Shown: one piece after another, positions 1 through 64,000 of the stretch | How positions within the stretch are numbered: the first letter of the stretch is position 1 | Layout of the letters: the number at the start of each line of letters is the position of its first letter | NCBI RefSeq assembly: GCF_009905435.1 | Contig: NZ_JAAAMT010000001.1 | Coordinates: forward strand, 1-64,000 | Length of the DNA stretch: 64,000 nucleotides | DNA from: Pseudomonas sp. R5(2019) | Lineage (GTDB): Bacteria; Pseudomonadota; Gammaproteobacteria; Pseudomonadales; Pseudomonadaceae | Direction of reading: 5' to 3' | Notes under the pieces: generated by a model | What the model was told of the DNA's origin: nothing | What the model saw: the letters and a program-made list of their open reading frames with translations, nothing else | The model's database searches: none | Translations under genes and position numbers: made by a program

Positions 1-2
1 AA

Positions 3-332
3 GCCGAACTGCGCGAGAAAGGCATGAATGAAGAAGCGATCCAGAAGCTGGCGCCGCACAAGGTGATCCCGGGCAACCGCCCGAGCAACACCCTGGTGGC
101 CGAACGCATCAGCCCGCGTCGCCTGGGCGCGCTGGTGGCGATGTATGAGCACAAGGTGTTCGTGCAGAGCGTCATCTGGGGTATCAACGCCTTTGACCAG
201 TGGGGTGTCGAGCTGGGCAAGGAGTTGGGCAAGGGTGTGTACCAGTGCCTGACCGGGGATGCGTCGCAAGAGGCTGACGATGCGTCGACCCAGGGCCTGA
301 TCAACTACTTCCGCTCACGCCACCGCGGTTGA
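3..332 (+). CDS. pgi: Glucose-6-phosphate isomerase, C-terminal part
   Basis: This is the 3' end of a gene that begins before the window; the frame is open from base 3. Pgi interconverts glucose-6-phosphate and fructose-6-phosphate in the cytoplasm. The 109 visible residues carry the typical C-terminal Pgi sequence: [13 protein letters not shown], then [18 protein letters not shown], where the last lysine of the WGVELGK motif is a conserved active-site residue. The tail [10 protein letters not shown] is usual for Pseudomonas. A REP element begins about 30 bases after the stop. Only the N-terminus is missing, and only because of the window edge. Confidence 0.95.
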
Positions 333-360
333 TCGATCTGAGTCTGTTGGCTTGCCTGGC

Positions 361-435
361 CTGTAGGAGCGGACCTGGCCGCGATGGGGCGCGTAGCGGC
401 CCCCAAAGCCAGGTCCGTTCCCAAAGATTCGCTCC
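361..435. repeat. REP element
   Basis: Pseudomonas REP-type imperfect palindrome. GTAGGAGCGGACCTGGCCGC is followed by GATGGGGCGCGTAGCGGCCC and by a degenerate inverted copy (CCAGGTCCG...GCTCC). It lies between the convergent ends of pgi and the MarR gene, the usual place for these elements. Confidence 0.8.
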
Positions 436-467
436 CGCGCCCCCACGCAGACCTGTATCGATGCAGG

Positions 468-944
468 TCAATCTTCAGGCAAATTATTGAAGATCCTCTC
501 CAGCGTGCTGTTGAGCTTGCTCAGCTGCGCATCCGTCAGCCCGTTGAAGCTTTCCCGAATGATCCCGCTGGTGGCTGCCTGGACCTTCTCGATCATCCTG
601 CGCCCAGGTTCGGTCAGCGATACCTGGGTCACACGGCCGTCGATTTCGCTGGCGCGGGTGTCGACCAAGTCATCTGCCTTCATGCGGTAGACGATCTTGG
701 TGATGGTCGACAGCTTGGCGATGGCGTGGGTGGAGATCTCTGAAATGCTCGACTCGCCGTTATCCAGCAGGATGAACAGGATGCGGTAGCGCGGGATGTC
801 CATGTCGATCTTTTTCAGGGCCTTTTCCATGGCCATGGTGTAGCGGCCATTCAGGCGTGCGAGCCAGTAAAAAGGGTAGTCCTCTTTCTTGAAGTGCTCG
901 CTGGTGGGGTTGTAGCGGTGCTGGCGCTTTTTCGGGGTAGGCAT
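468..944 (-). CDS. MarR-family transcriptional regulator
   Basis: A 158-residue cytoplasmic DNA-binding protein. The chosen start gives MPTPKKRQHRYNP; the frame is open further upstream, but that extension is Ala/Gly-rich, not MarR-like, and runs into the promoter region. A winged-helix region lies around residues 55-120, with the recognition-helix stretch AIAKLSTITKIVYRMKADDL and the wing ASEIDGRVTQVSLTEPG (the DxR wing motif of MarR). It is transcribed divergently from the NTF2-like/NIPSNAP gene pair, with an AT-rich gap between them. It is therefore inferred to be the local repressor, probably sensing a small, perhaps aromatic, ligand. The ligand cannot be deduced. Confidence 0.85.
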   Translation of the reverse strand: MPTPKKRQHRYNPTSEHFKKEDYPFYWLARLNGRYTMAMEKALKKIDMDIPRYRILFILLDNGESSISEISTHAIAKLSTITKIVYRMKADDLVDTRASEIDGRVTQVSLTEPGRRMIEKVQAATSGIIRESFNGLTDAQLSKLNSTLERIFNNLPED

Positions 945-1061
945 GCGTTGAATTCTTGAGGTTGTGCCCGGGAGCGGTGCGGCCGTTGTGCCGTGGGCGG
1001 CTTCATGTGCGTTGCACTCTAGCATGCTCTGGACGGTGTCGGGATTTACCGGATAAATTAA

Positions 1062-1091
1062 TTGACATTTCACGTAAAAATTACCATTTTA
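1062..1091 (+). promoter_or_regulatory. Probable promoter of the NTF2-like gene / MarR target region
   Basis: A perfect -35 hexamer TTGACA lies at 1062-1067. An AT-rich stretch (ATTTTA) starts 17-18 bases later. The block around it (AAATTAATT...AAAATTA) is the most AT-rich stretch between the two divergent genes and is a likely MarR operator. The -10 is not a clear consensus. Confidence 0.4.
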
Positions 1092-1141
1092 AATCCAGCC
1101 ATCAGGCGGCCCTGACAGCCGCCTTTTTTCTGGAGAGCCCA

Positions 1142-1663
1142 ATGACCGACCGACTGCACGCCCTGGAACAACGCCTGGCCTTACTGGAAAGCGAGATCGC
1201 CATCCGCGCCTGCATGAACCGCTACATGGTTTTGTGCGATGACCTGGGCGTTGACTCGCCGCTGGATGAACTGGCTGGCCTGTTCACTGAAGATGCCGTC
1301 TGGGAAGGCAAGGGCGCCAAATACCGGGACGCCTTCGGCGGCTACCGTGGTCGCGAGGCGATCAAGGCGATGTTCGCCACCTACATGGTCGAGCCCGCGC
1401 ACTTTGCCCTCAACGTCCACTTCCTGACCTGCGAGCTGATCCAGGTGCAAGGCGACCAGGCCAGCGCCAGCTGGGTCATGCTGCAAACCTCGACCTTTGC
1501 CAGCGGCGCCTCGCACCTCAACAGCGCGCGGCTCACCGTAACGTTCCGGCAAGAAGCCGGGCACTGGCGCATGGCGCATTTCCAGACCGAAAACCTCTTC
1601 AGCCGCCCGGTCAGCCGCTGGAACAGCAGCGCCGAGTTGCCGGTTCCCAACCGCCCTGAATAA
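1142..1663 (+). CDS. SnoaL/NTF2-like fold protein
   Basis: 173 residues. The start at 1142 is chosen because it follows a CTGGAGAG ribosome-binding site; the frame is open upstream but reads into the divergent promoter. The sequence fits the nuclear transport factor 2/SnoaL-like family: a helical N-terminus (ALEQRLALLESEIAIRACMNRYM), the LAGLFTEDAVWEG motif that begins the cone fold, and the closing strand WRMAHFQTENLF. Such proteins bind or isomerise small hydrophobic ligands, or form the small subunit of ring-hydroxylating enzymes. No large dioxygenase subunit is nearby, so the role is unknown. The NIPSNAP-like gene follows 18 bases later, so the two probably form an operon controlled by the divergent MarR. 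Confidence 0.75.
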   Translation: MTDRLHALEQRLALLESEIAIRACMNRYMVLCDDLGVDSPLDELAGLFTEDAVWEGKGAKYRDAFGGYRGREAIKAMFATYMVEPAHFALNVHFLTCELIQVQGDQASASWVMLQTSTFASGASHLNSARLTVTFRQEAGHWRMAHFQTENLFSRPVSRWNSSAELPVPNRPE

Positions 1664-1681
1664 TCGCCCGGACACCCCCCT

Positions 1682-2305
1682 ATGAAGCTGTACGAACTGT
1701 TGACCTTCACCCTGCGCGTGCGGACCCAGGCCCAAGCCCTGCAACAGCTGGAAGCGAGCCTTTTCGGCCCGCAAGTGGGTGGCACCCTGATCGGCTGCTG
1801 GGCCTCTGAAATCGGTGCCTTGAACCAGATTGCCGTCCTGCGCGGCTTTGCCGACGAACAGGCCCGCCTGACCGAGCGTGACCGCTACCTGTTGGCCAAG
1901 GATGCCTTCGGCATCGAGCAGTACCTGCTCGACATGAACGTCGCCAACTACACCCTGTTCCCGTTCCTGGAACCACTGCAGCCGGGCGCCCATGGGCCGT
2001 TCTATGAACTGCGCGAATACAACCTGATCCCATCAGGGCTGGCGCCGACACTGGAGGGTTGGGAGAAGGCGGTGGGGCCGCGCACGGCAGCGGGCTATTC
2101 GCAGGTGTTTGCCGCGTTCTACGCCACCGACGGGCGCACGCCACGCTACCTGCATATCTGGCCGTATGCGAGCCTTGAACAGCGGTTGGATGTGCGCACC
2201 CGGGCAGTGAAAGACGGGGTCTGGCCGCCGGAAAACTCCGGGCCGCAGTTGCGCGAGATGTTCAGTACGGTGTGCTTGCCGGCTGCGTTTTCGCCGTTGC
2301 AGTAA
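1682..2305 (+). CDS. NIPSNAP family protein
   Basis: 207 residues. Both halves look like the ferredoxin-like NIPSNAP fold: MKLYELLTFTLRV at the N-terminus and FYELREYNLIPSGL around residue 107, followed by LEGWEKAVGPR. The family is common as stand-alone proteins in catabolic operons, but its biochemical role is unclear. It sits 18 bases after the NTF2-like gene with the same orientation, so co-transcription is likely. No signal peptide or membrane segment is seen. Confidence 0.75.
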   Translation: MKLYELLTFTLRVRTQAQALQQLEASLFGPQVGGTLIGCWASEIGALNQIAVLRGFADEQARLTERDRYLLAKDAFGIEQYLLDMNVANYTLFPFLEPLQPGAHGPFYELREYNLIPSGLAPTLEGWEKAVGPRTAAGYSQVFAAFYATDGRTPRYLHIWPYASLEQRLDVRTRAVKDGVWPPENSGPQLREMFSTVCLPAAFSPLQ

Positions 2306-2458
2306 CAGAGGGCTGGGAGCAGTGGCGGATGCCGGCATTGCAACCTCGTATCGGTGTTGGGTGAGAGCTTCAACGATATGAGTTTTCTCTTATAGATCAT
2401 TGCTTAGCCTGAAACGGCAACAGACCCCAGGTATTCCAGCGAGCCTTTGAACAGGCTC

Positions 2459-3742
2459 TCAGAGAATCGACCAGGGGTAGATGATGATTAGGCGATCATC
2501 GCCAAAGTCCTGGCCACCATCGAAGTCGCGGCGGACCGTAGTGCTACGCCATTTCAGGGTCAGGTCTTTCAGGCTGCCGCTTTGTATCGTATAGGCCAGC
2601 TCCGATTCGCGTATCCATTCCTCGCCGTTGCTGTCGCTCGGCGACACGTCGATGTCCCAGCCACGGATATAGCGGTTCATGACGGTCAGGCCGGGGATTC
2701 CCAGGCCGGCCATGTCGTAGTCGTGGCGCAACTGCCAGGAGCGCTCGCCGATCGCGTCGGCAGTGAAACTATAGCCATCGTTGGCCACGGTGGCGCCGCT
2801 GGCACCATTGACGCGCATCCACTTGCTGTTGCCGCGGACCTTCATCAGCCCCAGGTAGAGGGTGTTGTTGCCATGCCTGGCCGAGAACATGCCGGTGTAG
2901 GTTTCGTTGCTCAGCTCGCCGTCGAGCTTTTTGCCGTTGTCGCTGCCGTTGAAGTAGCCGACGTTGGCGCCCAGCACCCAGTCGCCGACGGGTTGGCTGT
3001 GCACCAACTGGTAGTAGCGCTGGTCGTAGATGTCTTCCAGTTCGGCGAACCAGGCACCGAGCATAGTCTGGCGCTCGTTGAAGCTGTATTCGGCTCCCGC
3101 GACGTTGAATCGGTCGGAGGCGCCCGCGCCGAGGAAGCGAAAGTCCTCCAGACTGCCGTCCTCGCGGGGACTGTTCTGGCGTAACTGGCCGACGTAGAGG
3201 GTGGCGCTCTCGATATCCCTTGAGGTGAGCAGGCCGCCCTGGAAGGTCTGCGGCAGCGAGCGACCATCGTCCGAGCGCAGCACGGGCAATACGGTGGCCC
3301 ACTCGCCCACTTTCACTTCGGTTTCGGCAAGACGCATTTTCCCCGCCAGGCCCAAGCGTCCCCAGTCGTCCGGCGGGTAGCCGTCGTCGTGAATCGGGGT
3401 CATCTGGGTATTGCGCGACCACTTGTCGCCATCGAGCTTGAGGGACAACAACCCCAGTGCATCGACCCCGAAGCCAAGGGCGCCTTCGGTATAGCCGGAG
3501 CGGGCGTCGAGGATCAGGTTCTGGCTCCAGTGCCGCGCATAGCCTTGCCGCCGACCATCGATGAGCGGGCCCTGATCGTCCACGTAATTACGATTGAAGT
3601 AGTAATTGCGCAGGGTGAGACCGACCTTGGCGTCCTCGACAAAGTCGGCGCTGGCGCAAAGGGGCAGGCCCGCAATGCTCGCCAGGATCAGGGCGGCAGG
3701 AGTCCAGGGGTGCCAGGGCGACACCTTCGTTGGGAGGCGCAT
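2459..3742 (-). CDS. OprD-family outer-membrane porin
   Basis: 427 residues starting at MRLPTKVSPW; a longer frame exists upstream but has no signal-peptide logic. A signal peptide (APAALILASIAGLPLCASA region) is followed by FVEDAKVGLTLRNYYFNRNY, the usual first strand of Pseudomonas OprD/Occ channels, and alternating beta strands to the C-terminal IIYPWSIL. These 18-strand porins take up specific small organic acids, amino acids or sugars. It is divergent from the membrane-bound dehydrogenase genes, so its substrate may be that enzyme's substrate or product; this is inference. No basis for a D or K subfamily call. Confidence 0.88.
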   Translation of the reverse strand: MRLPTKVSPWHPWTPAALILASIAGLPLCASADFVEDAKVGLTLRNYYFNRNYVDDQGPLIDGRRQGYARHWSQNLILDARSGYTEGALGFGVDALGLLSLKLDGDKWSRNTQMTPIHDDGYPPDDWGRLGLAGKMRLAETEVKVGEWATVLPVLRSDDGRSLPQTFQGGLLTSRDIESATLYVGQLRQNSPREDGSLEDFRFLGAGASDRFNVAGAEYSFNERQTMLGAWFAELEDIYDQRYYQLVHSQPVGDWVLGANVGYFNGSDNGKKLDGELSNETYTGMFSARHGNNTLYLGLMKVRGNSKWMRVNGASGATVANDGYSFTADAIGERSWQLRHDYDMAGLGIPGLTVMNRYIRGWDIDVSPSDSNGEEWIRESELAYTIQSGSLKDLTLKWRSTTVRRDFDGGQDFGDDRLIIIYPWSIL

Positions 3743-4175
3743 CGGTCTGATTCTCCAAAACAATTGCCAGGCAACGCTTGACTTATCGCCTTGCCGATGC
3801 GCGACCCCCCCGGGGGCGTTCGTCGGCGACGGCCCCAATCAGACTAGCCCAGATTTCTCGCCAGTCAGCGCGACAGGGGCGGGAGCGAGACTCCGGCTTT
3901 GCGGTTTGCGGGGGAGGTTCCCGCGCGGGAGCGTGGCTGCTTGCGCCCAGCGCAGTCGTCTACCTGGCCAGTGGCATCGCCTGGGTGGTCGGCGTGGCCT
4001 TCGCGCTGCAGTGGCGGGCGGGCTGAGGTCAGAGGGTACCCCGCCCCAGAAATAGTCACGGGTTGCGTGAGCGTGGCTATCCTTGAGTCAAGGTGCGTAT
4101 TGCGAGCTGCATCAATGGATCGCGCCGCTCAGCCTGGATCTTGAGCCAAGTCTTTGAGCTTACTGGGGATCACCC
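3743..4175. other. Intergenic region between porin and dehydrogenase operon
   Basis: 433 bases with no convincing gene. It must hold the divergent promoters of the porin and the dehydrogenase operon, but no clear sigma-70 pair was recognised. A plus-strand frame ending at 4026 has a hydrophobic tail (VVYLASGIAWVVGVAFAL) that could be the remnant of a membrane-protein gene. Confidence 0.4.
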
Positions 4176-4703
4176 ATGAAACGAGCCGTTTCCGATGAGC
4201 CTGCACAAGACTGCGCCCCAGCCGTCGACCCCGCGCGGCGCGGCTTGCTGCTAGGCCTGCTGAGCGCCTATACCGCATCCCTGATTCCCTGGGCGGTGGC
4301 CCAGGCGGCGCCCGATGCCGAGCGTGGCGCCTTCGTGGCGCTTTCCGCGCTGATTGCCGGTCGCCAATCCCTCGACAGCGAACTGGCGGCGCGCTACTAC
4401 GACGCACTTGGCAAGGCGGACCCGGCCTTTCCCCAAGCGGTGAAGGACGTGCTGCTGCTGATCAACCAGCGGCAAATCGCCCCGCTGCAGCTGCAGCCGC
4501 TGCTCGATAGTGATTATCCGCAGCTGGCGCCGGTCCCCCGCAAGATCGCCAGCGCCTGGTTTCTCGGCGTCGTCGGTGACAAGGCGCAGGCGCGCGCGCT
4601 GGCCTACGAGAACGCCCTGAACGCGGTATTCGTCAGCGATGTGCTGCAGCCGCCTAGCTATTGCTACGGCGCCTACGGCAGCTGGGCCAACAAACCTGCC
4701 TGA
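4176..4703 (+). CDS. FAD-dependent sugar/alcohol dehydrogenase, small (gamma) subunit, Tat-exported
   Basis: 175 residues. The start gives a twin-arginine signal: PARRGLLLGLLSAYTASLIPWAVAQA, roughly residues 20-45. The mature part (FVALSALIAGRQSLD, QPPSYCYGAYGSWANKPA near the end) resembles the small subunit of membrane-bound sorbitol/gluconate/glucose dehydrogenases (the FAD-SLDH family). This subunit carries the flavoprotein through the Tat system and stabilises it at the periplasmic face. The GMC flavoprotein starts 11 bases after its stop and the cytochrome follows, so this is gene one of a small-large-cytochrome operon. The substrate cannot be told from sequence. Confidence 0.85.
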   Translation: MKRAVSDEPAQDCAPAVDPARRGLLLGLLSAYTASLIPWAVAQAAPDAERGAFVALSALIAGRQSLDSELAARYYDALGKADPAFPQAVKDVLLLINQRQIAPLQLQPLLDSDYPQLAPVPRKIASAWFLGVVGDKAQARALAYENALNAVFVSDVLQPPSYCYGAYGSWANKPA

Positions 4704-4714
4704 GGAAGAGCCAA

Positions 4715-6355
4715 GTGACCGAACTGTCGTCTGCTGATGTCGTCGTCATCGGCTCGGGGATCTGTGGTGCCCTGACCGCCCGCAAACTGGCCCAGCGCGG
4801 CGCTTCCGTGCTGATGCTGGAGGCCGGCCCCCGGGTGTCCCGCGCCCAGATCCTGGCCAACTTCCGCAACTCGCCGCGGCGCAGCGACTGGATGTCGTCT
4901 TATCCATTCTTTCCCTGGGCACCGCATCCGGTGTACCAGCCGGAGGACAACGGCTACCTGGTGCAGGCCGGTCCCTATCCGTATGCCGCCGAATACATCC
5001 GCATGGTCGGCGGTACGAGCTGGCACTGGGCGGCTCACGCCTGGCGCTACGTGCCCAACGACATGCGCATCCACAGCCTGTACGGCGTCGGCGTCGACTG
5101 GCCGTTCGACTACGACGAGCTCGAGCCCTTCTATCAGGAGGCGGAAGAGATCATGGGCGTTGCCGGTTCTGCCGCCGAGCACCCGGAGTCGCCGCGCAGC
5201 AAGCCGTTCCCGCTGGAGCCGGTGGCCGAACCCTACGCCATGCGGCGCCTGCGCGAGCGCCTGGCGGGGGTCTATTCGGTGGTCGGCAATACCGCGGCGC
5301 GCAACAGCCGCACCTTCGATGGCCGCCCGGCCTGCTGCGGCAGCAACAACTGCCAGCCGATCTGCCCGGTAGACGCCCAGTACCACGGCGGGCTGGCCGT
5401 CGACGCCGCCGAAGCCGCGGGGGTCAAGCTGATCGCCAACGCCGTGGTCTACCGCCTCGAGCACGACGACCAGGACCGCGTAGTCGCGGCCCACTACTAC
5501 GATCCGGACAAGAAGTCCTATCGGGTCACCGGCAAGACCTTCATCGTCGCCGCCAACGGCATCGAAAGTCCGAAGTTGCTGCTGCTGTCGACCAGCGACA
5601 AGCACCCCAACGGCCTGGCTAACAGCTCGGGCATGGTCGGCCGCAATCTGATGGATCATCCCAGCACCTCAATGACCTTCGACGTGGATGAGGATGTCTG
5701 GCTGGGTCGCGGGCCGCAGAGCCCGAGTTCGATCAACACCCTGCGCGACGGTCCGTTTCGCGCCCAGCGTTCGCCGTATCGGCTGGACTTCACCAACATC
5801 TCGCGGGTGGACGGCACCACCCGGCGTCTGCTGCAGGAAGGCGTCTATGGCGAGGAGTTCGAGAAGCGCCTGCGCCACAGCGCCGCCCGCGAGATGAACG
5901 TCAAGACGGTGCTGGAAGTGCTGCCCAATCCGGAAAACCGCATCACCCTGAGCGATCAGAAGGATGCCATGGGCATTTCCAAGCCGCAGGCGCACTACGC
6001 CATCGATGCCTACACCCGCGCCGGCGCCCAGGCAGCCAAGGCCGACTTCGCCCGCATCGCCGAGCTGATGGGCGCGACCAACATCCGCCTGACCGACGAC
6101 GAGCACTTCGCCAACAACCAGCACATCTGCGGCACCCTGAGCATGGGCAGCGACCCCAAAACCTCGGTCTGCGACCAGTACGGGCAGGCCCACGACCATG
6201 ACAACCTGTTCATGGTCGGCACTGGAGTGCTGCCCACGGCGGGCACCTGCAACTCGACCCTGGCCGCGGTCGCCGTGGCGTTGCGTACCGTCGAGCACAT
6301 CCTGCCCGATCGCTCGAGCGTGCGTTCCTCGAACGACGCCGCGTCGAACGCCTGA
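4715..6355 (+). CDS. GMC-type membrane-bound dehydrogenase, flavoprotein subunit
   Basis: 546 residues from a GTG start preceded by GAGGAAGAG; the open frame reaches further upstream, but that part overlaps the small-subunit gene. The FAD-binding motif is VVVIGSGICGALTA (residues 9-22). The GMC block is GGTSWHWAAHAWR (99-111). The C-terminal catalytic His and Asn lie in NNQHICGTLSMG and AGTCNSTLAAVAVAL. Residues 207-217 (CC-x4-C-x3-C, in RPACCGSNNCQPICP) match the [3Fe-4S] cysteine cluster of FAD glucose and fructose dehydrogenases, which passes electrons to the cytochrome subunit. The enzyme is inferred to oxidise a sugar, sugar acid or polyol in the periplasm and to feed ubiquinone through the triheme subunit. 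GC content looks somewhat higher than in the flanks. Confidence 0.9.
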   Translation: MTELSSADVVVIGSGICGALTARKLAQRGASVLMLEAGPRVSRAQILANFRNSPRRSDWMSSYPFFPWAPHPVYQPEDNGYLVQAGPYPYAAEYIRMVGGTSWHWAAHAWRYVPNDMRIHSLYGVGVDWPFDYDELEPFYQEAEEIMGVAGSAAEHPESPRSKPFPLEPVAEPYAMRRLRERLAGVYSVVGNTAARNSRTFDGRPACCGSNNCQPICPVDAQYHGGLAVDAAEAAGVKLIANAVVYRLEHDDQDRVVAAHYYDPDKKSYRVTGKTFIVAANGIESPKLLLLSTSDKHPNGLANSSGMVGRNLMDHPSTSMTFDVDEDVWLGRGPQSPSSINTLRDGPFRAQRSPYRLDFTNISRVDGTTRRLLQEGVYGEEFEKRLRHSAAREMNVKTVLEVLPNPENRITLSDQKDAMGISKPQAHYAIDAYTRAGAQAAKADFARIAELMGATNIRLTDDEHFANNQHICGTLSMGSDPKTSVCDQYGQAHDHDNLFMVGTGVLPTAGTCNSTLAAVAVALRTVEHILPDRSSVRSSNDAASNA

Positions 6356-6373
6356 GCGAGTAAGGAGTAAGCC

Positions 6374-7756
6374 ATGAAATTGACGATACACCTGATCGCC
6401 AGCCTGACGGCCGCCATCGGTTGCGGCGCCCAGGCCGCCAGCCCGGCGGACAGCGAACTGATCCAGCGCGGCGAGTACCTGGCCCGGGCCGGCGACTGCG
6501 TGGCCTGCCACTCGCTCGTCGGCGGCGAGACCTTCGCCGGCGGTCTCAAGCTGCCGACCCCGATCGGCGACATAGTGGCGACCAACATCAGCCCGTCGAA
6601 GACCGCTGGCATCGGCAACTACAGCCTCGAACAGTTCTCCGCGGCGGTGCGCCAGGGCGTGCGCGCCGACGGCCAGCGCCTTTACCCGGCCATGCCCTAT
6701 ACCTCTTACGCCAAGGTCACGGATGCGGACATCGCGGCGCTGTATGCCTACTTCATGCACGGGGTGAAGCCGGTCGACAGCCAGCCGCCGGAGACGGCGC
6801 TGCCGTTTCCGTTCAACGTCCGCGTCTCCATGGCGCTGTGGAACGTGCTGTTCCTCGACGACCGGGTCTACCAGCCCGATCCGGCGCAGAGCGAGGCGTG
6901 GAACCGCGGAGCCTACCTGGTGCAGGGCCTGACCCACTGCAGCACCTGCCATACGCCGCGCAACCTGCTGATGGCCGAAGACGCCGCGCGCGATCTGGCC
7001 GGCGGCGAGGTCGGCGTCTGGCATGCGCCCAACATCACCGCGGACAGCTATAGCGGCATCGGTGGCTGGAGCGGCGAGGAGCTCGTGCAGTACCTCAAGC
7101 GCGGCAACATCGCCAAGGGCCAGGCCTCTGGCCCCATGGCCGAGGCGATCGACCACAGCCTCCAGTATCTGAGTGACGCTGACCTGCAGGCCATCGCGGT
7201 ATACCTGAAGACGGTGCCGGCGGTGGCCGGGCAGGGGGTGGCCAAGCCCGTGCAGGCCTGGGGCGAGGCCGGCGACCAACTGGACAGCATCCGCGGCGTC
7301 GCCTGGCCGCAGAACCCTGACGAGCTGAGTGGGCCGCAGCTGTTCGATGCCTACTGCGCGGCCTGCCACCAGGCTCACGGCCAGGGGAGTCCGTTCGATG
7401 CCCGGTTGCCGGCACTGTTCCAGAACACGGCCACTGGCCGCACCCAGACCAACAACCTGGTCATGGTGATACTCGAAGGCATCCACCGGGTGGGTGAAGG
7501 CGAGGAGATCCCCATGCCAGGCTTCGCCCACGAGCTGTCCGACCAGCAGATCGCCACCCTGGGCAACTACCTGACCCAGAGCTACGGCAACCCCGCGGCC
7601 GAGGTCAGCGTGGCCCAGGTGAAGGATCTGCGCGCGGGCAAGGTCGCGGCCTCGGTGGACCTGGTCCTGCTGGCCCGCCTCGGTCTGGCGCTTGGGGTCA
7701 TCGTGGTGCTGGCGGCGCTGGCATGGGTGTCGCGGCGCAAACGCCGGGCGGCCTGA
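6374..7756 (+). CDS. Triheme cytochrome c subunit of the membrane-bound dehydrogenase
   Basis: 460 residues. A Sec signal peptide (residues 1 to about 22, ending CGAQAA) precedes three CxxCH haem sites: CVACH near residue 40, CSTCH near 194 and CAACH near 335. A C-terminal membrane anchor (LVLLARLGLALGVIVVLAAL) is followed by a basic RRKRRAA tail. This is the layout of the cytochrome subunit of sorbitol, gluconate and alcohol dehydrogenases, which takes electrons from the flavoprotein and reduces ubiquinone. It starts 18 bases after the flavoprotein stop with an AAGGAG site and is the last gene of the operon. Confidence 0.92.
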   Translation: MKLTIHLIASLTAAIGCGAQAASPADSELIQRGEYLARAGDCVACHSLVGGETFAGGLKLPTPIGDIVATNISPSKTAGIGNYSLEQFSAAVRQGVRADGQRLYPAMPYTSYAKVTDADIAALYAYFMHGVKPVDSQPPETALPFPFNVRVSMALWNVLFLDDRVYQPDPAQSEAWNRGAYLVQGLTHCSTCHTPRNLLMAEDAARDLAGGEVGVWHAPNITADSYSGIGGWSGEELVQYLKRGNIAKGQASGPMAEAIDHSLQYLSDADLQAIAVYLKTVPAVAGQGVAKPVQAWGEAGDQLDSIRGVAWPQNPDELSGPQLFDAYCAACHQAHGQGSPFDARLPALFQNTATGRTQTNNLVMVILEGIHRVGEGEEIPMPGFAHELSDQQIATLGNYLTQSYGNPAAEVSVAQVKDLRAGKVAASVDLVLLARLGLALGVIVVLAALAWVSRRKRRAA

Positions 7757-8064
7757 GAGCCTGCTCACGATCTGCCGCGCGTCGGCCATGCTGCGTTGCA
7801 ACGGAGCGAAGCGGAGGCTACATCCAGCGCCGAAACGAATTTTCCGTGCTGACTCTCCAGCAGACGCCGCCGATCGTCCCTTTCAGGAGCGAGCTCGCAG
7901 CGAAGCTATTCTCTAATGGCGAAATACCGCCTGTCTAATCGACAGGCTGCCTGACGCGAGGCGTGACAACTGTGCTGTAACAATCACCCGATTCATACCT
8001 CAAAGTAAAACTGCACTGAGGCTGCCTTACTATTGGCATCTTCAGTCCATCTGAGGACAAGCTC
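7757..8064. other. Intergenic region with repeat-like sequence and ECF-type promoter candidate
   Basis: 308 bases. The first part (GCGCGTCGGCCATGCTGCGT at about 7779-7796 and what follows) resembles intergenic repeats known from other Pseudomonas species. The second part holds GCTGTAACA at 7974-7982, about 80 bases before the sigma factor gene, a candidate -35 element for an ECF sigma. No gene was recognised. Confidence 0.35.
7974..8005 (+). promoter_or_regulatory. Candidate ECF promoter upstream of sigma factor gene
   Basis: GCTGTAACA (7974-7982) is followed 16 bases later by CTCAAA. The same nonamer occurs on the minus strand at 9353-9361 before the small secreted protein gene, followed after the same distance by ATCGAA. 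This resembles a GTAAC-type ECF -35 with a TC-rich -10 and suggests autoregulation by the neighbouring sigma factor. Confidence 0.4.
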
Positions 8065-8670
8065 ATGGACGATGAGCAGGAGCTGATCAAACGGCTGCGT
8101 GAAGGCGACAGCAATGCCCTTGAGACGGTGATCAAGCTTCATCATGCTTTCCTGGTCGCCATGGCCACACCCTTGGTCGGACCGGAATCGGCTCATGATG
8201 TTGCGCAGGAAACGTGGCTGAGGGCCTTTGTCGGCATAAAAAAGTTCGAGGGGCGTGCCAAGCTGCGAACCTGGTTGGCCCGAATTGCCATCAACGAGGC
8301 CCATGCCATGAGGCGCAAGTGCGGGCGCGAAGTTCCTCTGGATGGCTGGGGCATCGACGCCAGTTCGCCTATCAGCCAGCACTTCAACGAGAAGGGCGCC
8401 TGGAAAACCCCGCCCAGTCAATGGCACTACGAAAGCCCTGAGGAGCTGTTGATCGAAGCCGAGTTGCACGCGTGCATCCGCAAGCATTTGCGCATGTTGC
8501 CTGGCGATCAACAAAGTGTGGTACTGATGCGTGAATTGGGGGGGCTGGAGTATGACGAAATCGCTCAAGCCCTGGGTTTGGCCGAAGGCAATATCCGCGT
8601 GCTGTTGCACCGGGGGCGTCAGCGCATGCAAGCGATGCTCAATCACTTTCAGGAGGAAGGAACATGCTGA
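8065..8670 (+). CDS. ECF-type RNA polymerase sigma factor
   Basis: 201 residues. The sigma-2 region runs through about residues 20-85 (SAHDVAQETWLRAFVGIKKFEGRAKLRTWLARIAINEA, the region 2.1-2.4 core). Sigma-4 runs from about 140 to 195 (MLPGDQQSVVLMRELGGLEYDEIAQALGLAEGNIRVLLHRGRQRM, with the region-4 helix-turn-helix). The linker between them (residues 90-130) is longer than usual. The zinc-finger anti-sigma gene overlaps the last seven bases, so the two are translationally coupled and probably form a regulatory pair. The inducing signal is not evident. Confidence 0.9.
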   Translation: MDDEQELIKRLREGDSNALETVIKLHHAFLVAMATPLVGPESAHDVAQETWLRAFVGIKKFEGRAKLRTWLARIAINEAHAMRRKCGREVPLDGWGIDASSPISQHFNEKGAWKTPPSQWHYESPEELLIEAELHACIRKHLRMLPGDQQSVVLMRELGGLEYDEIAQALGLAEGNIRVLLHRGRQRMQAMLNHFQEEGTC

Positions 8671-8891
8671 CCTGCCACGAAGTCTCGGAATTGGGCTCCG
8701 AGTTTATCGAGGGGCACCTGAATTTTCGTACCCGCTGTGCGGTGCTCATGCACCTGCGCAGGTGCTCACGCTGCGAGCTGTACATCAAGCAACTCGAGCT
8801 GACCTCCCGAATGCTGCAGACCATACCCTTCAAGGATGAAGCTGTAGACAGCCAGGCCATTCTGAAGAAACTCAACCAGCTCAATCGATAG
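8664..8891 (+). CDS. Small zinc-binding anti-sigma factor
   Basis: 75 residues. The start lies inside the end of the sigma gene, with AGGAGGAAGG as a strong ribosome-binding site. Motif: MLTCHEV, then MHLRRCSRCELYIKQLE, giving the C/H...HxxxCxxC pattern of zf-HC2 (ZAS-type) anti-sigma factors. There is no transmembrane segment, so it is a soluble anti-sigma, possibly redox-sensitive through the zinc cysteines as in other ZAS proteins. It ends with a short helix (AILKKLNQLNR). Confidence 0.85.
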   Translation: MLTCHEVSELGSEFIEGHLNFRTRCAVLMHLRRCSRCELYIKQLELTSRMLQTIPFKDEAVDSQAILKKLNQLNR

Positions 8892-9007
8892 GTTGCGCTG
8901 TAACGAGGGCGTGAGGTGGGTGTTCATTTGGCACATCCGTGTGCCGGAGAGGGGGATACCGGCTTGGCTGGCATCTCCGCCTTGATTCATGATGCACGTA
9001 CATGTCC

Positions 9008-9298
9008 TCAATGGGCACTGCGATAGAGCATTCTGTCCCTCAGGATGGGCGACTCGAATTTGGGTTCCGACGTTTGGAACTGTTGGTCCTGCTGATCGAG
9101 CTCAACCCCGGAAGCCGTGGGTTGTGTCTTGATCATTTGAACATAAGGATCACTGGTGTCCTGGCTGGGACTATTGCTGATCAATCCCTGTTGTTGCAGA
9201 CGAAAATCTATCAGACGGTCGCTGCCGTTTTCGCCCAGTGCCATGCCCGGCCCCATCAAGAGTGCCGCCAGTGCAGTGACGTACAGTATCGATTTCAT
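9008..9298 (-). CDS. Small secreted protein, unknown function
   Basis: 96 residues. The start MKSILYVTALAALLMGPGMALG is a clear signal peptide, preceded by a GGAGGATTGCAC ribosome-binding site. The mature part (ENGSDRLIDFRLQQQGLI, then a Gln/Ser/Asp-rich tail) has no known domain and no cysteine. A minus-strand frame continues far upstream, but that part is antisense to the protease gene. The promoter region carries GCTGTAACA (9353-9361, minus), the same element found before the ECF sigma gene, so it is a candidate member of that sigma's regulon. Confidence 0.7.
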   Translation of the reverse strand: MKSILYVTALAALLMGPGMALGENGSDRLIDFRLQQQGLISNSPSQDTSDPYVQMIKTQPTASGVELDQQDQQFQTSEPKFESPILRDRMLYRSAH

Positions 9299-9352
9299 GG
9301 TGCAATCCTCCATTCTTGCTGGCCCCGTCATTCGATGGATGGGAAGGCGCTT

Positions 9353-9361
9353 TGTTACAGC
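9353..9361 (-). promoter_or_regulatory. Second GCTGTAACA element, before the small secreted protein
   Basis: Same nine bases as at 7974-7982, here on the minus strand about 55 bases before the start codon. A third, eight-base copy GCTGTAAC lies at 8897-8904 (plus), just after the anti-sigma gene. Taken together they are a candidate ECF -35 box. Confidence 0.4.
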
Positions 9362-9547
9362 TGACCTGCCCAGTCTTCCTGTTAGCCGACGGACGTACCT
9401 TGCCTGTTGGCCGGCCAAGGCCTTATGGTGCAAATGCCTGTTGAGTTCTCTCAGCAATAATCTTTTGTCACATGCCATGGTGCCTTGGAGAGTTACTTGA
9501 TAGGACTGTACTTCCTCGTGTTGATTTTGGTGGAACGCCGGCGGAAA

Positions 9548-10237
9548 ATGCTGGTCGGTCTGCTGTTGAGCAGTGGCCTGATCATGGGCACCGCCAAAGC
9601 CACGGCGGCCACACCGAGCGCGCAACGAAACGAGCAAGCTAGCCACCGGCTTCAGGACTGGCATGCCCTGATCGCTGATTCGACCACATTGAGCGACGCT
9701 GAAAAGCTGCAGTTGGTGAATGCGTTTTTCAATCGCCATATCCAATATGGCGAAGATTCCGACGTGTGGGGGCAAGTCGACTACTGGGCCTCGCCGTTGG
9801 AAACCCTCGAGCAGGGCGCTGGCGACTGCGAGGATTTCGCCCTCGCCAAGTACTTCACCCTGCGACTGCTCGGCGTTTCCGAGCAGAGTCTGCGTCTCGT
9901 TTACACCACACAAACTTCGGCAAAGCAGGCGCACATGGTGCTCGGCTACTGGTCGGATACCGCGGCAGAGCCCGTGTTGCTGGACAACATCACTCCGTCC
10001 ATCCTTCCCATTGCCCAACGCCTTGACCTGGAGCTGCAGTTCGCCTTCGGTGACGTTGACCTCTATCGGTTCGAGCACAATCACCTGCAAAAGGTCGGCA
10101 AGGCCGAACGGCTGCCGCATTGGCCAATCCTGATGGCCAAGCTCAAGCACGAAGGTTTTACCATGGTCAGTAACCATGCAAGAAGCATGTCGCCACCACT
10201 TCAGCTTTCAGCCATTCAAGGGAACGTGCTGAGATAA
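9548..10237 (+). CDS. Transglutaminase-like cysteine peptidase (LapG-type, BTLCP family)
   Basis: 229 residues from ATG 9548. This start gives a signal peptide (MLVGLLLSSGLIMGTAKATAA); in-frame TTG and GTG codons upstream (9485, 9530) are possible but would put charged residues before it. The catalytic triad motifs of bacterial transglutaminase-like cysteine peptidases are present: Cys in GAGDCEDFALAKY, His in AHMVLGY and Asp in LLDN. VWGQVDYWASPLETL is the usual sequence before the Cys. LapG proteins cleave large surface adhesins in the periplasm. No adjacent LapD-like gene is seen, so this is probably a LapG paralogue linked to the neighbouring ECF system. Confidence 0.85.
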   Translation: MLVGLLLSSGLIMGTAKATAATPSAQRNEQASHRLQDWHALIADSTTLSDAEKLQLVNAFFNRHIQYGEDSDVWGQVDYWASPLETLEQGAGDCEDFALAKYFTLRLLGVSEQSLRLVYTTQTSAKQAHMVLGYWSDTAAEPVLLDNITPSILPIAQRLDLELQFAFGDVDLYRFEHNHLQKVGKAERLPHWPILMAKLKHEGFTMVSNHARSMSPPLQLSAIQGNVLR

Positions 10238-10377
10238 GGTGACATCCTTTGCACTTGCTGTTGCAGGCTGTGGACTTCGCTCGGGGTCACGGCGTTGCAC
10301 CTGGTGGACAATGGCGCAAATGTAGCGTTTGCCCGGGGGTTTCAACAACCTGTGGGGGGATGTCCATCGTCTGTGCT

Positions 10378-10490
10378 GGCCTCTTCGCGAGCAAGCTCTG
10401 CTCCTACAGCCCCCCGCTGGTTCCGCGACCTGGATGGGCTGTAGGAGCAAGGCTTGCCTGCGATGGGGCGCGCAGCGGCCTCCGAAGCAG
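10378..10490. repeat. REP element pair
   Basis: Two REP-type palindromes in inverted orientation: GCAAGCTCTGCTCCTACAG near 10391-10409, and GTAGGAGCAAGGCTTGCC with GATGGGGCGCGCAGCGGCC near 10441-10481. They lie between the convergent ends of the protease and glgX genes. Confidence 0.75.
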
Positions 10491-10492
10491 AC

Positions 10493-12649
<2,157 letters not shown>

Positions 12650-12807
12650 GCTGCAATCCTTACTCTGCGGTCAGGTGCGTACGGCGGCGCCGGGGCCAGC
12701 GTTCAGGCAGTAGAAGTCTAATCCCTCGTGCTATCGAGCAAGGCTGAAAGACACGAGGGCTGGAACGGGGACCATGACCATCCCGCTACAGACGCGTTGC
12801 GACGGGA

Positions 12808-13152
12808 TCAGCTGGTCGGTGGCTGCTGGCTGGCGCGTGGCTTTTTCGCTGCGCCAGGCTTGGCCGAAGCGGCGCTGGCCGTGCTTGCGGGCTTGGCGGC
12901 CCTGGCCTTGCTGGCAGCCGGTTTGGCGGCCGCCTTGGCAGCCGGCTTTGCCGCGGGCTTGGCGCGGGTGTCGCTCGCAGCGCCATCCTTGCCAGCGACG
13001 CTCTTGCGAGGGTTGGCCTTGGGCGCCAGGGCTTCAGCCTGGGCCAGTTTGCGGCCCATCTCCCAATGACGCTCTTCCTGGCCCTCAGGCTTACCTTCAG
13101 ACTCCCAGATCTGATAGGCAAACTCACGGATACGTTTTTCGTCGGCACTCAT
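12808..13152 (-). CDS. DUF2934 protein with Ala/Lys/Pro-rich tail
   Basis: 114 residues. The N-terminal part (MSADEKRIREFAYQIWESEGKPEGQEERHWEMGRKLA) is the DUF2934 motif, a short helical segment found in proteobacterial and cyanobacterial proteins often near glycogen or trehalose genes. The rest is a low-complexity, positively charged tail of AKPAAK-like repeats resembling histone-H1-like proteins. The gene follows treY by 21 bases, so it belongs to the operon. Function unknown; the basic tail may bind nucleic acid or polyphosphate, which is only inference. Confidence 0.85.
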   Translation of the reverse strand: MSADEKRIREFAYQIWESEGKPEGQEERHWEMGRKLAQAEALAPKANPRKSVAGKDGAASDTRAKPAAKPAAKAAAKPAASKARAAKPASTASAASAKPGAAKKPRASQQPPTS

Positions 13153-13173
13153 TTCTACGCTCCTGACTACAGT

Positions 13174-15957
13174 TCAGTGTGTTATGAACAGATTGACGGG
13201 GAACTCGTTCAGCGCAGTGCTTAGTCGCAACGCTCTATCTGGTGTGACTACAGCCTCGGCAAAAAGTCCCTTCCATCGAAACGATGACGCGGTGAATGGC
13301 AGAATCAGTGTGGTGTCGTCCCAGCTCTGTGGCGGGATCAGCGGAATTGGCGTGTTGCCCAGCAGGCGGCTGGCGAGCCGGGGGACGATGACAATCGCTT
13401 TCTGGTCATCGTTTTCCCGCAGGAACGCCAGCACGTGACCGGCCTGTTTGCCGCTCACTTCAAGCGGCTGGTAACTGCCGCGCGCGAACAGCTCCGGGTA
13501 CTGGCTGCGCAGCGCCAGCGTGCGGGCGATCAAGGCTTGCTTGAGGTGGCCATCGCGCCAGCTTTCCAACAGTTGCGCGGGGTGCCTGGCATCATCCAGG
13601 GCCTGCCGGCGAGCGGCGAAATCCACCGGTTGGCGGTTGTCCGGGTCGACCAGGCTGAAGTCCCAGAACTCGCAACCCTGATACAGATCCGGCACGCCCG
13701 GGGCAGTCATGCGCAGCAAGCATTGTGCCAGGCTGTTGAGGGCGCCGGTACAGGCGATGGCGTGGGCGGCCTCGGCAATCGAGCCACGCAGTTGCTGGGC
13801 CGGAGCCTCCAGCAAAAGGCTGTCGAGAAACTGCGCGCAGGCGCTTTCGTAGTCGTCGTTGGGGGCACTCCAGCTGCTCTGCAGCTTGGCCTCGCGCAGG
13901 GCTTTCTGTTGCCATTGCCGCAGGCGCCCGGCGTAGGTTTCGCAGCCCGCCTGGTCATGGCTGTCCAGGCCCAGCGGCCAGCTGCCGAGCAGGGTCTGGT
14001 AGAGCATGATTTCATCGCCGGGCGAGGGCGCGGTCTCGTTGTGGGGGCTGTCACGCAGCGGCGCGGCCAGTTCCATCCAATGCTCAAGGCGGGCACTGAA
14101 CCAGTCGCTGCGCTCGCTCAGCACCGCCAAGCGGGCGCGGGTGTCTTCACCGCGCTTGTGGTCGTGGGTGGCGGTGGTCAACAAGTTGTCCGGGAAGGCT
14201 TCAAGGCGCTGTTCGCAGGCGGTATGGAAGGCCTCGGCGGGCGCGCTGAAGTGCTCGGCATCGAAGCCCACGTCGTTGCGCGACAGCAAGACTGCCGAGC
14301 GGTAGAAGGCGGTGTCTTCCACGGCTTTGGCGGCCGTCGGTGAGGTTAGCTGCTGGAAGCGAACGCAGGCATTGCGCAGCACCTTGCGAGCACGCCCCGG
14401 CGGCTGTCGGCGCCAGCCTTCGCCACCCAACCAGTGCTGCAGGGAGTCGAGCACCGGCCAGTCCGCTTCGCTCAGGCTGGCGCGGGCACCCTCGACGGCC
14501 TGCTGGAAAAAACCTTCGTCTTCGATCTGGCGGCCACAGGCATTGAGGTAAGTGCGGTAGACCGGGTAGTGCACCACCAGCGCCTGCAAGGCCCGGCGAA
14601 TCGCGCCCAGGGTCAGGTCACGACTCATCAGGTCGCCGCGGGCGACGTTGAGCAAGGCCTGGGCGACTGACTCGAAGTCGCCGGCCAGGGTGCCATTCAA
14701 TACCCACTGTCGGGCCTGGCGCACTTCTTCGTTGAAGTCGGCCGGGCGTCCGCTCAGGTCGCTCCAGCTTTCGCGCAGCACGGCTTCGCCGGTTGGGTCG
14801 TGTTGCAGCAGCGACACCTGGTTCATGAATTCATAGCCGGTGGTGCCATCCACCTGCCAGTCCCGGTGCAGCTGTTCACCGCTGCCCAGAATCTTCTCCA
14901 CATAAATCGGGAAGTGCTCGATGGCCGCTACCAGCGGCCGTTCGCCCAGCAGGGCGTTGACCCGCCGCCGCAGCTTGCGGCAGTAGCCGCGCGGGTCGGC
15001 GAGGCCATCGATATGGTCGATGCGCAGGCCATCGATCAGGCCGCGGCCAATCAGCTCGAAGATTTTGCCGTGGATGGCTTCGAAGACGGTAGGGCGTTCG
15101 ACCCGCAGACCGCCCAATTCATTGATGTCGAAAAAGCGCCGCCAGTTGATGTCGTCGGCGGCGGTACGCCAACTGGCGAGTCGGTAGTGCTGTTTTTCCA
15201 GCAGCTGGTGCAAACGCACAAAGCCCTCTTCGGCGCGCGAATCAAAGTGCTCCAGCAGCGTTTCCAGCGCCACGGCCACAGGGGCTTGAGTGGCCAGGCG
15301 GGCCAGCTCTTTACGCAGTGCCTGGGCGCGACTGTAAGCCTGGCGCTTGTCCTGCAAGGCGCTGAATCGTTCGCCCAGCGCCTTGAGTCCGGGGTGGTCG
15401 CAGGCGCCGAGAATGCGCCCGTAATCCGGCGGGCTGATCGGAAAGCGGTGTGCGTAATGCCCGACGTAAAAGGCACCACGGCTGGCATCAAAACGCAGCG
15501 CCATGTCACCGGCCTGCAGCACTGCGCCGTAGTCGCGGGCCAGGAACGGCAGCAGCAATTGCCCCTCCAGCAGCGGGTCGGGGGAGTGCCATTGAATGTC
15601 GTAAAACTCGGCAAAAGGGCTGCCGCGCCCCCACTCCAGCAAGTCCAGCCACCAGCGGTTATCCGCGCCGCCCACGGCCATGTGGTTGGAGACGACGTCC
15701 AGCAGCAGGCCCATGCCATGCTGACGCAAGCCCGCGACCAGCCGCTCCAGCGCCGCTTCACCGCCCAGTTCCGGGTTGATCACGGTCGGGTCGACGACGT
15801 CATAGCCGTGCATGGAGCCCGGGCGGGCCTTGAGCAGCGGCGAGGCATACACATGGGTGATGCCCAGCCGGGCGAAGTAGGGTACCAGCGGCAGGGCGTC
15901 GTCGAGGGTGAAGCCCTTGTGAAATTGCAGGCGTACGGTCGCGTTCAAGGGCTTCAT
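13174..15957 (-). CDS. treY: Malto-oligosyltrehalose synthase
   Basis: 927 residues, a GH13 enzyme that turns the reducing-end alpha-1,4 bond of maltodextrins into the alpha,alpha-1,1 bond of trehalose. Signs: the N-terminus TVRLQFHKGFTLDDALPLVPYFARLGITHVYASPLLKARPGSMHGYDV, the DVVSNHMA motif, DGLRIDHIDGLADPRGY (nucleophile region), and NLLTTATHDHKRGEDTRARL, typical of TreY. It overlaps malQ by four bases (ATGA-type junction) and precedes DUF2934, so it is translationally linked to malQ. It acts with TreZ in the cytoplasm to release trehalose. Confidence 0.95.
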   Translation of the reverse strand: MKPLNATVRLQFHKGFTLDDALPLVPYFARLGITHVYASPLLKARPGSMHGYDVVDPTVINPELGGEAALERLVAGLRQHGMGLLLDVVSNHMAVGGADNRWWLDLLEWGRGSPFAEFYDIQWHSPDPLLEGQLLLPFLARDYGAVLQAGDMALRFDASRGAFYVGHYAHRFPISPPDYGRILGACDHPGLKALGERFSALQDKRQAYSRAQALRKELARLATQAPVAVALETLLEHFDSRAEEGFVRLHQLLEKQHYRLASWRTAADDINWRRFFDINELGGLRVERPTVFEAIHGKIFELIGRGLIDGLRIDHIDGLADPRGYCRKLRRRVNALLGERPLVAAIEHFPIYVEKILGSGEQLHRDWQVDGTTGYEFMNQVSLLQHDPTGEAVLRESWSDLSGRPADFNEEVRQARQWVLNGTLAGDFESVAQALLNVARGDLMSRDLTLGAIRRALQALVVHYPVYRTYLNACGRQIEDEGFFQQAVEGARASLSEADWPVLDSLQHWLGGEGWRRQPPGRARKVLRNACVRFQQLTSPTAAKAVEDTAFYRSAVLLSRNDVGFDAEHFSAPAEAFHTACEQRLEAFPDNLLTTATHDHKRGEDTRARLAVLSERSDWFSARLEHWMELAAPLRDSPHNETAPSPGDEIMLYQTLLGSWPLGLDSHDQAGCETYAGRLRQWQQKALREAKLQSSWSAPNDDYESACAQFLDSLLLEAPAQQLRGSIAEAAHAIACTGALNSLAQCLLRMTAPGVPDLYQGCEFWDFSLVDPDNRQPVDFAARRQALDDARHPAQLLESWRDGHLKQALIARTLALRSQYPELFARGSYQPLEVSGKQAGHVLAFLRENDDQKAIVIVPRLASRLLGNTPIPLIPPQSWDDTTLILPFTASSFRWKGLFAEAVVTPDRALRLSTALNEFPVNLFITH

Positions 15958-18035
15958 CGGTCACGCTCGCCGGCTTGATCGCGGGCCTGGGCCAACAACT
16001 CCAGGCGTCGGGCAGCGTCTTCATCGTCGAGCAGATCAACGCTGGGCAAGGCGAAGCGCCGGCACCAGTTGGGGTGGCCTGCGGTGGTGCCCGGCAGGTT
16101 CGGTTGCTCCTCGATGCCGAGCAAGTCTTCCAGCGGGATCAGCACCAGTGGCGCCCGGGTGTGGCCGAGAAACCGAATGCTGGCGTCGATGACCTGATCG
16201 GTTTCCTCGGCGTTGTCCTTGAAGTTATGGCTGTCCTGGGCCAGCACATTGCGCAGGCCCTGGCGCTCGTGTTGGCGGGTCTCGCGCCAGTGCTGCTCGC
16301 CGGGGGCATCGATCAGCTTCAGGTCGCGGTACCAGTCAATGTCCCGCGAGCGCCACCAGCCGTTGAGCGTCGACAAATCGTGGGTGGTGCTGGTGGCCAG
16401 GGCGTTGTCCGGCCATTGCAGGATCGGCTTGAAATAGCCGGTGTGGTACTGCTCGAACAGCAGCACCCGAATACCGAGAATCGCTCGCGCCGCGAGTTTT
16501 TCCCGCAGGCCGTCGGGCACCGTGCCGAGGTCTTCGCCCAGGACGATGGCTTGATGGCGCACCGACTCCAGCGCCAGCAGGCGCAGCAGGTCGTCGAGCG
16601 GGTAATTGAGGTAGGCGCCGTCGCGCGGCGAGTTGCCGCGCGGGATCACCCACAGCCGCTGCAAGCCCATCACATGGTCAATGCGCAAGCCGCCGGCGTG
16701 GGCGAAGTTGGCCCGCAGCATTTCGATAAAGGCGCGGTAACCGTGGCGTTGCAGGCCTTCAGGGGCAAACGCGGAAATGCCCCAGCTTTGCCCGGCGCGG
16801 TTGAGAATGTCCGGCGGCGCACCCACGGTCAGCTCCGACAGCAGCTCGTCCTGGCGGCTCCAGGCCTGGCTGCCGGCACCGTCGGCACCCACGGCCAAGT
16901 CGGCGATCAGGCCGATGCGCATGCCCCCGGCGCGCGCGGCTTGCTGGGCCCGCTCAAGGCTGCGGGCGACCAGCCATTGGCAAAAAGCGTAGTAGCGCAC
17001 CTCGTCAGCATGGGTGCGGGAAAATTCGGCGATGGCCTCGCTGCGTGGGTCGTGCCAGTCGCTGTGCCATTGGCGCCAGTCCTGAGCGCTGCCCTTGGCC
17101 GCGCATTCGGCTTGCAGGGCCTCGAAGCGGCAGTGGTTTTCCAGCGCTTCGCCACCGGCCTGGCGGAAGCTGTCGAAATCGCTGGTCAATGGGTTGTCGC
17201 CGCGATTGAAGTCATTGAACAGTTGGCGCAGCAGGGTTTGTTTGGCGGTGGTCGCGGCCGGCCAGTCGATCAGCGGCAACTGCTCCAGGCGCTGCAATTC
17301 GGCGTCGAGCCCGGCCTGTTCGATGGCCAGGCGCACCGCGCGCTCACCGAGAATCTCGCCAGGTGCGGCGTAAAGGCTGTTGAAGAACAAGCGGCTGGAC
17401 GGGGAATACGGGCTGTAGCGATGGGCATCGCTGCTGAACATCGCGTGCATCGGGCTGATCGCCAGCGCATCGACACCGCGTTCGGCGGCGCTGCGGGCCA
17501 GCAGTTCCAGGGCCTGGGTGTCGCCGAATCCGCCATCGCCTTCACGCCGCAGGCTATACAGCTGCGCGCTCAAACCCCAGGCCCGGGGTGCCTCGCTGTC
17601 CAGCGCATCGGCCATGCTGTAGCAACGGGCGGGCGCGACCGCGACGGTGAAGGCTTGCCTCTCGATGGTGATCTGGTGATAGCCGATGGGTATGGCGTGG
17701 CTGAGCGCCGCGTGCTCGTCGAGTTGCGTCTCGTGCTGGCTGCCGTCTTCGAGCAGCACCTGGCAATGGCTGTGGGCAGCAAACCAGCGCCCCAGCTTCA
17801 GTTGCCGGCCAAGGTCGACGGTCAACAGCGGTGGCAGGCTGACGGATTTGCCCACTTCTTCGAGGCTGCGCAGGCTTTTTTCGATCTCGTCCAGGCTGTC
17901 GGCCGGGTGCCCAAGGCCAGCCAGCACCTGGCGCAGCACCTGCGGGCGAACGCGTTGCGGCTGGCCATTGGCGTCAATCCAGTCCACTGACAGGCCGGCA
18001 TGGCGGGCCAGGTATTCCAGGCGCTCATCACTCAT
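15954..18035 (-). CDS. malQ: 4-alpha-glucanotransferase (amylomaltase)
   Basis: 693 residues, GH77. It transfers glucan segments between maltodextrins and so adjusts chain length for TreY and GlgP. Features: an N-terminal beta-rich MalQ domain (LSVDWIDANGQPQRV, about residues 15-140), QLYSLRREGDGGFGD, the catalytic GGLRIDHVMGLQRLWVIP stretch, and VLGEDLGTVPDGLR containing the acid/base Glu. The start overlaps the 3' end of treZ by eight bases, and the stop overlaps treY by four, so treZ-malQ-treY is one tightly coupled unit. Confidence 0.95.
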   Translation of the reverse strand: MSDERLEYLARHAGLSVDWIDANGQPQRVRPQVLRQVLAGLGHPADSLDEIEKSLRSLEEVGKSVSLPPLLTVDLGRQLKLGRWFAAHSHCQVLLEDGSQHETQLDEHAALSHAIPIGYHQITIERQAFTVAVAPARCYSMADALDSEAPRAWGLSAQLYSLRREGDGGFGDTQALELLARSAAERGVDALAISPMHAMFSSDAHRYSPYSPSSRLFFNSLYAAPGEILGERAVRLAIEQAGLDAELQRLEQLPLIDWPAATTAKQTLLRQLFNDFNRGDNPLTSDFDSFRQAGGEALENHCRFEALQAECAAKGSAQDWRQWHSDWHDPRSEAIAEFSRTHADEVRYYAFCQWLVARSLERAQQAARAGGMRIGLIADLAVGADGAGSQAWSRQDELLSELTVGAPPDILNRAGQSWGISAFAPEGLQRHGYRAFIEMLRANFAHAGGLRIDHVMGLQRLWVIPRGNSPRDGAYLNYPLDDLLRLLALESVRHQAIVLGEDLGTVPDGLREKLAARAILGIRVLLFEQYHTGYFKPILQWPDNALATSTTHDLSTLNGWWRSRDIDWYRDLKLIDAPGEQHWRETRQHERQGLRNVLAQDSHNFKDNAEETDQVIDASIRFLGHTRAPLVLIPLEDLLGIEEQPNLPGTTAGHPNWCRRFALPSVDLLDDEDAARRLELLAQARDQAGERDR

Positions 18036-19815
18036 GGGGCAGGTCCTTGTGATCGGGTAAGGTCAGGCTGACCAAAGCGGTGAAGGGCGCAAGGTGGTCA
18101 GGGTCAAAAGGCTCGGGGGAGCTGATCAACAGATGCTCGCCAGCGGCGGGTAGTTCCAGCGAGATGCGCTCTTCGCTCAAGTTCAGGTCGATGCGCAAGC
18201 AACTGCCATCGCCCAGCCGCCAGCGTGCGGTCAAGGCGCCATCGCCATGGACCCGCGCGTCGAGGGCCACGGCACCCCGCAGGCGCGGGAACAACTCACG
18301 CTGACGCAGGCGCAACAGCTTTTGATAGAACGCCGGCCAGGGCTGGGACAGCTGCGCGGGCGCGCTGTCCGGCAACGGTCGCGAGTCGTTGAAAGTCGAC
18401 TCGGCGTTGGGGTCGGGAATTCGCGTCCGTCGTTCGGCGTTGGCAAATGCCTGGAAATGGGAAAATTCGTTGCGCCGGCCTTCGCGCACCAACTCTGCCA
18501 GCTCGCCATGGTGGCTGGTGAAATACAGGAACGGTTGCTCGGCTGCGTATTCGTCACCCATGAACAGCAACGGGATCATGGGGCTGAGCAACAGCAGGGT
18601 AGTGGCGGCGCGCAAGGCGTCGGGCGGGCACAGGTGGGCCAGGCGCTCGCCCAGGGCGCGGTTGCCGACCTGGTCGTGGTTCTGCAAAAACAGCACGAAA
18701 GCGCTGGGCGGCAAATCGCCGCTGGGCTCGCCACGCGGTTTGCCGTGGCGATTGAGTTCGCCCTGGTAGACAAAGCCTTCGTTCAGGCAGTGCGCCAGTT
18801 TATGGGTCGGTTGTTCGGCAAAGTCGGCGTAGTAGGCTTCCCGCTCGCCGGTCAGCAGTACATGCAAAGCGTTGTGGCCGTCATCATTCCATTGCGCATC
18901 GAAACCGCGCTGCATCAGGTGCGCTTCGTTGTGCTCGTTCTCTACCGTCAGCCAGATCTCGCGGCCCGCTGGCGTCAGGTGGCGCACGCGTTGGGCCAGT
19001 TCGATCAAGAAGCTCGAGTCTTCGATGGCGTGCACGGCATCCAGGCGCAGACCGTCGAAGCAGTATTCAAACAGCCACATCAGCGCGCTGTCGATAAAGA
19101 ACTCGCGCACCTCACGGCGTGGAAAGTCGATTGCCGCGCCCCAGGGGGTATGCCGGTCGTCTCGGAAAAAACGCTTGGCGTACTCGCCCAGGTAATTGCC
19201 GTCCGGGCCAAAGTGGTTGTAGACCACGTCCAGCACCACGGCCAGGCCGAGGCTGTGGGCGTAGTCGATCAGGTGCTTGAGTTGTTCGGGTGTGCCGTAG
19301 GAGGCTTCCGGGGCAAAGGGCAGCACGCCGTCGTAGCCCCAGTTACGGTCACCGGGGAATTCCGCCAGCGGCATCAGTTCGATGGCCGTCACGCCCAGCT
19401 CGGCGAGCCGCGGCAGATGCTGCTCGACGCCGACAAAGCCGCCGAGCAGGCCCACATGCACTTCGTAGAGGATCGCCTCGTGCCAGGGGCGGCCCTGCCA
19501 GCCAGTGTGTTGCCAAAGGTAGGCGTTGGGGTCAACCACGATGCTCGGATCGTGCACGTCACCGTCCTGGGCGCGGGAGGCCGGATCGGGGACCTGCAAG
19601 CGGCCATCGATGCAATAGCGATAACGTGTACCGGCCGGGCAGCGGGTCTGGATCACAAACCAGCCGTCGGCCTGAGGCAGCATCGGGATTGAGTGGTCAT
19701 CACCCAGCTCCACGCTGACCTGGAGCGCATCCGGCGCCCAAAGGGCGAACCGGGTGTGGTCCTGATCCAGCATGATGGCCCCGTGGGGCCATTTCTCCGT
19801 TGACCTTAAGGGCAT
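18028..19815 (-). CDS. treZ: Malto-oligosyltrehalose trehalohydrolase
   Basis: 595 residues from ATG 19815. The frame is open further upstream, but that runs into glgA; this start is 14 bases after the glgA stop and has an AAGAGG ribosome-binding site. TreZ hydrolyses the maltosyl-trehalose end made by TreY and frees trehalose. Visible: CBM48-like N-terminus (HTRFALWAPDALQVSVEL), AILYEVHVG, AVVLDVVYNHFGPDGNYLG, the nucleophile Asp in DGLRLDAVHAIED, and ENEHNEAHL with the acid/base Glu. Second gene of the operon. Confidence 0.94.
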   Translation of the reverse strand: MPLRSTEKWPHGAIMLDQDHTRFALWAPDALQVSVELGDDHSIPMLPQADGWFVIQTRCPAGTRYRYCIDGRLQVPDPASRAQDGDVHDPSIVVDPNAYLWQHTGWQGRPWHEAILYEVHVGLLGGFVGVEQHLPRLAELGVTAIELMPLAEFPGDRNWGYDGVLPFAPEASYGTPEQLKHLIDYAHSLGLAVVLDVVYNHFGPDGNYLGEYAKRFFRDDRHTPWGAAIDFPRREVREFFIDSALMWLFEYCFDGLRLDAVHAIEDSSFLIELAQRVRHLTPAGREIWLTVENEHNEAHLMQRGFDAQWNDDGHNALHVLLTGEREAYYADFAEQPTHKLAHCLNEGFVYQGELNRHGKPRGEPSGDLPPSAFVLFLQNHDQVGNRALGERLAHLCPPDALRAATTLLLLSPMIPLLFMGDEYAAEQPFLYFTSHHGELAELVREGRRNEFSHFQAFANAERRTRIPDPNAESTFNDSRPLPDSAPAQLSQPWPAFYQKLLRLRQRELFPRLRGAVALDARVHGDGALTARWRLGDGSCLRIDLNLSEERISLELPAAGEHLLISSPEPFDPDHLAPFTALVSLTLPDHKDLPHE

Positions 19816-19829
19816 CCAGTCCAGCCTCT

Positions 19830-21389
19830 TCAATACGTGGTTGCGGTTGCGCGCTCCACCAACTCCTCGTACAGACGGGCATAGGGTTCGACCGCCTGGC
19901 ACCAGTTGAACGGCTGGGTCATCGACAGGCAGCGCATGGCGTTGAGCAGGTTTGGTTTACTGTAGACATAAAAGGCCCGGCTCAGTGCCTGCTCGTAGCT
20001 TGCCACGGTCGATTCATTGAACAGAAAGCCCGTGACCCCGTCTTCGATGGTGTCGGCCAGCCCGCCGGTATTGCGTGCCACCGGCAGCGAGCCAAAGCGC
20101 TGGGCGTACATCTGGCTCAGGCCGCAGGGCTCGTAGCGCGACGGCATCAGCAAAAAATCGCTGCCGGCGAATATGCGCCGGGCATCGGTTTCATTGAAGC
20201 CGATGCGCACGCCGATCTGGCCGGGGAAGCGCAGTGCCAGCTCGCGCATGGCCTGTTCTTCCTCGGGCTCGCCACGGCCGATGATAGCGATCTGGCCGCC
20301 GTTGGCGACGATGAACTCGGCCACGCCCTGGGTCAGGTCCAGGCCTTTTTGATAGACCAGGCGCGAGACCACGGCGAACAGCGGCCCGGTCGAGGGCTGC
20401 AGTTTGAACAGCTGGCGCACATGGCTGGCATTGACCGCTTTGCCGTCCCAGTCATTGAGGCTGAAGGGGCAGATCAGGTGCGGGTCGGTGGCCGAGTCCC
20501 AACTTTCGTCGATGCCGTTGGGGATGCCGCTGAGCAGACCCTGTTGTGCCTTGCTGCTGAGGAACCCTTGCAGGCCGCAGCCGAATTCGGCGGTGGTGAT
20601 TTCCTTGGCGTAGGTGGCGCTGACCGTGGTGATGTGGCTGGAGTAGGCCATGCCGGCCTTGAGGAATGACAGTTTGCCGTAGAACTCCATGCCTTCCTGC
20701 TGCAGCGCGTGCGGGGGGATCGCCAATTCCGGGCAGCAGGCGCGGCTGACCACGCCTTGGTACGCCAGGTTGTGGACAGTGAACAACGTCGGGGTTTTCA
20801 GGCCGCGCCAGTGCATATAGGCCGGGGCCAGGCCGGCTGGCCAGTCGTGGGCATGCACCAGGTCAGGCTTCCAGTGGACCATGCCTTCACCGGCGGCGAT
20901 GTCGGCTGCGGCCAGGCCCAGGCGGGCGAAGCGGATGTGGTTGTCGGGCCAATCGCGCCCATTATTGGCGCCATAAGGGGTGCCTTCGCGCTGAAACAGT
21001 TCGGGGCAGATCAAGACGTAGATGACCAGACCGTCCTTGAGATCCATGCGGCCGATCTTGCATGCCGGGAGTGCCGCATGACCGCCAAGCTCGCCAACGA
21101 TATGGATCGGGTTGTCGCTATTCATGACTTGCGGGTAGCCGGGGATGAGTACGCGCACGTCATGCAGAGGGTGCATGGCCCGGGGCAATGCGGCAGAGAC
21201 ATCGCCTAGACCGCCGGTCTTGACCAGATCAGAAATTTCGGATGTGACAAAAAGAACTTTCTTGCGCTTGGGGTTAGCGTGGGACTCTGGCGGAGTCCCC
21301 CTGCCGGCCTTGGTGACGTCTGGCAGCGCCGACTCGGTGACTTGCTGGTTTAAACGCTCTCCATGAGTTTCGACAGCGGCACTGATCAT
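19830..21389 (-). CDS. glgA: Glycogen synthase
   Basis: 519 residues from ATG 21389, chosen because GGGGAG lies six bases upstream; an in-frame ATG 18 bases earlier would place that site inside the coding region. A GT5 enzyme transferring glucose from ADP-glucose to glucan. The ADP-glucose binding motif KTGGLGDVSAALPRAM (after VLFVTSEISDLV) and the C-terminal PSRYEPCGLSQMYAQRFGSLPVARNTGGL are present. An extra 45 or so residues before VLFVTSE are poorly conserved. It is the first gene of the operon; no glgB, glgP or treS is in this window. Confidence 0.95.
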   Translation of the reverse strand: MISAAVETHGERLNQQVTESALPDVTKAGRGTPPESHANPKRKKVLFVTSEISDLVKTGGLGDVSAALPRAMHPLHDVRVLIPGYPQVMNSDNPIHIVGELGGHAALPACKIGRMDLKDGLVIYVLICPELFQREGTPYGANNGRDWPDNHIRFARLGLAAADIAAGEGMVHWKPDLVHAHDWPAGLAPAYMHWRGLKTPTLFTVHNLAYQGVVSRACCPELAIPPHALQQEGMEFYGKLSFLKAGMAYSSHITTVSATYAKEITTAEFGCGLQGFLSSKAQQGLLSGIPNGIDESWDSATDPHLICPFSLNDWDGKAVNASHVRQLFKLQPSTGPLFAVVSRLVYQKGLDLTQGVAEFIVANGGQIAIIGRGEPEEEQAMRELALRFPGQIGVRIGFNETDARRIFAGSDFLLMPSRYEPCGLSQMYAQRFGSLPVARNTGGLADTIEDGVTGFLFNESTVASYEQALSRAFYVYSKPNLLNAMRCLSMTQPFNWCQAVEPYARLYEELVERATATTY

Positions 21390-21911
21390 TATTATCTCCC
21401 CGTGCATTTAATACGAAAGACAAAGCACCTGATGTTGTTATCCATGCACCCCGCGTGCCATACGTACAAGCGCTGTCCTCTGCAGCCAAACGGGCTGACG
21501 GGCTTGACGGTGGGGGTGGGTCGACCGCGCCTGGGGGTGTCCCTTCGCGATGGCCTTCCTAATCCCTGACCTACTGGTCATTCGGAAGTTTCGACTACTT
21601 TCTGTCGGATTGTCCGAATGGTAGACCGGGCAACGGCTGAGTGTAGGAGAGAAGTGAGACGATGTGGAGGTTAATAGCAAACTCTTCGACTGGCGGGTCA
21701 CGAAGCGGATTAGGGTAGAAATTTTAGAAGCGCCGAAAGCAACGCGGATTGTGGGGGGGCGTAGGAGCGGACCTGGCCGCGATGGGGCGCGCAGCGGCCC
21801 CAGAGGCCAGTGACATCTGCGGCACAGTTTGTGGCTGCGGTAGGTTTCAGAATCGCTGGGGCCGCTTCGCAGCCCATCGCGGCCAGGTCCGCTCCAACAA
21901 ATCAACCCAAT
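21390..21911. other. glgA upstream region
   Basis: 522 bases without a recognised gene. The part next to glgA must hold the promoter of the glycogen/trehalose operon, but no clear hexamers were found. The distal part contains a REP pair. Confidence 0.4.
21764..21900. repeat. REP element pair (inverted)
   Basis: GTAGGAGCGGACCTGGCCGC + GATGGGGCGCGCAGCGGCCC on one side. The mirrored GGGCCGCTTCGCAGCCCATC + GCGGCCAGGTCCGCTCC is on the other, separated by about 50 bases. It is the same subtype as the elements at 361 and 45382. Confidence 0.85.
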
Positions 21912-22736
21912 CTAGAGTTGGCCCATCAACCCGAACCGTCGCTTGAGCACCCAGTCCAACACCGATTTGGGCAATACCTGCGCCATCAACGGCAACGCCC
22001 GGCTGCCATTGCCAATGCGCACCAGCCTCGCAGGCTTGGGCGCGCTCACGGCCTTGAGCAACGCCTGGGCAAAGTCCGCCGCCGGCGTTGGGTGATCCTG
22101 CGAAGCCCGGGCCCGCGCACGGATACTCTCGCGCAGCGGCCACCATGCTGACTGCTGGCCAATCAGCTGTTCAGCCTCGCGCCCGGCGTTGCTGGCAAAA
22201 CTTGAAGCGATCGCCCCCGGCTGGACCTCCATCACCCGCACGCCAAAGGGCGCCAATTCAAGCCGCAAGGTATCGCTCAAGGCGTGTACCGCCGCCTTCG
22301 ACGCGCAATAGGCCCCGGCAAACGGCGTCACCAGCACGCCCGAGACACTGCCCACATTCACCACCAGCCCACGGCTGCGGCGCAACACCGGAAACAACGC
22401 CCGGGTGACCCCGACCACGGCAAACACATTAGTCTCGAACTGTCGGCGCATGGCCTCTACACCGCCGTCGAGCAGCGGCCCCATGGCACCGTAACCGGCG
22501 TTGTTGATCAGCAGGTCCAGGCCGCCACTGTGTTGGTTCAGGGCCTCGGCCAGGTGTTCCAGGGCATCGCTGTCGTTGACGTCCAGTTGGCGGGCGACGA
22601 AACCCGAGGCCTGCAGGTGCTCGACATCCTCGGGCTTTCGCGCTGTGGCCCAAACCTCATACCCCGCGCCCTTGAAGGCTTCGGCGAGGGCGCGGCCAAT
22701 GCCGCTGGAACAACCGGTGATCAGGGCAACGGGCAT
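21912..22736 (-). CDS. Short-chain dehydrogenase/reductase (SDR)
   Basis: 274 residues from ATG 22736; the upstream open frame overlaps the next gene and is not SDR-like. Rossmann motif TGCSSGIG (residues 8-15), NNAGYG around 79-84, catalytic Ser in NVGSVSG and the YCASK active-site pair. The C-terminal half (EVQPGAIASSFASNAGREAEQL) is typical of classical SDRs with broad or unknown substrates. The upstream gene on the same strand ends 37 bases before it, so the two may be co-transcribed. Substrate not predictable. Confidence 0.9.
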   Translation of the reverse strand: MPVALITGCSSGIGRALAEAFKGAGYEVWATARKPEDVEHLQASGFVARQLDVNDSDALEHLAEALNQHSGGLDLLINNAGYGAMGPLLDGGVEAMRRQFETNVFAVVGVTRALFPVLRRSRGLVVNVGSVSGVLVTPFAGAYCASKAAVHALSDTLRLELAPFGVRVMEVQPGAIASSFASNAGREAEQLIGQQSAWWPLRESIRARARASQDHPTPAADFAQALLKAVSAPKPARLVRIGNGSRALPLMAQVLPKSVLDWVLKRRFGLMGQL

Positions 22737-22773
22737 GGCGCGGTCCTTGTGCACTATAAAAAGAGGAGGGTAA

Positions 22774-23253
22774 TCAACCGGAGAAGCTGCCTTGCAGGCG
22801 TTCCGGGCGGAATTCCAGGGATTGCGGGCGGTAGCCGGGGCGCAGCGGCGGCACGGGCAGGCAATCTTCCCACTGGGCGCCGGCCTGCAATTCGCCGGGA
22901 CCACGGTAGCGCGGGGCCGAGTAAAGGTTTTCAACGAGGTTGACGGTATCGCCGGGCGCATACGCGGCGACGCGCCAGCGCAGTTCTACCAGCGGCACGT
23001 CGTTGTTGTTTTTCAGCTGCACCATCAGCGGCCGGTCGGCGGGGCAGCGTTGTGGGTAATCGCTGGTGGGCGCATAAATCAGGCGCAGGTCCAGGCGTGC
23101 CAGTTGGCGGGCTTCGCGAGTTTCGAGCCAGACCACCCACAACGCCACCAGGCCCAACCCGAACAAAGCCGCCATGGACACGGGCAATGCCTTTGACGGG
23201 TAGCGCAACAGCAGCACCAGCCAGGTCAGGATAAGCAGGACGCCGATAAACAT
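22774..23253 (-). CDS. Small inner-membrane protein of unknown function
   Basis: 159 residues from ATG 23253. Two membrane segments at the N-terminus (MFIGVLLILTWLVLLLRY and LPVSMAALFGLGLVALWVVWL) precede a soluble part of about 110 residues. That part has a beta-rich pattern (LDLRLIYAPTSDYPQRCPADRPLMVQLKNNNDVPLVELRWRVAAYAPGDT), like an immunoglobulin-like or DUF-type periplasmic domain. A homologue in other Pseudomonas is sometimes labelled 'multidrug transporter', but nothing in the sequence supports transport. It lies upstream of the SDR gene, same strand. Confidence 0.7.
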   Translation of the reverse strand: MFIGVLLILTWLVLLLRYPSKALPVSMAALFGLGLVALWVVWLETREARQLARLDLRLIYAPTSDYPQRCPADRPLMVQLKNNNDVPLVELRWRVAAYAPGDTVNLVENLYSAPRYRGPGELQAGAQWEDCLPVPPLRPGYRPQSLEFRPERLQGSFSG

Positions 23254-23335
23254 GCAGGCAGTACCTTTGGTCGGGAGTTGACCAATCGTACCGGCTAGAG
23301 AAAGAAAAGTCGCTGGAGCCTTCAAATCGCCTGCA

Positions 23336-23899
23336 TCAACGAATGAAATGCACCTTGCCGCTATCATCGTTGCCCATGTAAATCCCATACACCCCGGCAG
23401 TACGCTCTTCGATATAGCGCTCCAGGATCTGGCGGATGGCAGGGTAGTAGATGCTGTCCCAAGGGATGTCCTGGGGCGCGAAGAAGCGGCAATCCATGGT
23501 CTCTGGCCCGTACTCGCCGGTGATCTCGGTGGCGATGGCGCGAAACACGATGTACACCTCACTGATCTTCGGCACGCTGAAAATCGAGTAAGGCGAGACG
23601 ATCTCGGCGCGTACGCCGGTTTCTTCCCAGACTTCACGCAGCGCCGCCTGTTCGGTGGTCTCACCGCTTTCCATGAACCCCGCTGGCAAGGTCCAGGTGC
23701 CAGGCCTTGGCGCAATCGCGCGCTGGCACAGCAGGTACTCGCCGTCGCGCTCGATGATGCAACCGGCGATGATCTTCGGATTGACGTAATGGATGTAGCC
23801 GCAGCCCCCGCACATCAGCCGCTCGTGGGTGTCGCCAGGCGGTTGTTGCAACCTGAGATCGGCGGTACCGCATTGCGGGCAAAAGCGCGGGGTAGGCAT
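23336..23899 (-). CDS. Nudix hydrolase with zinc ribbon
   Basis: 187 residues. An N-terminal zinc ribbon (CPQC near residue 8, CGGC near 31) is followed by the Nudix fold with the box G(x5)E(x7)REVWEETG in LPAGFMESGETTEQAA, about residues 72-95. This arrangement resembles NADH-pyrophosphatase-like NudC proteins and ADP-ribose hydrolases, which act on nucleoside diphosphate derivatives. The start is two bases after the stop of the GntR gene, with its ribosome-binding site in the GntR 3' end, so it is the last gene of the operon that begins at 30118. Confidence 0.88.
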   Translation of the reverse strand: MPTPRFCPQCGTADLRLQQPPGDTHERLMCGGCGYIHYVNPKIIAGCIIERDGEYLLCQRAIAPRPGTWTLPAGFMESGETTEQAALREVWEETGVRAEIVSPYSIFSVPKISEVYIVFRAIATEITGEYGPETMDCRFFAPQDIPWDSIYYPAIRQILERYIEERTAGVYGIYMGNDDSGKVHFIR

Positions 23900-23901
23900 G
23901 G

Positions 23902-24654
23902 TCAGCGACCTATTCTGGGTTCTTTGATGGCGATGGGCGTGGCCATGTCGCGCAGCTTGCCCGTCTCGTTCTGTTTCTGGCGCAGGTACTCAAGGGCCAC
24001 CTTGGCCGCCGAGCGTACGTGGTCAACCGAGGCCTGGTGCGCGGCCAGCGGGTCGCCGCTCTTGATGGCCTCGACCATGCGCTCCATTTCCTGGTTACTG
24101 GCACCGCGGCGGTTTTCCTGGGACACCGAGGTGGCCCGCAGGTAGCTGATGCGTGCTTGCAGTTGACGCAGCTGGGTGGCGGCAATGTGGTTGCCGGAGC
24201 CTTCGAGCAGCACATCGTAGAAACCCTGCACCGATTCGAGCACCTGTTGCAGCTCACCGCCTTCGAGCGCCTCGCGGTTTTCTTCCAGGGCACGTTCCAG
24301 CGCGCGGATGTCCTTGGCCTTGGCATTGAGGGTGAACAGCTGAACGATCAGGCCCTCCAGCACACAACGCAGCTCGTAGATATCGCGGGCATCTTCCAGC
24401 GTGATGATGGCCACGCGCGGGCCTTTGGCGTCGGCAAACTCCACCAGGCCTTCGGACTCCAGGTGACGCAGCGCTTCGCGCACCGACGTGCGACTGACCC
24501 CGAGGCGATCGCAGAGGTCGCGCTCGACCAGGCGGTCGCCCGGCAGCAGGTGGAAGTTCATGATCGCAGTGCGTAGTTTGTCCAGCACGATTTCGCGCAG
24601 GGTGACAGGGTTGCGGTTGACCTTGAAGCTGTCGTCGAGTGGCTGGCGTTTCAT
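23902..24654 (-). CDS. GntR-family (FadR/FCD) transcriptional regulator
   Basis: 250 residues. The winged helix lies at about 18-85 (ILDKLRTAIMNFHLLPGDRLVERDLCDRLGVSRTSVREALRHLESEGLVE). An FCD effector domain follows (ARDIYELRCVLEGLIVQL... with conserved Asp and His residues that usually hold a metal). It sits near the end of the catabolic operon, 89 bases after the CMD gene. The palindrome ATGGTATACCAT at the operon promoter (30159-30170) matches FCD-type operators, so the inferred role is repression of this operon, relieved by a pathway intermediate. Confidence 0.88.
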   Translation of the reverse strand: MKRQPLDDSFKVNRNPVTLREIVLDKLRTAIMNFHLLPGDRLVERDLCDRLGVSRTSVREALRHLESEGLVEFADAKGPRVAIITLEDARDIYELRCVLEGLIVQLFTLNAKAKDIRALERALEENREALEGGELQQVLESVQGFYDVLLEGSGNHIAATQLRQLQARISYLRATSVSQENRRGASNQEMERMVEAIKSGDPLAAHQASVDHVRSAAKVALEYLRQKQNETGKLRDMATPIAIKEPRIGR

Positions 24655-24743
24655 GGGGCTGCTCTGTAATGGCTGTCCAGTGGGCCGCAGCGGAGTCGTC
24701 TCGATCCCGAGTGCTCCGTGCGGGGGTGTCGAACAGCCAGTCG

Positions 24744-25133
24744 TTAACTGGCTGCCTCAGCGTCGGCTTCGGCGAAGGCCTCTTTGGCCAGCCTGAAGCT
24801 GTCTACGGCAGCGGGGACGCCGCAATAAATACCGACCTGAAGCAGAATTTCGCGTATTTGTTCACGACTCAAGCCGTTACGCAAGGCGCCGCGAATATGC
24901 AATTTGAGTTCATGAGGCCGGTTCAGGGCCGAAATCATGGCCAAGTTTATCATGCTGCGTTCTTTGAGCGACAAACCGTCGCGACCCCAGACGTGGCCCC
25001 AGCAGTACTCGGTGACCATTTCCTGCAGTGGGCGGTTGAAGTCGTCGGCGTTTTCAATCGACTTGTTCACATAGGCCTCGCCCAACACCTGAGTGCGGAT
25101 CGCCAGACCTTTTTCGTATTTCTCGTTGCTCAT
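24744..25133 (-). CDS. Carboxymuconolactone decarboxylase (CMD) family protein
   Basis: 129 residues. The sequence matches 4-carboxymuconolactone decarboxylase proteins such as PcaC: RDGLSLKERSMINLAMISALNRPHELKLHIRGALRNGLSREQIREILLQVGIYCGVPAA. The conserved HELKLH motif and YCGVPAA are present. There are no CxxC cysteines, which argues against AhpD-type peroxidase activity. It lies 17 bases after an aldehyde dehydrogenase gene in the catabolic operon. No other protocatechuate genes are near, so the substrate is probably another lactone or keto acid. Confidence 0.85.
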   Translation of the reverse strand: MSNEKYEKGLAIRTQVLGEAYVNKSIENADDFNRPLQEMVTEYCWGHVWGRDGLSLKERSMINLAMISALNRPHELKLHIRGALRNGLSREQIREILLQVGIYCGVPAAVDSFRLAKEAFAEADAEAAS

Positions 25134-25150
25134 TGTCTGTCTCCTTAAGC

Positions 25151-26602
25151 TTACAAACCACCCATGAGGGTGTATTTGATTTCCAGATAATCTTCGATGC
25201 CGTACTTGGAGCCTTCGCGGCCCAGGCCCGAGGCTTTTACGCCGCCAAAGGGCGCCACTTCGGTGGAGATCAAGCCTTCGTTGATCCCGACCATGCCGTA
25301 CTCCAGCGCTTCACTCATGCGCCAGGCGCGGCCCAGGTCGCGGGTGTAGCAATAGGCGGCAAGGCCGAATTCGGTGTCATTGGCCATGCTGACGGCCTGG
25401 GCTTCGCTGCTGAAACGGAACACCGCGGCCAGTGGGCCGAAGGTTTCGTCGCGGGCAACTTTCATCTGCGTCGTCACGCCGCTGATGACCGTGGGATGGA
25501 AGAACCCGTGGCCCAGCGCATGGCGTTCACCGCCGCAATGCAGTTGTGCGCCTTTGCCCAGTGCGTCCTGAACATGTTCTTCCACCTTGGCTACCGCGCG
25601 CTCGTTGATCAACGGGCCCTGGGTAACGTCGGCCTCGAAGCCATCGCCGACCTTGAAGGCGCTGACCCGCTCGGCGAGCCGGGCGACAAAGGCGTCGTGG
25701 ATGCCGTCCTGTACCAGGAAACGGTTAACGCACACGCAGGTTTGCCCGGCATTGCGGTACTTGGCGATCAATGCGCCTTCAACCGCACGTTCAAGGTCGG
25801 CATCGTCGAACACGATAAACGGCGCATTGCCGCCCAATTCCAGCGAGACCTTTTTCAGCGTCGGCGCGCATTGCGCCATCAGCAATTTGCCGATGCCGGT
25901 GGAGCCGGTGAACGACAGCTTGCGCACGTCGGGGCTGGCGGTCAGCTCGCCACCGATAGCGACCGCATCGCCGGTGATGACGTTGAAAATGCCAGCGGGA
26001 ATCCCGGCCTGCTCGGCCAGTGCGGCCATGGCCAGCGCCGAAAATGGGGTTTCCGGCGCGGGCTTGACGATGCACGGGCAACCCGCGGCCAGCGCCGGGC
26101 CTGCCTTGCGGGTGATCATCGCCGCCGGAAAGTTCCACGGGGTGATCGCCGCCACGACGCCGATCGGCTCCTTGCTGACGACGATTCGTGCGTCACCCTT
26201 GTGACTGGGGATCGTATCGCCATAGATGCGTTTGGCTTCCTCGGCGAACCACTCGATAAAGCTGGCGGCATAGAGGATTTCACCACGGGCTTCAGCCAGC
26301 GGCTTGCCTTGTTCCAGGGTCAGGATTTCAGCCAGTGCGTCAGCATTTTCAAGCATCAGCGCGTGCCAGCGCTTGAGAATAGTGCTCCGCTCCTTGGCCG
26401 TGCGCGACCGCCAGGCCGGCCACGCGGCGTTGGCGGCGGCGATCACTTCGCGCGCCTCGGCGGCGCCGAGGTTGGGGACCTGGCCGATCACTTCACCCGT
26501 TGCCGGGTTGAAAATGTCCTGCGTCGCGCCATCGGGCGCATCGCACCATTGGCCGTTCAGGTAGGCCTGTTGGCGGAACAATTGCAAGGCGTTGGGGGTC
26601 AT
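25151..26602 (-). CDS. NAD(P)-dependent aldehyde dehydrogenase, succinate-semialdehyde dehydrogenase type
   Basis: 483 residues, the usual length for GabD-type enzymes. Catalytic Cys in RNAGQTCVCVNRFLV, general-base Glu in LELGGNAPFIVFDDADL, and the TPWNFPAAMITRKAGPALAAGC cofactor region are present. The PVGVV region reads EPIGVVAAITPWNFP. It oxidises a semialdehyde (succinate, glutarate or a related acid) to the acid. The start is only 22 bases after a hairpin with a T run (minus strand), so its expression may be lower than that of the operon's upstream genes. Confidence 0.88.
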   Translation of the reverse strand: MTPNALQLFRQQAYLNGQWCDAPDGATQDIFNPATGEVIGQVPNLGAAEAREVIAAANAAWPAWRSRTAKERSTILKRWHALMLENADALAEILTLEQGKPLAEARGEILYAASFIEWFAEEAKRIYGDTIPSHKGDARIVVSKEPIGVVAAITPWNFPAAMITRKAGPALAAGCPCIVKPAPETPFSALAMAALAEQAGIPAGIFNVITGDAVAIGGELTASPDVRKLSFTGSTGIGKLLMAQCAPTLKKVSLELGGNAPFIVFDDADLERAVEGALIAKYRNAGQTCVCVNRFLVQDGIHDAFVARLAERVSAFKVGDGFEADVTQGPLINERAVAKVEEHVQDALGKGAQLHCGGERHALGHGFFHPTVISGVTTQMKVARDETFGPLAAVFRFSSEAQAVSMANDTEFGLAAYCYTRDLGRAWRMSEALEYGMVGINEGLISTEVAPFGGVKASGLGREGSKYGIEDYLEIKYTLMGGL

Positions 26603-26624
26603 GCCGGCTCCCGGGATCGAGAAT

Positions 26625-26662
26625 AAAAAAGGGCCGCACCCGAGGGTGGGACTACGCGGCCC
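26625..26662 (-). terminator. Intrinsic terminator inside the catabolic operon
   Basis: On the minus strand GGGCCGC (26662-26656) pairs with GCGGCCC (26637-26631) around a loop rich in C and G. Six T follow (26630-26625). It lies between the flavin reductase stop (26676) and the next aldehyde dehydrogenase start (26602), so it would partly terminate transcription within the operon. Confidence 0.7.
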
Positions 26663-26675
26663 CCGAAGAAAGCAA

Positions 26676-27161
26676 TCAGGCGAAGGGAGGCAGGGCGCCC
26701 AGCTTGCCTTTGTGGTAGATCATCGGCGTCACCGGCTCCTGGGGCAGGATCAGGTTCTTGACCGCGCCAACGATGATGGCGTGGTCGCCTCCGTCGTATT
26801 CGCGCCACAGTTCGCATTCGATGATCGCCGTGGCCTTGGCCAGCAGCGGGTTGCCGCGCTCGCTCAGGTGCCACTCGATGCCGGCGGCCTTGTCCTTGCC
26901 CTTGCCGGCAAACGCGTAGGCTTCGGCCGCCTGATCAGCGGCCAGCAGGTGAATGGCGAACTGTTTGCTGTCGCGCAGGATCGGGTACGTGTCCGAGGCG
27001 TAATTGGGGCAGAACAGCACCAGCGCCGGGTCGATCGACAGCGCGCTGAACGCGCTGGCGGTGATGCCGACAATGCTGCCCTCGGCGTCGAGGGTGGTGA
27101 CCACCGTGACGCCGGATGGGAAGGAGCCCATCACTTCTTTGTAGATTCCGGGTTCGATCAT
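26676..27161 (-). CDS. Flavin reductase-domain protein
   Basis: 161 residues. Family signature: MGSFPSGVTVVTT at residues 10-22, GITASAFSALSIDPALVLFC at 32-51, and FAIHLLAADQ. These are typical of the small reductase component (HpaC/RutF type) of two-component flavin monooxygenases, which supplies FADH2 or FMNH2 to a partner oxygenase. It lies 12 bases after the aldehyde dehydrogenase upstream. No oxygenase gene is present in the operon or nearby, so either the partner is elsewhere or this is a stand-alone flavin-binding enzyme. Confidence 0.87.
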   Translation of the reverse strand: MIEPGIYKEVMGSFPSGVTVVTTLDAEGSIVGITASAFSALSIDPALVLFCPNYASDTYPILRDSKQFAIHLLAADQAAEAYAFAGKGKDKAAGIEWHLSERGNPLLAKATAIIECELWREYDGGDHAIIVGAVKNLILPQEPVTPMIYHKGKLGALPPFA

Positions 27162-27173
27162 TTCAGGCCACCT

Positions 27174-28655
27174 TCAACGCATCACGAAAGGGTCGGGCAT
27201 CGGCGACTGCGAGAGGTTGATCCACACCGTTTTCAGTTCGGTATAGGCCAGCACCGAATCGATGCCGCTCTCGCGACCGTAGCCGCTGTTCTTGAAACCG
27301 CCGATCGGGGCCATCGCCGAGACTGCTCGGTAGGTGTTGACCCAGATGATTCCCGAGCGCACGTCACGGGCCAGGCGATGGGCACGGCCCAGGTCGCGCG
27401 TCCAGATGCCGGCGGCGAGGCCGAACTGGGAGTCGTTGGCAATGGCCAGTGCTTGGGCTTCGTCCTTGAACCGGATCACCGAGGCGACCGGGCCGAAGAC
27501 TTCTTCCTGCATGATCTTCATCGAGTTGCTGTCGCACTCGAACAGGGTCGGTTCATAGAACCAGCCGTCACCGGCGACTTCGGCGCGCTTGCCACCCAGG
27601 CGCAGGCGCGCGCCCTCTGCCAGGGCATCGGCGACCAGGCCTTCGACCACAGCCAGCTGCTGTGCGGTGGCCATGGGGCCCATCTCGCTGGTTTCATCCT
27701 GCGGGTTGCCAATGCGAATGCGCTTGGCGCGCTCGACCAGCCGGGAGACGAATTCGTCGTAGATTTCATCTTGCACCAACAGCCGCGAGCCCGACACGCA
27801 GCTCTGCCCGGAGGCGGCGTAGATGCCGGCGATCGCGCCGTTGATGGCGCTGTCCAGATCGGCGTCGGCAAAAATGATATTCGGCGACTTGCCGCCCAGT
27901 TCCAGCGACAACTTGGCAAAGTTTTCAGCACTGCTGCGCACCACGTGACGCGCGGTGGCGGCGCCGCCGGTGAAGGCGATCTTGCGCACCAGCGGGTGAC
28001 GGGTCAGCGCCGCGCCGGTGGTTGGGCCATAGCCGGTCACTACGTTGACGACACCGGCTGGAAAGCCGGCTTCCAGTGCCAGGCGAGCCAGCTCCAGAAT
28101 GGTCGCCGAGGCGTGCTCGGACGGTTTGAGCACGATGGTGTTGCCCGCGGCCAGGGCCGGGGCCAGCTTGATCGCGGTCAGGTACAGCGGGCTGTTCCAG
28201 GGAATGATCCCGGCCACCACGCCGATCGGCTCGTGCACGGTGTAGGCAAACAGGTCGGGCTTGTCCAGCGGCAGGGTACCGCCTTCGAGCTTGTCGGCCA
28301 GGCCTGCGGTGTAGTGGAAGAACTCGGGCAAGTAGCTGACCTGGCCACGGGTTTCGCGAATCAGCTTACCGTTATCGCGGCTTTCCAGCTGAGCCAGACT
28401 TTCCTTGTTTTCGGCGATCAGATCGCCCAGACGGCGCAGCAACTTGCCCCGAGCGCTGGCGGTGAGGCCGCGCCAGGCCGGGTTATCGAAAGCCTTTTGC
28501 GCGGCCTGTACGGCGCGCTCCACATCCGCCTCGTCGGCGTCGGGCAGTTCAGCCCAGGCACTGGCGGTGGCCGGGTTCAGGCTTTCGAAGGTTTTGCCGG
28601 ACAGGGCATCGAGCCATTGGCCATCGATGCACATCTGAAAGCGTTGGAGTGTCAT
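27174..28655 (-). CDS. Aldehyde dehydrogenase
   Basis: 493 residues. Catalytic Cys in YAASGQSCVSGSRLLVQ, Glu in LELGGKSPNIIFADADL, and the cofactor-binding IIPWNSPLYLTAIKLAPALAAG are all intact. The C-terminus shows the usual ALDH dimerisation pattern (GGFKNSGYGRESGIDSVLAYTELKTVW). Close to betaine-aldehyde or hydroxymuconic-semialdehyde type enzymes but not assignable. It overlaps the alpha/beta hydrolase stop by four bases and precedes the flavin reductase. It is one of two different aldehyde dehydrogenases in the operon. Confidence 0.88.
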   Translation of the reverse strand: MTLQRFQMCIDGQWLDALSGKTFESLNPATASAWAELPDADEADVERAVQAAQKAFDNPAWRGLTASARGKLLRRLGDLIAENKESLAQLESRDNGKLIRETRGQVSYLPEFFHYTAGLADKLEGGTLPLDKPDLFAYTVHEPIGVVAGIIPWNSPLYLTAIKLAPALAAGNTIVLKPSEHASATILELARLALEAGFPAGVVNVVTGYGPTTGAALTRHPLVRKIAFTGGAATARHVVRSSAENFAKLSLELGGKSPNIIFADADLDSAINGAIAGIYAASGQSCVSGSRLLVQDEIYDEFVSRLVERAKRIRIGNPQDETSEMGPMATAQQLAVVEGLVADALAEGARLRLGGKRAEVAGDGWFYEPTLFECDSNSMKIMQEEVFGPVASVIRFKDEAQALAIANDSQFGLAAGIWTRDLGRAHRLARDVRSGIIWVNTYRAVSAMAPIGGFKNSGYGRESGIDSVLAYTELKTVWINLSQSPMPDPFVMR

Positions 28656-29485
28656 GCAACTATCCCCTTGGCAGAATCGGAGAGGCTTGGCGCCTTGGCG
28701 AGGAAGTCCAGCAGCATCTGGTTGACCAGTCGTGGCGACTCGACCGGCATCATATGCCGCTGCTCATCGAGCACGGCAACCTGAGCGCCGGGAATCCGCG
28801 CGGCCAGTTGCCGGGCCATTTCCGGCGTCGAGCCAGGGTCCAGCTCGCCGGTGGCGATCAGTGTCGGCACCTGGATCTGGCCGAGGTCTTCGGCGCGGTA
28901 CATGTCCTGGGTGGCAAACAGCTCATAGGTGGTCAGGTAACCCTGCGGATCGTTGCTCGCCAGGGTCTGGCGAATGGCTTCGATCTGCGCCGGGTTGGCT
29001 GCCTGGTACTCGCGGCTGAACCAGCGCGACAGCGCCGCTTCAGCGTTGGCATCAGGGCCGTGTTCGGCGGCCTGGGCGGTGCGGGCAATCACGCCGGCAC
29101 GCTGTTCCAGGCTGCGGTTGAATACGCTGTTAAGTACCACCAGCCCCGACAGGCGCTGCGGGTACTGCAGGGCAAAGGCACGTGCTACCAGCCCGCCCAT
29201 GGAAAAGCCGATGACGGCAGCCTGGGTGATTTGCAAATGGTCGAGCAATTCGGCCAGTTGCGCGGCGTAGCCCAGCAGGTCAGTGCCCTGGGCCGGCCGA
29301 GGACTGTCGCCATGCCCGAGCATGTCATAGGCAATGACGCGATATTGCCCGCAAAGGCCGACGATCTGGCCGCCCCACATTTCTTTGTTCAAGCCTACGC
29401 CGTGGATCAGGACCACAGGTTGGCCTTGGCCAGTCGCCAGATAACTGGTGCCGGCCGGGGTGCGTTCAGCGGTGAGCCGAATCAT
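28652..29485 (-). CDS. Alpha/beta hydrolase
   Basis: 277 residues. The nucleophile elbow is GFSMGG with Ser at residue 95. The oxyanion region is VVLIHGVGLNKEMW, and AYDMLGHGDS precedes the strand. Asp (GELDPGST) and His (EQRHMMPVES) complete the triad. The layout is that of ring-fission-product or ester/lactone hydrolases such as PcaD and RutD. It overlaps the next aldehyde dehydrogenase start and follows the DUF1185 gene by 42 bases. It probably cleaves an ester, lactone or amide intermediate of the pathway. Confidence 0.87.
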   Translation of the reverse strand: MIRLTAERTPAGTSYLATGQGQPVVLIHGVGLNKEMWGGQIVGLCGQYRVIAYDMLGHGDSPRPAQGTDLLGYAAQLAELLDHLQITQAAVIGFSMGGLVARAFALQYPQRLSGLVVLNSVFNRSLEQRAGVIARTAQAAEHGPDANAEAALSRWFSREYQAANPAQIEAIRQTLASNDPQGYLTTYELFATQDMYRAEDLGQIQVPTLIATGELDPGSTPEMARQLAARIPGAQVAVLDEQRHMMPVESPRLVNQMLLDFLAKAPSLSDSAKGIVA

Positions 29486-29527
29486 GGGTCGCTCCTTGTT
29501 GACACGCCCGGTTGTCGTTATGGGTTT

Positions 29528-30118
29528 TTATTGGGCTTTTTCTGCGGCCAGTTCTTCCAGATCGATGTAGCGGTTGCCGATGCGCGGGTGCAGGCGGCCG
29601 CCGTCGGCACAACCGAGCACCACAACGATCTCGTCGGCACGCGGGGCGTCTTCGATCTGCATTTCCAGGGTGATGTAGTGCGAGCGCAGGCCTTCGTCAT
29701 CCTTGTGCATCATCGGGATCTGGATGGACGTGCCCGGGCCGCCGCGCTTGTTGGTGAAGCTCAGGTAGCTCTTGGCCTTGACCGCTTCACGGTAGTGGTT
29801 GCCGAAACGCAGGGTGTGGATCACGGCCGAGGCGTGTTCGATTTCGCCATCGGCACCGACCACAGCGGCTTTGCCATAGGCTTCGATTTTTTCAGCGCCG
29901 CCGATGATGTTCACCAGGCGCTCGACCATCAGTGCACCCAGGTCAGAGCAGTTGGCCCTGATTTCAGGCTTCAGGTCTTCGACGAAACCACGACCCAGCC
30001 ATGGGTTCTTGATCACAACGGCCAGGCCGACCATGGTTACTGGTTTGTCGGTCGCCTTGCCGCCTTCGATAAAGGTTTCTTCGACGTAGCTGACGATTTT
30101 GCGAATTTCGAAACTCAT
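29528..30118 (-). CDS. Amino acid synthesis family protein (DUF1185/PF06684)
   Basis: 196 residues from ATG 30118, with the usual start MSFEIRKIVSYVEETFIEGGKATDKP. Later PTMVGLAVVIKNPWLGRGFVEDLKP and TNKRGGPGTSIQIPMMHKDDEGLRSHYITLEMQIEDAPRADEIVV are typical of PF06684. Structures of the family show a chorismate-mutase-like trimer fold, and a metabolic role has been proposed but not proved. It is the first gene of the seven- or eight-gene operon; the 140 bases upstream hold the palindrome proposed as operator. Confidence 0.87.
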   Translation of the reverse strand: MSFEIRKIVSYVEETFIEGGKATDKPVTMVGLAVVIKNPWLGRGFVEDLKPEIRANCSDLGALMVERLVNIIGGAEKIEAYGKAAVVGADGEIEHASAVIHTLRFGNHYREAVKAKSYLSFTNKRGGPGTSIQIPMMHKDDEGLRSHYITLEMQIEDAPRADEIVVVLGCADGGRLHPRIGNRYIDLEELAAEKAQ

Positions 30119-30158
30119 GGGACTGCTCCACATCAGGGTGATTAGCTTTGTGTGTCTG

Positions 30159-30170
30159 ATGGTATACCAT
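30159..30170. promoter_or_regulatory. Candidate GntR (FCD) operator of the catabolic operon
   Basis: ATGGTATACCAT is a perfect 12-base palindrome, 41 bases upstream of the first gene of the operon. The FCD class often binds TNGT-N-ACNA type sites, here TGGTATACCA. A second, imperfect site TTGTGTATGCAA lies at 30175-30186. The GntR gene at 23902 in the same operon is the likely ligand. Confidence 0.5.
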
Positions 30171-30278
30171 AATATTGTGTATGCAAGTCCCTTGTGCAAA
30201 TTCGTGTGGGGGGCAGGCGACGGAAGGTCGTTCGGGGGGGCGGGGAGGGGGGGCAGGGGTTTTTGCGGGGCTCAAAAG

Positions 30279-30336
30279 CATCGCGGGCAAGCCCTGCTCC
30301 TACCGGGGGGGGTAGGAGCAGGGCTTGCCCGCGATG
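30279..30336. repeat. REP palindrome, perfect 26-base inverted repeat
   Basis: The arm at 30279-30304 begins CATCGCGGGCAAGCC and ends CTCCTACC. The arm at 30311-30336 is its exact reverse complement. They are separated by six G. It lies between the promoter of the catabolic operon and the end of the ybiT-like gene. Confidence 0.85.
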
Positions 30337-30370
30337 AATGTTGCGCTATTTAAAGCCGGTCAGAGGTAGA

Positions 30371-31957
30371 TCAGACCACTACACCCTGGCTGCGCAGGTA
30401 GTCGTCATAAGTGCCACTGAAGTCGACCACGCCATCGGCGCTCAGCTCGATGATGCGAGTAGCCAGCGAAGATACGAACTCACGGTCGTGGCTGACGAAA
30501 ACCAGCGTGCCCGGGTAGTTTTCCAGCGCCAGGTTGAGCGCTTCGATCGATTCCATGTCCAGGTGGTTGGTCGGTTCGTCCATCACCAGTACGTTAGGCT
30601 TTTGCAGGATCAGCTTGCCGAACAGCATGCGGCCTTGCTCACCCCCGGAGATCACCTTCACCGACTTGAGGATTTCGTCGTTGGAGAACAGCATCCGGCC
30701 CAGGGTGCCACGGATGACCTGTTCGCCCTGTGTCCACTGGCCCATCCAGTCGAACAGGCTGACATCGTCTTCGAAGTCGTGGGCATGGTCCTGGGCGTAG
30801 TAGCCCAGCTCCGCGCTTTCGGTCCATTTCACGGAACCGGCGTCTGGGGTCAATTCACCGACCAGGGTGCGCAGCAGGGTGGTCTTGCCGATACCGTTGG
30901 GGCCGATGATCGCCACGCGCTCGCCGGCTTCGACGGTGAAGCTGAAGTTTTCGAACAGAGTCTTGCCATCGAAGCCCTTGGACATCTTCTCGATGGTCAC
31001 GGCCTGGCGGTGCAGTTTCTTGGTCTGTTCGAAACGGATGAACGGGCTGACCCGGCTCGATGGCTTGACCTCGGCCAGCTGGATCTTGTCGATCTGCTTG
31101 GCGCGCGAAGTGGCCTGCTTGGCTTTCGAGGCGTTGGCCGAGAAGCGGCTGACGAACGTCTGCAGCTCGGCGATCTGGGCTTTCTTCTTGGCGTTGTCCG
31201 ACAGCAATTGCTCGCGGGACTGGGTCGCCGCGGTCATGTACTCGTCATAGTTGCCCGGGAACAGGCGCAGCTCGCCGTAGTCCAGGTCGGCCATGTGGGT
31301 GCAGACGCTATTAAGGAAGTGCCGGTCGTGGGAAATGATGATCATGGTGCTGTTACGCGCCGTCAGAATCGTTTCGAGCCAGCGAATGGTGTTGATGTCC
31401 AGGTGGTTGGTCGGTTCGTCGAGCAGCAGCACTTCCGGGTCCGAGAACAGCGCCTGTGCCAGCAATACCCGCAGCTTCCAGCCGGGTGCGACTTCACTCA
31501 TCGGGCCAAAGTGCTGGGCCAATGGAATACCCAGGCCCAACAGCAGCTCACCGGCACGGGATTCGGCGGTATAGCCGTCCATTTCGGCAAACTCGGTTTC
31601 CAGCTCGGCCACGGCCATGCCGTCGTCTTCAGTCATTTCCGGCAGCGAATAGATGCGATCGCGCTCGGCCTTGACCCGCCACAGCTCTTCGTGACCCATG
31701 ATCACGGTGTCGATCACGCTGAATTCTTCGTAGGCGAACTGATCCTGGCGCAGCTTGCCCAGGCGCACGTTCGGCTCGAGCATCACCTGCCCAGCGGACG
31801 GCTCCAGGTCACCGCCGAGGATTTTCATGAAGGTCGACTTGCCGCAACCGTTGGCGCCGATCAGGCCGTAGCGGTTGCCGTTGTTGAATTTGACCGAGAC
31901 GTTCTCGAACAGCGGCTTGGCGCCGAATTGCATGGTGATGTTAGCGGTAGAGATCAA
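30371..31957 (-). CDS. ybiT: ABC-F family ATPase, YbiT type
   Basis: 528 residues, two ABC domains without membrane segments. Walker A motifs are GANGCGKST (about 35-43) and GPNGIGKTT (about 354). Walker B motifs are [11 protein letters not shown] and [12 protein letters not shown]. The first signature is the altered VAPGWKLRV and the second is [10 protein letters not shown], the YbiT pattern. The linker (residues 240-310, rich in Lys and Ala) contacts the ribosome in ABC-F proteins. They act on translating ribosomes rather than in transport. The frame starts at [12 protein letters not shown]; a mobile-element remnant begins 47 bases upstream. Confidence 0.9.
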
Positions 31958-32004
31958 AGTCTTATCCTGCGGGGCTTTCAGAGTAGCTATGGTTGCGGCA
32001 GTAC

Positions 32005-32690
32005 CTATTTAGTACCCATTTCTGACATTCCGAGCTTGGACATTTCATTCCAATCCGAAGCGGAGCTGATCCAGCGGGCATAGGTCGATAGCAGCATTTG
32101 GACGCTATGCCCGAGCTGGCTGGCGATGAACGCAGTGTTCATCCCGGCCATCAGGCATAGGGTGGCGTAAGTGTGGCGGCAATTGTACTGGGGACGTTCG
32201 CGCAGGGATAGGGCAGCGAGCGCCTGCTTGAAGTGCTTGTCCAGTACGCTGGTCTCCTGAATGAACTCGGCACCCTTGCTGGGTGGGAACACATAAGGGG
32301 ATTGCGCATGCTGCATTTTCCTTGCGGCTTGGCGCATGGCGTTCTCCTTGGCCCCCTTCAAAGCCCCTAAAGCCCGGTCATCCAGTAGCACGACGCGGTT
32401 TTTCTTGTTCTTGACCCGTTCCTGTATTTGTCGATCCGCGACGATCCGACACACCCTGGCCGTGCGCTTGTCCTCATCTACTTCAGTCCATCGCAACGCC
32501 ATAATTTCGGACGGACGCATCCCGGTGAAGAACGCAAATTCGAAATAAGCGGCATAAATGCGGGTGAACGTGCCGAAGATTCGTACAACTTGGCAATTAT
32601 TTGATCCGCGTCGGTCTGCTCGAACGGGTCAACATCCTTGCTGGTGCGCCTGGGCAGGTGGCGTGATTCGTTGAAGTGGACTATTGGTTA
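32005..32690 (-). pseudogene. Phage-type tyrosine recombinase (integrase), frameshifted and N-terminally truncated
   Basis: The C-terminal catalytic half is readable from about 32628 down to 32005. It includes YFEFAFFTGMRPSEIMAL (first catalytic Arg), the CRHTYATLCLMAGM motif (His-x-x-Arg region), LGHSVQMLLSTYARW (His and Tyr). The stretch immediately before it (DVDPFEQTDADQIIAKLYE, rc of about 32570-32645) is in another frame, so a frameshift lies near 32575. A stop closes the remaining frame at about 32690, so most of the N-terminal DNA-binding part is missing. It marks the end of a decayed mobile island next to ybiT. Confidence 0.8.
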
Positions 32691-32727
32691 AGACCCGGCA
32701 TGGGGCCGGAAGACAGGGGGGCTACGA

Positions 32728-33045
32728 ATGAAAACGCTGATAGTTGATCACTCTTGGACCAAAATCATCGAGCGAGATGAGTTTGCCAAGGTCGCGCTGG
32801 CGGCAAAGATCGAGCAGATCGAAGAAATTGAAGCTGCCATTCGAGCGGTTGAAGGTGACGAGGCAGCCCGCAATGTTCTACATGATGGCTTGATAAAGCA
32901 TGCATTAACGCGCTGCCTGGAGAACTTGCAGGGATCTGCATCCGTAACAGAACAGGACTACTGGATCTGTTACGAGTTTGCGACAACCGCTGCGAAGAAT
33001 GCAGAGCGAATCATTGACGAAGCGCTTTCGCACGTAGGGTCGTGA
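32728..33045 (+). CDS. Hypothetical protein in mobile-element remnant
   Basis: 105 residues (MKTLIVDHSWTKIIERDE...). It is rich in Glu, Ala and Ile, and is predicted mostly helical (AAKIEQIEEIEAAIRAVEGDEAARNVL). No domain was recognised, and no signal or membrane segment. A GGGGG run lies upstream of the ATG as a possible ribosome-binding site. It lies between the integrase remnant and the ERF fragment and is probably part of the same island. Confidence 0.5.
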   Translation: MKTLIVDHSWTKIIERDEFAKVALAAKIEQIEEIEAAIRAVEGDEAARNVLHDGLIKHALTRCLENLQGSASVTEQDYWICYEFATTAAKNAERIIDEALSHVGS

Positions 33046-33097
33046 TCGTATCTGCGAATGCCCGCCTTGGAGTTCGGCGCAGTCGTCGATGGTGCAA

Positions 33098-33313
33098 CTA
33101 CAACTGCTCCTCTCCAACATCAATCCTGCGCAGCTCCATCACATCGATGGTGCTTTCGCCGTCAGTGATCTTCCAGATGTTCAGCAGGGCGCACATGACA
33201 TAGCGCTTGCCGTATGTAGTGGACGAGCCCACAGCCTGCACGGCGTTACGACCCTTGCCGATATCTACCGGCAACAGCATGGCTGTCTGCTCGCGGTGGC
33301 CATCCCGATGCAT
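33098..33313 (-). pseudogene. Fragment of phage ERF-family single-strand annealing protein
   Basis: A 71-codon frame reads DGHREQTAMLLPVDIGKGRNAVQAVGSSTTYGKRYVMCALLNI. This closely follows the ERF-type recombinase core (the GSSTTYGKRY motif precedes the C-terminal half). Full-length ERF proteins are about 200 residues, so this is a 5'- and 3'-truncated remnant. Its presence beside the frameshifted integrase supports an old prophage. Confidence 0.65.
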
Positions 33314-33331
33314 CAGGATTCCAGGGTCCGC

Positions 33332-33375
33332 TTGCGTTGATCAAATCCGAGGCATAGAATCTCCCAAAACGGGAG
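33332..33375 (+). promoter_or_regulatory. Probable promoter and operator of higBA
   Basis: TTGCGT (33332-33337), 17 bases, TAGAAT (33355-33360) is a good sigma-70 pair. CTCCC (33361-33365) and GGGAG (33371-33375) form an inverted repeat straddling the expected start of transcription, the usual site for HigA autorepression. GGGAGAG also serves as ribosome-binding site for higB. Confidence 0.6.
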
Positions 33376-33385
33376 AGCATTGCGA

Positions 33386-33694
33386 ATGCGGGTCATCGCC
33401 AAAAGCACGCTGGTGAAGTTCTGGGAGGCGCCTGGGCATGAAGAGGCTAAAGCCCCTCTGGAAAGCTGGCATGACACCGTGCTGAAGGCCGCCTGGAAGA
33501 CACCTCAAGAGGTGAAAGACCAGATTGGTAATGCCAGCATCTGCCGCAACAACCGCGTGGTGTTCAACATCGGCGGTAACAAGTACCGGCTGGTTGTCGA
33601 GATGCAGTATCGAGCCGGTATCGCCTGGGTGAAGTTCATCGGCACGCACCAGCGCTACGACGAGATAAACGTGGAGACGATCAATGAATATTAA
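33386..33694 (+). CDS. higB: HigB-family mRNA interferase toxin
   Basis: 102 residues from ATG 33386 with GGGAGAG upstream; an in-frame TTG at 33380 is less likely. Sequence: MRVIAKSTLVKFWEAPGHEEAKAPLESWHDTVLKAAWKTPQEVKDQI, then NNRVVFNIGGNKYRLVVEMQYRAGIAWVKFIGTHQRYDEI, the HigB_toxin fold (PF09907) of the RelE superfamily. It cuts mRNA on the ribosome. Toxin-first order and the 11-base overlap with higA are typical of this type II system. It lies in the decayed island and looks intact. Confidence 0.88.
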   Translation: MRVIAKSTLVKFWEAPGHEEAKAPLESWHDTVLKAAWKTPQEVKDQIGNASICRNNRVVFNIGGNKYRLVVEMQYRAGIAWVKFIGTHQRYDEINVETINEY

Positions 33695-34043
33695 GCCTAT
33701 CCGCAATGATGAAGACCTTCATGCCGCCTTCCGACGGCTTGAGGCTATCTATCAGGCCGAAGCCGGAACACCGGAAGCCGACGAGATGGAAGTGCTTGTG
33801 ACCCTGGTCGAGGTGTATGAGAACAAGCACTATCCGATCCAGGCCGCTGACCCGATCGAGGCGATTAAATTTCGCATGGATCAGCAGGGGCTGACCCCGC
33901 GCGACCTAGAGCAGTACATCGGGCCGAGCGGTCGCGTATCGGAGGTTCTGAATGGCAAGCGGCGCTTGAGTTTGGCCATGATCAAGCGTCTACACGACGG
34001 GCTGCGAATTCCTTACGAGTCACTCCTCTCTGGAACCGCTTAA
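33684..34043 (+). CDS. higA: HigA antitoxin, XRE-family
   Basis: 119 residues. N-terminal part MNIKPIRNDEDLHAAFRRLEAIYQAEAGTPEADEMEVLVTLVEVYENKHYPI matches HigA proteins. The helix-turn-helix is at about residues 65-110 (AIKFRMDQQGLTPRDLEQYIGPSGRVSEVLNGKRRLSLAMIKRLHDGL). It neutralises HigB and represses the operon, presumably at the CTCCC/GGGAG repeat. The start lies inside the 3' end of higB. Confidence 0.9.
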   Translation: MNIKPIRNDEDLHAAFRRLEAIYQAEAGTPEADEMEVLVTLVEVYENKHYPIQAADPIEAIKFRMDQQGLTPRDLEQYIGPSGRVSEVLNGKRRLSLAMIKRLHDGLRIPYESLLSGTA

Positions 34044-34738
34044 CGAAAAGCAGGCGTGACCGGCGTTTTTGTTAGAAGGATAGAGCTGATGAGCACTATG
34101 TTGCAGCACCGGGGCTACTGCTGTGCAAGCGGAAGGTCCCGCTACCGTAGTCGCTGACTGCGGTAATTTTATGAGCTCCCACACCAACAATTACACCCGC
34201 AGGTAGTCAACTGTCGGGAAATCACCCGCGTTAGCCTCAGCCACTCACCCGCAGCAGGGTATTAGCGGCGAAGACGTATTTTTTGCTGGGTGAGGTCATT
34301 GATGAATGACCCGGAGTCGCCTTGCAGGGCCACGCGTGTTGCACGATAGAATGAAGTCCAGCGTGAGCAGTGCAGATCGCGTAGCTTGCGATAAGCCCAT
34401 TGCCAACTGTTGGATGAGCGCGAAATTGTCGGGGCCATCGTTGATACCTCAAAGTTGTCGCTTTGATGGGATGTTAGAAAATCAGTGGCACTAATTAATC
34501 ATGCGGCGGATAAGACAAGCAAGGATGTGTTGGTATCGATTTTGGAATAAAAACTACACGAAGGTTCTAAGTGAACGCAAGTGAAAAGCGCGAGATAGAG
34601 CGTCTGGATGGGTCTTATCAATTCATTTGAATGGTGGTCGGTAAATATTTAAATCCTGTCGAGGTGATGGCTCTTTAATGGCCTTCTTAGTTTTTTTTAG
34701 AATATAAACCAGGTTTTATATTAAATTCAGGAGTTTCA
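34044..34738. other. Island region with little coding
   Basis: About 700 bases after higA. It becomes markedly AT-rich from about 34480. It contains one small candidate ORF (34262-34438, minus) and the leader of the acidic microprotein (34739). No other gene was recognised. Confidence 0.4.
34262..34438 (-). CDS. Candidate 58-residue protein
   Basis: A minus-strand frame starting MAPTISRSSNSWQW. It has GAGG about nine bases upstream of the ATG. It reads KLRDLHCSRWTSFYRATRVALQG, ending TQQKIRLRR. The sequence is basic, with several Trp and Arg. No family was recognised. Another frame overlaps on the same strand, and either, or neither, may be real. Confidence 0.4.
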   Translation of the reverse strand: MAPTISRSSNSWQWAYRKLRDLHCSRWTSFYRATRVALQGDSGSFINDLTQQKIRLRR

Positions 34739-34891
34739 ATGAGCGATGAGATTGATATTCACGAACCCGAGCATGATCACTTGCTTGATCATGAGTTCTA
34801 CGAAAACGAGCACGCGGTTGAAGAGGAAGTGCAGCCGCTGTATGACGATGAAAACGGTGCGGACGATGTCTGGGAGGATGATCTGGATTGA
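34739..34891 (+). CDS. Acidic 50-residue microprotein
   Basis: MSDEIDIHEPEHDHLLDHEF... to the end DDVWEDDLD. AGGAG lies seven bases before the ATG, an ideal ribosome-binding site, in an AT-rich leader. About 40% of the residues are Asp or Glu, with His in pairs near the start, suggesting a DNA-mimic, metal-binding or partner-binding protein. Function unknown. It is too short for most gene finders. Confidence 0.6.
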   Translation: MSDEIDIHEPEHDHLLDHEFYENEHAVEEEVQPLYDDENGADDVWEDDLD

Positions 34892-34985
34892 TTTACCAGG
34901 CGGGTACCAGCACCGTTACTGATGGCATTGGGTGGCAGCCATGGCGGCCCGGGCGGCGGCCAGCGCATGCGCTGAACCCTGCCGG

Positions 34986-35074
34986 GTAGGAGCAGGGCTT
35001 GCCCGCGAAGCAGACGCCGCGGTGAATCTGACAGATCGGGGTGAGCCCTTTCGCAGGCAAGCCTGGCTCCTACA
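34986..35074. repeat. REP element pair overlapping the preA stop
   Basis: GTAGGAGCAGGGCTTGCCCG near 34986 and the mirrored CGCAGGCAAGCCTGGCTCC, TAC near 35050-35073. The second element includes the stop codon of preA (35070-35072). Confidence 0.75.
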
Positions 35075-36344
35075 AACTCTCGCGATAGGGATTACGCGGA
35101 TCATGCGTCCAATCCAGAAACGGCTTGCCGGTGTCCTGCACTTGCATCTCGATGCAGTCCTCGACCGGGCAGGTGATCTGGCACAGATTACAACCCACGC
35201 ATTCCTCCTCGATCACTTCATAGCGGTGCGTGCCATCAGGTTCGGCGATACTGGCGATGGCCTGGTGCGAGGTGTCTTCACAGGCAATATGGCAACGCCC
35301 GCAACCAATGCACGCCTGCTCGTCGATATGGGCAATGACCTGGTAGTTGATGTCCAGGTTCTTCCAGTCGGTGGTATGGCTCACCGCAAGCCCGGAGAAG
35401 TCGCTGATGCGTGCGTAACCCTGGCTGTCCATCCAGCGCGACAAGCCATCCTTCATGTCTTCGACGATGCGAAAGCCATGCAGCATCGCCGCCGTGCACA
35501 CCTGCACCGCGCCGCTGCCCAGGGCGATGAACTCGGCTGCATCGCGCCAGCTGCCAATTCCGCCGATCCCGCAAATCGGCAGGCCACGGGTCTGTGGATC
35601 GCGGGCGATTTCGGCGACCATGTTCAACGCGATCGGCTTGACCGCTGAACCGCAGTAGCCACCATGGGTGCTCTGATCGCCAACGATGGGCAAAGCGACC
35701 ATGCGCTCAAGGTCCACGCTGGTGATCGAATTGATGGTGTTGATCAGCGACACCGCATCGGCCCCGCCGCGAAACGCCGCCCGCGCCGAATGGCGGATGT
35801 CGGTGATGTTCGGCGTAAGCTTGACGATCACCGGTAGCGAACAATGTTGCTTGCACCAGCGCGTCACCTGCTCGACATACTCCGGCACTTGCCCGACCGC
35901 CGCGCCCATGCCGCGTTCCGGCATGCCGTGGGGGCAGCCGAAGTTCAGCTCGATGCCGTCCGCGCCGGTGGCTTCCACCAGCGGCAGAATGGCTTTCCAG
36001 GACGCTTCCTCACAGGGCACCATCAGTGACACCACCAGCGCCCGGTCCGGCCAGTCTTTCTTGACCTGGGTGATCTCGCGCAGGTTGATCTCCAGCGAGC
36101 GGTCGGTGATCAACTCGATGTTGTTCATCCCCAACACTTCGCGGTTAGGCCCGTAGTGCGCCGAATAGCGTGACGACACGTTCACGGCCGCCGGGTCCTC
36201 GCCCAGGGTTTTCCAGACCACGCCACCCCAGCCCGCTTCAAAGGCGCGGATCACGTTGTAAGCCTTGTCGGTCGGCGGCGCGGAGGCCAGCCAGAACGGG
36301 TTGGGGGCTTTGATGCCGGCGAATTCAATCGACAGATCGGCCAT
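35070..36344 (-). CDS. preA: NAD-dependent dihydropyrimidine dehydrogenase, PreA subunit
   Basis: 424 residues. The FMN-binding TIM barrel of dihydroorotate-dehydrogenase type is followed by two 4Fe-4S motifs at the C-terminus: CIGCGRCHIACED and CVGCNLCQITCPVEDC. N-terminal ADLSIEFAGIKAPNPFWLASAPPTDKAYN and the catalytic region NFGCPHGMPERGMG fit PreA. With PreT it reduces uracil and thymine to dihydropyrimidines in the first step of reductive catabolism. It starts directly after the preT stop (TAAATG). Its own stop lies in a REP element. Confidence 0.95.
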   Translation of the reverse strand: MADLSIEFAGIKAPNPFWLASAPPTDKAYNVIRAFEAGWGGVVWKTLGEDPAAVNVSSRYSAHYGPNREVLGMNNIELITDRSLEINLREITQVKKDWPDRALVVSLMVPCEEASWKAILPLVEATGADGIELNFGCPHGMPERGMGAAVGQVPEYVEQVTRWCKQHCSLPVIVKLTPNITDIRHSARAAFRGGADAVSLINTINSITSVDLERMVALPIVGDQSTHGGYCGSAVKPIALNMVAEIARDPQTRGLPICGIGGIGSWRDAAEFIALGSGAVQVCTAAMLHGFRIVEDMKDGLSRWMDSQGYARISDFSGLAVSHTTDWKNLDINYQVIAHIDEQACIGCGRCHIACEDTSHQAIASIAEPDGTHRYEVIEEECVGCNLCQITCPVEDCIEMQVQDTGKPFLDWTHDPRNPYRESL

Positions 36345-37712
36345 TTATGCAGCCTCCACATTGAGCATCAATTGGGCATGGATGGCTTCGGCGGCCAGCT
36401 TGCCGTGCTGCACGGCCTGCACCGTGAGGTCCTGGCCGAGCGCGGTGCAATCGCCACCGGCATAAATGCCGGGGACGCTGGTGCGCAGCTGTTCATCGAC
36501 CTGCAACCTGTCGCCGTCGCGGGCCAGTGAGCGGGCCAGCGAGTCGATCAGGGCGCCGTCGTCGAAGGTCTGGCCGATGGCCTTGAAGATGGCGTCGGCC
36601 GCCAGTTCGAAGGTTTCACCGGTGTCTTGCAAGCGGCCATCGACCAGCCGGGTACGGGCAAACCGCATCCCGCGCACTTGGCCCGCGTCGTTGAGCAGCA
36701 CCTGCTCGGGCCGGGCCCAGGTCAACAGGCGCACCTGGTTGTCCCGGGCAATCGCCTGTTCATGCTCGGTGGCGCCCATGTCGGCATGGCCACGGCGGTA
36801 CACCAGGTTCACATCGCGGGCGCCGAGGCGGGCCATTTGCACGGCCATATCGATGGCGGTGTTGCCGGCGCCGATCACGATGCAGCGGTCGGCCAGCGGC
36901 AACTGGCTGAGGTCGTCGCTCTGGCGCAGTTCGCGAATATAGGTGGTGGCCGCCAGCACGCCGGGGGCGTCTTCATCGGCCATGCCCAGCGCGCGGCTGG
37001 CAGCCAGGCCGATGGCCAGGAACACTGCGTCGAACTGCTGATGCAGCTCGCTCAGGCTCAAGTCCGTTCCCAGGCGTTGGCCATGGCGAATTTCGATGCC
37101 GCCGACCTCGAGTAAAAAGTCCACTTCTCGCTGGGCGAAATCATCGACCAATTTGTATTTGGCAATGCCGTACTCGTTCAGCCCGCCGGCCTTTTTCCGC
37201 GCCTCAAAGATCACTACGTCATGGCCATGCAGCGCCAACCGGTGCGCGCAGGACAACCCCGCCGGCCCCGCGCCGACCACGGCAATGCGCTTGCCGGTGG
37301 CCGCCGCACGCTGGAACGGGTGCTCGCTGAAATGAGCATTGTCCAATGCATAGCGCTGCAGTTGGCCGATCAACACCGGTGCGCATTCCTGATGGCTGTT
37401 GCGCACACAGGCTTGCTGACACAACACTTCGGTCGGGCACACCCGCGCGCAACTGCCGCCAAGGATATTGGCCGAAAGAATCTTCTGTGCAGCGCCCTGA
37501 ACGTTCTCCTGCTGGATATTGTGAATAAAGGACGGGATATCGATTTCACTCGGGCACGCATTCACGCAGGGCGCGTCATAACAGTACAAACAGCGCGCGC
37601 TTTCCAGGGCGGCCTGGCGGTGGTTGAGGGGAGGGGCCAGATCGCCGAAGCGATCGGCCAGCGTCGCTGCCTCGGCACCGGGCCTGGGCAAATGGTTCAG
37701 AGAATCGATCAC
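36345..37712 (-). CDS. preT: NAD-dependent dihydropyrimidine dehydrogenase, PreT subunit
   Basis: 455 residues, related to the glutamate synthase small subunit. N-terminal Fe-S region CLYCYDAPCVNACPSEIDIP, and CPTEVLCQQACV; FAD motif VVGAGPAGLSCA (about 145); NAD-binding VIGAGNTAIDMA (about 280); C-terminal GIYAGGDCT. It transfers electrons from NADH to PreA. Gene order dihydropyrimidinase-preT-preA, all minus strand, with 15 bases between the hydA stop and the preT start. Confidence 0.94.
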   Translation of the reverse strand: MIDSLNHLPRPGAEAATLADRFGDLAPPLNHRQAALESARCLYCYDAPCVNACPSEIDIPSFIHNIQQENVQGAAQKILSANILGGSCARVCPTEVLCQQACVRNSHQECAPVLIGQLQRYALDNAHFSEHPFQRAAATGKRIAVVGAGPAGLSCAHRLALHGHDVVIFEARKKAGGLNEYGIAKYKLVDDFAQREVDFLLEVGGIEIRHGQRLGTDLSLSELHQQFDAVFLAIGLAASRALGMADEDAPGVLAATTYIRELRQSDDLSQLPLADRCIVIGAGNTAIDMAVQMARLGARDVNLVYRRGHADMGATEHEQAIARDNQVRLLTWARPEQVLLNDAGQVRGMRFARTRLVDGRLQDTGETFELAADAIFKAIGQTFDDGALIDSLARSLARDGDRLQVDEQLRTSVPGIYAGGDCTALGQDLTVQAVQHGKLAAEAIHAQLMLNVEAA

Positions 37713-37727
37713 GGTGATGACCTCATT

Positions 37728-39263
<1,536 letters not shown>

Positions 39264-39459
39264 CTAGTTGCCCGTTGGGGAATCGGCAAGGCCGTCCGGA
39301 ATAAACTTATAACCTTTTGAAAACCCCGGTTTACAAGGGCCTGGAGGCATTTGGCAGGCGCAGGAAGTGACCAAAGGCAGGCTGACTGCCTTGACAGGTT
39401 GCAGAAATAGTCAAGATTTCTTCATGGGTATTCCTGCGTACCACTCCTGGAGCGGCCAC

Positions 39460-40950
39460 ATGCAAACGACTCATTCGCGCGTTATCGAGCAACACGGCCT
39501 GATGGAGTTGGAGACGGGGAGCGACGTGCTCGACAGCCCGCGCTACAACCACGACATCGCGCCCACCAAAGTTCGCGAGCGGACCTGGAACAAGTGGCAT
39601 ATCACCGCGCTGTGGGTCGGCATGTCGATCTGCGTGCCCACCTACACGTTGGGCGGTGTGTTGACCGCTTATTTCGGGCTGAGCGTCGGCGAGGCGTTGG
39701 TGGCCATTCTGCTGGCCAATATCGTGGTGTTAGTGCCGCTCACCTTGAATGCCTTCCCCGGCACCAAGTACGGGATTCCCTTTCCGGTACTGCTGCGCTC
39801 CTCGTTCGGCATCATTGGCTCCAACGTGCCCTGTTTGATCCGGGCGCTGGTGGCCTGCGGCTGGTTCGGCATCCAGACGATGTTTGGTGGGTTAGCGATT
39901 CACCTGTTCCTGGGCTCGCTGTCGGCGGACTGGAAAAGCCTGGGCGGCACCGGCGAGGTGATTGGCTTCATGATGTTCTGGGCACTGAACCTGTGGATCG
40001 TGCTGCGCGGCGCCGAGTCGATCAAATGGCTGGAAACCCTCTCGGCGCCGCTGTTGGTGCTGGTCGGCGCCGGGCTGCTGGTGTGGGCACTGCCGAACGT
40101 TTCGATCAGCGAACTGATGGCACAGCCGCCCAAACGGCCCGAGGGCGCCAGTGTCACCGGCTACTTTTTTGCCGGCCTGACCGCCATGGTCGGCTTCTGG
40201 GCGACCCTGTCGCTGAACATCCCGGACTTCAGCCGCTACGCCAAAAGCCAGAAAGACCAGATTCTGGGCCAGATCATTGGCCTGCCGCTGACCATGTTTC
40301 TGTTCGCCGCCCTGGGCGTGATCATGACCGCGGCCTCGGCGTCGCTGGTAGGCGAAACCGTCTCTGACCCGGTCACCCTGATCGGGCATATCCAGAGCCC
40401 GGTCTGGGTCGCCCTGGCCATGGCGCTGATCATTATCGCCACGCTGTCCACCAACACCGCCGCCAATATTGTCTCGCCCACCAACGACTTCCAGAACATC
40501 GCCCCCAAGCGGATCGGCCGGACCAAGGCGGTGCTGCTGACCGGCGTGGTGGGGTTGGCGCTGATGGCCCATGAACTGCTCAAAAAGCTCGGCTGGCTGG
40601 TTTCCGATGTCAGCCTTGAAACCCTCTACTCGAACTGGCTGCTGGGCTATTCGAGCCTGCTGGGACCGATCGCCGGGATCATGGTGGTGGACTACTTCCT
40701 GATCAAGAAACAGCGCCTTGACCTGGCCGGGCTGTACCGCGATGACATATACCCCGCCTGGAATATGGCCGGCTTTATCGCCTTCGGCGTGCCGGTGGTG
40801 CTGACGCTGCTGTCGCTGGGCAGCCCGGTATTCAGCTGGTTCTACGACTTTGGCTGGTTCACCGGTTCCGCCCTGGGCGGGCTGCTGTATTTCGGCGTGT
40901 GCAGCCTGCGTGGTGCGCGCGCGAGCGGTCAGGTCAAGCCTTTCGTTTGA
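39460..40950 (+). CDS. NCS1-family nucleobase/cation symporter
   Basis: 496 residues from ATG 39460 with GGAG eight bases upstream; an in-frame GTG at 39367 has weaker support. About 12 membrane segments. The NCS1 motif begins at residues 45-60 (TWNKWHITALWVGMSICVPTYTLGG), with later FGIIGSNVPCLIRALVACGWFGIQT and SVTGYFFAGLTAMVGFWATLSLNIPDFSR. Because it lies between dihydropyrimidinase and the ureidopropionase-type gene, it probably imports uracil, thymine or a hydantoin. It precedes the hydrolase gene by 48 bases. Confidence 0.9.
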   Translation: MQTTHSRVIEQHGLMELETGSDVLDSPRYNHDIAPTKVRERTWNKWHITALWVGMSICVPTYTLGGVLTAYFGLSVGEALVAILLANIVVLVPLTLNAFPGTKYGIPFPVLLRSSFGIIGSNVPCLIRALVACGWFGIQTMFGGLAIHLFLGSLSADWKSLGGTGEVIGFMMFWALNLWIVLRGAESIKWLETLSAPLLVLVGAGLLVWALPNVSISELMAQPPKRPEGASVTGYFFAGLTAMVGFWATLSLNIPDFSRYAKSQKDQILGQIIGLPLTMFLFAALGVIMTAASASLVGETVSDPVTLIGHIQSPVWVALAMALIIIATLSTNTAANIVSPTNDFQNIAPKRIGRTKAVLLTGVVGLALMAHELLKKLGWLVSDVSLETLYSNWLLGYSSLLGPIAGIMVVDYFLIKKQRLDLAGLYRDDIYPAWNMAGFIAFGVPVVLTLLSLGSPVFSWFYDFGWFTGSALGGLLYFGVCSLRGARASGQVKPFV

Positions 40951-40998
40951 ATACACCCAAAGGGCTCAAGACCCTGAAATTTGCCCGAGGAGATGTCC

Positions 40999-42279
40999 AT
41001 GGAATCAGTCACCCAGGTTCTGCAATCCAGCCAGCGCCACATCAACGGCGAGCGCCTCTGGGGCTCGCTGATGGCGCTGGCCAGGCTCGGCGCCACGGTC
41101 AAGGGCGGGGTCTGTCGTCTGGCGCTGACCGACCTCGATCGCCAGGCTCGCGACCTGTTCGTGCAGTGGTGCGAGGAAGCGGGTTGCACCGTCAGTATTG
41201 ATGCCGTCGGCAATATCTTTGCCCGCAGGCCCGGGCGCAACCCGGAGCTGCCGCCGGTGATGACGGGGAGCCATATCGACACCCAGCCCACCGGTGGCAA
41301 ATTTGACGGCTGCTTCGGTGTGCTGGCCGGGCTTGAAGTGATCCGCACCTTGAACGACCTGGGTGTGGAAACCGAGGCGCCGCTGGAGGTGGTGGTCTGG
41401 ACCAACGAAGAAGGCTCGCGCTTTGCGCCGTGCATGATGGGCTCGGGGGTCTTTGCGCAGAAGTTCACGCTGGAAGAGACGCTGGCCAAGGTCGATGCCC
41501 AGGGGATCACCATGGGCGATGCGCTCAACGCCATTGGTTATGCCGGCTCTCGCACACCGACCGGTCATGCGGTAGGGGCGTATTTCGAAGCGCATATCGA
41601 ACAAGGGCCGATTCTGGAAGACCAGCACAAGACCATTGGCGTAGTGCTGGGGGCGCTGGGGCAGAAATGGTTCGACCTGACCTTGCGCGGCGTCGAAGCT
41701 CACGCCGGCCCCACGCCGATGCACCTGCGCAAGGATGCCCTGGTGGGTGCCAGCGTGGTGGTCGGCGCCGTCAACCGCGTCGCGCTGGCACACCAACCCC
41801 ACGCCTGCGGCACCGTGGGTTGCCTGCAAGCCTATCCGGGTTCGCGTAACGTCATCCCCGGTGAAGTGCGCATGACATTGGATTTCCGTCACCTGGAACC
41901 GGCCCGCCTGGATTCGATGATCGCCCAGGTGCGCGGCGTGATCGAAAGCACCTGCAAGCAACATGGCCTGAGCTATGACCTGGTCCCGACTGCCGACTTC
42001 CCGCCGCTGTATTTCGAGCACGGCTGCGTCGAGGCTGTGCGCAGCGCCGCCCACGGGCTGGGTCTGTCGCACATGGACATCGTCAGTGGGGCGGGGCATG
42101 ACGCGATCTTCCTCGCCGAGTTGGGGCCAGCGGGGATGATCTTCGTGCCTTGCGAAGGCGGGATCAGCCACAACGAAATCGAAAACGCCGACCCCGAGGA
42201 CCTGGCGGCAGGGTGTGCGGTCTTGTTGCGGGCGATGCTCGCCGCCTCTGTGGCGGTGGCGGACCGGTTGGCGGCGTAG
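40999..42279 (+). CDS. M20-family N-carbamoyl-beta-alanine/amino acid hydrolase
   Basis: 426 residues. The start at 40999 is chosen because CGAGGAG lies seven bases upstream; an in-frame ATG at 40993 would be too close to it. Metal-dependent amidase: SHIDTQPTGGKFDGCFGVLAGLE holds the first metal ligands, TNEEGSRFAP the catalytic Glu pair, and GAGHDAIFLAELGP a later ligand. It would hydrolyse N-carbamoyl-beta-alanine to beta-alanine, CO2 and ammonia, the third step after PreAT and dihydropyrimidinase. Some members of the family are hydantoin L-carbamoylases. Confidence 0.9.
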   Translation: MESVTQVLQSSQRHINGERLWGSLMALARLGATVKGGVCRLALTDLDRQARDLFVQWCEEAGCTVSIDAVGNIFARRPGRNPELPPVMTGSHIDTQPTGGKFDGCFGVLAGLEVIRTLNDLGVETEAPLEVVVWTNEEGSRFAPCMMGSGVFAQKFTLEETLAKVDAQGITMGDALNAIGYAGSRTPTGHAVGAYFEAHIEQGPILEDQHKTIGVVLGALGQKWFDLTLRGVEAHAGPTPMHLRKDALVGASVVVGAVNRVALAHQPHACGTVGCLQAYPGSRNVIPGEVRMTLDFRHLEPARLDSMIAQVRGVIESTCKQHGLSYDLVPTADFPPLYFEHGCVEAVRSAAHGLGLSHMDIVSGAGHDAIFLAELGPAGMIFVPCEGGISHNEIENADPEDLAAGCAVLLRAMLAASVAVADRLAA

Positions 42280-42285
42280 GGCGTA

Positions 42286-42370
42286 GGAGCAAGGCTTGCC
42301 TGCGATGGGGCGCGCAGCGGCCCCAGGGTCTGCTTCGCAGCCCATCGCAGGCGAGCCTTGCTCCTACAGC
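42286..42370. repeat. REP element pair (inverted)
   Basis: GTAGGAGCAAGGCTTGCCTG with GATGGGGCGCGCAGCGGCCC, then the mirrored TCGCAGCCCATCGCAGGCGA and GCCTTGCTCCTAC. The elements form an almost perfect large hairpin. They lie between the convergent ends of the hydrolase and a GntR gene and may end transcription of both. Confidence 0.85.
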
Positions 42371-42380
42371 GCCGGGTTTG

Positions 42381-43082
42381 TCAGTTCCGTTGGCTGAGCT
42401 GGGTCGACACCTGCTGCATCAAGTGCTCTACCCACCGTTCGGCCTTTTCCGCGGCACCCTGTACGAGCGCTTCGGTCAGCGCCAGGCGTGTCTGCCACAT
42501 CTTCATCGCCAGGGTGCTGTCCGGTTGATGAGCCATCGCCAGGGAATTGAGCGCGACGAGAGGGGTGTAAAAACGAATCAACGGCTTGTTGCCGGTCAGC
42601 TCGGCCAGCTTGGCGTGAAACTCGTTCGCCAACCGTATCGCAATCGCGACCTCTTGCCGTTCGGCATACTGACGCTCGCGCAGTGCCAATGCGCGCAATG
42701 CGCTGATCTGCGCATTGCCAAGGTTGCCGGCCAGGGCGACAGCAATGCAGCGCTCGGCATGGCGGCGGGCCTGTACTGTCTGGGCCAGCGCGGCGGCGTC
42801 GAGCGTGATCAATCTGGCAACCCGGCCGGAACGCTTTTCGATCAGGCCTGCGAGGCTCAAGCGCTCCATCACATGGGCCACCGTGCCGCGGCTCACCCGG
42901 TAGGCCCGGCCGATCCAAACCGCGGTCAAGACTTGGCCGGGGATCAGGCGCTGGTCGAAAATGGCCTCAAGAATATCGGCATGGACCTCGTCGGCGCTCA
43001 TTCGCCGGCTGGCGGCGCGCAGGCGCTGGGCCTGCGAGAAGGATAAAACGTTGGACGAAATCGAAGCGGTGCTACCCATCAT
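42381..43082 (-). CDS. GntR-family regulator, atypical
   Basis: 233 residues. A helix-turn-helix region at about 28-90 (EVHADILEAIFDQRLIPGQVLTAVWIGRAYRVSRGTVAHVMERLSLAGLIEKRSGRVARLITL) follows the GntR pattern, but the wing differs from standard FCD proteins. The effector part (residues 100-230) is all helical, rich in Ala and Leu, with Glu and His at FCD positions (NEFHAKLAELTGNKPLIRFY). It is near the pyrimidine catabolic genes and follows another GntR gene by 29 bases, so it may be co-transcribed with that gene. Likely controls one of the neighbouring units. Confidence 0.82.
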   Translation of the reverse strand: MMGSTASISSNVLSFSQAQRLRAASRRMSADEVHADILEAIFDQRLIPGQVLTAVWIGRAYRVSRGTVAHVMERLSLAGLIEKRSGRVARLITLDAAALAQTVQARRHAERCIAVALAGNLGNAQISALRALALRERQYAERQEVAIAIRLANEFHAKLAELTGNKPLIRFYTPLVALNSLAMAHQPDSTLAMKMWQTRLALTEALVQGAAEKAERWVEHLMQQVSTQLSQRN

Positions 43083-43111
43083 TCAGGCATGCTCCTGTGG
43101 TGTGAATCGGT

Positions 43112-43807
43112 TCATTCGCTGTCCGGGATAGTCAATTGCACGTCCAGCCGCAGACCTTCCTGGACGATGTGCTGGCGCATGCATTCGCTGGCCTGGGCGC
43201 TGTCCTTGTTGCGAATGGCGCGGACCAGCGCTTCGGTTTCGTCCAGGCGTGCCGCCAGGTGCTCCGGGGAGTTACGCAGGTTGGCGGTGCACTGCTGCAA
43301 CGCCACCCGGGTTTGCTGCACCATGCTGTGGAAAATCGGGTTGGAGGTGAGGGCAAACAGCTGCTCGTGGAAGTCGATATACGCTTGCATACCGGCTTGG
43401 TTGTCTTCAGCTTCCAGTGCTTCGCGCATGTCCATCAGCATCAACCGCAGCTGACCGACCTCACGCTGGCTGATCGACTGGGCAACCAGCCCGACAATAA
43501 AGGGCTCCAGGGTGTAGCGCAGTTGCAGGACGTCGGCCAGGGTCGCGTCGGCCACCGCGCTCGCAGCCGGTGGGGCGACCACAGCTGGCTCGTTCAGCAC
43601 CATCACGCCTTTGCCCGGCATGCTGCGCACCAGCCCCTGGGTTTCCAGCACGGTCACCGCTTCGCGCAGGCTGGGCCGGCTGATGCCCAGTTGCTCGGCC
43701 AGTTCGCGCTGGCCGGGCAGCATGTCGCCCGAGCGCCATTGGCCCTGGGCGAGGGCCTGCCGGAGTTTTGCGACGACTGAATCGACGACGGTCGAGGAGG
43801 TAATCAC
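43112..43807 (-). CDS. GntR-family (FCD) transcriptional regulator of the dctA-type gene
   Basis: 231 residues. N-terminal helix-turn-helix ([60 protein letters not shown], residues 12-70) and FCD effector domain (VLQLRYTLEPFIVGLVAQSI..., DFHEQLFALTSNPIFHSMV). It is 57 bases downstream of the dicarboxylate symporter gene on the same strand. The tandem GGT-N3-ACC sites upstream of that symporter are its most likely targets. Confidence 0.88.
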   Translation of the reverse strand: MITSSTVVDSVVAKLRQALAQGQWRSGDMLPGQRELAEQLGISRPSLREAVTVLETQGLVRSMPGKGVMVLNEPAVVAPPAASAVADATLADVLQLRYTLEPFIVGLVAQSISQREVGQLRLMLMDMREALEAEDNQAGMQAYIDFHEQLFALTSNPIFHSMVQQTRVALQQCTANLRNSPEHLAARLDETEALVRAIRNKDSAQASECMRQHIVQEGLRLDVQLTIPDSE

Positions 43808-43864
43808 CTTGATCTTCCTGTGTTAGGCCGACACAGGGAGGGTTCGTCCCTCCGCAGTCGGGAA

Positions 43865-45178
43865 TCAGAATTGTTGTTGATGTGGCTGGGCCGATCCCTT
43901 GCGAGGCTGGAAGCTGAAGCCGTCCTTGCCCCCCAGCACGTTGTTGGCGCGCTGCACATCAATGTCTTTTTCCCATCGGGCGATGGCCACGGTGGCGACG
44001 CAGTTGCCGATCAGGTTGGTCAGTGCGCGGCCGATGCCCATGAACCAGTCCACCGCCAGCACCAGCACCAGGCCGACCACCGGGATCGCCGGCACCGCCG
44101 TGAGGGTAGCGGCGAGGATCACCAGCGCCGAGCCGGGAATGCCGTGGGCACCTTTGGAGGTAATCAGCGACACCAGCAGGATGGTCAACAGGTCGGTCAT
44201 GGCCAGTGGCGTGCCGGTGGCGTTGGCGATGAACACGATGGCCAGGGTCAGGTAGATCGAGAAGCCATCGAGGTTGAACGAGTAACCGGTCGGGATCACC
44301 AGGCCAACGGTGGAGCTGCCAATCCCCAGATGTTCAAGCTTGCGCATCACTTGCGGCAGCACAGCGTCGGAGGACGCGGTGCCCATGACGATGGTCAACT
44401 CTTCGCGCAGGTACTTCAAAAACGGCAGCAGACGCAAACCGGACAAGCGCATCACGCTACCCAGAATGAGCGCGACGAACGCTATGCAGGTGATATAGAA
44501 CAGCCCTACCAGACTGCCCAGGTGCTGCAGCGACTGGACGCCGTACTTGCTGGTGGTAAAGGCAATGGCGCCGAACACGCCGATGGGCGCCAGACGCACG
44601 ATCATGCCCATGATGCGGAAGATCACATGGCTCAGTTCGTTGATCAGCCGGGAAATGCCAGAGGCGCTTTCACCGACCAGGTTCAAGGCACTGCCGAACA
44701 GCACCGCAAACAGCAGCACCTGCAGAATGTTGTTGTCGGCAAAGGCACCGATCACCGAGGTCGGGATCAGGTCCATGATAAAGGTCGAGGCGCCGTGGAT
44801 CTGTTTGGTCCGTTCGGCGAGGTCGCCCATGTCCGCAGGGTTGAGTTGCTCAAGATGGATGTTGGCGCCGCTACCGATGCCGGTGGCATAGGCGCAGATC
44901 AGGCCGATCACCAGGGCGATGGTGGTCAGGACTTCGAAATAGAGCACCGATTTAAGGCCGATGCGGCCGACTTTCTTCAAGTCGCCGGCGCCGGAGATAC
45001 CGCTCACCACCACGCAGAACACGATCAGCCCGATCAGCATCTTGATCAGTTTGATAAAGCCATCGCCAAGGGGTTTCAGTTGGGAGGAAAACTCTGGGAA
45101 GCTGAGCCCGCAAATGATGCCAAGCATCAATCCGAGTACAACCTGGAGGAAAATCGAGCGTGAGCACCATTTGAGCAT
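43865..45178 (-). CDS. Dicarboxylate/amino acid:cation symporter (DctA/GltP type)
   Basis: 437 residues, eight to ten membrane segments. Family motifs: ASSDAVLPQVM (the serine-rich hairpin), VIPTGYSFNLDGFSIYLTLAIVFIANA (TM7 with NLDG), SKGAHGIPGSALVIL (hairpin 2) and VDWFMGIGRALTNLIGNCVATVAIARWE, with conserved Asp and Asn binding Na+/substrate. It takes up C4-dicarboxylates or acidic amino acids. The gene is preceded by repeated GntR-type operator sequences and followed by two GntR genes, so expression is probably induced by its substrate. Confidence 0.9.
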   Translation of the reverse strand: MLKWCSRSIFLQVVLGLMLGIICGLSFPEFSSQLKPLGDGFIKLIKMLIGLIVFCVVVSGISGAGDLKKVGRIGLKSVLYFEVLTTIALVIGLICAYATGIGSGANIHLEQLNPADMGDLAERTKQIHGASTFIMDLIPTSVIGAFADNNILQVLLFAVLFGSALNLVGESASGISRLINELSHVIFRIMGMIVRLAPIGVFGAIAFTTSKYGVQSLQHLGSLVGLFYITCIAFVALILGSVMRLSGLRLLPFLKYLREELTIVMGTASSDAVLPQVMRKLEHLGIGSSTVGLVIPTGYSFNLDGFSIYLTLAIVFIANATGTPLAMTDLLTILLVSLITSKGAHGIPGSALVILAATLTAVPAIPVVGLVLVLAVDWFMGIGRALTNLIGNCVATVAIARWEKDIDVQRANNVLGGKDGFSFQPRKGSAQPHQQQF

Positions 45179-45239
45179 GGGAGGATCTCCAGTCGGTGTC
45201 TGCCTGGCGCGTGGCCAATGGCGAGGACTTAATTATTGT

Positions 45240-45257
45240 GGTCTTACCGGTATGTCC
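45240..45257. promoter_or_regulatory. GntR-type operator, proximal copy
   Basis: GGTCTTACC followed directly by GGTATGTCC, i.e. two GGT-N3-ACC-like sites end to end. It lies 62 bases upstream of the symporter gene. The core CTTACCGGTATG recurs at 45318 in the same orientation. Confidence 0.6.
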
Positions 45258-45313
45258 AGTGCTGGCCGATTCTAGGTCTTCCGAGCGGGAGAAAACAAGC
45301 GAATTTATCCAAA

Positions 45314-45333
45314 TGACCTTACCGGTATGACCA
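45314..45333. promoter_or_regulatory. GntR-type operator, distal copy
   Basis: It shares CTTACCGGTATG-N-CCAGT with the copy at 45243-45260, 75 bases away. GGTATGACC within it is an exact inverted repeat of GGT and ACC around three bases, the usual FCD-GntR half-site arrangement. Two copies at helical distance suggest looping or cooperative binding. Confidence 0.6.
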
Positions 45334-45381
45334 GTTGTACTCAAAGCAATAACCAGGCCATCCCGGCTGCCGCGGTCCGTC

Positions 45382-45526
45382 TGTAGGAGCGGACCCGGCC
45401 GCGATGGGCCGCGCAGCGGCCCCAAAAGTCAGTGATATCTGCGGCGCAGGGTGCGTCTGCGGTCAGTTTCGGAATCGCCGGGGTCTGCTTCGCAGCCCAT
45501 CGCGGCCGGGTCCGCTCCTACATCTG
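45382..45526. repeat. REP element pair (inverted)
   Basis: GTAGGAGCGGACCCGGCCGC + GATGGGCCGCGCAGCGGCCC, then the mirrored CTTCGCAGCCCATCGCGGCC and GGGTCCGCTCCTAC, with about 60 bases between. Same subtype as at 21764. Confidence 0.85.
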
Positions 45527-45570
45527 AGACCTCTTTCAGTGCTTTTGATCGCGCAAAGCACCAAAGCCGG

Positions 45571-47508
45571 TCAGGCCTTGCTGCGCGGTTTGACCACTCG
45601 CTTGCCGCCGGTTGCGCTGCTTTTGCGCTTTTTCTTCCACGGCGCAGCGCCTTTCCCGGCCGGGCTGGCCGGGCCGCTGATGGTCATGCTCAGGCCGGTG
45701 CAGCGAGCGACCTGTTTGCTCATCCAGGCAGACTGCTTGGCGACAAATTCCTCAAGGCTCATTTCTCCGCTCTGCACCATGTCCAGCGCCTGCTCCCAGA
45801 TGGCGGTGGTGCCAGGGTCGGCAATGGCGCGCGGTACCGCGTCGATCAGGCTGAAGGCCGCCGGCGTTGCGCACAGTGCCTTGCCTTGTTTGATCAGATA
45901 GCCGCGGTCGAGCAGGCCCTGGATGATGCCAGCCCGCGTCGCCTCGGTGCCAATGCCGGTGGTGTCCTTGAGCTTTTGCTTGAGCAGCGGGTCATCCACC
46001 AGTTTGGCGACGTTTTTCATCGCCTTGATCAGGTCGCCTTCAGTGTAGGGCTTGGGCGGTTGTGTCCAGAGGTCCTTGAGATTGACTTCGAGCACCGCGC
46101 AGTCCTGGCCTTCGCGAAGGGTTGGCAGAGGTTGTGGCGCAGGGGCCTCGCGGCTCTTGGCCGGGGTCAGGGCCTCGGGTAGCGCGCGCCGCCAACCGGG
46201 CTCGACGATCTGCTTGCCCACCGCACGCAGGGCCTGACCTGCACACTCGAAGTCGGCCTGGGTTCGGTCGTATTCGTGGTTGGGCAGAAACTGCGCCAGG
46301 TAGCGCGCGCGGATCAGGGTGTAGACCGCGCGGTGTTTGCCGGTCAAGCGGTCCAGCGCCTGGGCCGCGGCGGTGGGGATGATGCCGTGGTGGGCACTGA
46401 CCTTGGCGTCGTTCCAGGCCCGCGAGCGCCGCTGTGGGTCGAGGTGCCTGGTCAGTTCGGCAAGGCTTGGGTCGGCGCGCCCCAGTGCCGCCAGGATGGC
46501 TGGCGCCTCGCTGTGCTGGCTGATCGGTAGATAGCCGCAGTCGCTGCGCGGGTAGGTGATGACCTTGTGGGTTTCGTACAGCGCCTGAGCGATATCCAGT
46601 GTTTCCTGGGCGCCGAGCCCGAGCTTTTTCGAGCAGACTTCCTGCAAGGTGCCGAGGTCGAAGGGCAGGGGGGCGGCCTCGCGGATGCGCTCGGTGCGAA
46701 GTTTTACCAGACGCGCATGGCTGGCAGCGCGCATCGCCTCGGCGGCCTGCTGGGCCAGGGCTTGATTGAGGCAGCGGCCTTGCTCGTCGCAGACATCGGT
46801 AGCCGCGCGCCACTGGGCGCTGAAGGCAGCACCTGCGCTGTGCAGCACCACATCGATGGCCCAGTACGGGACCGGCACGAAGTGGGCGATGCTGCGGTCG
46901 CGATCCACGACCAGGCGCAAGGTGGGCGTTTGCACACGGCCGACCGGAAGCACGCCCTGATAGCCCGATTTACGCCCCAGCAAAGTGAATAGCCGGCTCA
47001 TGTTCATACCGATCAACCAATCGGCGCGCGATCGTCCCAACGCCGAATGGTAGAGGCTGAAGGTGTCGGCGCCAGGCTTGAGGGCGGCCAGTGCCTTGCG
47101 GATCGAGGCGTCGTCCAGTGCCGACAGCCAGAGCCGCTGGATCGGCCCGCGATAGCGGCAATGGTCGAGCAGCTCACGAGCGATCATCTCGCCTTCGCGG
47201 TCGGCGTCGGTGGCGATGACCAGTTCGCTGGCTTCACCCAGCAGGCGCTTGACGGCCTTGAACTGGCTGGCGGTTTTGGGCTTGACCTGCATCTTCCATT
47301 TTTCCGGGACGATGGGCAGGTCTTCGAGCACCCAGCGCTTGTAGCGCGCGTCATAGGCATCCGGCGGGGCAGTTTCCAGCAAGTGGCCGATGCACCAGGT
47401 GACCGTGACGCTGGCGCCGACCCAGCAACCCTCACCCCGCCGATGGGCGCCGAGCACCTTGGCAATGTCTTTGGCCTGGGAAGGTTTTTCGCAAAGAAAC
47501 AGCCGCAT
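45571..47508 (-). CDS. topB: DNA topoisomerase III
   Basis: 645 residues from ATG 47508; the frame opens 15 bases earlier. N-terminal MRLFLCEKPSQAKDIAKVLG, TOPRIM acidic residues in VIATDADREGEMIA, and the catalytic Tyr in KVITYPRSDCGYL (about residue 330) are intact. The C-terminus is basic (KKKRKSSATGGKRVVKPRSKA). A type IA enzyme that decatenates and relaxes DNA, working with RecQ. A LexA-type box 68 bases upstream suggests SOS control. Converges with a REP pair near its 3' end. Confidence 0.94.
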   Translation of the reverse strand: MRLFLCEKPSQAKDIAKVLGAHRRGEGCWVGASVTVTWCIGHLLETAPPDAYDARYKRWVLEDLPIVPEKWKMQVKPKTASQFKAVKRLLGEASELVIATDADREGEMIARELLDHCRYRGPIQRLWLSALDDASIRKALAALKPGADTFSLYHSALGRSRADWLIGMNMSRLFTLLGRKSGYQGVLPVGRVQTPTLRLVVDRDRSIAHFVPVPYWAIDVVLHSAGAAFSAQWRAATDVCDEQGRCLNQALAQQAAEAMRAASHARLVKLRTERIREAAPLPFDLGTLQEVCSKKLGLGAQETLDIAQALYETHKVITYPRSDCGYLPISQHSEAPAILAALGRADPSLAELTRHLDPQRRSRAWNDAKVSAHHGIIPTAAAQALDRLTGKHRAVYTLIRARYLAQFLPNHEYDRTQADFECAGQALRAVGKQIVEPGWRRALPEALTPAKSREAPAPQPLPTLREGQDCAVLEVNLKDLWTQPPKPYTEGDLIKAMKNVAKLVDDPLLKQKLKDTTGIGTEATRAGIIQGLLDRGYLIKQGKALCATPAAFSLIDAVPRAIADPGTTAIWEQALDMVQSGEMSLEEFVAKQSAWMSKQVARCTGLSMTISGPASPAGKGAAPWKKKRKSSATGGKRVVKPRSKA

Positions 47509-47576
47509 GGTTCCATCGTTCAATCGGGGGTGAGCTGCATAGAATGCGCAGAATAGAGATCACAGGCAAGCTTTAT

Positions 47577-47592
47577 CTGTATATCCATACAG
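47577..47592. promoter_or_regulatory. LexA-type SOS box upstream of topB
   Basis: CTGTATATCCATACAG is a 16-base inverted repeat with the CTG...CAG ends and TATA-rich core of the gamma-proteobacterial SOS box (CTG-TA(x5)-CAG). Only the two central bases (CC) differ from the ideal. It lies 68 bases upstream of topB and 152 bases upstream of ahpC on the other strand. Confidence 0.65.
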
Positions 47593-47744
47593 CAAAATGT
47601 TTTCAGTCAGGTTTCTTCTATTAACAGGGGGTTGGTTATAGCCAAAACCAATCATCGGCATCAGCTTTGCCAATGAGCGTTGCCCCGGATCAATGGTTAG
47701 GATTCTCCCCATCAACTTTTCAACCCCTGAAGGAGAGTCACCCG

Positions 47745-48308
47745 ATGCCTATCATCAACAGCCAAGTCAAACCGTTCAACGCTACTGCTTACCACAACGG
47801 TCAGTTCGTTCCCGTTTCTGATGCTGACCTGAAGGGCAAATGGTCGGTCGTATTCTTCTACCCGGCCGACTTCACCTTCGTTTGCCCAACCGAGCTGGGC
47901 GACCTGGCTGACAACTACGCCGAATTCCAGAAACTGGGCGTGGAAATCTACGGTGTGTCGACCGACACCCACTTCACCCACAAAGCCTGGCACGACACCT
48001 CGGACACCATCGGCAAGATCCAGTACCCGCTGATTGGCGATCCGACCCACGTGCTGTCGCGCAACTTCGACGTGCTGATCGAAGAAGCCGGTATCGCTGA
48101 CCGTGGCACCTTCGTGATCAACCCTGAAGGCCAGATCAAGATCGTCGAGCTGAACGACGGCGGTGTTGGCCGCGATGCATCCGAGCTGCTGCGCAAAATC
48201 AAGGCGGCCCAGTACGTTGCCGCTCACCCGGGCGAAGTCTGCCCAGCCAAGTGGAAAGAAGGCGAAGCCACTCTGGCGCCGTCGCTGGACCTGGTCGGCA
48301 AGATCTAA
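47745..48308 (+). CDS. ahpC: Alkyl hydroperoxide reductase, peroxiredoxin subunit
   Basis: 187 residues from ATG 47745 with AAGGAGAG upstream; the frame is open earlier but not conserved. A typical 2-Cys peroxiredoxin: peroxidatic Cys in [12 protein letters not shown] (about residue 47) and resolving Cys in GEVCPAKW (about 166), plus YPADFTF. The GGVG/YF motif around 148 is of the AhpC1 type. It reduces organic peroxides and H2O2, is recharged by AhpF, and is usually controlled by OxyR. ahpF follows after a strong terminator. Confidence 0.95.
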
Positions 48309-48366
48309 GGCCTTGACCCAGCCCTGGGCGGTTATCCGCACCTGACTCGCATCACCGCCCTCCAAA

Positions 48367-48399
48367 ACGCCCGGGCGAGCCATCGCTCGGGCGTTTTTT
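48367..48399 (+). terminator. Strong intrinsic terminator between ahpC and ahpF
   Basis: ACGCCCGGGCGA (48367-48378) pairs with TCGCTCGGGCGT (48383-48394) around GCCA, with one G-T wobble. It is followed by a run of T (to 48399). Reading through may still give ahpF, whose ATG lies 28 bases later. Confidence 0.85.
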
Positions 48400-48426
48400 G
48401 TTCACCGAATAAAGGAAATCGCCCGT

Positions 48427-49989
48427 ATGTTGGACGCCAATCTTAAAGCCCAGTTGAAAACGTACCTGGAACGGGTCACGCAACCGATCGAGATCGTCGC
48501 CTCCCTTGACGACGGCGCGAAATCCCGCGAGTTGCTGGGCCTGCTGCGTGAAATCGCCAGCCTCACACCTCTGATCAGCCTGAGCGATACCGGCAGCGAT
48601 GCCCGCAAGCCGTCGTTCTCCCTCAATCGCCCCGGCGCGGATATCAGCCTGCGTTTTGCCGGTATCCCCATGGGCCACGAATTTACCTCCCTGGTGTTGG
48701 CACTGCTGCAAGTGGGCGGTCACCCGTCCAAGGCCAGCGTCGAGACCCTGGAGCAAATCGCCTCGCTCAAAGGCGAATTCAATTTTGAAACCTACTTCTC
48801 GCTCTCGTGCCAGAACTGCCCGGACGTGGTGCAGGCGCTGAACCTGATGGCGGTGCTTAACCCGAACGTGCGCCATGTGGCGATCGACGGCGCATTGTTC
48901 CAGGCCGAAGTGGATGCCCGCCAGGTCATGGCGGTGCCGAGCGTCTACCTCAATGGTGAAAACTTCGGCCAGGGCCGCATGGGCCTTGAAGAGATTCTGG
49001 CGAAGATCGACACCAGCACTGGCGAGCGTCAGGCCGAGAAACTCAACGCCAAGGATGCCTTCGATGTGCTGGTGGTCGGTGGTGGGCCAGCCGGTTCTGC
49101 GGCGGCCATTTATGCGGCGCGTAAAGGCATCCGTACCGGTGTTGCCGCTGAGCGGTTCGGCGGCCAGGTGCTGGACACCATGGCCATTGAAAACTTCATC
49201 TCCGTGCAGGAAACCGAAGGGCCGAAACTGGCCGTGGCGCTGGAAGAACACGTCAAGCAATACGACGTCGATATCATGAACCTGCAACGCGCCCAGGCGC
49301 TGATCCCCGGTACCCACGGTGCCCTGCACGAAGTGCGCTTTGCCAGCGGTGCATCGCTCAAGGCCAGGACGGTGATCCTCGCTACCGGTGCCCGCTGGCG
49401 CGAAATGAACGTGCCAGGTGAGAAGGACTACCGCAATCGTGGTGTTGCGTACTGCCCGCACTGTGATGGTCCGCTGTTCAAGGGCAAGCGTGTGGCGGTG
49501 ATTGGTGGCGGCAACTCCGGTGTCGAAGCGGCCATTGACCTGGCGGGTATCGTCGCCCATGTCACCTTGCTGGAGTTCGACGGCCAGCTGCGTGCCGACG
49601 CCGTATTGCAGCGCAAGCTGCACAGCCTGCCGAATGTCACCGTGATCACCAGCGCCTTGACCACCGAAGTGCTTGGCGACGGCCAGAAGGTCAATGGCTT
49701 GCGCTACAAGGATCGCAACAGCGATGAACTGCGCGATATCGCACTCGAAGGCATCTTTGTCCAGATCGGTCTGTTGCCCAACACTGATTGGCTCAAAGGC
49801 ACTGTCGAGCTGTCGCCACGCGGTGAGATCGTGGTGGATTCCCGTGGTGAAACCAACGTGCCGGGGATTTTCGCAGCGGGCGACGTGACCACCGTGCCGT
49901 ACAAGCAGATCGTGATTGCGGTGGGCGAGGGCGCCAAGGCGTCGCTGGCGGCATTTGACCACCTGATCCGCACCTCGGCGCCAGCCTGA
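48427..49989 (+). CDS. ahpF: Alkyl hydroperoxide reductase, flavoprotein subunit
   Basis: 520 residues. Two N-terminal thioredoxin-like folds (SCQNCPDVV near residue 126 is the active Cys pair), FAD-binding [19 protein letters not shown] (about 218), the second NAD-binding [17 protein letters not shown] (about 358) with redox Cys pair AYCPHCDG (about 341), and the C-terminal [13 protein letters not shown]. It transfers electrons from NADH to AhpC. Start after AAAGGAAAT. It follows the ahpC terminator, so it may be made in smaller amounts. Confidence 0.95.
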
Positions 49990-49999
49990 GTGGTGCTGT

Positions 50000-50023
50000 G
50001 GGAGCGGCGCCAGGGTCGCTCCC
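50000..50023. terminator. Hairpin after ahpF, possibly bidirectional
   Basis: GGGAGCG (50000-50006) and CGCTCCC (50017-50023) form a stem; GGAAAAA follows. It has REP character and lies in the 57 bases between the convergent ahpF and cytochrome b561 genes. Confidence 0.5.
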
Positions 50024-50046
50024 GGAAAAAGATCAGCACAGGCCGG

Positions 50047-50574
50047 TCAGCGCCCCGGCCACATGCTGCGCAACACCCCATCCCTGCGCACCAGCCCATG
50101 AAATAGCGCAGCCGCCACATGCAGCAGCACGGTGGCAAACAACAGGTAGGCCAGCACGCCATGCAACATGCGCAATACGGCGTACAGGCGCAGGTCGTGG
50201 GGCAGCAGCGCCGGCAGTTGCAACGGGATCGGGTAGCCGCCTGCCGAGAGCATGCCCCAACCTATCAGCGGCATGGCGAGCATCAACCCGTACAGCATCC
50301 AGTGCGATCCCTTGGCTGCCCAGCGCTGGGCGGTGGGCATGTCGTCCGGCAAGGCCGGGCTGCCGAGAGCCAGCCGCGTGGCCACACGCACCAGCACCAG
50401 GACCAGCAGGGCCAGACCAATGGCCTTGTGCAGGTCAATCAACAAGGTGCGGCGCGGTGACAGGTCGGCAACCATGCTCACGCCGACAAACAACATCGCC
50501 ATGATCAATACCGCCATCAGCCAATGCAGCAGGCGGGCCAAGGGGTGGAAACGGGTGGACGGCTGCTGGTTCAT
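50047..50574 (-). CDS. Cytochrome b561
   Basis: 175 residues, four membrane helices. N-terminal RFHPLARLLHWLMAVLIMAMLFVGVSM holds a His haem ligand (LHWL); the second pair of His is in HKAIGLALLVLVLVRVATRL; the last helix is MLHGVLAYLLFATVLLHVAAALFHGL. A di-haem membrane protein that passes electrons from ubiquinol to the periplasm. It overlaps the peroxidase-type catalase gene by four bases, so it is probably the electron donor for that protein. Confidence 0.88.
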   Translation of the reverse strand: MNQQPSTRFHPLARLLHWLMAVLIMAMLFVGVSMVADLSPRRTLLIDLHKAIGLALLVLVLVRVATRLALGSPALPDDMPTAQRWAAKGSHWMLYGLMLAMPLIGWGMLSAGGYPIPLQLPALLPHDLRLYAVLRMLHGVLAYLLFATVLLHVAAALFHGLVRRDGVLRSMWPGR

Positions 50575-51617
50575 GGCTTGGCTCCCAGGTGTGCCGCCTC
50601 GCGGCTGCGACGGTTGAAGGATTCGGCGTAGGCGGCAGAGCGGGCGGCAAGAATCGGGTCGTTGGACGGTTCAATGCCACGGGGCAGGATCAGCGGGTCG
50701 AAGTTCAGGTCGCGGCAGACACCTTGTTCAGGCGCCTCGACCTGCTCGATCACCAGCGTGCCAGCGTCCACCTTGCGACGCCCGGCTGGCCACAAATGGG
50801 AAGGGTCGTCCAGCGGATCACCGGGCTCGGCCAGGGTCAGCATCAGCTTCCAGTGCAGCGGGCCTTGAGAGAGTCGCTGTTGCAGGTCGTGCTGGAGAAA
50901 TTCCTTGTCGTCGACCTGTGCCGGCAGCGCGGCGAACGGCGTTTGCGGCACCATCTGCCAGCGTACGTAATGGGCCGTGCCAGCGGCATCCATCAGGCGA
51001 AAGGCGTTGATGCCGTGGTAGCTGGAACTGGCAAAACTATCAGACGGCTTATAGTCCTTGGCCCATTGACGAAAAGCTGCGCTTTCCGGGTGCTGGGCAA
51101 AAAAGGCCTGCATTTTTGCCGGGTCGGGTTTGCCAGTGGCAGGGTCCGGGGTCATGGCCAGCATTTGCTGGTAGAAGCCCTCGACTGTGCTGACGGCCAG
51201 CACCGGCGGGGTGTTCATGCCGCTGCGCCAGCGCTGGCCGTCGTCGGTGCTGAACTGCACGGCCAGGCTGCGGGTGGCGACGCTGGCGTCGGCACTGAAA
51301 GGATTGGCGCCGCCGATGGCGAAGCGGCCGATCACCGGCACCTTGGGCTGGCTGAACACCCGGGCGCTGGACAGCGGCTCGGCCAGGCCGCTGCTCCGAA
51401 AATAGCCGCTGACACACAGGCCCTTGGCGTGGTTCTTTCGATAGCCGGGGTAGTGCCCGGCCTGGTCTTCGAAGGTGTCGATGATGCGCTGGGGCGTCAG
51501 GCGCTCTGGGCCAATCCAGCCGGCGACGTAGGCGAAACCTGCGCCCAGCGAGGCGACGCCGAGGCCGATGGCGGCCAGGCGCAGGGTGCGGGCGCGACCT
51601 TGTAACGGAATACTCAT
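50571..51617 (-). CDS. srpA: Catalase-family peroxidase (SrpA type), exported
   Basis: 348 residues. N-terminal membrane/signal segment (RTLRLAAIGLGVASLGAGFAYVAGWI) precedes a minimal catalase fold: KNHAKGLCVSG (distal His), PVIGRFAIGGANPFSAD, SLAVQFSTDDGQRWR and SSYHGINAFRLMDA (region near the proximal Tyr). Periplasmic and haem-dependent, smaller than classical catalases. It overlaps cytochrome b561. It is divergent from an ECF sigma/anti-sigma pair with mirrored promoters, a known arrangement for this kind of system. Confidence 0.87.
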   Translation of the reverse strand: MSIPLQGRARTLRLAAIGLGVASLGAGFAYVAGWIGPERLTPQRIIDTFEDQAGHYPGYRKNHAKGLCVSGYFRSSGLAEPLSSARVFSQPKVPVIGRFAIGGANPFSADASVATRSLAVQFSTDDGQRWRSGMNTPPVLAVSTVEGFYQQMLAMTPDPATGKPDPAKMQAFFAQHPESAAFRQWAKDYKPSDSFASSSYHGINAFRLMDAAGTAHYVRWQMVPQTPFAALPAQVDDKEFLQHDLQQRLSQGPLHWKLMLTLAEPGDPLDDPSHLWPAGRRKVDAGTLVIEQVEAPEQGVCRDLNFDPLILPRGIEPSNDPILAARSAAYAESFNRRSREAAHLGAKP

Positions 51618-51649
51618 GGACGGCGATCCGATCAGTGAATGAGCCGGTA

Positions 51650-51675
51650 CGACGCTCGGCGGCAGACTTTATTCC
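51650..51675 (-). promoter_or_regulatory. ECF-type promoter of srpA-cytochrome b561
   Basis: GGAATAA (51675-51669, minus), 14 bases, CGTCG (51654-51650). It is the mirror of the plus-strand element that precedes the sigma gene (same spacing), 33 bases before the srpA start. Confidence 0.6.
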
Positions 51676-51683
51676 AAGGCTGT

Positions 51684-51709
51684 GGAATAAACTTCGGCCT
51701 TGAGCGTCT
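51684..51709 (+). promoter_or_regulatory. ECF-type promoter of the sigma factor operon
   Basis: GGAATAA (51684-51690), 14 bases, CGTCT (51705-51709), 40 bases before the sigma start. TTTATTCC and GGAATAAA (51668-51691) form an inverted repeat, i.e. two -35 elements back to back. Autoregulation is inferred. Confidence 0.6.
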
Positions 51710-51748
51710 GCCTCGTACACTGACCGCCTGCAGGCCCCGACCCCAACG

Positions 51749-52258
51749 ATGAATGACCTGAACGACGACCAATTGCGCGACATGCTCCAGCGCCTGCGCC
51801 GCTTTGCCTTGTGGCTGACCCGCGAGGCCAGCAGCGCCGACGACCTGGTCCAGGCCACCGTGGAGCGCGCCCTGAGCCGCCGCGCCCAGCAGCAAAGCGA
51901 CGACAGCCTGCGCGCCTGGTTGTTTTCGATCCTCTACCGACTGTTCCTCGACGGTAAACGTCGGGAGCGTCGGCATGCCCGCTGGTTGTCCTGGTTCAGG
52001 CACGATGAGCCGCTGGGCAGCAATACCGAAGATATCGTGCTGGCCGAGTCGGGTCTGGCGGCGTTCGCCCGGCTGTCCGCCGAGCAACGGGCGTTACTGC
52101 TGTTGGTCAGTGTCGAGGGCCTGAGCTATAAGGACGCCGCCCTGGCCCTGGATGTGCCGATGGGTACGGTGATGTCGCGCTTGTCGCGAGCGCGTGCAGC
52201 ACTGCGTGAACTGGCCGAGGGCAGCGCAGCGCCTGCGGCATTGAGGAGGTTGAAATGA
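51749..52258 (+). CDS. ECF-type sigma factor linked to catalase/cytochrome b561
   Basis: 169 residues. Sigma-2 (residues 10-75: MLQRLRRFALWLTREASSADDLVQATVERALSR, LRAWLFSILYRLFLDGKRRERR) and sigma-4 (110-160: LSAEQRALLLLVSVEGLSYKDAALALDVPMGTVMSRLSRARAALRELAE) are short, typical of ECF factors. The anti-sigma gene overlaps its last four bases. Divergent from srpA and cytochrome b561, so it probably activates them under peroxide or chlorine stress. Confidence 0.9.
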   Translation: MNDLNDDQLRDMLQRLRRFALWLTREASSADDLVQATVERALSRRAQQQSDDSLRAWLFSILYRLFLDGKRRERRHARWLSWFRHDEPLGSNTEDIVLAESGLAAFARLSAEQRALLLLVSVEGLSYKDAALALDVPMGTVMSRLSRARAALRELAEGSAAPAALRRLK

Positions 52259-53007
52259 GTCGGTTGATCCCGTCTGAAGATGAATTGCATGCCTATGTCG
52301 ATGAGCTCCTCGACCCCGAGCGCCGTCGCGAGGTCGAGCTTTACCTGGCGGCCAATCCCGCGCAAGCCGCGCGGATCGAAGGCTGGCGGGCCGATGCCAG
52401 GCGACTGCGTACCGCCCTGGCGGGCCTTGCCGAACAGCCGCTCAATCCACGACTCGACCCGCGTGTGGTGCGCCGCGAGCTGCGTCAGCGTCGGCAACGG
52501 CGCTGGGCCAGCGCCGCGATGCTGCTGGTGGCCTTGGGTATCGGCGGGCTGGGCGGCTGGCAGGCCCGCGAGTCCATCCTGAGGGCCAGCAACCCGCCGA
52601 TGGCCGATGCCGTGCAAGCCCATCGGTTGTTCGCTCATGCCTCCAGCCTGGACCTTTCGGTAGAGCAACCGGCGCAGTTGCAGGCCTGGCTCGGTAAACA
52701 TTTCCGCCATGCCGGCCAACTCCCCGACCTGTCGGCGTACGGCTTCACCCCGGTGGGCGCGCGCTTGCTCAGCAACGAACAAGGCCCTGCGGCGCTGCTG
52801 CTGTTTGAGGATGCCAAGGGCGAGCGCATCAGTCTGTTTCTACGCTCACCCGGTGAGCGCTATGCGCGCATGCCCAGTGGTGAACGGGTCGATGGCCAGT
52901 TGCAGGCACGTTACTGGTCCCAGGGTGCCTACAATTACGCACTGGTCAGCGACGTGTCGGACCGTCGTGCGGCTCAGCTGCGCACGGCGCTGGGTATTGC
53001 TTTGTAG
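52255..53007 (+). CDS. Membrane-bound anti-sigma factor
   Basis: 250 residues. An N-terminal sigma-binding domain (DELHAYVDELLDPERRREVELYLAANPAQAARIEGWRADARRLRTAL) is followed by one membrane segment (about 84-102: WASAAMLLVALGIGGLGG) and a periplasmic domain of about 140 residues (LQAWLGKHFRHAGQLPDLSAYGFTPVGARLL...). No zinc-finger HxxxCxxC is visible, unlike the anti-sigma at 8664. It overlaps the sigma stop, so the two are co-translated. The periplasmic domain presumably senses the stress. Confidence 0.88.
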   Translation: MSRLIPSEDELHAYVDELLDPERRREVELYLAANPAQAARIEGWRADARRLRTALAGLAEQPLNPRLDPRVVRRELRQRRQRRWASAAMLLVALGIGGLGGWQARESILRASNPPMADAVQAHRLFAHASSLDLSVEQPAQLQAWLGKHFRHAGQLPDLSAYGFTPVGARLLSNEQGPAALLLFEDAKGERISLFLRSPGERYARMPSGERVDGQLQARYWSQGAYNYALVSDVSDRRAAQLRTALGIAL

Positions 53008-53011
53008 GCAT

Positions 53012-53461
53012 TCAGGATCGGTGGTTGCGCAGGCGTCGATCCAGCGTGAACGTCTCGGCGCTGAGCACGGCTTTGACCGATTCCATGTGCATCGGGTTGA
53101 ACAGGTAGTTTTGGCTGTGCGGCATGATTGCGCTGGGAATCGGAAGTAGCAGGGCTGTGCCTGCCTTGAGAAAACTATCGCCCACATCCTTGGTGTAGCG
53201 AGTGTCGGATTGCCAACCTGTTCCGAGGGAGGGAGCAGGGGCAATACTGACCTCGTCGGGGACTTCAACCCTTAGCAGTTGCAGTGTTTCGGGAAAGTCT
53301 TCCTGATCCACCTCCAGGTGAACGAGTATTTCCAGCATCGCCCCGGCGGGTGTACCGGCCAGATAGACCGCCGGCCGACCGGCTGTGTGCCAACGGCCAC
53401 CGGCCAGAAAACCACCTCGGCCGGTCAAATCGGTAAATGCGCTTATTCTCCAAAAAATCAA
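53012..53461 (-). CDS. RES-domain toxin (TTG start)
   Basis: 149 residues from TTG 53461; no ATG fits. AAGGA lies eight bases upstream inside the antitoxin gene, and the TTG overlaps the antitoxin stop (TTGA). RES fold: FWRISAFTDLTGRGGFLAGGRWHTAGRPAVYLAGTPAGAMLEILVHLE, which contains the R, E and S positions that give the domain its name. These toxins break down NAD+ and stop growth. The longer frame upstream reads through the antitoxin and is not RES-like. The gene converges with the anti-sigma gene, five bases apart. Confidence 0.87.
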   Translation of the reverse strand: MIFWRISAFTDLTGRGGFLAGGRWHTAGRPAVYLAGTPAGAMLEILVHLEVDQEDFPETLQLLRVEVPDEVSIAPAPSLGTGWQSDTRYTKDVGDSFLKAGTALLLPIPSAIMPHSQNYLFNPMHMESVKAVLSAETFTLDRRLRNHRS

Positions 53462-53907
53462 AAGGCAAATCCTTCTGCCAGTTGAATCAACATTTCCTCG
53501 ACCTGACGGGTGCCTTGAATAGTCGACAGCATGGCCATGGGGCTTCTGCCCGAGAACCGGTCCTTGGGCTTGGACAGCCAACGCTTGGCCTTTTCATCGT
53601 TGCCGAACAGCACATCGGCCATCGCCGTGATATGAGCGGCGCGGAACAACCGGTCACTTTCATCCACCGTCAGTCGCTGGTCTTTGGCAATACGGGTTTT
53701 CAGGGTCTTGAGTGGAATGATCTGATCGCGCTCCAGCGGCGTGACATCGCCCTGGTCGCAGAGCTGCATCAGTCGTGCGGCGGCGAAGCCCGACTGAATC
53801 ATTTCGTGGATCTCAAGTTCGGTGGCGTTAGCCGGAATCTGTAACAGCGACTCCAGGCGAGCCCGGTAGGCGCCGTAGGCAGGTTCTCGCATGATTTCGG
53901 CAAACAT
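53458..53907 (-). CDS. Xre/MbcA/ParS-type antitoxin (DUF2384)
   Basis: 149 residues from ATG 53907 with CAGGAGCG upstream. N-terminal helices (MFAEIMREPAYGAYRARLESLLQIP...) are followed by a helix-turn-helix region (IPLKTLKTRIAKDQRLTVDESDRLFRAAHITAMADVLFGNDEKAKRWLSKPKDRFSGRSPMAML) and the DUF2384 end (STIQGTRQVEEMLIQLAEGFAF). It neutralises the RES toxin and represses the pair. Overlaps the toxin start by four bases. Confidence 0.88.
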   Translation of the reverse strand: MFAEIMREPAYGAYRARLESLLQIPANATELEIHEMIQSGFAAARLMQLCDQGDVTPLERDQIIPLKTLKTRIAKDQRLTVDESDRLFRAAHITAMADVLFGNDEKAKRWLSKPKDRFSGRSPMAMLSTIQGTRQVEEMLIQLAEGFAF

Positions 53908-54080
53908 CGCTGGCGCTCCTGACGCGGCATTTGCCGAGTAGTATCGGGCATATGCCGCTTTATTGAAAGCCCAGAGCGGCGACTGTGGGTGCGTTAAGCC
54001 CTTCAGCCTGATGTGTTGTAACATTCCGCGCTTATTCCGCTATCTGCGAAACACCCCCCGCTGCGCTTTTCAGGTACTCC

Positions 54081-55526
54081 ATGAAATCCACCCGTATACG
54101 TGCCGACGTCCTGGCAGGACTGACGACCTCTTTTGCTTTGGTTCCCGAATGCATTGCCTTCGCCCTCGTTGCCCACCTCAACCCACTGATGGGCCTCTAT
54201 GGAGCCTTTATCATTTGCACCCTGACTGCGTTGTTCGGCGGTCGCCCGGGGATGATTTCCGGTGCGGCAGGGTCGATGGCCGTGGTGATCGTGGCGCTGG
54301 TGGTGCAGCACGGCGTGCAATACCTGCTCGCGACCGTGTTGCTGGGCGGGTTGATCATGGTGCTGTTCGGCCTGCTGCGCCTGGGCAAGCTGGTGCGAAT
54401 GGTGCCGTATTCGGTAATGCTCGGCTTCGTCAACGGGCTGGCGATTGTCATTGCGCTGGCGCAACTGGAGCATTTCAAGGTGGGGGCGGCGTGGCTCAGT
54501 GGCACGCCGCTGTACCTGATGTTGGGGCTGGTCGCGCTGACCATGGCGATTGTCTATGGGTTGCCGCGCCTGACTCGCGCCGTTCCGCCGGCGTTGGTGG
54601 CGATTCTGGGTGTGGGCCTGATGGTCTACCTGCTCGACCTGCCGACGCGCACGTTGGGTGATATGGCGCATATCGCCGGTGGGCTTCCGGGCCTGACGCT
54701 GCCCGGCGTGCCCTGGAGCCTGGAAACCCTGCGCATCATTGCGCCGTATGCGCTGTTGATGGCGCTGGTAGGTTTGCTGGAAACCCTGCTGACGCTGAAC
54801 CTGACCGACGAAATCACCGAAAGTCGTGGTTACCCGGACCGTGAATGCGTGGCACTGGGCGTGGCTAACCTGGCGTCCGGTCTGTGCGGCGGCATGGGCG
54901 GCTGCGCCATGATCGGGCAGACCGCGATCAACTTGAGCTCCGGGGGGCGCGGGCGTTTGTCCGGCGTCGTCGCAGGTGTCATGATCCTGATGTTCGTGCT
55001 CTTCCTGTCGCCGCTGATCGAGCGTATTCCGCTGGCCGCGCTGGTGGGCGTGATGTTTGTGGTGGCCCAGCAAACCTTCGCCTGGGCCTCGCTGCGAGTG
55101 CTGCACAAAGTGCCGTTGAGCGATGTACTGGCAATCATCGCCGTGACCCTAGTGACCGTGCTGACGGACCTGGCCACCGCCGTGCTGTTCGGCATTCTGA
55201 TTGCGGCCATCAACTTCGCCTGGCAACAAGCTCGCGAGCTGTATGCCGACAGCCACCTTGAAGCGGATGGCAGCAAGCTGTACCTGCCGCATGGCACGCT
55301 GTTCTTCGCCTCGACCACGCCCTTTCTGGACCAGTTCGACCCCGCCAACGACCCGGCGCAGGTGACGCTCGATTGCCGGCATCTGAGCTTCGTCGATTAC
55401 TCGGCGATTGTCGCTTTGAAAACCTTGCGCGAGCGTTATGACAATGCCGGCAAGCACCTGCGCGTGGTGCATTTGTCCGAGCGTTGCAAACAGCTGCTCA
55501 AGCGGGCGGGGGTGCAGTACAGCTGA
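54081..55526 (+). CDS. SulP-family inorganic anion transporter
   Basis: 481 residues. Ten or so membrane segments of the SulP fold (RADVLAGLTTSFALVPECIAFALVAHLNPLMGLYGAFIICTLTALFGGRPGMISGAAGSMAVVIVALVV, and GGMGGCAMIGQTAINLSSGGRGRLSG) precede a short C-terminal STAS part (TLDCRHLSFVDYSAIVALKTLRERYDNAGKHLRVVHLSERC). It is shorter than typical sulphate permeases (about 560), which have a longer STAS end. It transports sulphate, bicarbonate or another anion. Divergent from the RES/Xre pair. Confidence 0.87.
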   Translation: MKSTRIRADVLAGLTTSFALVPECIAFALVAHLNPLMGLYGAFIICTLTALFGGRPGMISGAAGSMAVVIVALVVQHGVQYLLATVLLGGLIMVLFGLLRLGKLVRMVPYSVMLGFVNGLAIVIALAQLEHFKVGAAWLSGTPLYLMLGLVALTMAIVYGLPRLTRAVPPALVAILGVGLMVYLLDLPTRTLGDMAHIAGGLPGLTLPGVPWSLETLRIIAPYALLMALVGLLETLLTLNLTDEITESRGYPDRECVALGVANLASGLCGGMGGCAMIGQTAINLSSGGRGRLSGVVAGVMILMFVLFLSPLIERIPLAALVGVMFVVAQQTFAWASLRVLHKVPLSDVLAIIAVTLVTVLTDLATAVLFGILIAAINFAWQQARELYADSHLEADGSKLYLPHGTLFFASTTPFLDQFDPANDPAQVTLDCRHLSFVDYSAIVALKTLRERYDNAGKHLRVVHLSERCKQLLKRAGVQYS

Positions 55527-55642
55527 AGGGACCCTCGATCACTCGGTGGTTTAATCAAATGTCATAATTTCACCCGCTCTGGCCTGGACCTTTTCCCACG
55601 ATGCGCAATCATTGTTGAATCGGAAATGAAAAGGAGGTGCGC

Positions 55643-56182
55643 ATGTTCAGCCGGTCCCTGACCTTCTTCACGCTCTTGGCGATCGCAAGCCCCGTGCTGG
55701 CCGCCGACAGTGACTCCCCCCTGGCTCAGGAGCGCGGCAGGACCCGACCTTTGATCGTGATCGCGCCCAGTTCCGTCGACCCTACGCTGGTCCAGCTGAA
55801 AAAGTCCCTGGAGGAGCCTGAGAATCGCAAGGGTTTCAACGAGCGCAAGATGGTGCTGTTTACCGTGGTGAACATGATCGGCCAGCGCGACGGCAAGCAC
55901 CTTGACCCGCAAACCACCATGGCGTTGATTCGAGAGCTCAAGCTGGGTGCCAGCACCGGCACCAAGGTCATTCTGGTCGGCAAGGACGGCGAGAAAAAAC
56001 TGGAAGAGATCGGCAGCGCCGACATCAAGAAAATCTTCACCACCATCGATGCGATGCCCATGACCGAGAAGGAAGCCACGGCTGCGGCCCCGGCGGAACC
56101 CGAGGCAGCAGCGGCCGAAAAGCCGGGCAAACCCGCCAAGCCGGCCAAACCGCTGCCCCCGCCTAAACCGCTGGAAGACTGA
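55643..56182 (+). CDS. DUF4174 protein, exported
   Basis: 179 residues from ATG 55643 with an AAGGAGG site. Signal peptide MFSRSLTFFTLLAIASPVLAA (residues 1-22), then the DUF4174 thioredoxin-like fold (RPLIVIAPSSVDPTLVQLKKSLEEPENRKGFNERKMVLFTVVNMIG... LKLGASTGTKVILVGKDGEKKLEE). No CxxC is visible, so it is not an oxidoreductase of the usual type. A low-complexity Ala/Pro/Lys tail follows residue 140. It converges with the methyltransferase gene two bases later. Function unknown. Confidence 0.85.
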   Translation: MFSRSLTFFTLLAIASPVLAADSDSPLAQERGRTRPLIVIAPSSVDPTLVQLKKSLEEPENRKGFNERKMVLFTVVNMIGQRDGKHLDPQTTMALIRELKLGASTGTKVILVGKDGEKKLEEIGSADIKKIFTTIDAMPMTEKEATAAAPAEPEAAAAEKPGKPAKPAKPLPPPKPLED

Positions 56183-56184
56183 CG

Positions 56185-57231
56185 TCAGGGCCGCGCTTCC
56201 AGAATCAGGTTGAACGGCGTTTCAGTCGCCCGACGGAACCGGCTGAACCCGGCCTGCTTGAAGACTTCACGCAAACGCCCTTCACCGGCCTGGGCGCCCA
56301 GGCCCAACCCCACTTCCTGCGACAGCGAATTGGGGGTGCAGATAAAGGTTGAAGCGGCATAGAACAAGCGCCCAACGGGCGTCATGTTCTGATCCAGCGT
56401 GTCGTTGGCGAACGGCTCTACCAGCAGCACACTACCGTCTGGCTTGAGCGCCTGCAGCGCATGCCGGGCGGCGCCCACCGGGTCGCCCATATCGTGCAGG
56501 CAGTCGAAATAGCAGATCAGATCGTAATCCCGGCCCGGGTAGTCCTTGGCCGTGAACTGAGCGAAGTGAGCACGCTCGTCCACCCCCGCCTCCTGCGCCC
56601 GCTGGGTGGCAGTGTCGATGGAGGGGGCGTGGCAGTCAAAGCCCTCGAAGCGCGAGTCGGGAAAGGCCTGCGCCATGATCACCGTCGAAGCGCCATGCCC
56701 GCAGCCGACGTCCGCCACCTTGGCGCCGGCCGTGAGCTTGGGCACCACGCCCTCCAGGGCCGGCAACCATTCGGCGACCAGATGAGCGCGGTAACCAGGC
56801 CTGAAAAACCGCTCGGTGCCACTGAACATGCACGGATGATGATCGCCCCAGGCCAGTGCGCCATTGCCACGCATGGCGGCGACCAGCTTGTCTTTATCAT
56901 GGAACAGCGACGCCACCACCACCGCGCCACCGGCCACGTACACCGGCGAATCCTCGATAGCCAGCGCCAGGGCCTGTTCTTCCGGCAAGCGAAATTGGCC
57001 ATCTTGGTGTTCCATGTAGCCTGACGCCGCATGGGCACTGAGCCATTCCCGGAGCAGCCGGGCGTTGCAGCCGGTTTTGCCTGCGAGCGCTTCGGGACTG
57101 ACCGGCTGGCTGTCGGCCATGGCCCGGTACAGACCCAGTTCTTCGCCAACAATGATGTTGGCAAGCATCGCCGCGGCGCCCATGTCGCTGACCAGCTTGC
57201 CCATGAAGTCGTTGAGTTTGGCCTCGTCCAT
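56185..57231 (-). CDS. SAM-dependent methyltransferase with winged-helix N-terminal domain
   Basis: 348 residues from ATG 57231 with GGGAGGAAC upstream. Residues 1-100 form a dimerisation/winged-helix domain (ANIIVGEELGLYRAMADSQPVSPEALAGKTGCNARLLREWLSAHAASGYME), like Rv2258c-type enzymes. Methyltransferase motif I is VADVGCGHGASTVIMAQAFPDSRFEGFD (about residue 180). Motif later: YDLICYFDCLHDMGDPVGAARHAL. It probably methylates a small molecule; the substrate is not evident. The longer frame upstream adds an unlikely N-terminus. Confidence 0.85.
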   Translation of the reverse strand: MDEAKLNDFMGKLVSDMGAAAMLANIIVGEELGLYRAMADSQPVSPEALAGKTGCNARLLREWLSAHAASGYMEHQDGQFRLPEEQALALAIEDSPVYVAGGAVVVASLFHDKDKLVAAMRGNGALAWGDHHPCMFSGTERFFRPGYRAHLVAEWLPALEGVVPKLTAGAKVADVGCGHGASTVIMAQAFPDSRFEGFDCHAPSIDTATQRAQEAGVDERAHFAQFTAKDYPGRDYDLICYFDCLHDMGDPVGAARHALQALKPDGSVLLVEPFANDTLDQNMTPVGRLFYAASTFICTPNSLSQEVGLGLGAQAGEGRLREVFKQAGFSRFRRATETPFNLILEARP

Positions 57232-57412
57232 TGTCGTTCCTCCCGCAAGAAGACCCCCGCGAAGGTGGCGGTGGTCGGCCAGGGTTTGGGCGCCCGCTCG
57301 GCATAGAACAGCAGGGGAGGAGGCGTCGATGTCACACACATCGAGCAGGGCTCGAACGGGAGGGGTGGTCCCGTTGGGTCAGGCCTTTAAGTGTAGCCCG
57401 CAAAAAACCGGT

Positions 57413-57643
57413 TCAGCGTTTGCCCATCGAACGACGGGTACCGTTCGGCGCGCGGCCTGGGGTCTTGTCGTGGTTGGATTTGCCAGCACCCGGGTAGCGC
57501 GCCTGATCCTGCTTTTTGGCAGCGGCAAAGGCGGCTGGCTTGAACGGGAAGCTGAACGCGGGAATGGCCGGTTTGCTGTCCTGGTCGTTGACGCGGGTAT
57601 CTACAGGCGTCGGCTCGACAGACAGTGGGGGAACGACAGACAT
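57413..57643 (-). CDS. Hypothetical 76-residue basic protein
   Basis: MSVVPPLSVEPTPVDTRVND... to RAPNGTRRSMGKR. GGAG lies eight bases before the ATG. It is rich in Pro, Ala and basic residues, with PGAGKSNHDKTPGRAPNG near the end. No domain, signal or membrane segment. An open frame extends upstream without support. Possibly a conserved Pseudomonas small protein; role unknown. Confidence 0.55.
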   Translation of the reverse strand: MSVVPPLSVEPTPVDTRVNDQDSKPAIPAFSFPFKPAAFAAAKKQDQARYPGAGKSNHDKTPGRAPNGTRRSMGKR

Positions 57644-57919
57644 GGAAAAGCTCCGAAGAGGGCAAGGTATAGGCCTGGGCACACGCGATTGGGTGCCCTG
57701 AGGCGCGGCAGTATACCTGTAGATCCCGCGTTTCGGCGCGCGGGCTGTCAGGTCGGGCGTGCGAATGCCATCGCCAGCGAACAGCACATAGATTGATGCG
57801 CTGCAGCGATGTCTCTGGGTGGCTCAATACATGCTGCGCAGTTGGCCAGGCCAGTAATAACTACCGCGTGTAGCAACCGCGGCCGCTGCACCCTCGCTCA
57901 TTCAGTCAAGGAGAACTGT

Positions 57920-60900
57920 ATGAGCGAAGGATACGTAAACATTGTGCATGGAAGCAGCTCAAGCTCGGGCAGCGGCGGCTTTTTTGGAAATGCGTTCACC
58001 CGCCCCGGGCGCTCAAGCCGCAAGCGCCGGATGAGGCGACTGCGTGCTCGCGAACAGGCACGTCAGCAACAGGCCATTGCGGCGCAACAGCAGATCATCA
58101 GGGCGCGAATTCAATCGTTCGAGGCAGCTCGGCAACGGTTGGATCAACGTCACGCCGCCGATCTTGCCGACAGCGCGAATCGATTGCAGGCAGAACTGGA
58201 TGCTCTGCGTCCTCCGGAGCATGTACTCAGCGATGTGCCCGGCGTCTATTCGATCCTTCGGGAAAAGAATGTTGTCGACCAACTGATCGCGCAGAAGCAA
58301 CAAGCACTGCAAGCGGTCCTCCCCACAGCCCATTCCTTTTACCCAGGCGATCCGCAGGGCAAGTCCACCGAGCAATACCTGGCAGCCTACAACGCGTTGT
58401 CCGCTGCCGGGGTCGACGCCTTTCAACGTTGGCATGACGCCTATGTCGCGAGTCAGGCGGCGCAGCAGCTCAATGAGGCGTTGCAGTCGCTGATTGCTCG
58501 CTCCGATGCACTGGCGGCCAGACAGGCGCACAAGCAAGCAGATTGGCAGCGCATGGCCGAGCGCGGAAGGGCGTTCGCTGAAGCCGAAACGCTACGGCAA
58601 GCGGATATCAAGCGGCTGCACTCAAGTGAGGAGGCCCGTCACCAGCGTCAGGTAATGACGGCTCATACGGCCAGCGTTCCGATCGCCGTTGCCGCTGCAA
58701 GGCCAGTGTTGTTGGCCGGAGCTTCTGCCTTGGGCATAGAGGCTGGCGTGCGAGCGCTGGAGGCAACGCTGCGCCAGGCGGTTGCGGAGCTTGCCAGGGT
58801 GGCGGCGATACCCGTCGGGCAGTCAGTCGGATCGTTTGTCACCTTGATGCTGTATTCCCCGCCGCTGGCTGACGGTGAGTTATCCGCCGAGCTGAGCGGG
58901 GGACGGTTTCAGGCATTGGTCACCCCACTGGATGTGCTTGCACCGATCTCATCAAGCGAGCTGAGAAAGGCGGCCGAAGGGGGCACCACGGTTGAGCTGC
59001 CTTACCGTATCAAGACCGAGACGGCCAACGATGCGACCAAGGTCCATCTGGTCAAGACCGATGGGCTTGCAGTGCCTTCGGACGTACCGGTCAACGCCGC
59101 TGTGCATGACCCGTTGCGCGATGTCTATGTGGTTCAAGGCAGTGGCATGCCGCCGACCACTCTTGAGTTTGGTCCCGCTTCGGTTTCACCCCTCGAGCCT
59201 GGCGTAACCTCCGGCCTGGCGAGCACGTCCACGGGCACCCTGGTAGAGGCAATTCCAACAGGTGCCGACACCCAATGCAGCGACTGCATCGTGGTTTTTC
59301 CACCGAGCGCTGGCCTTGAGCCGCTCTACATCGGTTTCAAGAGCAACGAAGCCGGCCCCGGCGTGGTCAGCGGCCTGGGGCAATCGCTGGACACCACGCT
59401 TCAGCGCCAGCTGACCGCGCACGGCAGTGCGGCCATCGCGTCACCGATGGCTGATCAGCTGCGCTGGCGCAGCTTCGACTCCGTTGAAGCCCTCAGGTCG
59501 ACGGTGTGGCAACAGCTGGCCAGAGAGCCCGCGCTGCTGGGGCCCTTCGAGACATTGAATATCCGGCGCATGCAGCAAGGCTTCGCACCATACGCTCCGC
59601 GCGTGCAGTGGCAGGCTGGCCAGCAGACGTTTGAGCTGACTTACACGCAGACCGGAATGCCTGCCGGGGCAGACTACAACCTCGACCATATGCGGATCAC
59701 CGGACCACAGGTCAGCGACGGCAGGCCGCTGGTGACACGTCCGGCTCTGCCTTGGTCCGAAGCCAGCAGTGCGGCATCGCAAGCGCTCACAGCAGCGCTT
59801 GAGCAACAAAGAGTCCTTGAACAACAGCGTCGTCAAGACCAGCTAGAGCGAGAAGCCCAAGAGGCGCGCCGCCGAGAAGCCCAGCGTGCGGCGAACACCT
59901 ACTATTTGCCGCCCCGGTTCGCCGAGTCAGCAACGTTTTTTACCAGCCCGTCCGGCGTCATCCAGGACTACGGGAATACCCTCCAAAGCGCACTTGGCCT
60001 GGCCATTAGCGACCTTGCTACAGAGGCCACTGCCAACACCGGTGAGGTGTTTGCCAGCCTGACGTTCCCTTCGCCAGCAGACGCCGAGTTCGCCTTTGCG
60101 GTCGCCTTGCCAGTACTTGCGCCTCATATCGACCTGACGGCCGTGCCGCCTTCGACGTTCGATCTTCCCTACCGCATCGGTGTGCTGAGCGAAGGCGCCG
60201 AGGTGGCCGTGTTCGCTGTCAGCACTCAGAGCCTTGAACTGGGCGCAGGCGTGCGGGTCAAGCCTCTTCAATTCGATGTCGCCAGCAACAGTTACAGCGG
60301 GCAGACCGACGGCCTGCCAACCAGAACGCTGACCACCACGCCGTTTCGGGCACCGGGTGCCGAATTGATCGGATCGACCCATCTGCCCGCTGCGCCGTCG
60401 TTGATAGTGGCTTACACCGGCAGCACTGCCGGACCGATCGCACCGGAGGTTGAGACCTACCCGGCTGCCGAAGGCGACATCGACGATTACATTTACTGGT
60501 TTCCGAAAGAGTCCGGGCTTGCACCGCTCTACGTTGTGTTCAAGAACCGGGAGGGGCCCAGGTATGAGCCGGGTGTGGTGACTGGCTTGGGGCAGGCGGT
60601 AGAGGGACTTTGGCTGGGCGCGGCGGTGCGGGGCCGGGGGCACCGATTCCAGTGCAGGTGGCGGATGCGTTGCGTGGGCGGGAGTTCAGGGATTTTGATT
60701 CGTTCAGATCGGCATTTTGGCAAGCAGTGGGCGCCAACCCGGAGTTGTCAGCTCAATTTAGTCGGAACAATTTGGAGCGGGTTCTCAGGGGGAAAGCTCC
60801 CTATGTGCTGCCCGGAGATCATTCAGGAAAAAGGAAGGTGTTTGAAATTCATCATGTACTGCCGATCAGTAATGGAGGAGCGGTCTATGACGTCGATAAT

Positions 60901-60966
60901 CTGCGGGTGTTAACGCCTGTGAAACATATTGAATTGCATTCGGCCAAATCTGGAGAGAAATCATGA
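57920..60966 (+). pseudogene. S-type pyocin with two nuclease modules, interrupted by a frameshift
   Basis: The chain starts at ATG 57920 (AAGGAG upstream) and would be about 1015 residues if one G were restored in the run at 60636-60640; as it stands the frame ends at 60913. Layout: Gly/Ser and Arg-rich N-terminus (1-45), long helical region (45-250), pyocin-S domain 1 (about 283-490), colicin-type DNase 1 (about 503-597), linker with coiled coil (610-660), pyocin-S domain 2 (about 688-890), DNase 2 (about 907-1015). DNase 2 keeps the HNH motif (FEIHHVLPISNGG, DVDNLRVLTP, HIELH). DNase 1 has lost the His pair and the terminal His (FELTYTQTG..., LDHMRITGPQ). The overlapping immunity gene and the domain order identify it as an S-type bacteriocin. 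No PrtN P-box or LexA box was seen upstream. No TonB or Tol box was identified. Confidence 0.85.
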
Positions 60967-61223
60967 AGCTAAGAAGCACACTTGAAGAATATACAGAAGC
61001 TGAGTTTGAAGAATTGGTGAGCATTGTGTTTTACGACAGGTTGGATTCTGACGAAGAGTTGAGCGACCTTATCGATGAAATTGATCGTCTGACGGAGCAT
61101 CCACGCAAGTATGGAATTATTTGTTACCCGGAACCCGATGCTGAAGATTCCCCAAAAGGTGTCATCAACACCATCAAAACCTGGCGAGCCGCGAACGGTA
61201 AACCAGGCTTCAAACCCGTATAA
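60963..61223 (+). CDS. Colicin/pyocin DNase immunity protein (Im family)
   Basis: 86 residues. MKLRSTLEEYTEAEFEELVSIVFYDRLDSDEELSDLIDEIDRLTEHP, CYPEPDAEDSPKGVINTIKTWRAANGKPGFKPV is a classical four-helix Im protein (E9/E7 type), with the YP of helix III. It binds and blocks the HNH DNase of the preceding bacteriocin. ATG overlaps the pyocin stop (ATGA), so it would be co-translated if the frameshift is absent or corrected. AT-rich relative to the bacteriocin, as is common for immunity genes. Confidence 0.93.
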   Translation: MKLRSTLEEYTEAEFEELVSIVFYDRLDSDEELSDLIDEIDRLTEHPRKYGIICYPEPDAEDSPKGVINTIKTWRAANGKPGFKPV

Positions 61224-61240
61224 GACTGACACCTGACAGC

Positions 61241-61271
61241 AGCCGGTTGGCGATGGATTCGCCAACCGGCT
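61241..61271 (+). terminator. Hairpin between the immunity gene and the fusion gene
   Basis: AGCCGGTTGGCGA (61241-61253) and TCGCCAACCGGCT (61259-61271) form a 13-pair stem. There is no T run after it, so it may weaken transcription or act as an RNA-processing site rather than end it. Confidence 0.5.
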
Positions 61272-61308
61272 TGCAGTTCACCTGTTCTCCATCGAATGGA
61301 ATCGAATC

Positions 61309-63150
61309 ATGGAACTCAAACCCAACTTGCAAGCCTACACCGAGACCCAATTCCTGACCTTGCTCAACACGCTTTGGGAAGCGGATATGTCGGAGGCTGA
61401 ACACAATCGTCTTGTCCAGCACTTCGATGAGATATGCGAGCACCCACTCGGTGCCGATTTGCTGTTTTATTCGGCCGATTACGGCCATTGGGCAAACCCC
61501 GAGGGTATCGTTGCCACAATCAAGGCATCTCTGGCCTACAGGACGAGACCAGGCTTTGCTGATGATCCTTCGGCGCCTGCAAAGCCGGCTCAAGCCAGCG
61601 GACCGTTGGACCCCGCTTTCGACGCGGCCACTCAAGCGGCTGCCGAACGCCAGGCGATACGTATCGCCAATGCTGCCAGCCGCTCGACGCGCTTCCCGGA
61701 CCTGCTGGCGCTGGCCAATCAACTGGATCAAGCTGAGCAAACCGCGGAGCAGGCGTTGAGCCAATGGGACAATGCCATCCGCGACATCGAGCGCTCGCTT
61801 GCCGCTCCACAACCTGAACAGACGCCAACGCAGCGCATGAATCAATTGGAGGCGGACCGAGCGACGCTGGAGCTTCTGGGCTCCTCAGCGCGCAAGGCTG
61901 TCTGGAATATTCGCGGCATCCGCATGAGAGTGGAGTTTGCGCAAGGCTCTGCCGAAAGTGCCTTCAGGTTCCAATCCAGAGGCAAGACACTTGAAGAGTT
62001 ACAGTCCGCGCTGCAGTTCATCACTCAAATAGCGGAGCAACATGCTGCCTCTTGGCCGGCTGTCGAGGCCTATCACGTGCAGCTCAAAACAAGGGGGGAG
62101 GCATTGCTTGAGCTGTTCGATGAGCGCCGCATTCGCTTGCAGGCTGCCAGTGGGCAGCAACCGTGGAATTCTCCGAGCCACTTATCCATAGCAGCGAAGT
62201 CCGCAAGCCAGGGGCCTCGAATACTGACCCCGGCGCTGGGTGCGATGAATGCGTTTACCGAGTTGCTGATACCGTTGCAGCAGTCGCTGTTATCCGCGGT
62301 TGCCTATATCAATCGCTTGACGGAAAACGGGCAGTCCAGCGTCGGGTTGTCTGCCGACATACTGCGATTTTCCACGCGCCTGGGTCATGATGAGCGCTTC
62401 GCGCTAAGCCTGCCACTCACCGCGCTCGGCCCACTGCCTGAAGCAAACTGGCAGGAACTGGCCAGGCAAGAAAGCGACCTCCAGCTCGCATTACGACTGG
62501 GTAGCGGGCCGGTTATACAGGACGGAAGGACGTTTCAGCGCGTCTTTGTCGTGTCCGCGGACGGGCCTGCAATGCCGCGACGGATAAGGGTCAGGTCGGC
62601 GAGCTTCGACAGCAAGCGCCAGCTTTACAGTTTCACCACCCCAGGCGCAGGCCCGATCACTTTGAACTGGACTCTGCCTGACTCGGTCGACGTTGTGCCG
62701 GCTGCACCTTCCGCGACCCAGTACCCCGGCATCATGTCCGCTCCTCGCCAGCCGCTGTTCGAAGCTTTAGACCCAGCAACGGATCTGCTGATCGACGATT
62801 ACATCATCGTCTTCCCTGCGGCCTCTCGCCTGCCTCCCTTGTACGTGATGTTCAAGCCTTGCCTTGATTACCCGGGTGTGGCGAGCGGGCAGGGTGAACA
62901 CTTGCAGAGGCCGTTGCTTGATTTTGGCGGTGGAGCACCGATTCCAGCGTCGATTGCCGACCTGATGCGTGGCAGGGTGTTCAAGCATTTTGCAGCATTC
63001 AAGCGGGCACTCCTGCAGGCTATCGGGGAGGATCCGCAGGTGAGCGCAGAGGTCGAGGGTGTGCCAATGGGGATTTATCACAAGCTTGCCGTCGAGGCGG
63101 GCGGAGGGGTGTTTGACATGGATAATCTGGTGATCGCGCGGTCGCATTGA
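61309..63150 (+). CDS. Im-like immunity domain fused to pyocin-S/degenerate nuclease
   Basis: 613 residues. Residues 1-85 (MELKPNLQAYTETQFLTLLNTLWEADMSE..., HPLGADLLFYSADYGHWANPEGIVATIKASL) match Im-family immunity proteins along their whole length. A helical region follows (105-340), then a pyocin-S-like domain (about 345-530, ending RLPPLYVMFKPCLDYPGVASGQGE) and a nuclease remnant (about 540-613: GGGAPIPASIADLMRGRVFKHFAAFKRALLQAIGEDPQVSAEV, then IYHKLAVEAGGGVFDMDNLVIARSH). Compared with DNase 2 of the preceding gene the nuclease lacks about 20 residues including one of the paired His and the terminal His, so it is probably not active. The frame is intact. Confidence 0.85.
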   Translation: MELKPNLQAYTETQFLTLLNTLWEADMSEAEHNRLVQHFDEICEHPLGADLLFYSADYGHWANPEGIVATIKASLAYRTRPGFADDPSAPAKPAQASGPLDPAFDAATQAAAERQAIRIANAASRSTRFPDLLALANQLDQAEQTAEQALSQWDNAIRDIERSLAAPQPEQTPTQRMNQLEADRATLELLGSSARKAVWNIRGIRMRVEFAQGSAESAFRFQSRGKTLEELQSALQFITQIAEQHAASWPAVEAYHVQLKTRGEALLELFDERRIRLQAASGQQPWNSPSHLSIAAKSASQGPRILTPALGAMNAFTELLIPLQQSLLSAVAYINRLTENGQSSVGLSADILRFSTRLGHDERFALSLPLTALGPLPEANWQELARQESDLQLALRLGSGPVIQDGRTFQRVFVVSADGPAMPRRIRVRSASFDSKRQLYSFTTPGAGPITLNWTLPDSVDVVPAAPSATQYPGIMSAPRQPLFEALDPATDLLIDDYIIVFPAASRLPPLYVMFKPCLDYPGVASGQGEHLQRPLLDFGGGAPIPASIADLMRGRVFKHFAAFKRALLQAIGEDPQVSAEVEGVPMGIYHKLAVEAGGGVFDMDNLVIARSH

Positions 63151-63536
63151 TGTTGTTGAATCGGTGAGCCTCAGGTCGAGCGAATGTTCCTACGTGAATA
63201 TCTCTGAATTCTTTCTGGGTTCTTCTGGAGTTCTCTACCGGGTCGCGGGGCACAAGAAATATCCTACGAAACCTGTCGCCTGCCATGAACTTGTCCCTGC
63301 GAAGCTCGATCCCTAGTCTTTCCCGGTCGCTGAATGTTCAGCGATCGGGTGTGGAAGCCCGGGGTTCAAGAGTCGAATGGCGCCAGCTCGCAATGTTTTA
63401 TGGCGGCTGTGCGTGGGAGGGCCATTGTGTCCTGCCGGGTTTTTCGACTGCTTTTTCCCCGGTCTTCCACCCCGCGTACAGTTGCCACCCGATTGCGTGG
63501 AAGCGAACGGGTGCGACCTCAGGAGAAAAAAGTCGC
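63151..63536. other. Intergenic region with a structured leader of the DUF6124 gene
   Basis: 386 bases without a gene. From about 63300 it contains a strong hairpin and a long leader that looks conserved in Pseudomonas upstream of this gene family. Confidence 0.4.
63300..63530 (+). promoter_or_regulatory. Candidate structured 5' leader of the DUF6124 gene
   Basis: A 12-pair hairpin (CCGGTCGCTGAA, TG, TTCAGCGATCGG, 63323-63348) is followed by a long GC-rich stretch to the AGGAG at 63521-63525. Spurious open frames across it read CPAGFFDCFFPGLPPRVQLPP, a phrase I recall from annotated small ORFs in many Pseudomonas genomes, which suggests conservation as RNA or DNA and not as protein. Confidence 0.4.
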
Positions 63537-63848
63537 ATGAAGAAGATTGTTCCCGACCCACCCCTCGACTCCATCAAAACCCACTTCACCCCCTTCGGCA
63601 GCTGCGATGCCCCACACGGGCCGCTATTCGCCGTGGTCGCCGGCATACCCGCGGAAGATGCGCTGGTGCATGCCTCGCTGTACCTCAAATGCGTACTCGC
63701 CACCGCCCAGGAGGCCGTGCCCCATACCGGCGAAGCTGGCCGGGGGATGCTGTGGTCTGCGGTGCATTCGGCCGAAATGGCCAAGGCGCTGGTGGATGCC
63801 TTGCTCGATGGGCTTGAGGCTGAGCAGGACAAAGCTGCTCAGGCCTGA
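63537..63848 (+). CDS. DUF6124/DUF3077 family protein
   Basis: 103 residues from ATG 63537 (AGGAG 11 bases upstream; the longer frame upstream is not conserved in sequence type). MKKIVPDPPLDSIKTHFTPFGSCDAPHGPLFAVVAGIPAEDALVHASLYLKCVLATAQEAV, then LWSAVHSAEMAKALVDALLDGLE. This family of short Pseudomonas proteins has a C-terminal helical part; function unknown. It is preceded by a long structured leader and followed by a REP pair. Confidence 0.85.
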   Translation: MKKIVPDPPLDSIKTHFTPFGSCDAPHGPLFAVVAGIPAEDALVHASLYLKCVLATAQEAVPHTGEAGRGMLWSAVHSAEMAKALVDALLDGLEAEQDKAAQA

Positions 63849-63851
63849 AAA

Positions 63852-63948
63852 GCCTTCGCGGGCAAGCCTTGCTCCCACAAAATCAAAAGCACCGCAGTTT
63901 CGGCAATTATGTAGATCGGTGTGGGAGCAAGGCTTGCCCGCGAAGCTT
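63852..63948. repeat. REP element pair (inverted)
   Basis: AGCCTTCGCGGGCAAGCC with TTGCTCCCACA (63852-63880), and the mirrored TGTGGGAGCAAGGCTTGCCC, GCGAAGCTT (63920-63948). The arms are almost exact reverse complements around 39 bases. Likely bidirectional terminator between convergent genes. Confidence 0.85.
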
Positions 63949-63961
63949 TTAAGGCGGCTGA

Positions 63962-64000
63962 CTACTTCATCCCCGCCGGCAACCTCAACGTCCCCGAATC
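63962..64000 (-). CDS. C-terminal end of an unidentified gene
   Basis: The last 12 codons read DSGTLRLPAGMK, ending at a TAG (minus strand, 63964-63962). Gene begins outside the window. Too short to identify; it converges with the DUF6124 gene across the REP pair. Confidence 0.4.
   Translation of the reverse strand, partial: DSGTLRLPAGMK

Follow-up and report, generated by a model that had tools for sequence, protein, structure and literature searches.

Gene C of Pseudomonas sp. R5(2019), found in the 64,000-nucleotide stretch of DNA that was analysed here as a whole (the window), joins an Im-type immunity domain to a helical arm, which is followed by a Pyocin_S translocation domain. It may be one of two subunits of a nuclease bacteriocin, the other being encoded by the large upstream gene A. 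As read from the sequences, this architecture, the linkage of C to A, the loss of the active site from a DNase domain inside A (DNase1), a reversed constraint on the two sides of the presumed interface and a DPY motif that most C proteins keep and most A proteins lack are evident. We propose that the Im domain of C, no longer the antidote of the killing nuclease, docks onto the dead DNase1. A would contribute a disordered receptor-binding N-terminus and an exchangeable C-terminal killing domain, neutralised by the product of gene B, and C would contribute its helical arm together with a Pyocin_S domain in which the canonical DPY motif, lost from A in most species, is retained. The two proteins would be released together, the N-terminus of A would bind the receptor and C would act in import. 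Clamping of A by the C Im domain through DNase1, be it for import or only for guarding A, is probable. The fuller proposal, a two-subunit nuclease bacteriocin in which the Im domain of C clamps DNase1 and C supplies the translocation domain, is one that we hold to be evenly balanced between right and wrong. The general type it would exemplify, a heteromeric bacteriocin with an Im-nuclease pair as assembly clamp, one chain that both binds the receptor and kills, the translocation domain in trans and cassettes swapped between, is put forward somewhat more tentatively. The features concerned, all on the forward strand, are these:

57920..60913 (alternative start 57809), + strand: gene A, large bacteriocin with a Gly/Ser-rich start and two Pyocin_S copies
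59360..59710, + strand: DNase1 inside A, a dead nuclease and the proposed docking site for the C Im domain
60568..60966, + strand: DNase2, the C-terminal HNH DNase cassette of A, in another frame, open from 60568 (60568/60610)
60963..61223, + strand: gene B, small Im protein of 86 aa, presumably cognate to DNase2
61309..63150, + strand: gene C, Im + helical arm + Pyocin_S + DNase remnant, 613 aa
61309..61563, + strand: Im-type immunity domain of C, residues 1-85
61612..62148, + strand: long helices of C, residues 102-280 (AlphaFold model)
62449..62850, + strand: Pyocin_S (inner membrane translocation) domain of C, residues 381-514 (Pfam)
62797..62844, + strand: canonical DPY motif D-x4-FP-x8-Y of C, residues 497-512 (definition from PMC5536347)
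62875..63147, + strand: broken DNase remnant of C, without the exosite stretch and the terminal histidines

The first-pass annotation of this DNA had described C as an immunity domain fused to a bacteriocin-like chain with a broken nuclease, in an intact frame and just after a true immunity gene, and all of this is borne out. C is a single unbroken ORF with an ATG start, and it is directly preceded by gene B, a small Im by Pfam (E 5.2e-28). Pfam places Colicin_Pyocin (Im, PF01320) at residues 4-83 of C (E 7.5e-16) and Pyocin_S at residues 381-514 (E 5.9e-18), and residues 1-84 align with the solved Im9 (best E 3.1e-14). In an AlphaFold model of the window protein (pLDDT 84.7 and pTM 0.70 overall), residues 1-86 adopt the Im fold (Z up to 14.6, rmsd mostly 1.4-2.6 A), the match of highest Z being an Im7 chain (Z 14.6, rmsd 1.9 A). 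The beta-rich part of the model resembles the central domain of colicin D (Z 14.1, rmsd 4.5 A over 230 residues), and the structural matches of the helices were uninformative. Only part of the Col-Pyo_DNase profile is represented, the best stretch being residues 523-582 (profile positions 1-63 of 124, E 6.1e-15); this DNase-like remnant is also visible in the model. It lacks the stretch equivalent to the Im-binding exosite of colicin E9, and nothing in it aligns to the last two metal-site histidines. No histidine stands at the places of E9 H102, H127 or H131 in any of seven aligned C remnants, which thus fall short of an active nuclease.

Comparison with the two families from which C appears to be assembled makes its peculiarity clear. 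Residues 1-85 have the fold and the hot-spot residues of Im9, Im7, Im2 and ImAP41 (PF01320). Unlike these stand-alone proteins of about 85-95 residues, the Im domain of C heads a bacteriocin-like chain of some 400-570 residues (C measures 613 aa in the window and 459-656 aa across 50 A-C pairs), its specificity helix is conserved across species, and it does not adjoin a DNase needing to be silenced; the place directly after the cognate active DNase is occupied by gene B or another immunity gene. With the S-type nuclease pyocins AP41, S2 and S8 (PF06958 + PF21431), C shares the helices, Pyocin_S and DPY motif in the usual order. The entire layout of these pyocins is present in A. Unlike them, C has no working nuclease and, since its N-terminus is the Im domain, no disordered receptor-binding N-terminus, so that the functions appear to be split over two proteins. 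A short copy of C at locus L117 (7001-7999, 332 aa), in which Im is joined almost directly to Pyocin_S and the helical arm is missing, suggests that the arm may be dispensable.

The first-pass annotation was silent on gene A, the upstream bacteriocin with an internal dead DNase and an out-of-frame C-terminal one. A has the layout of a nuclease bacteriocin, with Pyocin_S, a C-terminal nuclease and an adjacent immunity gene, the window nuclease being out of frame: A leaves the frame of DNase2 at about 60600-60640, within a G/C-rich stretch, as a result of either a mutation or an assembly error. A model of A (from locus L083) was poor (AlphaFold, pLDDT 53.6, pTM 0.31) and was excluded from the fold searches. 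The gene looks like a member of the dual Pyocin_S group of Ghequire et al. and Sharp et al. 2017, in which tandem Pyocin_S domains and an extra DNase without functional HNH motif are followed by an HNH or non-HNH DNase (Ghequire et al.; PMC5536347). About 60-70 bases 5' of A, a conserved element (TATGTACCGC), possibly a promoter or operator, occurs in 32 of 50 loci. Control of the operon by the SOS response was considered and dropped: in the 50 regions upstream of A there was no LexA core matching at 8/8 positions and no clear P-box, only scattered matches to the latter (two in L066, at most one elsewhere).

C was found in 40 of 398 Pseudomonas genomes (profile search, E<=1e-130) and the core of A in 39 of the 398 (E<=1e-98; three are truncated genes, in G155, G245 and G311), with thresholds chosen post hoc, after the result tables had been viewed, and with A-core and C profiles built partly from these same loci. 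All 39 A-core genomes carry C at the same locus, 38 of them at E<=1e-130 and G146 as a divergent copy (L126). Conversely, two of the 40 C genomes are without an A core at E<=1e-98: G112 has an A remnant, and in G215 C is truncated. Weaker C rows (G128, G130, G159, G192, G244) and weaker A rows were excluded from these counts. A protein search of the 398 genomes returned many full-length relatives of C, the majority of which stop just before the DNase; some copies of C are truncated. Both Im and Pyocin_S were present in 34 of 34 scanned C proteins (window included), and a DNase match in just five. The architecture thus recurs in other Pseudomonas, as the first-pass annotation had proposed to check. 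Outside this set, no C was detected at E<=1e-20 in the other 368 of 369 class-wide genomes, the window's own genome being the sole match, and 713 tblastn matches to plasmids included none with one place covering 80% of the query. A scan of genome contigs for two short patterns only gave 51 loci, not all of them with C, all Pseudomonas-titled except one Pantoea; this locus (L107, titled Pantoea sp. Ap-967) carries the operon, and its genus label looks wrong.

As these loci read, the middle of the operon is exchangeable, and A and C are its fixed ends. Of 34 loci with A that were inspected by eye, 17 have a small Im as the first immunity-like gene after A, and the other 17 have a DUF6392-like gene there (Pfam confirmed the DUF6392 assignment for all five proteins put to it). 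Where the end of A is intact, the type of immunity gene is in step with the HNH or different nuclease found there. C retains its Im domain in all 34 loci, those with DUF6392-like cassettes included, and since it is kept with both kinds of cassette alike, it is not expected to neutralise the toxin that A now carries. Several loci have orphan toxin-immunity cassettes in the interval from A to C. At L048, L050, L063 and L067 there are multiple cassettes or repeated DUF6392-like/Im immunity genes between A and C, and at L128 repeated cassettes or immunity genes precede a C fragment, a pattern seen in polymorphic toxin loci. Likewise, L126 (6261-11947) presents a cassette array between A and C, in which A is followed by a small Im, next by an orphan fragment of a DNase accompanied by a second Im, and finally by the divergent C with its DNase remnant.

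DNase1 is the single constant DNase of the operon. It aligns gap-free to the E9 DNase (E 4.5e-21), and the equivalent of E9 H102 is missing from it in all 50 A-C pairs (Arg in 47), with H103 retained in only 12; these are the non-identical pairs among 66, with an A protein of less than 800 aa in three. Control pyocins, namely the 21 A-core search rows with E above 1e-79 minus the broken G367, have both histidines intact in 20 of 20 and a small Im nearby in every case, and no Im-bearing ORF of more than 150 aa was found around any of the 20 (7-10.5 kb fetched for each). At L146, a 102-aa ORF without Im part (3457-3765, - strand) resembles a portion of Pyocin_S and follows the small Im of a control pyocin.

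In the alignments, constraint is reversed relative to ordinary DNase-immunity pairs on both sides of the presumed interface between the C Im domain and DNase1. The exosite was assigned to columns 72-98, which we take to be the limits of the E9 Im-binding exosite and which were adopted after the conserved block had been seen. Compared as contrasts within a domain, since overall levels are not comparable between vertically inherited and exchanged domains, the entropies of these columns are 0.86 bits against 1.36 and 1.30 in the flanks for DNase1 (50 rows), and 1.36 bits against 0.85 and 0.81 for DNase2 (23 rows). Ranked by this DNase1-DNase2 contrast, the segment starting at column 72 comes first among 90, and its value was matched in none of 20000 column permutations. 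When DNase1 is considered by itself, 8 of the 90 segments equal or exceed the exosite in conservation, so that the argument depends on the comparison with DNase2, a domain whose cassettes stem from many lineages. On the immunity side, helix II sets specificity in the Im family. Its entropy, again to be read against the rest of the same domain, is 1.04 bits in the C Im (50 rows) and 1.84 in the small Im proteins (45 rows), and that of the distal Im part is 1.81 and 0.88 bits, respectively.

The titles of PDB entries name the interface residues that have been mutated, N75, F86, K97 and R54 in E9 and D51, Y54, Y55, E41 and V34 in Im9. R54 of E9 is retained in just one of the 50 DNase1 domains, and the place of F86 is taken by Y, V, I or L. 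In helix III of the C Im domain, the hot spots are D51 in 50/50, Phe at the Y54 place in 49/50 and Y55 in 45/50; the window protein accordingly has Asp and Tyr at the D51 and Y55 equivalents and Phe instead of Y54. We had considered that Y54F in Im and F86Y in DNase1 might compensate for each other and dropped this idea, since Phe is usual at this place in the small Pseudomonas Im proteins as well (38/45).

The C Im domain and DNase1 also diverge together. Of nine segment pairs, they give the highest partial correlation of distances (r = 0.49, reached in 0 of 5000 permutations), although as mutually nearest constant segments on the chromosome their linkage could raise this value, despite DNase2 lying between them; it stays at 0.46-0.51 upon dropping any single locus, and the second-highest value, for the two Pyocin_S domains, is 0.27. 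In the 23 loci with an HNH cassette, the partial r was 0.75 for B-Im with DNase2 and 0.00 for C-Im with DNase2, and the 0.20 for C-Im with DNase1, being no higher than the 0.22 for B-Im with DNase1, is no support by itself. Judging by codon comparisons among the 45 closest of 135 pairs (dS 0.1-1.5), C is under purifying selection in its relatives. The first-pass annotation had argued for selection from the intact frame, with relaxed selection as the finding that would speak against it; median dN/dS is about 0.2 among these relatives, a set that leaves the window copy outside, and no relaxation is seen. By part, the medians are 0.22 for Im, 0.26 for the helical part, which also has the highest single value (0.72), and 0.20 for Pyocin_S; two parts of A have medians of 0.18 and 0.19, and DNase1, at 0.126, has the lowest median of the six segments.

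What C may contribute beyond binding is suggested by the DPY motif. Sharp et al. (PMC5536347) define it as D-x4-FP-x8-Y, find it in every nuclease bacteriocin that they examined, within the translocation domain, and report that colicin E9 no longer kills once the Tyr of the motif is changed. The Pyocin_S region of pyocin G is required for crossing of the inner membrane (Atanaskovic et al., PMC9040868). The strict motif occurs in 47 of 50 C proteins (the exceptions being two with FA and one truncated), in 3 of 50 A proteins and in 19 of 20 control pyocins. In 47 of the 50 A proteins, the first Pyocin_S copy has lost the Phe and three loop residues; Asp and Tyr remain, and with its shortened loop this copy may still work. 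In those A proteins that were inspected, both Asp and Tyr are gone from the copy that precedes the toxin. A of the window retains both DPY motifs, and those of L035 and L109 retain one each. Since the window motifs are intact, the division of labour belongs to the main family and not to the window copy, and window A looks like an early state that would have preceded it.

A different purpose for the same clamp can be imagined. C might guard or escort A, clamping it to keep it soluble or inactive in the producer and being shed before or at the target surface, with no role in import. All of the evidence on the Im-DNase1 interface fits such a function equally well. It leaves unexplained why the canonical DPY motif should reside in C rather than in A, and why the Pyocin_S domain of C should be under purifying selection, and we consider it rather unlikely.

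The suggestion of the first-pass annotation that C is a super-immunity or decoy protein, which would protect the cell by attaching either to DNase pyocins that arrive from outside or to the receptors of these pyocins, draws on the retention of the hot spots D51 and Y55, with which binding of an active DNase is possible. The ties of C to one operon speak against this, as does a specificity helix that is conserved instead of diversifying, and the sole constant DNase beside C is DNase1; protection of this kind is distinctly unlikely. Alternatively, C could be a relic, the fused antidote of a once-active DNase1 that has merely survived. Such a history would explain the origin of the system, a formerly active DNase1 with an Im gene after it, and the DNase remnant detectable in a minority of C proteins. 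A relic DNase1 should have decayed evenly, and instead columns 72-98 are better conserved than the remainder, after the loss of the active site; together with the low dN/dS of all parts of C and of DNase1 and with the presence of a neighbouring C at every A core found, this makes mere survival very improbable. That C is a recombination by-product or a domain store without a role of its own would fit the orphan cassettes and the truncated copies, and is the most improbable of all given one architecture, at one place in the operon, in 40/398 genomes and under purifying selection. From the interpretation in the first-pass annotation, the fusion, its selection and its recurrence therefore stand, and the by-product, decoy and store are less well supported: C is tied to one partner gene and not scattered, its specificity helix is conserved, and its DNase remnant is found in only 5/34 relatives.

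Returning to the two-subunit proposal, parts of it touch on published work. Gene A seems to be in print already, and the passages of PMC5536347 on the dual Pyocin_S bacteriocins mention neither a fused Im partner nor a reason why the extra DNase persists. An immunity domain is listed among those co-occurring with Pyocin_S in the Fig 1D legend of Atanaskovic et al. 2022 (PMC9040868), which gives the combination of Pyocin_S and Colicin_Pyocin without linkage, mechanism or partner. Polyimmunity proteins, as outlined by Zhang et al. 2012 (PMC3482391), resemble C in having immunity domains inside longer proteins; they carry several antidotes per chain, whereas C has one Im domain and a delivery chain. 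A reading as VPA1263-like effectors of type VI secretion was set aside, judging by the NF047924 match, which scored 58.9 bits for C and 140 for A against a cut-off of 900. In the portions of the literature covered by our search (including PMC9040868, PMC5536347, PMC3390384, PMC5909648 and PMC3482391) there was no account of an Im-Pyocin_S fusion, of which a prior mention is possible, nor did we find an earlier account of the A-C pairing, the operon with fixed ends or the clamp.

Colicin DNases and their immunity proteins are a textbook example of protein recognition that is both tight and specific. Should the two-subunit proposal be true, an antidote would have been reused as a structural part, a clamp between two delivery chains, and this would explain the extra DNase of such bacteriocins, dead yet kept. 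The system would also provide a sharp test of Pyocin_S function, i.e. whether this domain can work in trans. Finally, screens that pair such bacteriocins with the small immunity gene alone would miss half of the weapon.
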